Shown one piece after another: positions 1-33,360 of a stretch of DNA of 33,360 bases. The stretch is from assembly GCA_017482945.1 (NCBI GenBank), contig JAFUMF010000006.1, forward strand, positions 1-33,360, read 5' to 3'. The stretch is from Lachnospiraceae bacterium (lineage in GTDB: Bacteria > Bacillota > Clostridia > Lachnospirales > Lachnospiraceae). Each line of letters opens with the position of its first letter. Within the stretch, counting starts at the first letter, position 1. Both the position numbers and the translations under genes were made by a program. The notes below the pieces were generated by a model that had not been told where the DNA came from, did not search any database, and was given only the letters and a program-made list of their open reading frames with translations.

Positions 1-401
1 CGGTGGACGAGAATGACCTCTCCGGCAGTCATGCCGCCGACCTCTTGGGCGTCGACCACGGCAGCATGTTCAAGACCCTGGTTCTCAAAGGAGAGAAGAC
101 AGGGTACCTTGTCTGCTGCATTCCGGTGGACGGAGAAGTTGACTTAAAGAAGGCTGCAAAAGCAGCAGGCGATAAAAAGGTCGAGATGATCCCGATGAAG
201 GATCTTCTTGGAATTACCGGCTACATCCGCGGCGGCTGTTCCCCGATCGGCATGAAAAAGCGGTTCCCGACTTATCTGGATCCGGCGGCGTTCCAGTATG
301 AGACAATTGCGGTCAGTGCAGGCCAGAGAGGTGTCCAGGTACTCCTTTCTCCGAAGGATCTGGAGAGCTATGTGGGGGCAAAAGTCGTTGATTTGATGTA
401 A
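1..401 (+). CDS. ybaK: YbaK-type aminoacyl-tRNA deacylase, 5' truncated
   Basis: Partial gene entering from the left edge; the frame is open from the first bases and stops at 399-401. The visible 132 residues match the YbaK/EbsC branch of the YbaK/ProRS-editing superfamily, which hydrolyses mischarged Cys-tRNA(Pro) and similar species in the cytoplasm. Supporting segments are LLGVDHGSMFKTLV near the start, YLVCCIPVDGEVDLKKAAKA, and the glycine-rich YIRGGCSPIGMKK loop, typical of the substrate pocket. Family members are about 155-160 residues, so roughly 25-30 N-terminal residues lie outside the window. The GTG at position 3 is therefore unlikely to be the real start. No clear terminator follows; a GGTTAA/TTAACC dyad lies at 406-427. 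Confidence 0.88.
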   Translation, partial: VDENDLSGSHAADLLGVDHGSMFKTLVLKGEKTGYLVCCIPVDGEVDLKKAAKAAGDKKVEMIPMKDLLGITGYIRGGCSPIGMKKRFPTYLDPAAFQYETIAVSAGQRGVQVLLSPKDLESYVGAKVVDLM

Positions 402-612
402 AAATGGTTAACATAAGACATTTAACCCTCGAAAACACCTCAAAAGTGGGGGATGAAAAATTAACAAAGTTGTAACAAATGTAAAAAAGCTCTTCCGCCA
501 GTCTGTACAAAAAATACGATAAAATCAAGGTTTTTTTCTTGCAAAATGTTAAAAAACCATTACAAATGTTAAAAAAGATGCTGTCAAATGCTACAAAGTT
601 GCAAAAGGCTTA
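402..612. other. AT-rich spacer with repeated A-rich motifs
   Basis: A noncoding stretch between the deacylase gene and the hydrolase promoter. It holds a short dyad, GGTTAA (406-411) with TTAACC (422-427), and three similar A-rich motifs of the form aaaTGT(t)AAAAAA near 473-487, 542-556 and 562-576. The copies lie upstream of a strong promoter, so they could act as UP-like elements or as binding sites for a regulator. No convincing reading frame is present. Confidence 0.45.
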
Positions 613-642
613 TTGACATTCGGCCCAAAGCTCTTCTATAAT
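613..642 (+). promoter_or_regulatory. Strong sigma-A promoter for the SleB-type gene
   Basis: A perfect TTGACA -35 (613-618) and a perfect TATAAT -10 (637-642) are separated by 18 bases. The predicted transcript starts near 649, giving a leader of about 80 bases before the ATG at 730. Confidence 0.88.
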
Positions 643-682
643 CACAAGCACCACCCGAAAAAGGGCAAGAAACTAAGAAACT

Positions 683-705
683 TCATCATTACGGCGAAAT
701 GATGA
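683..705 (+). promoter_or_regulatory. 5'-UTR hairpin ahead of the SleB-type gene
   Basis: TCATCATT (683-690) is complementary to AATGATGA (698-705) around a 7-base loop. It sits just upstream of the GGAG at 711-714, so it could stabilise the mRNA or modulate translation. The gap from GGAG to the ATG is about 15 bases, unusually long. Confidence 0.5.
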
Positions 706-729
706 CAAAAGGAGAAAAAGAGAAATCCC

Positions 730-1563
730 ATGAAACAAGTATGGAACTCTATTTTCCAGACAGTTTCCCAATCTGTAAGAGCGCTTAGTGAGAATGTTGG
801 TAAGAAAGTACATCGCGACGTAGTATTAATGACTACCGGAATTTCGGTCGTGACACTCCTTACATTTACAGCCGGCGATCTTCAGGGAGGCGGCAGCAAC
901 ACAATGGTGGCATTTGCCGAAACTCATGTACAGAAGGCAGAGACGGAAACGATTCTGGAGGAAACCAATTCGGAAGAATTGGCTGTGGAAACGGAAAATA
1001 GTGAAGAAGAAACATTAGAGATCGAGGCGGAAGAAACTATCCAGGCTGAAGAGACTGCCATGGATGAGACAGAAGAGTCCGTTTTCGACGAAGAACATAA
1101 AAACGAATCTGAGGCAGAGGAGGAAGTGGAGTCCGAGCCGGTGCAGGAAGATTCAGAAGCAGAGGAAACAGAGGAGTCAGACGAAGTTGTCCTCTCTGCA
1201 AGTGAGTACAACGTATTATTACGAATCGTTCAGGCGGAATCAGGCGGATGCGACGAGATGGGCAAGCTCCTTGTGGCAAACGTAATTTTAAACCGCATGG
1301 AGAGTGAGGAATTCCCGGATACGGTAACGGAGGTCGTTTACCAGAAGAACCAGTTCTCTCCGGTCATCGATGGTTCCATCAATACCTGTAAGGTGTCCAT
1401 GGAAACAAGAGAGGCAGTGAACCGTGCATTAAAAGGCGAGGACTATTCGGAAGGAGCCCTCTACTTTATGAACAGAAGCTGTTCTGCATCCAAGAATGTA
1501 CGCTGGTTTGATGCAAATCTGGATTATTTATTCAAGCACGGCGATCACGAATTTTTTAAATAA
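730..1563 (+). CDS. SleB-type cell-wall hydrolase with acidic linker
   Basis: A 277-residue exported or membrane-anchored protein predicted to cleave peptidoglycan. Residues about 29-50 are a hydrophobic signal or anchor segment after a basic N-terminus. Residues about 65-155 form a low-complexity linker dominated by glutamate with serine and threonine. The C-terminal 120 residues match the SleB/CwlJ hydrolase fold (Hydrolase_2): IVQAESGG with a likely catalytic Glu170, then VANVILNRMES, the NQFSPV segment, and a final aromatic region. Classical SleB has an N-terminal peptidoglycan-binding domain; here the acidic linker replaces it. The gene is monocistronic with its own strong promoter, which suggests high vegetative expression rather than a purely spore-specific role. 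That role is inference. Confidence 0.88.
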   Translation: MKQVWNSIFQTVSQSVRALSENVGKKVHRDVVLMTTGISVVTLLTFTAGDLQGGGSNTMVAFAETHVQKAETETILEETNSEELAVETENSEEETLEIEAEETIQAEETAMDETEESVFDEEHKNESEAEEEVESEPVQEDSEAEETEESDEVVLSASEYNVLLRIVQAESGGCDEMGKLLVANVILNRMESEEFPDTVTEVVYQKNQFSPVIDGSINTCKVSMETREAVNRALKGEDYSEGALYFMNRSCSASKNVRWFDANLDYLFKHGDHEFFK

Positions 1564-1593
1564 TAGTCAAAAAGGATTCATTTCATGAAAGGT

Positions 1594-1632
1594 GGCTGTA
1601 ACGCAAATATGAGCGGGACAGCCGTCTTTTTA
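1594..1632 (+). terminator. Weak intrinsic terminator after the SleB-type gene
   Basis: GGCTGT (1594-1599) pairs with ACAGCC (1618-1623) around an 18-base loop, followed by a T-rich tail to 1632. The stem is short and the loop long, so termination may be partial. Confidence 0.45.
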
Positions 1633-1654
1633 TGTGGAAAAGAAGCGCAAATCC

Positions 1655-1663
1655 TGTTATAAT
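1655..1663 (+). promoter_or_regulatory. Extended -10 promoter for the HAD gene
   Basis: TGTTATAAT fits an extended -10 (TGn plus TATAAT at 1658-1663). No good -35 is visible at the right distance. It lies 38 bases upstream of the HAD start codon. Confidence 0.5.
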
Positions 1664-1701
1664 CATCAAAGAAGACAACATCAGAAAATCAAGGAGGCTA
1701 C

Positions 1702-2355
1702 ATGAAGAAAGCTCATTTATTATTTGACCTGGATGGTACGCTCACCGATTCCATGCCCGGAATCACGAGAGCGGTTCAGTATGCGCTGAGACATTATGGA
1801 ATTGAGGTGGAGGATCTCAATGTTTTAAAACCGTTCGTGGGACCGCCGCTTCAGGACAGCTTCAAAGAATATTACAATTTCTCTGAAAAAGACGCCAGTG
1901 ATGCAGTTTTGGTATTCCGAGAGTATTACAACGACAAAGGATGGCTTCAGAATGAGCCGTACGAAGGCATTGAACATATGTTAAAAACGTTAAAGGACAA
2001 TGGAAAGAAGCTTTATGTGGCGACTTCCAAGCCGGAATGGATGGCAAAGAGAGTGCTGGATCACTTTCAGCTTTCTGATTATTTCGAGTATATCGGCGGA
2101 GCAGACGATGCTGAAAACCGGGAGAAAAAGGACGATGTGATCCGCTATGTGATGGCAAGCTGTGGATTAGAAGAGAAGGAATCGATCGTCATGGTCGGTG
2201 ACCGCCGCCATGATATCGAAGGTGCTCATAAGACCGGCCTTCCGGCAGTCGGTGTTCTTTACGGATACGGTGACCGCGAGGAACTTGAGAAAGCAGGTGC
2301 CGAGTGGATCAAGGAGACGACTGCAACGCTTCTGGATCTTTTATTGAAGCTTTAA
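1702..2355 (+). CDS. HAD-family phosphatase, phosphoglycolate phosphatase-like
   Basis: A 217-residue cytoplasmic HAD-IA hydrolase. Motif I is FDLDGTLTDS, with nucleophile Asp9 and acid/base Asp11. Motif II is the threonine in YVATSKPEW. The C-terminal VGDRRHDIEGA (about 165-175) carries the metal-binding acidic residues of motif IV. A helical cap follows motif I (about 17-85), as in Gph and PpaX-type enzymes. The start is set by an AAGGAGG 5 bases upstream. Substrate cannot be assigned: phosphoglycolate, pyrophosphate or 5'-nucleotides are all possible for this subfamily. It appears monocistronic, followed by an independent RNA gene. Confidence 0.85.
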   Translation: MKKAHLLFDLDGTLTDSMPGITRAVQYALRHYGIEVEDLNVLKPFVGPPLQDSFKEYYNFSEKDASDAVLVFREYYNDKGWLQNEPYEGIEHMLKTLKDNGKKLYVATSKPEWMAKRVLDHFQLSDYFEYIGGADDAENREKKDDVIRYVMASCGLEEKESIVMVGDRRHDIEGAHKTGLPAVGVLYGYGDREELEKAGAEWIKETTATLLDLLLKL

Positions 2356-2443
2356 TTTTCAGGAATGTCCGACGCTTCTGGTTCATATTCTGTAAAGAAC
2401 TGTAACAATAGGAAATTGCCACAGTTTCGGAAGTAATTGGAAC

Positions 2444-2472
2444 TTGAAAAAATGATATAGTTGCGCTATAAT
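2444..2472 (+). promoter_or_regulatory. Sigma-A promoter of the 6S RNA locus
   Basis: TTGAAA (2444-2449) and TATAAT (2467-2472) with a 17-base spacer. No start codon with a usable reading frame follows for more than 250 bases, consistent with a promoter for a noncoding RNA. Confidence 0.8.
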
Positions 2473-2478
2473 TATTTC

Positions 2479-2682
2479 ATAACAAAACGAGGTGTTGCAA
2501 TTCCTGAAATGTTCGATACTCCTGTTTATTTTGAACCTACATTTTGACAAACGGGATTCCTATATTTTTAAGCGGATGTCAGGCCTCCTCCGAGTGGAAG
2601 GCAGAAGTTTAAGTGCGGTCACCCACCTAGCAAGGCTAGGCGTCAATTATGCAGGAACCGGCATTTTGGGATTGCGAAAGAT
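2479..2682 (+). ncRNA. ssrS: Probable 6S RNA
   Basis: A structured transcript of about 200 bases with its own promoter and a 3' hairpin. The ends pair: GCAATTCC near 2496-2503 with GGGATTGC near 2668-2675, continued inward by GAAATG with CATTTT and TTC with GAA. This gives a long, interrupted rod-like closing stem. A small perfect hairpin, CCTAGC-AAG-GCTAGG, lies in the 3' half near 2626-2640, where 6S RNAs often carry a small stem on the 3' strand of the central bubble. 6S RNA binds the sigma-70/A RNA polymerase holoenzyme by mimicking an open promoter. The assignment rests on length, fold and context, not a database match. Another unidentified structured sRNA is the main alternative. Confidence 0.7.
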
Positions 2683-2684
2683 AA

Positions 2685-2709
2685 AAAGCAGCGAGAAATC
2701 GCTGCTTTA
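2685..2709 (+). terminator. Terminator hairpin of the 6S RNA locus
   Basis: AGCAGCGA (2687-2694) pairs perfectly with TCGCTGCT (2699-2706) across a GAAA tetraloop, extended by A-T pairs on both sides. The T tail is short, so read-through into the next gene is possible. Confidence 0.7.
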
Positions 2710-2746
2710 CTCATAAGTATCGCTTGCAAAGGAGAAGACAGCAATT

Positions 2747-4006
2747 ATGAAGGACCGTAAGTTTGAAAAATATGTATATTGGGGAATTACCGCAGTTCTA
2801 GTGATCGCGGCGGCAATTCTGATGGTATTCCTGTTGCTGGAAATGAAGACTGTGATGGGATTTATCGATAAGCTTCTTGCAATCCTGTCCCCGATTACGA
2901 TTGGAGCGGTGCTGGCTTTCCTGGTGACTCCGATTTTCAATCTGGCCCGTAAGTATACGAATAAATGCCTGGAGCATGCTCCAAAGCATGCAAAAAAGTT
3001 TTCCTGGCTCGGAAAGACAGTCGGAACGGTGGCCAGCCTTCTGTTTATTGCCATTGTTGTAGTGAGTCTTTGCTATCTGGTCATTCCGCAGCTATATGCC
3101 AGCATTCTTGGTATTGTGGATAATATGTCGATCTATGTCCAGAACATCAGCAACTGGCTGGCGGATGTGTTCGAAAATAACCCGGAGCTGGAGAGCGAAG
3201 TCCTTGCTGTTTATGAGCAGGTGGTGGCGCGGTTCCAGAGGTGGGCGTCAACCAACCTGATTCCAAGTCTGGAGAACCTGGAAAACCTTCAGAATCTGGA
3301 AAAAATTGTTGGCAGTGTGTCCAGCGGCCTGATGGGGCTTGTGAATCTGGCGAAAAATTTATTGATTGGCCTGATCGTTATGGTCTATCTGTTAAATATC
3401 AAAGAAACTCTGGCGGCCCAGGGAAAGAGGATCATCTATGCATTCTTTCCACTCCGTGCGGCCAATGAGATCGTGGAAGAATTCCGTTATATCCACCGCG
3501 TATTCTCCGGTTTCATTATCGGAAAGATCATTGACTCCCTGATCATCGGTATTTTATGTTTCATTCTGATGAAGATCATGAAGCTTCCGTTTGTACTGCT
3601 GGTCAGCGTGATCGTAGGTGTGACCAATATTATCCCGTTCTTTGGTCCGTTTATCGGAGCGATCCCGAGTGCAGTACTGGTATTTTTGATCAGCCCGATG
3701 CAGTGCCTGTATTTTGTGGGCCTGATCATAGTTCTCCAGCAGTTTGATGGTAATATTTTAGGCCCGAAGATCCTCGGAAATTCCACTGGTCTTTCCAGCT
3801 TCTGGGTACTGTTTTCCATCCTGCTCTTTGGCGGATTGTTTGGATTCGTGGGAATGATCATTGCAGTGCCGATGACGGCAGTTATTTTTGATCTGTTCGC
3901 GAAGCTTCAGTATCATAAACTGAGACAAAAGAATCTCTCGCCGGATACGAGGGACTACGAAGAGTTGAAGAGAATCGATGAAGAGAGCGGCAAATATCTG
4001 AGTTAA
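2747..4006 (+). CDS. AI-2E family transporter (YtvI/PerM type permease)
   Basis: A 419-residue polytopic membrane protein of the AI-2E/UPF0118 exporter family. Two hydrophobic segments lie at about 12-65, one near 95-120, then a long amphipathic region (about 130-195) typical of the family's extracytoplasmic insertion. A hydrophobic C-terminal half follows, with the family signature NIIPFFGPFIGAIPSAVLVF and a glycine-rich LLFGGLFGFVGMIIAVP stretch. Members export small molecules or act as Na+/H+ antiporters; none can be chosen here. AAAGGAG 13 bases upstream sets the start. The stop is 8 bases before the next ATG, so it is probably cotranscribed with the SpoIID/LytB-domain gene. Confidence 0.88.
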   Translation: MKDRKFEKYVYWGITAVLVIAAAILMVFLLLEMKTVMGFIDKLLAILSPITIGAVLAFLVTPIFNLARKYTNKCLEHAPKHAKKFSWLGKTVGTVASLLFIAIVVVSLCYLVIPQLYASILGIVDNMSIYVQNISNWLADVFENNPELESEVLAVYEQVVARFQRWASTNLIPSLENLENLQNLEKIVGSVSSGLMGLVNLAKNLLIGLIVMVYLLNIKETLAAQGKRIIYAFFPLRAANEIVEEFRYIHRVFSGFIIGKIIDSLIIGILCFILMKIMKLPFVLLVSVIVGVTNIIPFFGPFIGAIPSAVLVFLISPMQCLYFVGLIIVLQQFDGNILGPKILGNSTGLSSFWVLFSILLFGGLFGFVGMIIAVPMTAVIFDLFAKLQYHKLRQKNLSPDTRDYEELKRIDEESGKYLS

Positions 4007-4014
4007 GAGGTTTT

Positions 4015-6313
4015 ATGAGGGAAAAACAGAAACTGATTAATTATGTAGCAGGGATGACGACGTTGATCGTCGCCCTGCTAATCGTTATTGTAGTGTTCGA
4101 TACGAAAAATGTGGGTGTTTCCAGGGCCGTAGCGGCGAAAACGGTGGCACTTACCATGGCCTCAAAAGATGAGGTCCTCGCAGGTGCACCGGAGGAATCC
4201 TATTTCGCGGCGGAACTGCAGAACGAATGGTACGCAAAGTACATGGACTATTTATATGAGATCGGATATTTGGATCCGGAGACTTGTCCGGCAACGGAGG
4301 AGGCAGCGCTTTCTTCTGTTACCTACGGAGAACTTTCCGGCTGGATCCGTGCGGTCTCAGGGGAAAATAATGAGACGCTTTCGGTGTATCTGGTCGAGGC
4401 GGATTCAAAAAAAAGCGGCGAAGGCTGTGGACAGGGCAGAGTTCTGGGCGTTTTACGATGCGTTTCTTCCTGTGGCAGACCCGGATGGCAATGTGAAAGA
4501 CCTGGAGACCGATCTTTACGGAACGCCGGATAATGTGGAAACTGCTGCTGCATGGACGGCTTATACAAAAGACGGCAAGTATATGTTCGAGGGACTTTCG
4601 CTGGATTCTTATATTGACCGCACCGTGCATGTTCTGGTTCGCGGGAATGATATTTTGAAGGTGGTAGAAGAGGTCTCTGATGAGATTGTCTATGAAAATG
4701 CCTGGATTTCTGGTTATTCCGGGAATACGGTTACCGTTTTTATTGGAAATGTTCAGAAGAAGTTCCCTGTGAAAGGCGTATTGAAGGATGAGAGCGAGAT
4801 TTCCGGCCAGATTGGTGATCTATACCTGGAAGGCGGAAAGCCGAAGCGGCTGGTTCTCAAAAAAGATACGATTACCGGCACCGTTCTCGCGGTGAGAGAA
4901 CATGAGATCGAGATCGAAGGCTACGGAAATGTGCCGATGGCTGAGAATTTCAAGATTTACCGGACCTACGGCGTGCTTCGCGAGCAGCAGAAGAAAGACA
5001 TTCTCGTAGGTTACAATATGCAGAAATTTGTTGTGGCCGGCGGCGAGATCTGTGCGGCTCTTACAACGGAAAAGCCAGAAATTGACAACATCCGTGTACT
5101 TCTTATGAGTACGAATTTTGAATCGTTATTCCACCCGGAGATTATTCTTTCTTGTGATGTGGCGGCTGTTTTGGAGTACGGTACAGGCAGTGAGAAAAAG
5201 ACCCAGTCCGTGGCAGCCGGAGAGACGATTTCCATTGATCTGGATGATTCACGCCTGGAAGAGGGACGTCTTGTGTTCCGCTCTGTAGAAGAGGGCGGCT
5301 TGATCTCTGTGGGAAATATTGAACGCGGCCAGGGCATGCCGGTATATCCGGGACATATGGAGATCACGAAGGAATCGGATGGTCTGCTTTTGCTGAATGA
5401 GGTGGAGCTTGAGGAGTACTTAAAGCGCGTGGTACCAAGCGAAATGCCGCAGAGCTATGAGTTGGAGGCTTTAAAGGCGCAGGCGATCTGTGCGAGAACG
5501 TATGCATGGCGCCAGATTCAGAACAATACATATTTTGAGTACGGTGCCCATGTGGATGACAGCACCAACTTCCAGGTCTATAACAACACGGCGACCTATG
5601 ATTCGACGGATTCTGCAGTCAATGAGACCTTTGGTCAGGTCCTCGCGTACAACGACGTGCCGATCGAGGCGTTCTATTATTCCACATCCTGTGGTCACGG
5701 AACAGACGGAACGGTCTGGGGCGGCGAGGCTTCTGCGACCCCGTATCTGCATGCACTTTCCATCGATTCCAGAGGAAAGACCATGGACCTGACATCCAAC
5801 GAGGCTTTTGAGCAATTTATAAAAAATCCATCTTCGGAGGCTTACGAGTCTGAGTATACCATGTACCGCTGGAGCGTGAAGACCAACAGCACGATTCTTT
5901 CTGAGAAAATCGGAGGCGTGGGACGGATCACCGGCCTTGCAGTCACAGAACGCGGCCCAGGCGGACTTGCGAAGAATCTGAAAGTGGTTGGAACAGAAGG
6001 GTCTAAGAGCTTTAATGGTCAGAGCAAGGTTCGAAGCATTCTCGGAAATGTTTCTCTGGAGTTTACAAGAAACGACGGTTCGACCATCAGTGGATGGGAG
6101 ACTCTGCCGAGCGGATTTATTTACATTGAAAACAACGGGATCGATCCTGATAATGTGACATGGTTCACGATTTACGGCGGCGGCTACGGCCATGGCGTAG
6201 GCATGAGCCAGAACGGCGCTCAGGGAATGGCAAAGAGCGGAAAGAGCTGCATGGATGTGCTCCGGTTCTTCTACCAGGGATGCGAGATCGTTGATATTGG
6301 GGAAGTATCATAA
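4015..6313 (+). pseudogene. SpoIID/LytB-domain protein, frameshifted at an A8 tract
   Basis: A gene for a roughly 765-residue exported protein, split over two frames. The start at 4015 has GAGG at 4007-4010, right after the upstream stop. An N-terminal membrane anchor (residues about 10-27) follows. The first frame runs to 4533, but its sequence after residue about 133 is out of register. The second frame takes over at the eight As of 4407-4414: removing one A joins VEADSKK to AAKAVDRAEFWAFYDAFL. The C-terminal part (corrected residues about 446-760) is a SpoIID/LytB domain with RVVPSEMP, ALKAQAICARTYAW, FYYSTSCGHGTDGTVW and GGGYGHGVGMSQNGAQGMA. SpoIID is a lytic transglycosylase of sporulation; the long N-terminal part suggests a vegetative paralogue. 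Slippage, real mutation or assembly error could each explain the break. The ATG at 4169 begins out-of-frame sequence and is not a real start. Confidence 0.82.
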
Positions 6314-6323
6314 TAAAACATAC

Positions 6324-6352
6324 AAAGAGTCTGCTTCGTGCAGGCTCTTTTG
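6324..6352 (+). terminator. Intrinsic terminator after the SpoIID/LytB gene
   Basis: AAAGAGTCTGC (6324-6334) pairs with GCAGGCTCTTT (6340-6350), one G-T wobble, followed by Ts. Confidence 0.8.
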
Positions 6353-6370
6353 CATTTATAAAACAAAAAT

Positions 6371-6399
6371 CCGGCCTGAAGCAGTCTGCACCAGGCCGG
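6371..6399. repeat. Inverted repeat in the DUF401 upstream region
   Basis: CCGGCCTG (6371-6378) and CAGGCCGG (6392-6399) form an 8-bp perfect stem with a 13-base loop. The plus strand continues with As and the minus strand with a T run, so it would terminate minus-strand transcripts. No minus-strand gene lies to its right. A GGGGAGGA follows at about 6407-6414 without a convincing start codon. Confidence 0.5.
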
Positions 6400-6507
6400 A
6401 CAAAAAGGGGAGGATAAGTATTAATCTTTCTCTTTCGTGATACTACTATTATGACCGCATTTTCCATGATTATTCAGATTTCATAAAATATTTATGATCG
6501 CATTCAA

Positions 6508-6552
6508 AATTCCCTGAACTTGCTTGTCCGATACAGGGAATTCATATATAAT
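6508..6552 (+). promoter_or_regulatory. DUF401 promoter with overlapping dyad
   Basis: TTGTCC (6524-6529) and TATAAT (6547-6552) are spaced by 17 bases. A perfect 9-bp inverted repeat, AATTCCCTG (6508-6516) and CAGGGAATT (6534-6542), flanks the -35 and reaches into the spacer. That is a sensible place for a repressor operator; it could also form a hairpin in read-through RNA. Confidence 0.6.
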
Positions 6553-6589
6553 AAATATGATATAGTTTAAAAAGAAAAGGGGTATCATC

Positions 6590-7843
6590 GTGCGACAGTT
6601 TGCAGGCATTATTATTTCGTTTATTCTTCTTCTGGTCATGTTAAAAGGGTATCCGAAGATTTCCGGCGGTAAGAAAGCTCCGCTGGGTCCGGTTCTCTTT
6701 CTGACTGGTCTGATCATGGCAGTGATCGCCGGACTTCCGATCGGAACCATGACCGGTTCCTTTATCAATATTTTTACAACGTTCTCCACGCTCCAGACAC
6801 TGATCGTCGTGGTGGAGATCGGGATCCTAGGCAATATTTTAAAGCAGTATGGAATTTTAGAGAATATTGTAAAAGCGCTTGAGAAGCTGGTTCCAAGCAA
6901 GAAAGCGCTGGTCATGCTTATGCCTGGCATTATGGGACTTCTTCCGGTACCTGGCGGCGCGTTTTTATCTGCCCCGTTCGTTGATTCGATCGGTACAGAC
7001 CTGAAAATGACCGGAGACCAGAAGACAGCGGTAAACCTTTACTTCCGCCATTTCTCCATGTTCGCACTTCCTTATAATACGACCATGCTGACGATCGGAT
7101 CGATCCTTCCGGCTGTGAATATTTATCTGGTCATTGGACTTTGTTTCCCGTTTGTGGTGGTACTGCTTGGCGGCGCGTATCTGTTCTATGTGAAATCTGC
7201 GCCTGGCATGAAAGTAGAAGGTGCCGGACTCAGCATGGGCGCGTTAAAAGACGTGCTCTGGTATTTGTCCCCGATTTACATGGCGCTTGTGTTTAACACC
7301 GCATTTGGACTCGATATGTACATCTCGATTTTGATCTGCATCCTGCTTACTTTCTTCATGATCGGAAAAGATAAGAGTAAGTTTTTAGAGACCATCGTAA
7401 AAGGAATCGGAATCGATACACTTCTGATGCTTGTGGGCGTCTATTACATGCAGAATATCGTTAAAAGCCTGGATGTGGTCATGGCCAGTGTGGGAAGTGT
7501 TCTTGTGGGACAGTCAATTATCGGTTTCATGATCATCGTGCCGATCGTAGGTCTTGCATTCGGTCTGTCCACAGGACTCAGCCTGGTTCCGATGGGCATT
7601 CTGCTCCCGTTCGTGGCAGCGATGGATCTTCCGGCGATGACACAGACGGTTTATGCAGTTTATATTTTAATCTGGTGTTTCCTGGGATATTATTTTTCCC
7701 CGTTCCATCTTTGCCAGCTGCTGTCCATCAAATATATGGGCTGTGAGACAAAGAGTGTATACCGCCAGCATGTGAAGATGATGCCGTTCCTCTCTCTGGC
7801 GGGCGTAGTGATTTTCCTTGTATACAACATGTTGTTCTTATAG
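6590..7843 (+). CDS. DUF401 family integral membrane protein
   Basis: A 417-residue protein made almost entirely of hydrophobic segments, about ten to eleven membrane spans. It resembles the DUF401 family, related to ion-transporter-superfamily permeases. Conserved-looking features are the MPGIMGLLPVPGGAFLSAPF loop (about 119-138), the polar FRHFSMFALPYNTT stretch, and FGLSTGLSLVPMG in the second half. These paired polar, proline-rich loops resemble re-entrant substrate loops of ion-coupled carriers; transport is inference and the substrate is unknown. The start is GTG at 6590, with AAAAGG about 10 bases upstream. The gene stands alone between terminators. Confidence 0.8.
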   Translation: MRQFAGIIISFILLLVMLKGYPKISGGKKAPLGPVLFLTGLIMAVIAGLPIGTMTGSFINIFTTFSTLQTLIVVVEIGILGNILKQYGILENIVKALEKLVPSKKALVMLMPGIMGLLPVPGGAFLSAPFVDSIGTDLKMTGDQKTAVNLYFRHFSMFALPYNTTMLTIGSILPAVNIYLVIGLCFPFVVVLLGGAYLFYVKSAPGMKVEGAGLSMGALKDVLWYLSPIYMALVFNTAFGLDMYISILICILLTFFMIGKDKSKFLETIVKGIGIDTLLMLVGVYYMQNIVKSLDVVMASVGSVLVGQSIIGFMIIVPIVGLAFGLSTGLSLVPMGILLPFVAAMDLPAMTQTVYAVYILIWCFLGYYFSPFHLCQLLSIKYMGCETKSVYRQHVKMMPFLSLAGVVIFLVYNMLFL

Positions 7844-7857
7844 AATCAAGAGATAAC

Positions 7858-7927
7858 CGGCATGGCGGGCCAGTATGCACATGCCGCGCCCGAGGTAGTT
7901 TGGCTGCTTAGGCAGCCGCGCGGCAGC
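7858..7927. repeat. GC-rich hairpin cluster between DUF401 and PHP genes
   Basis: Three consecutive dyads: CGGCATG (7858-7864) with CATGCCG (7880-7886); GGCTGC (7902-7907), loop TTAG, GCAGCC (7912-7917); and the palindrome GCCGCGCGGC (7915-7924). The block is much richer in GC than its surroundings and has no coding potential. It may be a degenerate repetitive extragenic element. Confidence 0.5.
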
Positions 7928-7930
7928 GCG

Positions 7931-7957
7931 AGAATGTGCCAAGGCACATTCTTTGTT
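7931..7957 (+). terminator. Intrinsic terminator downstream of the DUF401 gene
   Basis: AGAATGTGCC (7931-7940) pairs perfectly with GGCACATTCT (7943-7952), followed by TTGTT. The T tract is modest. Confidence 0.6.
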
Positions 7958-7980
7958 CTAACAGAAAAGGGGCGGATGAG

Positions 7981-8964
7981 ATGAAAAATTATAATGGATT
8001 CAAACATAACGGCAGATGGTATAGAGGAAATCTCCACAGCCACTCTACACTTTCCGACGGAAAATGGACGCCGGAGCGGATGGTGGAGGAGTACCGGAAA
8101 CAGGGATATCAGTTCCTTGCAATCTCCGACCATGATTTTTATACAGACCTCAGAGCGCAGTTCGACTGCGAGGAGTTTATTACGATTCCGGCATTCGAGT
8201 GCAGTGCGATCTTGTACTGTGACCATGGAACAAAAGACCGGTATAAGGTCCATCACCTCCATGGAATTTTAGGCACAAGCGAAATGCAGAAGCAGGCGAA
8301 ACTGCCGTTGTACCGGCATATGGAGACCATTGAACGGAGAAAGTTCTATCGGACATGGCCGGCGGCTGAGGTCGTACAGGAGATGACGGATATGCTGAAG
8401 GACCATGGCATGGTGGTTACATACAATCATCCGATCTGGAGCCGTGTGACCGGGGACGACTTTATGGACACGGATGGACTGGATGCGCTGGAGATCTACA
8501 ACCATGGATGTGTGCTAGAGTCGGCGACCGGTGTTGCTGCGGTGCAATGGGATGAGATGCTCCGGGCCGGAAAACGGATCAATGGATTTGCCAGCGATGA
8601 CAATCATAATGTGCTGGAGGACAGTTTTGGCGGCTGGATCGTTGTGCAGGCACCGGAACTGAGCCATGATGCGATCATACAGAATTTCCTGGATGGAAAT
8701 TATTATTCGTCCACCGGGCCGGAGATCGAAGACTGGGGGATCAAGGACGGAAAAGCATGGATTTCCTGCTCTCATGTCAACCAGATCCGGTTCGTTGCGG
8801 GAAATATCATCAACGACGGCTTTGTAGTCCTTGGTGAGAAGTTTGAGGACGATCTGACCTATGGCGAGTATGTGCTTAAGGGGCATGAAGCTTATGTCCG
8901 GGTGGAAGTGGTCGATAAATTCGGGCGCACCGCATGGACCAATCCGATTTATATCGAGTGGTAG
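7981..8964 (+). CDS. PHP-domain metal-dependent phosphoesterase
   Basis: A 327-residue cytoplasmic protein of the PHP (polymerase and histidinol phosphatase) superfamily. The first metal motif is NLHSHSTLSDG with His19 and His21. The second is AISDHD (Asp50, His51, Asp52). Later pieces are an acidic PAFECS (about 65-70), TYNHP in the middle, and GFASDDNH for the final metal ligands. The C-terminal 70 residues (about 255-327) form a beta-rich tail often found in stand-alone PHP proteins. The family hydrolyses phosphate esters using two or three metal ions; the substrate is not predictable. The start at 7981 is chosen because GGGG lies about 10 bases upstream; the longer frame from 7936 would begin within the terminator hairpin. 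Confidence 0.85.
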   Translation: MKNYNGFKHNGRWYRGNLHSHSTLSDGKWTPERMVEEYRKQGYQFLAISDHDFYTDLRAQFDCEEFITIPAFECSAILYCDHGTKDRYKVHHLHGILGTSEMQKQAKLPLYRHMETIERRKFYRTWPAAEVVQEMTDMLKDHGMVVTYNHPIWSRVTGDDFMDTDGLDALEIYNHGCVLESATGVAAVQWDEMLRAGKRINGFASDDNHNVLEDSFGGWIVVQAPELSHDAIIQNFLDGNYYSSTGPEIEDWGIKDGKAWISCSHVNQIRFVAGNIINDGFVVLGEKFEDDLTYGEYVLKGHEAYVRVEVVDKFGRTAWTNPIYIEW

Positions 8965-8974
8965 AGATATGAGC

Positions 8975-9003
8975 TTGATTGCGGACGCATGAGGGCTTAT
9001 ACT
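8975..9003 (+). promoter_or_regulatory. Promoter of the fused molybdoenzyme gene
   Basis: TTGATT (8975-8980) and TATACT (8998-9003) with a 17-base spacer. The transcript would start near 9010, giving a leader of about 83 bases. Confidence 0.6.
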
Positions 9004-9033
9004 ATATAGAAGTAGTTTATTTGGGTTCACAAA

Positions 9034-9071
9034 AAGGTCCGGTGGATCCAAGAAGAAAGACCAGGGACCTT
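9034..9071 (+). promoter_or_regulatory. Leader inverted repeat before the molybdoenzyme
   Basis: AAGGTCC (9034-9040) is complementary to GGACCTT (9065-9071). The stem would end 10 bases before the GGAGGA ribosome site and could influence translation. It is too small for a molybdenum-cofactor riboswitch. Confidence 0.4.
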
Positions 9072-9092
9072 GCAGTAATAGGAGGAACAAAA

Positions 9093-12000
9093 ATGTCACG
9101 TTGGGGAGTAGTGTTTGATCAGGCAAAGTGTATTGGATGTAATGCCTGTCAGGTGGCTTGTAAAGATTATCACAGCCTGGAATCGGGAAAGAATTTCCGT
9201 CGGGCAGAGACAGTCGAGTATGAGGAAGATGGAGTAAAGAAATATGCCCATTTTTCTGGTTCCTGCCATCACTGTGTGGATGCGGCTTGTGTGAAGGCAT
9301 GTGCATTTGGCGCGATGAAGGTGACAGACGAGGGAATTGTTGTTGTGGATGAGGCGCTGTGCCGCGGATGTGGTGCCTGTGAGCGGGCATGTCAGTACGG
9401 AGCGGTGTATGTGAGTGCAAGACGTTATGTGGCGATGAAATGCGATACTTGTATGGCGCGCCGCCAGAGCGGGGAACAGCCGGTCTGTGTGGAAGCATGC
9501 CGTACCTTTGCGCTGGAATTTAAAGAATTAGGGGAAGAAAAGGAAGAGAATCCGGTTGCGGCGATGATTGGCGAGACATTCTGTGTGAATCTGAAAGCAG
9601 ATGCGAAAAAATCTGCGGCTTGCGGAAATTCTGTGGCGGCTGGAACTGGAAAAGCCGGAGTGGCAGCAGAGGTTTCGGAGGCGAAAGAGGCCGGATGGGA
9701 TGATCCGGCGAAGATGGAAGAAGAGCTTGCAAAAAATCTGAAACAGCTGGCAGCATTCTTTGAGACCCGTGAGCAGGCCATGGAAATCTGCCGTGGATTT
9801 GCGGATTGGGAGAAGAAATCTGAGCGTGAGTGGAAGCTGGAATATGATTTCTTATTCCGCGGAACTGATGCAGACTGGCTGATCCCGCTCTGGGCATCAG
9901 TGGCATTTGGGGAGCAGGTCCTGCTTGACCGGACGACTCTGAATGTGATCCATAATTATCATAAATATGGCTATGAGCCGGTGCGGATGGAAGGAAACCC
10001 GCCGGATTATATCGGCGAGCAGCTTCTGTTTGCGGCGAAGCTGATGGAAATCGGAAATAAAAATGCTGTATGCAACTTTATCAAGACCTACACGAAGCCA
10101 ACGGCTGAGATGGTCTGTGAACATGTAAAAAAACGCGGCACCTTTGAGGGCATTATCATGTATCTGGACTGGATGCTGGAGGTGCTTGCAAAGTGCGTGA
10201 AGATTGCCGATCAGGAAGAGAAGGAGCAGGAGTCTGGCGAAGAAAAGACTCTGGGCGCACCGATCCCGAACGAGGAAGCAAGAGTGATCAACTCTGCAGG
10301 CATCAACAACTGTGGCGGCATGTGCATCGTGCGTCCGGAGGTGCAGGACGGCTGTATGTTGAGCATCGGAAGCGATTGCAGCAGCAATGATCCGCATATT
10401 CGTGCCTGCGTGCGAGGACGAGGCTATAGAAAGACCTTCTTAAGTCCTGGAAGACTGCGCTATCCGATGAAACGAATCGGCGAGCGCGGCAGCGGAAAAT
10501 TTGAGAGGATCACCTGGGACGAGGCGGCGGACCTGATCGCGAAAGAGTGGAGAAGAATCCGCGACCAGTACGGCCCGAGCTCCAGCTATGTGAATTATGC
10601 GACCGGCGTGACAGGAATCATGCGTCCGGGTACGCTGGTAAGACGCCTGCTTTCCATGGACGGCGGTTATCTGGAGTATTTCAACTCCTACAGCTCCGCA
10701 TGTTCCGGTTACATTTCTCCTTATATTTTCGGAACAAGAGCTTGCGGCAACAGCCCGCAGGATATGTTAAATACAAAGCTTCTGGTGCTCTGGGGAGATA
10801 ATCCGGTGGAGACAATTTTCGGAACCGAGCGAAATCATTATCTGGCTCTCGCTAAACAGCGCGGCATCCGTATCATTGTTGTGGATCCGCGACTGAGCAA
10901 CACTGCAGTGGCTTATGCGGACCAGTGGATCGGAATCCGTCCGACGACCGATGCGGCATTGGCAGATGCTATGGCCTATGTGATCTGGTCCGAGGGACTC
11001 CATAACCAGCATTTCATGGATACATACTGTGTGGGCTTTGACGAGGAACATATGCCGGAGGGCGTGCCGGCTGGCGAGAGTTACCATACTTACCTGTTCG
11101 GCAAAAAGGACGGAATCCCGAAAACACCGGAGTGGGCCGCTGAAATTACCGGCATCGATGCCGAGACCATCCGTACCTTTGCAAGAGAGTACGCAAAAGC
11201 AAAACCTGCCTGCATCATCATGGGCCTGGGTCCGCAGCGTCATGGAAACGGCGAGCAGACAACGAAGGGCATCAGCGCACTGACCTGTCTCACTGGCAAT
11301 GTGGGCATTTCCGGCGGCGGTGCGGCTGCAAACGGCGATATTGTGGAGCATGAAAAAATCACGCTGTACAATAATACGGTGAAAAATCCGTATCCTGGAA
11401 AAATCCCGGTATTCTTATGGACCAAGGCCATTGAGCATGGAACCGAGATGACTCCGCGCGGAGACCGCCTCACAGGTGTGGAAAAGCTGGACAGCAACCT
11501 GCGCCTGATGTTCAACCTGGCAGGAAATATCCTGATCAACCAGCACTCCGACATTAATGATTCCATAAGAATTCTGAAGGATGATACTAAGTGCCAGTTT
11601 GTCCTTTGCTCCGACGTGTTCATGACTCCGAGTGCGAGGTTTGCCGATGTGCTTCTCCCGGGAACATCCGTGTTCGAGGGCAATAATATCGTTCCGCCGT
11701 GGCGCGGCAACAACTATGTGCTCCGGAACAATAAGGTGATCGAGCCGTTATTCGGATGCCGGTTCGAGTGGGAGTGGTTAAAGGAAGTGGCCGACCGACT
11801 TGGCTATTACGAAGAATTTATTGATGGAAAGCCGGACATGGAAGACTGGCTGATCGAAAATTATAATGTTTTAAGAGAGAAAGAACCGGAGCTTCCGGAT
11901 TATGAGACCTTCTGTGAGCGCGGCGGCTGGCAGTACAAGGAGCCGATCACATATATTGCTTTTGAAAAGGAAATTGCCGATCCGGAGCATCATCCGTTTG

Positions 12001-12497
12001 CAACACCGTCCGGAAAAATCGAGATTTTCTCTAAGGATCTGTATGACTTTGAGCAGGAGGACATCCCGGCGATCCCGCGTTATCTGCCGTGCCCGGAGGG
12101 ACCGGAAGATCCGATCCGTGAGACTTATCCGCTTCAGCTCATTGGCTGGCACACCCGCAGAAGATGCCATTCCATTCATGATAACAACGAGTGGCAGGAT
12201 GAGGTGGAGATGCCTGGACTCTGGATCCACCCGGAGGATGCGAAGGCGCGGGGAATTTCCGATGGAGACATGGTGGAGACTTACAATGACCGCGGCTGTG
12301 TGAAGATTCCGGCAGTGATCACCGAGCGGATCATCCGTGGAGTCGTTGCCATGACACAGGGCGGCTGGTACACACCGGACAAGAACGGTGTGGATATCCG
12401 CGGTTCCATCAACGTGCTGACATCTGCAAAACATGCATCCCCGCTCGCGAAAGGAAATCCGCAGCATACCAATCTGGTGGAAGTGAAAAAAGCTTAG
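9093..12497 (+). CDS. Fused DmsB-TorD-DmsA molybdopterin oxidoreductase
   Basis: An 1134-residue protein with three parts that are normally separate genes. Residues 1-160 are a DmsB-like ferredoxin with four cysteine quartets: 13/16/19/23, 58/61/66/70, 90/93/96/100 and 117/120/132/136, so four [4Fe-4S] clusters are expected. An Ala-rich linker leads to a TorD-like chaperone (about 203-375) with EYDFLFRG and NPPDYIGEQLLF (302-313). Residues about 398-1134 are a DmsA-type catalytic subunit: NCGGMC (406-411), ACVRGRG with Cys439, YPMKRIGERG, Tyr533-Ser534-Ser535 in the region of the family's Mo-ligand serine, and a C-terminal SPLAKGNPQHTNLVEV. The first cysteine of the cluster motif is Gly403. 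No Tat signal or membrane segment is seen, so it should be cytoplasmic. Start is fixed by GGAGGA at 9081-9086. Substrate unknown; S- or N-oxide reduction is the family's usual role. Confidence 0.9.
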   Translation: MSRWGVVFDQAKCIGCNACQVACKDYHSLESGKNFRRAETVEYEEDGVKKYAHFSGSCHHCVDAACVKACAFGAMKVTDEGIVVVDEALCRGCGACERACQYGAVYVSARRYVAMKCDTCMARRQSGEQPVCVEACRTFALEFKELGEEKEENPVAAMIGETFCVNLKADAKKSAACGNSVAAGTGKAGVAAEVSEAKEAGWDDPAKMEEELAKNLKQLAAFFETREQAMEICRGFADWEKKSEREWKLEYDFLFRGTDADWLIPLWASVAFGEQVLLDRTTLNVIHNYHKYGYEPVRMEGNPPDYIGEQLLFAAKLMEIGNKNAVCNFIKTYTKPTAEMVCEHVKKRGTFEGIIMYLDWMLEVLAKCVKIADQEEKEQESGEEKTLGAPIPNEEARVINSAGINNCGGMCIVRPEVQDGCMLSIGSDCSSNDPHIRACVRGRGYRKTFLSPGRLRYPMKRIGERGSGKFERITWDEAADLIAKEWRRIRDQYGPSSSYVNYATGVTGIMRPGTLVRRLLSMDGGYLEYFNSYSSACSGYISPYIFGTRACGNSPQDMLNTKLLVLWGDNPVETIFGTERNHYLALAKQRGIRIIVVDPRLSNTAVAYADQWIGIRPTTDAALADAMAYVIWSEGLHNQHFMDTYCVGFDEEHMPEGVPAGESYHTYLFGKKDGIPKTPEWAAEITGIDAETIRTFAREYAKAKPACIIMGLGPQRHGNGEQTTKGISALTCLTGNVGISGGGAAANGDIVEHEKITLYNNTVKNPYPGKIPVFLWTKAIEHGTEMTPRGDRLTGVEKLDSNLRLMFNLAGNILINQHSDINDSIRILKDDTKCQFVLCSDVFMTPSARFADVLLPGTSVFEGNNIVPPWRGNNYVLRNNKVIEPLFGCRFEWEWLKEVADRLGYYEEFIDGKPDMEDWLIENYNVLREKEPELPDYETFCERGGWQYKEPITYIAFEKEIADPEHHPFATPSGKIEIFSKDLYDFEQEDIPAIPRYLPCPEGPEDPIRETYPLQLIGWHTRRRCHSIHDNNEWQDEVEMPGLWIHPEDAKARGISDGDMVETYNDRGCVKIPAVITERIIRGVVAMTQGGWYTPDKNGVDIRGSINVLTSAKHASPLAKGNPQHTNLVEVKKA

Positions 12498-12514
12498 GGG
12501 TTCGAGAATATAAG

Positions 12515-12556
12515 AAAACCTCCGGCGTGAGACATATCATGCGCCGGAGGTTTTTT
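12515..12556. terminator. Bidirectional terminator between molybdoenzyme and mobA
   Basis: A 13-bp perfect stem: AAAACCTCCGGCG (12515-12527) with CGCCGGAGGTTTT (12542-12554), loop of 14 bases. Six Ts follow on the plus strand, and TTTTCTTAT follows on the minus strand. The last codons and stop of mobA lie inside it. Confidence 0.9.
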
Positions 12557-13142
12557 CTGTAATGGTTTTTATTTTTTCATAGTCATCACGGGTGTTGATG
12601 TTGGAGCACTGGATGCTCATGTCAGATGGAATCTGCAGATAGTCCACGTTCATCTGTTTTAACGCCATCATGACTTTGTTTTGGTCGGCCAGAAGCTGTT
12701 TTTCCAGTACCGGGAGTGCTGATTTTGTGTAAATGCCGCAGAGCGGATGGATCCGTTCATCGGGCGTAACTGCGACCACGGCGTCCAAAGCCGTTCCATT
12801 TTCCAGGTTCTCAGTGAACGCACAACAAAACAACTTCGCTAAGGAATACTGAATAAACGGCATGTCACAAGTGACAAAAAACAGTGCATCGGCCTCACAT
12901 GCGGAGAGGGCCGCATGGATACCTCCAAGGGGACCATGGTCCGGATACTGATCTGGAATGATCTTCCAGTCAATGTCCGGAAGATTGCTGTTATTGCCCC
13001 GGGCGATGATCCGCTCTTCAAACGCGGACAATTCTCCCGCGATCCGTTCTATAAATTTTTGTCCATCAAGAGCCAGCAGAGCTTTATCAGTTCCCATTCT
13101 GGAACTTTTTCCGCCTGCTAGAATCGCACATCCAAATTTCAT
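12537..13142 (-). CDS. mobA: Molybdenum cofactor guanylyltransferase MobA
   Basis: A 201-residue nucleotidyltransferase that attaches GMP from GTP to molybdopterin, making the guanine-dinucleotide cofactor used by DMSO-reductase-family enzymes. The N-terminal LAGGKSSRMGTDKALL (8-23) is the family's nucleotide-binding signature. IPDQYPDHGPLGGIHAAL (about 62-79) and the metal-binding TCDMPFI follow. IHPLCGIY in the second half is typical of MobA. Length fits the family. It converges on the fused molybdoenzyme, a client that would need its product. The ribosome site is weak (AAAGG about 13 bases upstream). The final residues Thr-Ser-Gly-Ala are encoded by an arm of the shared terminator. Confidence 0.92.
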   Translation of the reverse strand: MKFGCAILAGGKSSRMGTDKALLALDGQKFIERIAGELSAFEERIIARGNNSNLPDIDWKIIPDQYPDHGPLGGIHAALSACEADALFFVTCDMPFIQYSLAKLFCCAFTENLENGTALDAVVAVTPDERIHPLCGIYTKSALPVLEKQLLADQNKVMMALKQMNVDYLQIPSDMSIQCSNINTRDDYEKIKTITEKTSGA

Positions 13143-13175
13143 CGTATCAATTCTGCCTTTAAAGTATTTTCTGGT

Positions 13176-13181
13176 ATTATA
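13176..13181 (-). promoter_or_regulatory. Possible mobA -10 element
   Basis: Read on the minus strand this is TATAAT, 34 bases upstream of the mobA ATG. The matching -35 (TTTCAA, 13199-13204) is poor. Confidence 0.4.
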
Positions 13182-13222
13182 TCACACAGACATAGAATTT
13201 GAAACATCCATGCGGGAAGTCA

Positions 13223-13251
13223 TTGAGGAATTGATAAAAATGTGATAAAAT
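13223..13251 (+). promoter_or_regulatory. recQ promoter
   Basis: TTGAGG (13223-13228) and TAAAAT (13246-13251) with a 17-base spacer. The leader of about 115 bases contains a direct repeat of CCGGAGC and a small TGCGG/CCGCA hairpin. Confidence 0.55.
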
Positions 13252-13373
13252 AGCAAAATCCGGAGCTTGACCGATGCACCGGAGCAATTCAACCATCAAT
13301 TCTTTATAGATCTTGAAGTTCTGCGGAAATCCCGCAAATTGATCGTAGGAAGTAGTTTTAAAGGAGTGTTTCT

Positions 13374-15218
13374 ATGGATAAGTATGCAGTTTTAAAGGAA
13401 TATTTTGGTTATGATGAATTTCGGGAGGGGCAGGAAGTACTGATCGACAGTATGATTGCCGGCCGTGACACTCTCGGTATCATGCCGACTGGCTCAGGAA
13501 AGTCACTGTGTTACCAGATCCCGGCATTGATGGGACGGGGAATTACCCTGGTGATCTCACCGTTAATTTCCCTGATGAAGGATCAGGTGGCGGCCCTCAA
13601 TCAGGCGGGCGTCCATGCTGCCTATTTGAACAGTTCACTGACAGCCGCCCAGTATTATAAAGCATTGGATTTTGCAAAACAAGGCAGATATCCGATCATT
13701 TATGTGGCACCGGAGCGGCTGACAACGCCGGAATTTCTCGAGTTCGCCATGACGAGCGAGATTTTTATGGTGGCGGTGGACGAAGCGCACTGTGTCTCCC
13801 AGTGGGGCCAGGATTTCAGACCAAGCTATCTGAAAATCAAAGAATTCATTGACCGCCTCCCGAACCGACCGGTGATCAGCGCATTTACCGCGACGGCGAC
13901 CAAAGAGGTGCGGGACGATATCATCGATATTCTGGAACTGGAACAGCCGACGGTGGTGACCACCGGATTCGACCGGCCCAATCTCTACTTTGAGGTGGCC
14001 GCTCCGAAAGACCGCTATGGCGCGATCTGCGATTACATTGCCAATCACCCGGGACAGTGTGGAATTGTGTATTGCCTTACAAGAAAAGTGGTGGAGGAGG
14101 TCTGCGAGAAATTATTAAAAGATGGAATTTCCGTGACCAGATACCATGCCGGACTGAGCGACACGGAGCGGAGGAACAATCAGGACGATTTTATTTATGA
14201 CCGGGCGAGGATCATGGTGGCGACCAACGCCTTTGGAATGGGTATTGACAAGAGCAACGTCCGCTTCGTCCTGCACTATGGCATGCCGAAAAATCTGGAA
14301 TCCTACTATCAGGAGGCCGGACGTGCGGGCCGTGACGGAGAGCCGGCGGAATGTGTTCTGTACTACGGCGGCCAAGATGTGATCACCAACCAGTTATTTA
14401 TCGAAAATAACCAGGATAATCAGGAGCTGGATGAGTTTTCGAGAGAACTGATCAAAGAGCGGGATCATGAGCGGCTAAAGCGGATGACCTTTTACTGTTT
14501 TACCAACGAGTGTCTGAGAGACTATATTTTGAAATATTTCGGTGAATATGGCAGTAACTATTGTGGAAATTGCTCCAACTGCCAGACCCAGTTCGAGGAA
14601 GTGGATGTGACAGAAGCCGTCCGTGCGTTGATTGGATGCGTGAAGACCAGCCGTCAGAGATATGGAACGACCGTGATCCTGGACACTGTCCATGGTGCTA
14701 ATACTGCAAAAATCAGAAATTACCGGATGAACGAAAATCCGTATTACGGGGCACTGGCGAAAATTCCATCTTACAAGCTGCGTCCGATCCTTAATTTTCT
14801 GCAGCTGGAAGAATATTTGTACGTGACTGCCGACGAATACGCAATTGTGAAATTGACGGAGCGTTCGGAAGAAGTATTTGAAGACGAGCGGACCGTGACG
14901 ATGAAAATGGCGAAAGAAACAGAGAAGACCGTAAAAGGAGATCCTGCATCCAAAGGAAAACGGAGGAAGCATGCTGCAGCCGAAGGCGCAGATGTGGAAA
15001 ACGAACTCTTCGAGAAACTGAGAATGCTTCGGATGGAGATTGCAAAAGAAGAGAAAGTACCGCCGTATATTGTGTTCTCAGACAAGACACTCACGCACAT
15101 GTGTATGATTAAGCCGAAGACGAAGGAAGAAATGCTTTCAGTCAGTGGTGTGGGTGAGTTTAAATTTCAGAAGTATGGGGAACGATTTATCGAATGTATC
15201 CAAAAGCATGATTCATAG
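13374..15218 (+). CDS. recQ: ATP-dependent DNA helicase RecQ
   Basis: A 614-residue 3'-5' superfamily-2 helicase acting in recombination and fork repair. The N-terminus carries the RecQ motif 0 region ([11 protein letters not shown]). Walker A is TGSGKS with Lys43. The Walker B box is DEAH at 136-139, followed by the aromatic-rich loop [13 protein letters not shown]. The second RecA domain has [20 protein letters not shown] and [11 protein letters not shown] zinc module has Cys380, Cys397, Cys400 and Cys403. A shortened winged-helix region follows, and the C-terminus (about 535-612) looks like an HRDC domain. AAAGGAG 8 bases upstream fixes the start. The charged, low-complexity segment at about 505-545 is probably a flexible linker. 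Confidence 0.95.
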
Positions 15219-15269
15219 ACAAAGAGGAACATTCACCAAACGTTCATCCAGGTATGTTCGGCAACGAAT

Positions 15270-15302
15270 AAAGCCAGTGTCGCAAAGAACACTGGCTTTT
15301 TA
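15270..15302 (+). terminator. Intrinsic terminator after recQ
   Basis: AAAGCCAGTG (15270-15279) pairs perfectly with CACTGGCTTT (15290-15299), followed by a T run. Confidence 0.9.
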
Positions 15303-15331
15303 CTATTTGCGATTATAAAAAAGAGTCAGAA

Positions 15332-15919
15332 TCAATACGTAAAGATCTGTGCCCAGTAGCTATAGCCATTGGAATCCTTATAATAACCAATACCAATGGA
15401 AGTATAGTCTGCCTTTAAAAGATTCTCTTTATGCCCGTCACTGCCCATCCAGCCGCTCACAACTTCTTCCGGAGTCCGGTAGCCGGATGCCACGTTCTCA
15501 CCGCATCCGCGATAGGAGATCGCATTGTCGTCGAGGACTGTGCGATATCTTGTACCGTTTGGTCTGTCGTGGGAGAAGAGGGTGGAGATTTCTTCTGCGC
15601 GGATTCCTGCCGCGTTGTTAAGCTCTGGGGTCGCAGTCAGTAAAGCCACTCCGGCTTTTGTACGTTCTGCATTTACCAGATCCACCACCTGCTGGATATA
15701 AGGATGTTCTGTTTCCTGGCCGGAAACATCAGCGGCCGGTCCCAGTGGAACCCGGGTTTCAGCAATGACAATACCATCCATGTCCTCATGGACAGCAGTC
15801 AGGATATTGGCTTCATCATAAGGGGATTTGCTCTCCAGAAAGGTCTGATTCACAAAAACACCAAAGAGGAGGGCTGCAAGCGCAGCAACTACATTTAATT
15901 TTCTCTTGATCCTTTTCAT
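15332..15919 (-). CDS. CAP/SCP-domain secreted protein (YkwD type)
   Basis: A 195-residue protein with a basic N-terminus and one hydrophobic segment (about 8-26) that acts as signal peptide or anchor. The C-terminal 120 residues are a CAP domain: LVNAERTKAGVALL, a histidine in FSHDRPNGTRY, GCGENVASGYRTPEEVVSGWMGS, GHKENLL and YWAQIF. These supply the two histidines and two glutamates of the CAP cavity. Bacterial CAP proteins are cell-surface or secreted; their activity is mostly unknown. ATG at 15919 is preferred because AGGTG lies 6 bases upstream; a GTG three codons earlier (15928) is possible. Confidence 0.88.
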   Translation of the reverse strand: MKRIKRKLNVVAALAALLFGVFVNQTFLESKSPYDEANILTAVHEDMDGIVIAETRVPLGPAADVSGQETEHPYIQQVVDLVNAERTKAGVALLTATPELNNAAGIRAEEISTLFSHDRPNGTRYRTVLDDNAISYRGCGENVASGYRTPEEVVSGWMGSDGHKENLLKADYTSIGIGYYKDSNGYSYWAQIFTY

Positions 15920-15967
15920 ACGTTGCACCTGCCTTGTTTTAAATTCAATATACTTAGTTTTTTCTAT

Positions 15968-15996
15968 ATTATATGAATATCATGAATTTTGCAAAA
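15968..15996 (-). promoter_or_regulatory. Promoter of the CAP-domain gene
   Basis: On the minus strand, TATAAT at 15968-15973 with TTTTGC at 15991-15996, 17 bases apart. The -35 is imperfect. Confidence 0.45.
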
Positions 15997-16067
15997 AAGC
16001 AACTGAAATTTCGCTGAATTTTCTAAAAGTTCTGCGATTTTTTCTTCTGAATAAATAAAAAGAAGAT

Positions 16068-16096
16068 TTGCAAATAAATTTGAACCGTGATAGGAT
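16068..16096 (+). promoter_or_regulatory. Promoter of the MFS transporter gene
   Basis: TTGCAA (16068-16073) and TAGGAT (16091-16096) with a 17-base spacer, 32 bases before the chosen ATG. This placement argues against the upstream in-frame start at 16068. Confidence 0.55.
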
Positions 16097-16127
16097 GAAA
16101 CGGAAATATTTTAATGGTGGAGATCGA

Positions 16128-17306
16128 ATGAAATTCAATTTTAAGACAACTATGATCGCCTGTTTTATCGCATACATCGTACAGGCAATTGTAAATAATT
16201 TTATCCCGTTATTGTTCATTACCTTCCAGGACAGCTACCAGATTCCATTGAGCCGGATCACACTGCTCGTAACGATCAACTTTGCAGTGCAGCTTCTGGT
16301 GGACTTCCTGGCGACGAAATTCGTCGATAAGATCGGTTACCGTGTGTCGATCGTGACTGCCCATATTTGTTCCACTCTGGGCCTGGTGTCCCTGGCAATT
16401 CTTCCGGAACTTGTGGATCCGTTCATCGGAATTCTCATCGCAGTCATCATCTACGCCGTCGGCGGCGGCCTCATTGAGGTCCTGATCAGCCCGATCATGG
16501 AAAGCTGTCCGACCGACAATAAAGAAACAGCCATGAGCCTGCTTCATTCCTTCTATTGTTGGGGCCATGTGGGCGTAGTACTGATCTCGACGCTCTTTTT
16601 CCACTTTGTGGGAATCCAGTCATGGAAGGTGCTGGCATTTGTATGGGCGGCGATTCCCTTTGCCAATGTGTTTATTTTTATGAAGACTCCGATCGCGTCC
16701 CTGATTTCTGAGGGTGAGAGCGGAATGACACTGAGGGAGTTGTTTGTCAATCAGACATTCTGGCTCCTTATGATCATGATGGTCTGCTCCGGTGCCAGTG
16801 AGCAGTCTGTCAGCCAGTGGGCATCGGCATTTGCGGAGCTGGGCCTTGGAATCAGCAAGACAGCCGGCGACCTGGCTGGTCCAATGACTTTCGCCATCTG
16901 CATGGGATGTGCGCGGGCGGTTTATGGAAAATACGGCGAAAAGATCGATCTGGATCTGTTCATGAAAGGAAGTTCCATTCTTTGCATTGCTTCTTATCTG
17001 CTTACCAGTCTGGCACCGATTCCGTTCTTAAGCCTGGTGGGCTGTGCAGTGAGTGGAGTTTCCGTTGGAATCATGTGGCCCGGTACCTTCAGTAAGGCAG
17101 CGGCGGCACTTAAAAACGGCGGAACTGCGATGTTTGCGATGCTGGCGCTGGCGGGAGACCTTGGATGTTCCGGCGGTCCGACTCTGGTCGGCATGGTTTC
17201 TGAAATGACGGGAGGAAATATGAATGCAGGAATTCTTGCTGCGGTAATGTTTCCTGCAGTGCTGACTTTATGCCTTTTCGTAAAAACTGAGAATCAGACT
17301 TCATAG
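16128..17306 (+). CDS. Major facilitator superfamily transporter
   Basis: A 392-residue membrane protein with about twelve hydrophobic segments in two halves, split by a polar loop near residues 185-205. The loop between the second and third spans, ATKFVDKIGYRVSI, matches the MFS signature after helix 2. The style resembles sugar:proton symporters of the FHS group, but the family does not fix the substrate. The gene lies 116 bases upstream of a cytoplasmic alpha-L-fucosidase with no strong terminator between, so import of a fucosylated oligosaccharide is a reasonable inference. Start 16128 is set by GGTGGAG 5-6 bases upstream; a longer frame from 16068 overlaps the promoter. Confidence 0.85.
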   Translation: MKFNFKTTMIACFIAYIVQAIVNNFIPLLFITFQDSYQIPLSRITLLVTINFAVQLLVDFLATKFVDKIGYRVSIVTAHICSTLGLVSLAILPELVDPFIGILIAVIIYAVGGGLIEVLISPIMESCPTDNKETAMSLLHSFYCWGHVGVVLISTLFFHFVGIQSWKVLAFVWAAIPFANVFIFMKTPIASLISEGESGMTLRELFVNQTFWLLMIMMVCSGASEQSVSQWASAFAELGLGISKTAGDLAGPMTFAICMGCARAVYGKYGEKIDLDLFMKGSSILCIASYLLTSLAPIPFLSLVGCAVSGVSVGIMWPGTFSKAAAALKNGGTAMFAMLALAGDLGCSGGPTLVGMVSEMTGGNMNAGILAAVMFPAVLTLCLFVKTENQTS

Positions 17307-17422
17307 GAAATGCTGGACTTTGTCGAGGATAAATAATATAATAAAAATAGCAGTGTGGCGATGGGGAGGACTTTTGCTGCACGAAAATAGGAAATACAAA
17401 CGGGAATGGGAGGATGTTTCGT

Positions 17423-18655
17423 ATGATCGTAAAACAGTACATTAAAGAGTTCGAGAAATTGGGCTTTGGTATGTTCGTACACTTTGGTCTTTACAGTGTA
17501 CTCGGAAAAGGTGAGTGGGCACTTCACAGCTTAAAACTGGATCCGAACGAATATTTTAAATTAAGAAAAGAGTTCAATCCGGCTCTGGATTGGGCAGACC
17601 AGCTGGCTGCAGCTGCAAAGCAGGCAGGCGTAAAATATATTACATTAACAACTCGTCATCACGACGGTTATTCCCTCTATGACACATGTGGTCTCAACGA
17701 TTTTGACACCGTTCATGACAATGGCCGTGATCTGGTTCGTGAGTTCGTGGATGCATGCCATGCTCATGGTATCATTCCGTTCTTCTACCACACATTACTT
17801 GACTGGACAGAGCCGAGATACAAAGAAGATTTCCCGGCATACTTAGAGTACTTAAGAAACAGCATCGAGATCCTTTGCACAAAGTACGGCAAGATCGGCG
17901 GTTTATGGTTCGACGGTATGTGGGACAAGCCGGATGCTGACTGGGAAGAAGATGCGCTTTATGCAACGATCCGTAAACACCAGCCGGAAGCAATGATCAT
18001 CAACAATACAGGTCTTTCTGCTCTTGGTGCATTAGGCCATATCGAGCTGGACAGCGTTACCTTCGAGCGCGGCAAACCGGCTCCGCTTAACATGGAAGGC
18101 GCTCCGAAGTACGTGGCTAGTGAGATGTGCCAGGTATTCGCAGATCACTGGGGATACACAAAGGATGACTTAAACTTCAAGTCTCCGGCATCCATGATCC
18201 GTGACCTTTGCATCTGCCGTCGTTTTGGTTCCAACCTTCTGATGAACGTTGGTCCGATGGGCGATGGTACACTCCGCCTGATGGACAAGGCAATTTATGA
18301 CCTGATGGGACAGTGGGTCGCAATCAATGGCGAAGCGATCTACGCTCCGTATCCGTCCGGTATCGAAGTTGAAAACAAGGAAGATGACTTCATCCTTGTA
18401 AAAGACAATACATACTATCTGTTCTGTGACAAACTTCCGATGTCCGCAGACCCGAACGTTGCATTAAAAGTACAGAATGCAGATCGTTTCCAGGACATTT
18501 TCAAACTTGATAAGAAGATTAAGAAGATCACATGGATCGACAACGGTGAAGAAGCTGAGTTTGAGCAGGATGGCGCAAATGTTGTGGTTAAGACAAAACC
18601 GTACATGTATGGCCGTCAGTTAGTAATCCGTGTTGCTAAGATTGAAACAGAATAA
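17423..18655 (+). CDS. GH29 alpha-L-fucosidase, cytoplasmic
   Basis: A 410-residue glycoside hydrolase family 29 enzyme that releases alpha-linked L-fucose. Recognisable parts are FGMFVHFGLYSV near the N-terminus, the ligand-binding TTRHHDGYSLYDT, and GGLWFDGMW with predicted nucleophile Asp164. NLLMNVGPMGDG (about 269-280) is a typical GH29 C-terminal barrel motif. The remaining 100 residues form a beta domain. No signal peptide is present, so the substrate must be imported; the upstream MFS gene is a candidate importer. GGGAGG at 17408-17413 sits 9 bases before ATG 17423, so the ATG at 17414, which abuts it, is rejected. Codon use is more biased than its neighbours, like the pyr genes, suggesting high expression. 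Confidence 0.9.
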   Translation: MIVKQYIKEFEKLGFGMFVHFGLYSVLGKGEWALHSLKLDPNEYFKLRKEFNPALDWADQLAAAAKQAGVKYITLTTRHHDGYSLYDTCGLNDFDTVHDNGRDLVREFVDACHAHGIIPFFYHTLLDWTEPRYKEDFPAYLEYLRNSIEILCTKYGKIGGLWFDGMWDKPDADWEEDALYATIRKHQPEAMIINNTGLSALGALGHIELDSVTFERGKPAPLNMEGAPKYVASEMCQVFADHWGYTKDDLNFKSPASMIRDLCICRRFGSNLLMNVGPMGDGTLRLMDKAIYDLMGQWVAINGEAIYAPYPSGIEVENKEDDFILVKDNTYYLFCDKLPMSADPNVALKVQNADRFQDIFKLDKKIKKITWIDNGEEAEFEQDGANVVVKTKPYMYGRQLVIRVAKIETE

Positions 18656-18676
18656 GTTTCGCTGAATGCGAATGAG

Positions 18677-18703
18677 GAGGCCCGGGGAGTGTTCCCGGGC
18701 CTC
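18677..18703 (+). terminator. Stem-loop after the fucosidase gene
   Basis: GAGGCCCGGG (18677-18686) pairs perfectly with CCCGGGCCTC (18694-18703) over a 7-base loop. The T tail is poor (TGTTG), so nth may receive some read-through. Confidence 0.6.
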
Positions 18704-18732
18704 TGTTGAGAATCCGAAAGGAGAAGCTGTAC

Positions 18733-19389
18733 ATGGAAGAGAAAAAGAAATTGGCATTGGAGATCATTGACCGACTGAAAAAGGAATACCCGGATGCGGA
18801 ATGTTCCCTGGACTATAACGAAGCATGGAAACTATTGGTCAGCGTCCGCCTTGCGGCTCAGTGCACCGATGCTCGTGTGAATGTGGTCGTAGAAAAGCTG
18901 TATGAAAAATTCCCGGACGTGAATGCACTTGCCAATGCCGATGTGGATGAGATTGAGGAAATTGTAAGACCTTGTGGACTCGGACGAAGCAAAGCCCGCG
19001 ATATCAGTGCCTGTATGAAGATTTTGCGCGATGAATACCATGGCATGGTACCGGATGATTTTGATGCGCTTTTGAAACTCCCGGGAGTCGGAAGAAAGAG
19101 CGCGAACCTGGTCATGGGAGACGTCTTCGGAAAGCCTGCGATCGTCACCGATACTCACTGTATTCGCTTGGTGAACCGCATGGGACTCGTGGATGGGTTC
19201 AAAGAACCGAAGAAAGTGGAAATGGCACTCTGGAAGATCATTCCGGCGGAGGAAGGAAATGATTTCTGCCATCGTCTGGTGTATCATGGAAGAGATGTCT
19301 GCACCGCAAGAACAAAGCCGTACTGCAGTAGATGCTGCCTTGCGGATATCTGCGCGAAAGCCGGGCTGGAGGAGAGCGAGAGGCAGTAG
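18733..19389 (+). CDS. nth: Endonuclease III (DNA glycosylase/AP lyase)
   Basis: A 218-residue base-excision repair enzyme that removes oxidised pyrimidines and cuts at abasic sites. The helix-hairpin-helix is LPGVGRKSANLVMG with catalytic Lys122. The catalytic aspartate is Asp140 in TDTHCIRLVNRMG; the 18-residue spacing equals that of the E. coli enzyme (Lys120/Asp138). Four cysteines at 190, 198, 201 and 207 form the C-terminal [4Fe-4S] loop, with seven rather than six residues between the first two. ATG 18733 is preferred over TTG 18706 because AAAGGAG (18717-18723) lies between them, 9 bases before the ATG. Confidence 0.94.
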   Translation: MEEKKKLALEIIDRLKKEYPDAECSLDYNEAWKLLVSVRLAAQCTDARVNVVVEKLYEKFPDVNALANADVDEIEEIVRPCGLGRSKARDISACMKILRDEYHGMVPDDFDALLKLPGVGRKSANLVMGDVFGKPAIVTDTHCIRLVNRMGLVDGFKEPKKVEMALWKIIPAEEGNDFCHRLVYHGRDVCTARTKPYCSRCCLADICAKAGLEESERQ

Positions 19390-19407
19390 GCTTTTGGATG
19401 GGGTTGC

Positions 19408-20172
19408 TTATCTCTTTTTGTAAATGACTAACTCTGGATTTGAACCGTTTTCTTCATACGTGCATACAAGAAGAAAGTCCATATTTGCAATAATCCCAAA
19501 GCATCTATCTCCACCAAACTCACACTCAAGCTGATTTCCAAGATAGGTAGCCCCATCATCTAAAAACTTAACGATGTTTCCATTTGGAAGCGTATATTCA
19601 AGATTAACGAAACCGCCGACAAGTGCATTAAGATTTTCAACCTTCGGCATTCCTTCGATGTGGAGAGCGTTAAATTCGTCAATAAGCTGCGACTTGAATT
19701 CATTGAATTTTTCGTCTCGGCCGAGATCGGTATATTTTTTCCAATAATTCAACTTCGGCAGCATATCTCTCATATATGACCGCACCTGTTCGGGGGAAAA
19801 GTCGTCATTAGCCATGTGTTCGGCACAGAAATCAATTAAATCATCCATATCATCATAAGCATATTCGCCGTCTGCATAACACCATTTACAGTATTCCTCG
19901 TTAAAGATGCCGTCGGTCTCTTTGCTGATGATGGAGTCATCAAGAGGCATACCACAGCACTGGCAGATCAACTGTCTGGGAGAACCAAGGAGAGTGTTAA
20001 TAGAAACATCGAACAGTTTTGATAGCAACTTCAACGTTTCCGTGTTTGGTGTCGTTTCTCCATTTTCCCAACGTGATACTGCTTGGCGAGTAACATATAC
20101 TTTTTCGGCGAGCTCATCCTGTGATAAACCTGCTTTATTTCTTAATTCTAATATAACATCTTTTGTTTTCAT
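19408..20172 (-). CDS. XRE-type regulator with zinc-ribbon domain
   Basis: A 254-residue protein. Residues 1-60 are a Cro/CI-type helix-turn-helix: LRNKAGLSQDELAEKVYVTRQAVSRWENG, with WENG typical of the family. Residues about 68-150 form a zinc-ribbon domain with CQCCGMPL, CKWC and a later FCAEH. The C-terminal 90 residues (VGGFVNLEYTLPNG to the end) are not recognised and look beta-rich. HTH plus this zinc-ribbon pairing is common in Clostridia; the ligand is unknown. GGAGGTGA 8 bases upstream sets ATG 20172; a longer frame to 20226 would run through the promoter. Its promoter contains a dyad, so autoregulation is likely. Confidence 0.82.
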   Translation of the reverse strand: MKTKDVILELRNKAGLSQDELAEKVYVTRQAVSRWENGETTPNTETLKLLSKLFDVSINTLLGSPRQLICQCCGMPLDDSIISKETDGIFNEEYCKWCYADGEYAYDDMDDLIDFCAEHMANDDFSPEQVRSYMRDMLPKLNYWKKYTDLGRDEKFNEFKSQLIDEFNALHIEGMPKVENLNALVGGFVNLEYTLPNGNIVKFLDDGATYLGNQLECEFGGDRCFGIIANMDFLLVCTYEENGSNPELVIYKKR

Positions 20173-20193
20173 GAACGATTCACCTCCATGGAT

Positions 20194-20230
20194 ATTATAT
20201 ACTTGATGTATCAAGTTGCAAAGCAACTTG
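20194..20230 (-). promoter_or_regulatory. XRE regulator promoter with two overlapping dyads
   Basis: On the minus strand the -10 is TATAAT (20194-20199) and the -35 TTGCAA (20216-20221), spaced by 16. ACTTGAT-GT-ATCAAGT (20201-20216) is a perfect dyad filling the spacer. CAAGTTGC-AAA-GCAACTTG (20212-20230) is a second perfect dyad over the -35. This is an operator-like arrangement for the HTH product. Confidence 0.75.
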
Positions 20231-20239
20231 CTGTTGCTA

Positions 20240-20405
20240 TAGATTTAAATGACCCAACAAGTTTCCAGGCCCGGGTACATATACAAAGAATCTCCTGCGC
20301 CCGAATACCGGAGCGATAAAACCTTGCGAAGCTCAGGTAGGCGACCGTGTTTTGGAGGGAGGGGGCTCCCGCAAGCCGCCGTACCATTCGCCAACAGATC
20401 CCATC
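20240..20405. other. GC-rich noncoding block, function unknown
   Basis: A stretch between the aminotransferase terminator and the XRE promoter with higher GC than its surroundings. It includes CCCGGG near 20272-20277 and a G-rich run near 20357-20368. The small frame at 20249-20434 has no ribosome site and an unnatural composition. I recognise no riboswitch, tRNA or mobile-element end. Confidence 0.3.
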
Positions 20406-20443
20406 AAAAAAGCGGCTACTTCACCCAACAATGAAGCAGCCAC
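20406..20443 (-). terminator. Intrinsic terminator of the aminotransferase gene
   Basis: On the minus strand GTGGCTGCTTCA pairs with TGAAGTAGCCGC (two wobbles) around an 8-base loop and is followed by six Ts. Confidence 0.88.
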
Positions 20444-20460
20444 TTAATCACCCTCATATT

Positions 20461-21303
20461 CTATTTCGTATCGTTCTCATACTTCTCAAGATAAGCCTTC
20501 TGAAGCTTCAGCACAAGCTCCTGAGCCTTACCACCGATCGGAGTGCCGTTCATCTCACATGCGATCGCGCATAATTTTGTCGCACTGGATACGATAACTT
20601 CGTCAGCGTCCATTAATTCCTGCATAGTGAACGGAGTCTCGTCAACCGGGATTCCGATTTCTTTACAGATCTGGATCAGGTGTGCTCTTGTGATACCCGG
20701 TAAGATGTAATGGTCTGTCGGGTGGGATTTGAACACGCCGTCCTTGATAATATGTACATTACTGTGTGCACACTCCGTTACAACATCACCGCGGTGGAAT
20801 ACACACTCGTGGTAGCCGAGAGCCTCAGCCTTTTCAGCTGCCATAACGTTCGGAAGAAGGTTGAGAGTCTTAATGTTGCAGTGAAGGAAACGAGTATCTT
20901 CCATATCAGTCAGTTTCAGACGCTTGTCCGGATCGCCGTGTTTGCCCGGTTTCATAAAGATCCAGAGGTTCGGCTTTGTGCCTGCAGCCGGGAACTGGTG
21001 CTGACGCGGAGCAGTACCACGGGTCATCTGCCAGTAAATGAAGATTTCGTTATCATCCATCTTTGCAAGGCAGTCATAAAGAATCTCAGCGATTTCTTCT
21101 TTTGTGTAAGGAATTTCTATCTTTAAAAGTCCTGCGCTGTTAAAGAAGCGGTCAAGGTGCTCCTTCAGAGCAAAAATTTTACCGTTCTTTGCAAGAGTTG
21201 CTTCGTAAACACCGTCGCCGAAGTAACATACACGGTCATTCATCGGTACAGTCATTTCTTCCAATGGACCGAATTTACCATTATAGTAACCTAATGTTTT
21301 CAT
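20461..21303 (-). CDS. dat: D-amino-acid aminotransferase, class IV
   Basis: A 280-residue PLP enzyme of fold type IV, closest in motif pattern to D-alanine aminotransferase, which interconverts D-alanine and D-glutamate for peptidoglycan. Supporting segments are FGDGVYEA, LKEHLDRFFNSAGLL, TRGTAPRQHQFP, CNIKTLNLLPNVMA with the PLP lysine, VVTECAHSNV, and LPGITRAHL. The TRG-APR-HQ and CxIKxLNLL pattern favours Dat over branched-chain or aminodeoxychorismate enzymes. The start has GGAGGG 8 bases upstream. It is monocistronic, divergent from the alarmone synthetase. Confidence 0.9.
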   Translation of the reverse strand: MKTLGYYNGKFGPLEEMTVPMNDRVCYFGDGVYEATLAKNGKIFALKEHLDRFFNSAGLLKIEIPYTKEEIAEILYDCLAKMDDNEIFIYWQMTRGTAPRQHQFPAAGTKPNLWIFMKPGKHGDPDKRLKLTDMEDTRFLHCNIKTLNLLPNVMAAEKAEALGYHECVFHRGDVVTECAHSNVHIIKDGVFKSHPTDHYILPGITRAHLIQICKEIGIPVDETPFTMQELMDADEVIVSSATKLCAIACEMNGTPIGGKAQELVLKLQKAYLEKYENDTK

Positions 21304-21374
21304 ACTTTTCCCTCCATGGAACTCATATGTAAGAAATATTTTCGGAAGGTTCCCTGTTTTCCTTCCATATGGCT

Positions 21375-21403
21375 ATCATAACACTCTTTTTGGGGGTTGT
21401 AAA
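21375..21403 (-). promoter_or_regulatory. Promoter of the D-amino-acid aminotransferase
   Basis: Minus strand: TTTACA (21398-21403) and TATGAT (21375-21380), 17-base spacer. Confidence 0.65.
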
Positions 21404-21460
21404 GCATGGGGATGTGGAAAAAATTTGAAAATGTTTTATACAAAATTAAGATTAATGACA

Positions 21461-21489
21461 TTGTAAAATCAGAAAATTCGAGGTATAAT
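21461..21489 (+). promoter_or_regulatory. Promoter of the small alarmone synthetase
   Basis: TTGTAA (21461-21466) and TATAAT (21484-21489), 17-base spacer, 34 bases before the ATG. Confidence 0.75.
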
Positions 21490-21522
21490 ATAGGGAATAC
21501 ATACAGAATAAGAGGTGTGCAA

Positions 21523-22248
21523 ATGAATATTAGCATGAACCCTAATGGCGAGCTGGTGCAATCAGCTGTCAACGCCCCGGGCGTTATAGAAATACCTGAC
21601 CATTTCGTTGCAGAGGCAAGACAATTCCGTGAATTGATGATGATGTATACCTGCGCGATCAGAGAAACGAAAACAAAACTAGAAGTACTCAACGATGAGC
21701 TGGCAGTGCGTAACCAGAGAAATCCGATCCAGATGATCAAATCCCGTGTGAAAAAGCCGTCCAGCATCATTGAAAAATTGCAGCGCCGCAGTCTTCCTGT
21801 GACAGTCCAGTCTGTAAAAGATAATTTGGACGATGTGGCCGGAATCCGCGTGATCTGTTCCTTCGTGGACGATATTTATACCGTAGCCAATATGCTGGCG
21901 CGCCAGGATGATGTGGATGTCCTCATGGTCAAAGACTATATCCGCAGCCCAAAGGCCAACGGATACCGCAGCTACCATATGATCATTCAGGTCCCGGTAT
22001 ATTTTACCGACCGTAAAGTGAAGATGCGTGTAGAAGTACAGATCCGTACTCTTGCGATGGACTTCTGGGCGAGCCTGGACCACCAGATGAAATACAAAAA
22101 GAATCTGGATGACGCCGGCGAGATCAGCGAAGAACTGACTGCATGCGCCGAATTGATCGCTCAGACTGATCTGAAAATGCAGCGTATCCGCCAGAAAATC
22201 GATGAAAAAGAAAATCCCCCGTCTCCGTACCAGCGTGACCGCGATTAG
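21523..22248 (+). CDS. Small alarmone synthetase (RelQ/RelP type)
   Basis: A 241-residue single-domain (p)ppGpp synthetase: it transfers pyrophosphate from ATP to GDP or GTP, raising stringent-response alarmones. Core segments are DNLDDVAGIRVICSFVDDIY, KDYIRSPKANGYRSYHMII and VEVQIRTLAMDFWASLDHQMKYK, matching the RelA/SpoT synthetase fold. There is no HD hydrolase domain and no TGS/ACT region, which separates it from full-length Rel. It resembles B. subtilis YjbM and YwaC; I cannot choose between the two. Start 21523 has GAGGTG 5 bases upstream; the longer frame from 21406 overlaps the promoter. Confidence 0.92.
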   Translation: MNISMNPNGELVQSAVNAPGVIEIPDHFVAEARQFRELMMMYTCAIRETKTKLEVLNDELAVRNQRNPIQMIKSRVKKPSSIIEKLQRRSLPVTVQSVKDNLDDVAGIRVICSFVDDIYTVANMLARQDDVDVLMVKDYIRSPKANGYRSYHMIIQVPVYFTDRKVKMRVEVQIRTLAMDFWASLDHQMKYKKNLDDAGEISEELTACAELIAQTDLKMQRIRQKIDEKENPPSPYQRDRD

Positions 22249-22269
22249 AGACAGGGAGTTTCGTTCAAC

Positions 22270-23025
22270 TTAATAGAGATAACCAAACAGGGTTTCAGTG
22301 ATCTGGAATCCTGTTTTTTTGTATAAGGACAGAGCCGGGATGTTTTCACCGGATACCTGTAGCCGCAGTGGGAGAGGATTTCGATGCGCCAAGTCCCCTA
22401 AGACCGCTAAAAGGAATGCATTGCCATATCCCTGACCGCGGAACGCTTCCTCGATTTCCAGACCGTAGAGATAATAATAGGAAGAGAACACAGAGATGTT
22501 CACAGTGCCATGGGGATGCTTGTAGTGGTATGTTTTTGTGCCGTCCGGTTCTCTTTCTTCCATGGAAATCGGGAGGATCTGGGAATCAGAAAGCATGGAA
22601 AGGAGTCGTTCCGATCCCAACAAAAAAGCATCCAGTGACAGCTCCATCATGTGCTCCTCAAGGATCTTCTCTGCCTCCAGCGCCTCGATCGCTGCCATGC
22701 AATCGCCGCTGGCTCCGTTGGTATAAAACACAAAAGCCGTATCCTCCGGCAGTTCTTCGATCGCCGCATCTAAGAGCTCAGAAAACATGCCCTGGCAACG
22801 GTATGCCGGATCGGTGAAAGCAGAGCATTCGTAAGTTTCCTCATCCTCCGCTAAAAAAGCCGCCGCAGAGCGAATCACTCCATCGACCTCAAAAAGTGCG
22901 TAAAAATCCGCATCGTCGTATGGAAAGGATGCGGTAACAGGTTCCTTTTCTTTTGACGCTTCAATGATGGATTGAATCTGGGCTTTCTGGGAAGGATTTA
23001 AATTAGAAGTAACAGAAACGGACAT
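22270..23025 (-). CDS. Tandem GNAT N-acetyltransferase
   Basis: A 251-residue protein with two GNAT-like halves. The N-terminal half contains DPAYRCQGMFSELLDAAIEEL, and the C-terminal half EEAFRGQGYGNAFLLAVLGDL; both resemble the acetyl-CoA pyrophosphate-binding Q/RxxGxG/A motif, better preserved in the second copy. The final SGENIPALSLYKKTGFQI is a typical GNAT beta-strand region. Substrate is unknown. Start 23025 is chosen because AAAGGAG lies 9 bases upstream, inside the longer frame that begins at 23046. Confidence 0.8.
   Translation of the reverse strand: MSVSVTSNLNPSQKAQIQSIIEASKEKEPVTASFPYDDADFYALFEVDGVIRSAAAFLAEDEETYECSAFTDPAYRCQGMFSELLDAAIEELPEDTAFVFYTNGASGDCMAAIEALEAEKILEEHMMELSLDAFLLGSERLLSMLSDSQILPISMEEREPDGTKTYHYKHPHGTVNISVFSSYYYLYGLEIEEAFRGQGYGNAFLLAVLGDLAHRNPLPLRLQVSGENIPALSLYKKTGFQITETLFGYLY
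22285..22320 (+). terminator. Terminator of the alarmone synthetase inside the GNAT gene
   Basis: AAACAGG (22285-22291) pairs with CCTGTTT (22310-22316); the inner TTTCAG/CTGGAA extends the stem around a TGAT loop. A long T run follows to 22320. The element lies within the last codons of the opposing GNAT gene. Confidence 0.85.
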
Positions 23026-23063
23026 GCCGGTGATCTCCTTTGTCATTGTTTTTGGATGGTTTC

Positions 23064-23093
23064 AGTATAGTACAAATAATTGTGCTTATTCAA
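23064..23093 (-). promoter_or_regulatory. Promoter of the GNAT gene
   Basis: Minus strand: TTGAAT (23088-23093) and TATACT (23064-23069), 18-base spacer. Confidence 0.55.
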
Positions 23094-23117
23094 GAAAAAA
23101 TTAAGACTTTTTTACTA

Positions 23118-23146
23118 TTGCCGATATGGGGAGAGGATGTTAAGAT
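23118..23146 (+). promoter_or_regulatory. Promoter of lrgAB
   Basis: TTGCCG (23118-23123) and TAAGAT (23141-23146), 17-base spacer. The predicted leader of about 90 bases contains a GGGAC/GTCCC hairpin (near 23183-23204). Confidence 0.5.
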
Positions 23147-23244
23147 AAACGTAGGCAATGAGCAGTGCGAAGCGAGCAAAAATGGGACGCCATTGGAAGT
23201 GTCCCGAGATTGGGCGAAGTGCTGTGTAGTAAGAGGTACAGATT

Positions 23245-23604
23245 ATGAAATATGTAAAAGAAATCGCAATTATTTTCGGCATTACTATGGTAGGTGAAAT
23301 TTTAAATGAAATGATCCCGCTTCCGGTCCCGGCCGGTGTTTACGGCCTGTTTTTACTGTTGGCTCTGTTATGCACCAAAGTTGTAAAACTGGAAGATGTA
23401 TCTGCAACAGGAAATCTTCTCCTGGACCTGATGCCGTTGATGTTCGTCCCGGCCGCAGTCGGTCTGATTGAAAAATATATGGAGCTTACGTCCATCCTGA
23501 TCCCGTTCATCGTGATCTCCGCAGTTTCCACGCTGGTGGTCATGACCGTAACCGGAAAGACCACAGAATGGATCCTGAACCGCCAGAAAAAGGAGGACAA
23601 ATAA
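23245..23604 (+). CDS. lrgA: CidA/LrgA family holin-like protein
   Basis: A 119-residue membrane protein with about four spans and a basic C-terminal tail. It matches the CidA/LrgA family: VGEILNEMIPLPVPAGVYGLFLL and LLDLMPLMFVPAAVGL are family-typical. LrgA and LrgB form a membrane complex linked to murein hydrolase control and, in several bacteria, to pyruvate uptake. The stop is immediately followed by the ATG of lrgB, so the pair is translationally coupled. No LytS/LytR regulator is seen in this window. Confidence 0.88.
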   Translation: MKYVKEIAIIFGITMVGEILNEMIPLPVPAGVYGLFLLLALLCTKVVKLEDVSATGNLLLDLMPLMFVPAAVGLIEKYMELTSILIPFIVISAVSTLVVMTVTGKTTEWILNRQKKEDK

Positions 23605-24279
23605 ATGCCGCTTTATTTTGGAATGTTCATCAGTGTGTTCGCATACATCATCGGTATGTGGCTGAAGAAAAAACTTGGCTGGGGAATCTTAAATCCCCTG
23701 CTTGTGGCGATTATTTTAGTGATCGCGTTTTTGAAGGGAACCGGAATTTCCTATTCCGAGTACAACGAGGGAGCTTCCTATATCAGTTACTTCCTGACAC
23801 CGGCGACCGTGTGTCTTGCAATCCCGTTATATAAGCAGCTGGAGCTCTTGAAAAAGAATTTTGCGGCTGTGATCATCGGTATTACTTCCGGTGTCATGGC
23901 CAGTGCAGCGAGCATCTTTTTGATGTCTCTGCTTTTTAAGTTGGACCATGTATACTATGTGTCCCTGCTTCCGAAGTCCATTACCACAGCCATCGGTATG
24001 GGTGTATCTGAGGAGGCCGGCGGCATCGTGACCATCACGATCGTCAGCATCATTCTCACGGGAATTTTCGGAAACATCGTGGGAGAAGCATGGTTCAAAC
24101 TGGTTGGAATTAAAGAATCCATCGCCAGAGGACTGGCGCTTGGAACTGCAGCCCATGCGATCGGTACTGCCAAGGCGCTGGAGCTGGGAGAGGTGGAAGG
24201 TGCCATGAGCAGCCTTTCCATCGCAGTAGCAGGTCTTATGACGGTCGTTGTTGTACCGCTTGTATCAGGCCTGATTTAA
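23605..24279 (+). CDS. lrgB: LrgB family protein
   Basis: A 224-residue membrane protein with about six to seven spans. It matches the LrgB/CidB family through [51 protein letters not shown] and the C-terminal [32 protein letters not shown]. It is the obligate partner of LrgA. It starts directly after the lrgA stop, with AAGGAGG inside the end of lrgA. An AAATCGG/CCGATTT hairpin overlaps its stop. Confidence 0.92.
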
Positions 24280-24300
24280 ATCGGAAAGCAACCCCGATTT
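24278..24300 (+). terminator. Small hairpin between lrgB and pepF
   Basis: AAATCGG (24278-24284) and CCGATTT (24294-24300) form a 7-bp stem, without a T run. At most it attenuates, so pepF is likely transcribed from the lrgA promoter. Confidence 0.35.
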
Positions 24301-24326
24301 CATTTGTGGATATAGTGAGGTGTAAC

Positions 24327-26120
24327 ATGGGGACAATGTTGAAAAAACGTTCTGAAATAGAAGAAAAATATAAATGGAATCTGGAAGATCTGATCCCGTC
24401 GAAAGAGGCGTTGGACGCTTTGTTAAAGGAAGCAGAGGAAAGAATTTCTGTTTACGGCTCCTACAAAGGCCATCTTTCTGATTCTGCCAAAACGCTTGCT
24501 GAGTTTCTGGCATTCGATGTGGAGCTGGATGAGATTTTCTCCAGACTGTTCTCTTACGCAAGACAGAAAACAGATGAAGACACATCCGTAGGTGAGTATC
24601 AGGCACTTCTGTCCCAGGTCAGCACCTTGTCCACAAAAGCGATGGAGACATCCGCATTCGTGGAGCCGGAAATCCTCGCGATTCCGGAAGAGACCATGAA
24701 CCGATTCCTGGAAACAGAGGAGCTGGCCCACTACAGACTCATGTTAAAGAGGATCCTTGCAAGAAAGGATCATATGTTGTCCGAGGCAGAGGAAAAAATC
24801 TTAAGTGCCGCGTCTGAAGTGGCGCAGGCGCCAAACAGTATTTTCCAACTGTTCAACAACGCAGACTTGAAATTCCCGGTCATTGAGGATGAAAACGGAG
24901 AGAAGATCGAAGTGACCCATGGCCGTTATATGAAATTGTTAGAAAGCAAAGACCGCAGAGTCCGCAAGGATGCCTTCTGTGCACTTTACAGCATGTACCG
25001 CCAGTTTGCCAATACCGTGGCGGCATCTTATGAGGGCAATTTAAAGCAGGCCTGTTTCTTTGCAAAAGTGAGAAAATATACCTCTACCAGAGAATACTAT
25101 TTATCTGCCAATGAAATTCCTGAGCTGGTATATGATAATCTCTTAAAGGCAGTGGAAGACCGCATTTCTTTATTGCACCGGTATGTTGGGATCCGGAAAG
25201 AAATGCTTGGTCTGGATGAACTCCATATGTACGATCTCTATGTTCCGCTGACTGCCGATTACGATGAAGAAATTACCTACGAAGAGGCACAGGAACTGAT
25301 CTTAAAAGGTTTGAAGCCGCTGGGAGAAGAGTATCTTGGGATCCTGAAACAGGGATTTGAAAGCCGCTGGATCGACGTATACGAGAATCAGGGAAAGAGA
25401 AGCGGAGCCTACTCCAACAGCGTTTACGGTGTTCATCCGTATGTGATGATGAGCTTTAACAATGGCATGAACTCGACTCTGACACTGGCACATGAAATGG
25501 GCCATTCCCTCCATTCCTGGTATTCCAATCATGCCCAGGATGCGACCTATGCCCACTATAAAATCTTCGTCGCAGAGGTGGCATCCACATGCAATGAGAT
25601 TTTGATGCTGCGCCACATGATCGACCATGCAAAATCGAAGGAAGAGAAGAAATTCCTGATCAACCAGCTTCTGGAGAGCTTCCGCGGTACCTTCTTCCGC
25701 CAGACCATGTTCGCCGAGTTTGAGTGGAAGACCCACCAGATGTGCTGGGAAGGAACTCCGCTTACCAAGGATGTGCTCTGCAAGCTGTATCATGATCTCA
25801 ACGTGAAATATTTCGGTGAAGACATGGTCGTGGATTCTGATATTGATTATGAGTGGGAGAGGATCCCGCATTTCTACCGTCCGTTCTATGTGTACCAATA
25901 TTCCACAGGATTTGCTGCGGCCACGGCCATTGCGGGCAAGATCCTGGCAGGCGATCAAAAAGCGCTGGACGGATACTTTGAATTCTTAAAGGGCGGATGT
26001 TCCATGACACCGATCGAGCTTTTGAAGCTCTGCGGTCTTGATATGGAAAAACCGGACGTTGTAAACGAAGCACTAGATGTATTTGAGACACTTCTGGATG
26101 AACTGGAAGCGTGCAAATAA
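24327..26120 (+). CDS. pepF: Oligoendopeptidase F
   Basis: A 597-residue cytoplasmic M3-family zinc metallopeptidase that degrades oligopeptides. The zinc motif is HEMGH at 389-393, with the third ligand Glu417 in VAEVASTCNE. KYKWNLEDLIPS near the start and YQYSTGFAAATAIA near the end are typical of the PepF/M3B group, and length is as expected. ATG 24327 is chosen over the GTG at 24306 because GAGGTG ends 4 bases before it; ATG 24336 is a third option. The next gene starts 11 bases after the stop. Confidence 0.93.
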   Translation: MGTMLKKRSEIEEKYKWNLEDLIPSKEALDALLKEAEERISVYGSYKGHLSDSAKTLAEFLAFDVELDEIFSRLFSYARQKTDEDTSVGEYQALLSQVSTLSTKAMETSAFVEPEILAIPEETMNRFLETEELAHYRLMLKRILARKDHMLSEAEEKILSAASEVAQAPNSIFQLFNNADLKFPVIEDENGEKIEVTHGRYMKLLESKDRRVRKDAFCALYSMYRQFANTVAASYEGNLKQACFFAKVRKYTSTREYYLSANEIPELVYDNLLKAVEDRISLLHRYVGIRKEMLGLDELHMYDLYVPLTADYDEEITYEEAQELILKGLKPLGEEYLGILKQGFESRWIDVYENQGKRSGAYSNSVYGVHPYVMMSFNNGMNSTLTLAHEMGHSLHSWYSNHAQDATYAHYKIFVAEVASTCNEILMLRHMIDHAKSKEEKKFLINQLLESFRGTFFRQTMFAEFEWKTHQMCWEGTPLTKDVLCKLYHDLNVKYFGEDMVVDSDIDYEWERIPHFYRPFYVYQYSTGFAAATAIAGKILAGDQKALDGYFEFLKGGCSMTPIELLKLCGLDMEKPDVVNEALDVFETLLDELEACK

Positions 26121-26131
26121 GGGGGAGAATT

Positions 26132-26899
26132 ATGAATATTTATGAAGCTATTTTTAACCGCCGCTCTGTGAGAAAATATGTGATGGAGCCGCTGGATGCG
26201 GAAATTCTGGAGAAAATCCGCAAGATGATCGAAAATACCTCTTCTCTGGACGGTGCGAGCCGGGTAGAATTTGATATTTATGAAAATCTGAATAAAAAGA
26301 ATCAGGTAAAAGGTCTGCTGAAATCAGAGGCACCGTACTATCTGATCGTTTATTGCGAAGACACACCGAGCGCATACCGCAGCGCCGGATATATTGCGGA
26401 GCAGGCAGTTCTTTATATGACGACCAAGGAAATCGGCACATGCTATCTTGGAAGTGCTAAAGTTGGTCCAAAGGAGAAGAATGGCCTAAAGCAGTTCTTA
26501 GTGATCGCATTTGGCCGCGCGGAGGGAACGCTCTACCGCGATATGGAGGAGGCACACCGACTTCCGCTTTCAAGCCTTTGTACCTACAAAGACGAGCCGG
26601 GCGAGTATTTAAAGAAAATCCTAAAGGCTGCAAGAATGGCTCCGTCTTCCATGAACACCCAGCCGTGGCGCTTTATCGTGTATGCAGACCGCCTTTATGT
26701 ATTCGCGAAAAAAGAGGCACTTCCGCAGCCGAAGATGTTCACGACCATGCGCCAGTTCGACATGGGAATCATGCTCTGCCATATTATGCTGGCGGCGGAG
26801 GAGTTCTGGATGAACATCGAGACCGTGACAGAAGAGCAGTACGCAAAGAAAAATTATAAAAACGGTGAGTATATCTGCACCATTATCTTCCATAGTTAA
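26132..26899 (+). CDS. Nitroreductase family protein (TM1586-like)
   Basis: A 255-residue FMN-dependent reductase-like protein. NRRSVRKY near the N-terminus is the usual nitroreductase opening, and AARMAPSSMNTQPWRFIV (about 170-187) is a second flavin-binding type segment. This double arrangement, two nitroreductase-like halves in one chain, fits the TM1586 NiRdase subfamily. Substrate is unknown. GGGGGAG 4-5 bases upstream sets the start, and it is cotranscribed with pepF. Confidence 0.85.
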   Translation: MNIYEAIFNRRSVRKYVMEPLDAEILEKIRKMIENTSSLDGASRVEFDIYENLNKKNQVKGLLKSEAPYYLIVYCEDTPSAYRSAGYIAEQAVLYMTTKEIGTCYLGSAKVGPKEKNGLKQFLVIAFGRAEGTLYRDMEEAHRLPLSSLCTYKDEPGEYLKKILKAARMAPSSMNTQPWRFIVYADRLYVFAKKEALPQPKMFTTMRQFDMGIMLCHIMLAAEEFWMNIETVTEEQYAKKNYKNGEYICTIIFHS

Positions 26900-26907
26900 T
26901 GAAAATG

Positions 26908-26948
26908 ACAGATCCCGTCCGAAAACAGCGGCAGGGATCTGTTTTTTT
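26908..26948 (+). terminator. Intrinsic terminator after the nitroreductase gene
   Basis: ACAGATCCC (26908-26916) pairs with GGGATCTGT (26934-26942), followed by seven Ts. It closes the lrgA-lrgB-pepF-nitroreductase unit. Confidence 0.9.
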
Positions 26949-27041
26949 GCATTGTCAATCTGACAAACCAAGAAGAAACTGTCGCATTATTTGAAAAACA
27001 TTGTAAAAAAGTGGAATTTTTTCACCGAGTTGTTTTGGGTC

Positions 27042-27070
27042 TTGAAAGGCTTTTCGTCTTATGGTAGAAT
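27042..27070 (+). promoter_or_regulatory. Promoter of the pyr operon
   Basis: TTGAAA (27042-27047) and TAGAAT (27065-27070), 17-base spacer. The leader is only about 43 bases, too short for a PyrR-type attenuator. Confidence 0.75.
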
Positions 27071-27119
27071 TTATAAGAATAAGGTGTTGTATGTTGTAAA
27101 TACATTTAAGGAGGAAACT

Positions 27120-28037
27120 ATGATTAATCAGCTCGTCCAGAAGATTCAGAAAACAAAAGCGCCTATCTGCGTAGGTCTTGACCCGATGTTAGGCTACATC
27201 CCGTCCCATATCGTTCAGAAAGCATTCAGAGAATATGGCGAGACATTGGAAGGTGCCGCAGAGGCAGTTTGGCAGTTCAATAAGGAAATCGTTGACAATA
27301 CTTACGATTTAATCCCGTCTGTAAAACCGCAGATCGCAATGTATGAGCAGTTCGGTATCGAAGGTCTGAAAGCTTATGCGAAAACGGTAGAATACTGCCA
27401 GAAAAAAGGTCTCATCGTAATCGGTGACGTTAAGAGAGGCGATATCGGATCCACATCTTCTGCTTATGCTGTAGGACATCTTGGTAAAGTAAAAGTTGGA
27501 AGCAACGTATGCTCCGGCTTCAATACAGAATTCATCACAGTTAACCCGTATCTGGGAACAGACGGTGTAAAACCGTTCGTAGATGTTTGCCGTGAAGAAG
27601 ATAAGGGTATCTTCGTTCTGGTTAAGACATCCAACCCGTCCAGCGGCGAGTTCCAGGACAAGCTGATCGACGGAAAGCCGCTCTATGAGCTGGTTGCTGA
27701 GAAAGTTGTTGAGTGGGGCGATTCCTGCATGGACGGCGCATACAGCAACGTTGGCGCAGTAGTAGGCGCAACATATCCGGAAATGAGCAAGATCTTAAGA
27801 AAACTCATGCCGAGAACATACTTCCTGGTACCGGGCTACGGTGCACAGGGCGGTACAGCACAGGATCTGAAGCACTGCTTCAACGAGGATGGACTTGGTG
27901 CGATCGTTAACTCCTCTCGCGGCATCATCGCTGCTTACAAGCAGGAGAAATACTCCAAGTTCGGTCCGGAGCACTTCGCAGAGGCATCCAGACAGGCTGT
28001 TATCGACATGATCGCAGATATCAACAGTGTACTTTAA
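27120..28037 (+). CDS. pyrF: Orotidine 5'-phosphate decarboxylase, type 2
   Basis: A 305-residue TIM-barrel enzyme making UMP from OMP, the last step of de novo pyrimidine synthesis. ICVGLDPMLG, VKPQIAMYEQFG and the catalytic GDVKRGDIGSTSSAYA are present. The length of about 300 residues and the GDVKRGD form identify the long subfamily 2. Phosphate-binding residues lie in LVPGYGAQGGTAQD. Start 27120 has AAGGAGG 5 bases upstream; the longer frame from 26991 runs through the promoter. It leads the pyrF-pyrK-pyrD-pyrE order. Confidence 0.95.
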   Translation: MINQLVQKIQKTKAPICVGLDPMLGYIPSHIVQKAFREYGETLEGAAEAVWQFNKEIVDNTYDLIPSVKPQIAMYEQFGIEGLKAYAKTVEYCQKKGLIVIGDVKRGDIGSTSSAYAVGHLGKVKVGSNVCSGFNTEFITVNPYLGTDGVKPFVDVCREEDKGIFVLVKTSNPSSGEFQDKLIDGKPLYELVAEKVVEWGDSCMDGAYSNVGAVVGATYPEMSKILRKLMPRTYFLVPGYGAQGGTAQDLKHCFNEDGLGAIVNSSRGIIAAYKQEKYSKFGPEHFAEASRQAVIDMIADINSVL

Positions 28038-28070
28038 TTGAAAGAAATAAATGAAACACAGGAGGAAACC

Positions 28071-28925
28071 ATGGCACAGAAAAGAGTGAATGTAACTATC
28101 CACAGCCAGGAAAAGCTCGCTGAGGGAATTTACAGCATGTGGTTAGACGCTCCGGAAGTGGCTGCGGAAGCGAAAACGGGCCAGTTCATTGCTGTCTACA
28201 CAAACGACCAGAGTAAGCTTTTACCGAGACCGATCAGTATCTGCGAGGCGGATAAGGAAAATGGCAGACTGCGCATTGTATACAGAATCGCAGGTGCCGG
28301 TACTCTTGAGTTCTCCCAGTACAATGCAGGCGACAAGCTTGACATTATGGGACCGCTCGGAAACGGATTCACATTAAAAGACAAGAAGGCATTCTTAATC
28401 GGCGGCGGTATCGGTATCCCGCCAATGTTAGAGCTTGCAAAGAACTTAGACTGCGAGAAGATCGCTGTTTTAGGTTACCGCGACTCCGAGACATTCCTTG
28501 CTGACGAGATCGGCAAATTCGCAGAAGTTGTGATCGCTTCTGATGATGGAAGTGTTGGTACAAAGGGTAATGTTATCGATGCGATCAAGGCAAATGGCCT
28601 GACTGCTGACGTAATCTACGCATGTGGCCCGACTCCGATGTTAATGGGATTAAAGAAATACGCTGCAGAAAACGGTATCGAGTGCTGGATCTCTCTTGAG
28701 GAGAAGATGGCCTGCGGTATCGGTGCATGTCTTGGCTGCGTATGTCATACAAAAGACATCGATGAGCATGCAAATGTAAGAAACACAAGAATCTGTAAAG
28801 ATGGCCCGGTATTTAACTCTGAAGTGGTTGAACTGTTAAACACAGATCAGCAGAGAGAGCGTATCGCAAGTGGTCACCAGACAGAAGGCTGCAAATGCCA
28901 CACAATTAAGATTAAGGAGGACTAA
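28071..28925 (+). CDS. pyrK: Dihydroorotate dehydrogenase electron transfer subunit
   Basis: A 284-residue FAD and [2Fe-2S] protein of the ferredoxin-reductase family. It passes electrons from PyrD to NAD+. FAD binding is shown by RPISICE, NAD binding by the GGGIGIPPMLELA region, and the cluster by CGIGACLGCVC (cysteines 215, 220, 223, 225) with Cys242 as the likely last ligand. The C-terminus carries a further CKC. AGGAGG 5 bases upstream supports ATG 28071 over an earlier TTG. It lies 2 bases upstream of pyrD, as expected for a heterotetrameric type 1B enzyme. Confidence 0.94.
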   Translation: MAQKRVNVTIHSQEKLAEGIYSMWLDAPEVAAEAKTGQFIAVYTNDQSKLLPRPISICEADKENGRLRIVYRIAGAGTLEFSQYNAGDKLDIMGPLGNGFTLKDKKAFLIGGGIGIPPMLELAKNLDCEKIAVLGYRDSETFLADEIGKFAEVVIASDDGSVGTKGNVIDAIKANGLTADVIYACGPTPMLMGLKKYAAENGIECWISLEEKMACGIGACLGCVCHTKDIDEHANVRNTRICKDGPVFNSEVVELLNTDQQRERIASGHQTEGCKCHTIKIKED

Positions 28926-28927
28926 GC

Positions 28928-29830
28928 ATGAATACAAAAGTAACTTTAGCCGGTATTGAGCTTAAGAATCCGGTTATGACCTGCTCCGGTACATTCGGTT
29001 CCGGTATGGAATTTGGTGAGTCCATCGACTTAAATAAGCTGGGCGCAGTTGTAACAAAAGGTATTGCAAATGTTCCGTGGCCGGGCAACCCGACACCACG
29101 TGTAACAGAAGTTTACGGCGGAATGTTAAACGCGATCGGTCTCCAGGGCCCGGGCGTTGATGTTTTCATGGAAAGAGATATTCCGTTCTTAAAACAGTAT
29201 GATACAAAGATCATCGCTAACGTTTGTGGTAAGACAAAAGAAGACTACATCGATGTAGTTGAGCGTCTTGCTGACACAGATGTAGATATGCTTGAGATCA
29301 ATATCTCCTGCCCGAACGTAAAAGAAGGCGGTATCGCTTTCGGTCAGAAGGCATCTGCAGCAGAAGAGATCACAGCAGCTGTTAAGAAGGTTGCAAAACA
29401 GCCGATCATTATGAAGCTGTCCCCGAACGTTACAGATATCACAGAGATGGCGAAAGCTGTTGAAGCAGGCGGTGCTGATGTTGTATCCCTGATCAACACT
29501 CTGACAGCAATGAAGATCGATATCCACAAACGTACATTTGCAATTGCAAACAAGACTGGCGGTATGTCCGGTCCGGCGATCAAACCGGTTGCTGTACGTA
29601 TGGTATACCAGGTTGCGAACGCAGTTAAGATCCCGATCATCGGTATGGGCGGCATCATGAACGCTGACGATGCGATCGAGTTCATCCTTGCTGGTGCAAC
29701 AGCAGTTGCCATCGGTACAGGTAACTTCGTAAATCCGGAGACAACAGTTAACGTGATCAAGGGAATCGAAGATTACATGAGACGTTACAACGTTCAGGAT
29801 ATCAACGAACTGATCGGCGCAGTTAAATAA
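28928..29830 (+). CDS. pyrD: Dihydroorotate dehydrogenase, catalytic subunit (type 1B)
   Basis: A 300-residue FMN TIM-barrel enzyme oxidising dihydroorotate to orotate. CSGTFGSGMEFGE, KGIANVPWPGNPTPR and NISCPNVKEGG with catalytic Cys128 are typical of class 1B, where cysteine is the base. FMN phosphate-binding parts are IIGMGGI and GATAVAIGTGNF. It starts 2 bases after the pyrK stop, with AAGGAGG in the end of pyrK. Confidence 0.96.
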   Translation: MNTKVTLAGIELKNPVMTCSGTFGSGMEFGESIDLNKLGAVVTKGIANVPWPGNPTPRVTEVYGGMLNAIGLQGPGVDVFMERDIPFLKQYDTKIIANVCGKTKEDYIDVVERLADTDVDMLEINISCPNVKEGGIAFGQKASAAEEITAAVKKVAKQPIIMKLSPNVTDITEMAKAVEAGGADVVSLINTLTAMKIDIHKRTFAIANKTGGMSGPAIKPVAVRMVYQVANAVKIPIIGMGGIMNADDAIEFILAGATAVAIGTGNFVNPETTVNVIKGIEDYMRRYNVQDINELIGAVK

Positions 29831-29852
29831 AGAATAATTCCGATACGAGTCT

Positions 29853-29876
29853 CCGGTGCATAATATTGTGCGCCGG
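29853..29876 (+). promoter_or_regulatory. Stem-loop between pyrD and pyrE
   Basis: CCGGTGCA (29853-29860) pairs with TGCGCCGG (29869-29876), one wobble, around an 8-base loop. No immediate T run follows, so mRNA processing or partial attenuation is more likely than full termination. Confidence 0.5.
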
Positions 29877-29924
29877 GGCCGGCGGTTTTCAACGAATCAT
29901 ATACAATCAAAAGGAGTATATAAA

Positions 29925-30605
29925 ATGGAATCATACAAGCAGGAATTTATTGAATTCATGGTAGACAATAAAGTATTAAAGTTTGGCGAGTTCACATTAA
30001 AGAGCGGCAGAAAATCCCCGTTCTTCATGAACGCCGGCGGATATGTAACTGGTTCCCAGTTACGTAAATTAGGCGAGTACTACGCTAAAGCGATCCATGA
30101 CAAATACGGCGATGACTTTGACGTATTATTCGGACCGGCTTATAAGGGAATCCCGCTTGCAGTTGTAACAGCAATTGCTTACAGCGACTTATACGGCAAA
30201 GAGGTTCGTTACTGTTCCGATCGTAAGGAAGAGAAAGACCACGGCGCAGATAAGGGAAGCTTCCTTGGCAGCCCGTTAAAAGACGGAGACAGAGTGATCA
30301 TGATCGAGGATGTTACAACATCCGGTAAATCTATGGAAGAAACAGTACCGAAGGTAAAAGGCGCTGCAAACGTAGAGATCGTTGGTCTTATCGTTTCCCT
30401 CAACCGTCAGGAAGTTGGCAAGAGCGGCGATAAGGTAGCTCTTGACGAAGTAAAAGAGTTATACGGCTTCGATACAGCAGCAATCGTTTCCATGGACGAA
30501 GTTGTTGAGTGCTTATACAACAAGGAAGTTAAGGGCCAGGTTGTTATCGACGATACATTAAAGGCAGCTATCGACGCATACTACGAGCAGTACGGCGTAA
30601 AATAA
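29925..30605 (+). CDS. pyrE: Orotate phosphoribosyltransferase
   Basis: A 226-residue enzyme joining orotate to PRPP to give OMP. The PRPP-binding motif is VIMIEDVTTSGKSMEETV. GEFTLKSGRKSPFFMNAGGY near the start and FGPAYKGIPLA are typical OPRTase segments. AAAAGGAG 9 bases upstream sets ATG 29925; the longer frame from 29856 overlaps the stem-loop. It is followed within 12 bases by a microprotein gene. Confidence 0.95.
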   Translation: MESYKQEFIEFMVDNKVLKFGEFTLKSGRKSPFFMNAGGYVTGSQLRKLGEYYAKAIHDKYGDDFDVLFGPAYKGIPLAVVTAIAYSDLYGKEVRYCSDRKEEKDHGADKGSFLGSPLKDGDRVIMIEDVTTSGKSMEETVPKVKGAANVEIVGLIVSLNRQEVGKSGDKVALDEVKELYGFDTAAIVSMDEVVECLYNKEVKGQVVIDDTLKAAIDAYYEQYGVK

Positions 30606-30617
30606 GGAGAACATTTT

Positions 30618-30767
30618 ATGGAGAGAGTTTATAAGACTATGCGCAATACAGGCGCGGCCAGCATCGCTGTTGGAATTGTAATCGCAACTGTAGGCCTCAC
30701 AACAGGAATCATTGCGATTGTAAATGGCGCACTGTTACTTAAGAGAAAGTCTGACGTTACATTCTAA
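30618..30767 (+). CDS. 49-residue membrane microprotein after pyrE
   Basis: A short frame with a good ribosome site, AAGGAG at 30604-30609, 8 bases upstream. The product begins MERVYKTMRNTGAASIA, has one hydrophobic segment (about 13-40) rich in Ile, Val, Gly and Ala, and ends with a basic LLKRKSDVTF. That is a single-span protein with its basic C-terminus probably in the cytoplasm. Codon use is like pyrE. It precedes the operon terminator. I know no function; a membrane tether or a regulator of PyrE or of uptake are only guesses. Confidence 0.8.
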   Translation: MERVYKTMRNTGAASIAVGIVIATVGLTTGIIAIVNGALLLKRKSDVTF

Positions 30768-30822
30768 CCGACTGCCGGAGAGTCCGAGAAATTCTTCCGG
30801 AAGATGGAAATTCTAAGAGGAT

Positions 30823-30865
30823 CAGATAAGGTGCTGTGAAACCCGCAGCATCTTATCTGTATTTT
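30823..30865 (+). terminator. Intrinsic terminator of the pyr operon
   Basis: A 14-bp stem, CAGATAAGGTGCTG (30823-30836) with CAGCATCTTATCTG (30846-30859), one wobble, followed by TATTTTT. Confidence 0.93.
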
Positions 30866-30998
30866 TAAATTATAGGGAAAATATACTTTCATGAAAAAAC
30901 GGTCAATCGGATCGTAGATAAAAAAGAAAATAACTGTGCCGGTACGCCAAGTGGATTTGCGTGATCTGCGCATTGATATATAGTTTGGAGATTGTTAT

Positions 30999-31466
30999 AT
31001 GAAAAAAAACAGACACTGGAAACAGGGATTTGTTTTGCTTGTTTTGTATCTGGTTCTGCTGACATATTTTTTGTTTTTCGCCGAAGAAATGGGAAGAAGG
31101 CCTGATCCTCAGGCTGGTTATTCTTATAATCTGATTCTGTTCAAAGAGATTCGGCGTTTTATTGTTCACAGAGGTGTTCTCGGATACAAGGCAGTGGCTT
31201 TAAATATTGTGGGCAATGTGGTAGCATTTATGCCATTCGGCTTTATTCTGCCGGAGGTATGGGACCAGTTAAATCGTTGGTACACGATTACATGTCTGGG
31301 CTTCATTTTCAGTCTGTGCATCGAACTGGCACAGCTGGTGAGCCGTGTGGGCAGCTTTGATGTGGATGATCTGTTGTTGAACACGATAGGTGCCATGGTT
31401 GGATATTTCGTGTTTGTTCTGGCAAAAGGAGTGTGGAACAAGTACCGTGGAGAAAATCGGAAATAA
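30999..31466 (+). CDS. VanZ family membrane protein
   Basis: A 155-residue membrane protein with about four spans. The N-terminal span (10-28), NLILFKEIRRF, GNVVAFMPFGFILP and IELAQLVSRVGSFDVDDLLLNTIGAMVGY match the VanZ-like family. VanZ contributes to teicoplanin resistance in enterococci, but stand-alone homologues are widespread and mostly uncharacterised. TTGGAG about 8 bases upstream supports the start. The next gene overlaps its end. Confidence 0.85.
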   Translation: MKKNRHWKQGFVLLVLYLVLLTYFLFFAEEMGRRPDPQAGYSYNLILFKEIRRFIVHRGVLGYKAVALNIVGNVVAFMPFGFILPEVWDQLNRWYTITCLGFIFSLCIELAQLVSRVGSFDVDDLLLNTIGAMVGYFVFVLAKGVWNKYRGENRK

Positions 31467-31773
31467 AGTATCATATATAAGAAAACCGCTGGCAAAATAT
31501 AGTTTTGTGGCAGCGGGACTCATTGCTGTGTCTCTGGTATTTGGAATCGCAGCGATCCCGCTGTCCTACCAGAGTCAGGGGGATGCGCCGCTCACGGCGG
31601 CTGCCTTAGGCCTTTGCTGTATTCTGACGGCTGCTTCTTCCATTGCATATGGAATTTTCTCGTTCTTTGAGAAGGAGAAGAATTATGTTCTTGCGAAGGT
31701 CAGCCTGGTCCTTGCAGGAATCACCATGGTTTTTTGGCTGCTTGTCATTGTGGCAGCGCAGTATTTACAGTAA
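31447..31773 (+). CDS. Small membrane protein, DUF6142-like
   Basis: A 108-residue protein with three hydrophobic segments (about 19-38, 48-68 and 80-106) and a basic N-terminus. The layout fits the small DUF6142-type membrane proteins of Lachnospiraceae; this is a weak recognition. The most plausible start is GTG 31447, which overlaps the VanZ gene by 20 bases. An AAAGGAG lies about 15 bases upstream, somewhat far. ATG 31390 would overlap far more and begin with out-of-character residues. Confidence 0.6.
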   Translation: MEKIGNKVSYIRKPLAKYSFVAAGLIAVSLVFGIAAIPLSYQSQGDAPLTAAALGLCCILTAASSIAYGIFSFFEKEKNYVLAKVSLVLAGITMVFWLLVIVAAQYLQ

Positions 31774-31780
31774 GAATATA

Positions 31781-31812
31781 AAAGCCTCCGGAGGCATTCC
31801 GGAGGCTTTTTC
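31781..31812. terminator. Bidirectional terminator before the YesL pair
   Basis: AAAGCCTCCGG (31781-31791) pairs perfectly with CCGGAGGCTTT (31799-31809). T runs follow on both strands, serving the VanZ pair (plus) and the YesL pair (minus). Confidence 0.92.
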
Positions 31813-31819
31813 CATGCAA

Positions 31820-32581
31820 TTATTCGATTTCAGTTAAATAATCAAGGAACTCTTTTGTCAGCTCCAAATGCGGAGCATTGACAGTAAAACCAAAACAGAG
31901 CACATCGACCAGATCGATGTAGATTTCAGAGAGCAGGTCAGATTCTCTTAAGTCAATGAGAACCGGTACCGGATCGACCATTTTTTCTGGATATCGCATA
32001 TCCGGCGGCACCATGGTCGGAATGATTTCAGGGGTTACCAGTGCTTCTTCCACTTGTCTCTGATAGTCACGGTCGATATAAAGAATATAAGGTTCGTAAA
32101 GTTCCATTTCTTCTTCTGTCAGTACTTCACGGAGATCATAGAAATAATCGCCATATGCGAAGATCGTCATAGCTTCCATATCTCCTGTGATGAAGTCAAT
32201 GGTTCCGCCAGCACACTGAGCCACCAGTCCTTGGATCGTTGCATCGTTAAAGGACGAATCGCCTGAGTGGGCGTAACGGAGTGTAGTATTGAATTCTGCT
32301 TTATTTTCATTCAGATCAATTTGCTGTTCTGTTAAAAAGTTTTCTCCCAAATCCAGAACCTGCTCCTCAGCCAGAATATTGTACTGGTTCAGAAGTGCTC
32401 CGGAGAGAACGATTTCTTTTTCTGTTAATTTCGTATAGGTCAGATTTCCGATAAAAAAGAGGACTGCGATCACCACAAATGCTTCAAATTTATAATAATC
32501 ATAGAAGTATTCGAAAACAGCTCCGCCTTTACCGGCTTTGATTGCCTCATGGATTTTCTTTAATTTTTCCCGGAATGTCAT
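31820..32581 (-). CDS. Unrecognised membrane-anchored protein beside YesL
   Basis: A 253-residue protein with a basic N-terminus, one membrane span (about 34-52, FVVIAVLFFIGNLTYT) and a large soluble C-terminal part. The soluble part is acidic and beta/alpha mixed, with YDLREVLTEEEMELYEPYI and a proline-rich MVPPDMRYPEKM. I do not recognise a family. Its ATG overlaps the stop of the YesL-family gene by 4 bases (ATGA), so the two are translationally coupled and probably work together. It may be an extracytoplasmic partner of a transport system. Confidence 0.7.
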   Translation of the reverse strand: MTFREKLKKIHEAIKAGKGGAVFEYFYDYYKFEAFVVIAVLFFIGNLTYTKLTEKEIVLSGALLNQYNILAEEQVLDLGENFLTEQQIDLNENKAEFNTTLRYAHSGDSSFNDATIQGLVAQCAGGTIDFITGDMEAMTIFAYGDYFYDLREVLTEEEMELYEPYILYIDRDYQRQVEEALVTPEIIPTMVPPDMRYPEKMVDPVPVLIDLRESDLLSEIYIDLVDVLCFGFTVNAPHLELTKEFLDYLTEIE

Positions 32582-33246
32582 AGATCAGATCCTCTCTCAT
32601 CAGCAGGATCTTCCGGTTCCGGAATATAATCCGCAAAAGCTTTTTTCAACTGTTTGCTGTTGTTGTAAGCAATAAAAGCAAACATCAAAAGAACAACGAA
32701 CGGAAGCATCCAGAAGAACAGGGATGTCTGGAACCAGAGCAGCAATAACGGAACTACATTAAGAACCGTAATGAGCAGTGTGGTCGGGAACATATGAATG
32801 ACCATCATCAGCGCTGCATTCTTCATATTTACTTTTACAGGATTATCAAATTTAGCCTGAACCGGGAAAACCCAGCTGAACCACATTGCATACACGATCG
32901 CCACAAGAATCACAACACCCATCAGGATTTTTGCAACAATGGATGTAGAAACATAGGAAAGGGATGCGTCATATGCCAGGAACAGTCCTGCTGCAAGGGC
33001 CACAAGCCAGATGACAGTGGCCTGCTTAAAGTTGTTTTTAAACGCTTTGACGAAATTTTTGAACAGATTTCCTTCTGTTTCGTCAAGCAATTTGAATGTC
33101 ATGGTGTAGAGCGCAGTCAGGGAAGCTCCGATGGTGAAAATCGGAAGACTGAAGAAAATTAATAAGACATTCAGGATCATCAGGTCACCCATTCGGTCCA
33201 TCGCCCTCCATACAGGGTTTTCTGTACTAAAAATTTTTTGGAACAT
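32578..33246 (-). CDS. YesL/DUF624 family membrane protein
   Basis: A 222-residue membrane protein with about five spans. WRAMDRMGDLMILNVLLIFFSLPIFTIGASLTALYTM at the N-terminus has the family's typical order of features, including the LPIFTIG stretch. DUF624 genes usually sit beside carbohydrate ABC transporter or polysaccharide-use genes; none lie inside this window, but the operon may continue beyond its edge. ATG 33246 is preferred because AAAGGATGG lies 6-7 bases upstream; a longer frame to 33318 has no ribosome site. Confidence 0.82.
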   Translation of the reverse strand: MFQKIFSTENPVWRAMDRMGDLMILNVLLIFFSLPIFTIGASLTALYTMTFKLLDETEGNLFKNFVKAFKNNFKQATVIWLVALAAGLFLAYDASLSYVSTSIVAKILMGVVILVAIVYAMWFSWVFPVQAKFDNPVKVNMKNAALMMVIHMFPTTLLITVLNVVPLLLLWFQTSLFFWMLPFVVLLMFAFIAYNNSKQLKKAFADYIPEPEDPADERGSDL

Positions 33247-33345
33247 ATGTAACCATCCTTTGTAAAATTCGTTTATAATCAGGAACCATCCGCCGTGATC
33301 GCTCATCTGGCAATACAATGACAGAACAGTTGACGATTACCATTT

Positions 33346-33351
33346 AGTATA
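33346..33351 (-). promoter_or_regulatory. Possible -10 of the YesL operon
   Basis: Minus strand TATACT. The -35 would fall beyond the right edge, so this cannot be verified. It would give a leader of about 90 bases. Confidence 0.3.
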
Positions 33352-33360
33352 CTACAGATA

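Follow-up and report, generated by a model that had tools for sequence, protein, structure and literature searches.

TorD-type chaperones of molybdoenzymes are thought to do two jobs, the guarding of Tat signals and the loading of the cofactor, which are hard to separate. In known DMSO-reductase operons the TorD/DmsD chaperone is encoded as a separate protein, a point on which an earlier reading made without database searches (the sequence-only reading) was right. The 33,360-nucleotide stretch of DNA analyzed here (the window), from a Lachnospiraceae bacterium of the rumen or gut, differs in that a TorD-like domain lies in one frame between a ferredoxin and a catalytic subunit, and the question that this locus raises is what a chaperone does when it is built into its enzyme. 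The sequence-only reading had proposed a chaperone attached for life, perhaps acting as a cis-acting loading and proofreading module or as a fixed spacer, in an architecture new to this enzyme class.

The fusion gene, comprising a DmsB-like ferredoxin, a TorD/DmsD-like chaperone and a DmsA-like catalytic subunit, spans positions 9093..12497 of the + strand and encodes 1134 amino acids with no stop, open throughout as first described. An AGGAGG ribosome-binding site (9080..9085, +) lies 7 bases 5' of the ATG and is common to the window and the sister species G002. The frame extends further upstream (1172 amino acids if a TTG start is used), but the conserved start, as judged from the sequences compared, is the ATG at 9093 and not the upstream TTG. 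The genus was sampled with three genomes, namely the window's own (G000) and those of two separate species, G001 and G002; matching public records were Lachnospiraceae MAGs recovered from the cecum of water buffalo and the colon of dairy cattle. The same fusion was found in G002 (72% identity over residues 1-1133) and in G001 (69% identity, up to a contig end that cuts the gene), and both frames run through the domain junctions without stops or separate genes. Since two other species of the genus carry it at 69-72% identity, the three-domain fusion is real and its architecture firm; an assembly or binning artefact, which the 250 contigs of the window's genome might have suggested, has a negligible probability and was ruled out by the presence of the fusion in three separate genomes, with a gene order largely common to the window and G002. 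Values of dN/dS (NG86, G001 against G002), which are approximate as dS was near 1 and against the window near saturation, were 0.09 for the ferredoxin, 0.12 for TorD and 0.05 for the catalytic part; all three domains are, on this sequence comparison, under purifying selection.

Searches with Pfam and NCBIfam models identified ferredoxin, PF02613 and molybdopterin domains on the one chain, and a phage-family scan returned nothing beyond DmsA and ferredoxin names. The DmsB-type 4x[4Fe-4S] ferredoxin domain (PF13247) occupies residues 1-145 (9093..9527, +), with Fer4_11 matching residues 51-145 (5.8e-18) and TIGR02951 dmsB scoring 123.9 bits, under its cut-off of 214.1. The four cysteine quartets noticed earlier (13,16,19,23 / 58,61,66,70 / 90,93,96,100 / 117,120,132,136) were borne out, as all 16 cysteines align with those of stand-alone DmsB-type ferredoxins. 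A variable linker follows (residues 146-204; 9528..9704, +), whose identity within the genus is 33-40% (40% for G001 against G002), and model confidence is low here (pLDDT below 50 at residues 127-199); the linker is probably flexible. In the full-length model (pLDDT 81, pTM 0.77) the TorD and catalytic domains were confidently predicted and the ferredoxin was not, owing to the few aligned sequences available for that part.

The middle of the chain, described by the sequence-only reading as TorD-like, was identified as a TorD/DmsD-fold domain at residues 205-385 (9705..10247, +; model pLDDT about 92). Nitrate_red_del/TorD PF02613 matched residues 208-324 with 36.1 bits, over a gathering cut-off of 22.2, and residues 199-396 modelled alone gave an all-helical structure with a pLDDT of 93.6 and a pTM of 0.90. 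The closest structure found by VIA-align was E. coli DmsD 3efp (Z 15.7 over 170 residues, rmsd 2.9), then DmsD 3cw0 (Z 15.5), followed by YcdY, TtrD and NarJ, so that the ten best matches all belonged to the maturation-chaperone family, ahead of every unrelated chain; Foldseek ranked the matches likewise, with weak E-values. The signature motif of the family is altered: separate TorDs mostly have EPxDH, the TorD-DmsA proteins of Synergistaceae and Clostridium-like genomes QPxDH, and the core fused clade NPxDY or NPxDF. In the window's genome no PF02613 protein other than the fused TorD was found, and the same holds for each of 17 fusion genomes in which this model gives a match; the fused TorD of locus L107 falls under the PF02613 threshold.

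The DmsA-type Mo/W-bisPGD catalytic domain covers residues 395-1134 (about 394-1134; 10275..12494, +), with the Pfam Molybdopterin domain at residues 454-901 and Molydop_binding at residues 1014-1126. Its model matches the TorA, MtsZ and DMSO reductase folds, and TIGR02166 dmsA_ynfE scored 884.3 bits, over its cut-off of 777.7, whereas TIGR00509 bisC_fam (398.5 bits) stayed far under its cut-off of 1017.55. The C-terminus, which had been called complete, is therefore DmsA-like by score, but it is incomplete in two respects, the signal peptide and the first FS0 cysteine. TIGR02166 was matched from model position 40, and no Tat signal peptide precedes the catalytic domain, where TorD stands in its place. 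In the FS0 region (10311..10409, +) C407, C411 and C439 are kept, whereas the first of the four cysteines is replaced, as it is missing throughout the core fused clade. An extra cysteine, C421, is shared by every fused enzyme aligned apart from those of L046, L047 and L135, and nearly all unfused enzymes are without it; our guess is that C421 may replace the missing ligand. S534 (10692..10694, +) is invariant in alignment A4 and aligns with Ser147 of Rhodobacter DMSO reductase (1dms), the Mo ligand of that enzyme, placing S534 at the Mo-ligand position.

Several lines of evidence bear on the location of the enzyme. Sequence analysis found no strongly hydrophobic segment, transmembrane segment or signal peptide in the fusion protein (best 19-residue hydrophobicity mean 1.38), and genome searches did not find TatC in G000, G001, G002, G059, G263 or G343, the last two being rated 100% complete. 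TatC was present in five of 31 fusion genomes (four of the five being Synergistaceae) and missing from the other 26, compared with 8/8 genomes encoding a DmsA with a twin-arginine signal (Fisher 2e-5, with genomes counted as independent despite their relatedness). This difference suggested that the fused TorD-DmsA enzymes are most likely cytosolic and Tat-independent and that their TorD does not serve export. Proofreading in the Tat sense, one of the roles first proposed, is impossible without Tat and was given up.

Loading in cis is thus the best-supported role, given the lack of a Tat signal and of TatC, the single PF02613 protein of the genome and the change of EPxDH to NPxDY. The biochemistry of separate chaperones points the same way, as TorD has a second binding site on the core of TorA and assists bisPGD insertion even when the signal peptide is missing (PMC10609526), TorD bridges MobA and apo-TorA (PMC9103625), and NarJ holds its enzyme open, first for FS0 and later for Moco (PMC5123574). 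From such core-site action and signal-peptide-free bisPGD insertion by TorD, DmsD and NarJ, we infer that the fused TorD loads its own catalytic domain, and we consider it probable that the fusion is a soluble, cytosolic S/N-oxide-type (DMSO/methionine-sulfoxide-like) molybdo-reductase with its own TorD chaperone loading in cis and its own Fe-S relay. The covalent tether would replace recruitment of TorD by a signal peptide; the TorD domain, held at the signal-peptide place, would bind the second ('core') chaperone site of the apo-catalytic domain, keep it open and hand over FS0 and Mo-bisPGD in cis. After maturation TorD would stay tethered, and the flexibly linked ferredoxin would dock at FS0 and pass electrons on to the Mo site from a soluble donor, which in many relatives may be an adjacent NADH-ferredoxin-reductase-like flavoprotein. 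That TorD stays attached for life, as first proposed, is likely from the continuous frame, and the fusion protein could also be cleaved after maturation. Counting against TorD loading, TorD is apparently dispensable for the maturation of such a cytosolic DmsA, since 12 genomes encoding DmsA only, in the sister group, had no PF02613 protein and mostly no TatC. The presence of TatC in five fusion genomes and the failure to find MoaA, MoaC and MoeA in the genus are further points against the cis-loading view.

Relatives were taken as the 80 best loci from a scan of 85k species genomes and sorted by HMM searches for the three domains. In 28 of these 80 loci one frame holds both TorD and the catalytic domain, and the ferredoxin is also in frame in only two records, both of the window's genus. 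The remaining arrangements were diverse: ferredoxin, flavoprotein and TorD-DmsA in succession (e.g., L050, L055, L063); a fused ferredoxin-flavoprotein followed by TorD-DmsA (L052, L056, L057); a ferredoxin followed by a flavoprotein-TorD-DmsA protein of 1356 aa (L049); ferredoxin then TorD-DmsA (L053, L059); and TorD-DmsA then ferredoxin (L046, L047, L135). Some TorD-DmsA loci had no ferredoxin nearby (e.g., L068, L084, Synergistaceae). The gene of about 1 kb between ferredoxin and TorD-DmsA was considered as a DmsC candidate, and with it a membrane-anchored DmsABC-like complex; both were rejected, as the gene encodes a Pyr_redox_2 flavoprotein, nearest to NADH reductases of the NirB, HcaD and NorW types.

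The tree groups the three-way proteins in a single clade (SH-aLRT 97), which is nested in a TorD-fused clade of 25 rows with a support of 100. The family has members in Clostridia, Treponema and Synergistaceae, and further TorD fusions are those of Synergistaceae, Acetitomaculum, L135 and two Clostridium-like genomes; with fusions scattered over several groups of the tree, a single origin is not shown. The TorD-free sister clade included one Hungatella MAG with DmsA-MobA-MobB in a single frame and other loci with MobB fused or MobA-MobB directly downstream, and the DmsA-MobA-MobB fusion may be seen as a striking parallel to TorD-DmsA. No descriptions of TorD fusions, DmsA-MobA fusions or Moco salvage were found in open-licence papers, and the TorD-DmsA family seems not to have been described before. 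The three-way form is a genuine new variant nested in this wider family, so the earlier claim of a new architecture holds for the added ferredoxin, specific to the genus, and not for the TorD-DmsA fusion itself, which is widespread.

These relatives also bear on the best-surviving alternative, that TorD is a structural relic or spacer, fused after Tat was lost and now only joining the ferredoxin to the catalytic domain. TorD is the least conserved of the domains (57-58% identity within the genus against 69-79% for the other two), and the DmsA-only relatives live without it. Nonetheless, the TorD fold is intact, residues G257, W267, S269, P303 and D305 are invariant in alignment A4, and the dN/dS of 0.12-0.22 for this part reflects constraint; moreover, in most fused relatives the chain carries no ferredoxin, which leaves nothing to space. 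We therefore regard a relic or spacer as unlikely, and the fixed spacer of the sequence-only reading fares no better, considering the poor conservation and low model confidence of the linker.

A lesser chance is given to a TorD domain that acts in trans on other molybdoenzymes, the fusion merely co-producing chaperone and enzyme. Such a role would fit a genome whose only PF02613 domain is the fused one and which encodes a second MopB-like protein on contig 65, beside a ferredoxin and a flavoprotein. The contig 65 match is, however, distant (~30%, for part of the domain only), most TorD-type chaperones are dedicated to one enzyme (PMC9103625), and tethering favors action in cis.

The genomic neighbors provided some information on substrate and cofactor supply. 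A DUF401/TIGR00529-like permease gene (PF04165; 6590..7843, +), a candidate transport partner, is a constant neighbor in the genus, lying directly upstream of the fusion in both sister species (L048, L051). A convergent gene (12537..13142, -) encodes a MobA-like molybdenum cofactor guanylyltransferase (PF12804 over its cut-off; MobA models under the NCBIfam cut-offs); a MobA link to the fusion was considered and rejected, as MobA adjoins it in the window but not in G002. Genes for a MetQ-type lipoprotein and MetN adjoin TorD-DmsA in two loci (L046, L047) and a DmsA-only gene in a third (L076), a hint of methionine sulfoxide as the substrate there, and a small sulfoxide is our best guess for the fusion.

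None of MoaA (PF06463), MoaC and MoeA_N turned up in the genus's three genomes, which are 93.6, 93 and 72% complete, and MoaC was not found in the close relatives L049 and L059 either; MoaC was present in L050 and most other relatives, most fused ones included. The genus thus appears to lack MoaA, MoaC and MoeA, although assembly gaps could explain single missing Moco genes, and less easily all of them. A real absence would mean that the cofactor or a precursor is imported by the genus. It is conceivable, if doubtful, that these bacteria cannot make molybdopterin and scavenge cofactor or precursors from their neighbors, the built-in TorD and MobA being adapted to catch and load the scarce import into a cytosolic sulfoxide reductase, with the DUF401 permease perhaps involved in uptake. 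The missing genes could also mean that the enzyme works without molybdopterin, for example with chemistry at FS0, and that TorD only helps to insert FS0, a precedent being claimed in a preprint on Salmonella DmsA paralogs (PMC12636705). We consider this the least probable of the functional alternatives, as the Mo-ligand serine S534 is kept, MobA is encoded next to the fusion in the window, FS0 lacks one cysteine, and most fused relatives have MoaC.

If the cis-loading reading is correct, the absence of Tat and the retention of a covalent chaperone at a 1:1 ratio would make the fusion a natural system for studying the loading step alone. Whether the non-exported BisC uses any chaperone is unclear, according to a review (PMC10609526). 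Additionally, the fusion could help structural work by trapping the complex of chaperone and enzyme, and could serve to produce soluble molybdoenzymes that mature on their own. The wider family represents modular cytosolic reductases, mostly of anaerobes from gut and rumen, and its sister enzymes include fusions to MobA and MobB.

Compared with the DmsABC/YnfEFGH systems, the fusion has the same four ferredoxin quartets, a catalytic subunit scoring over the TIGR02166 cut-off and the serine at the ligand position, but ferredoxin and chaperone lie within one chain, the Tat signal and first FS0 cysteine are lacking, C421 is added, and no DmsC membrane anchor gene was found among the annotated window genes. 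With the TorD/DmsD/NarJ chaperones it shares the PF02613 score, the all-helical DmsD fold and the EY..LF.G and P.D motifs; it differs in forming one polypeptide with the enzyme (an uninterrupted frame in three species), in standing at the signal-peptide place, in the change of DH in EPxDH to DY and in a genome without TatC. BisC is likewise non-exported and of the same superfamily, and MtsZ and TorA have a close catalytic fold, but BisC and MtsZ are monomeric, without ferredoxin or fused chaperone. The nearest systems are the two-domain TorD-DmsA fusions (e.g., Acetitomaculum ruminis DSM 5522, NZ_FOJY01000008), mostly without Tat, among which the window protein is nested: in these, too, TorD directly precedes a signal-less DmsA, whereas the ferredoxin is a separate gene or is fused to the flavoprotein.

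The possibility of molybdopterin auxotrophy was raised by the gene content of the window's genome and of two other species' genomes of the same genus, in none of which MoaA, MoaC or MoeA was found, and by the genomes of the related loci L049 and L059, in which MoaC was not found, even though a bisPGD-type enzyme is retained. MobA is also retained in the window.

Upstream of the fusion, a DUF401 permease (6590-7843) is the constant 5' neighbour in three species, and a CehA/McbA-type PHP metallohydrolase lies between the two genes (7936-8964) in the window only. The window also encodes a 6S RNA (2498-2676; RF00013, 69 bits).

The core fused clade, the main group of enzymes in which TorD is fused to a signal-less DmsA, lacks the first cysteine of the FS0 motif (window 10311-10409, fusion residues 407-439). 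Almost every TorD-fused enzyme has an additional cysteine, C421 in the numbering of the window's fusion, which is rare in unfused ones.

Other partners were also observed. In L049 (Solobacterium MAG, 5480-9547), one 1356-aa frame combines a Pyr_redox_2 flavoprotein, TorD and DmsA, and in L052, L056 and L057 a Pyr_redox_2 flavoprotein and a DmsB-like ferredoxin form one protein adjoining TorD-DmsA. Ferredoxin is joined directly to a distant MopB enzyme in L035 (4895-8182, 1096 aa) and L036 (6010-9006, 999 aa), with no TorD match in either protein. A second cluster in the window's genome (contig 65, about 10302-13151) comprises a 701-aa MopB-like frame, a DmsB-like ferredoxin and a flavoprotein, and a similar cluster occurs in G001, a congener (contig 55). 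At least five DmsA-like genes stand in tandem on one 14-kb contig (L037; G096 contig 94), and the N-termini read there are twin-arginine and lipobox-like.

Among Hungatella MAGs in the sister clade of DmsA without TorD, L080 carries a single 1082-aa DmsA-MobA-MobB frame (4986-8231), L081 a DmsA-MobB fusion, and L086 and L091 a MobA-MobB gene immediately 3' of DmsA; L082 was grouped with these. As predicted from their sequences, these loci join a cofactor-using enzyme to cofactor-making enzymes.
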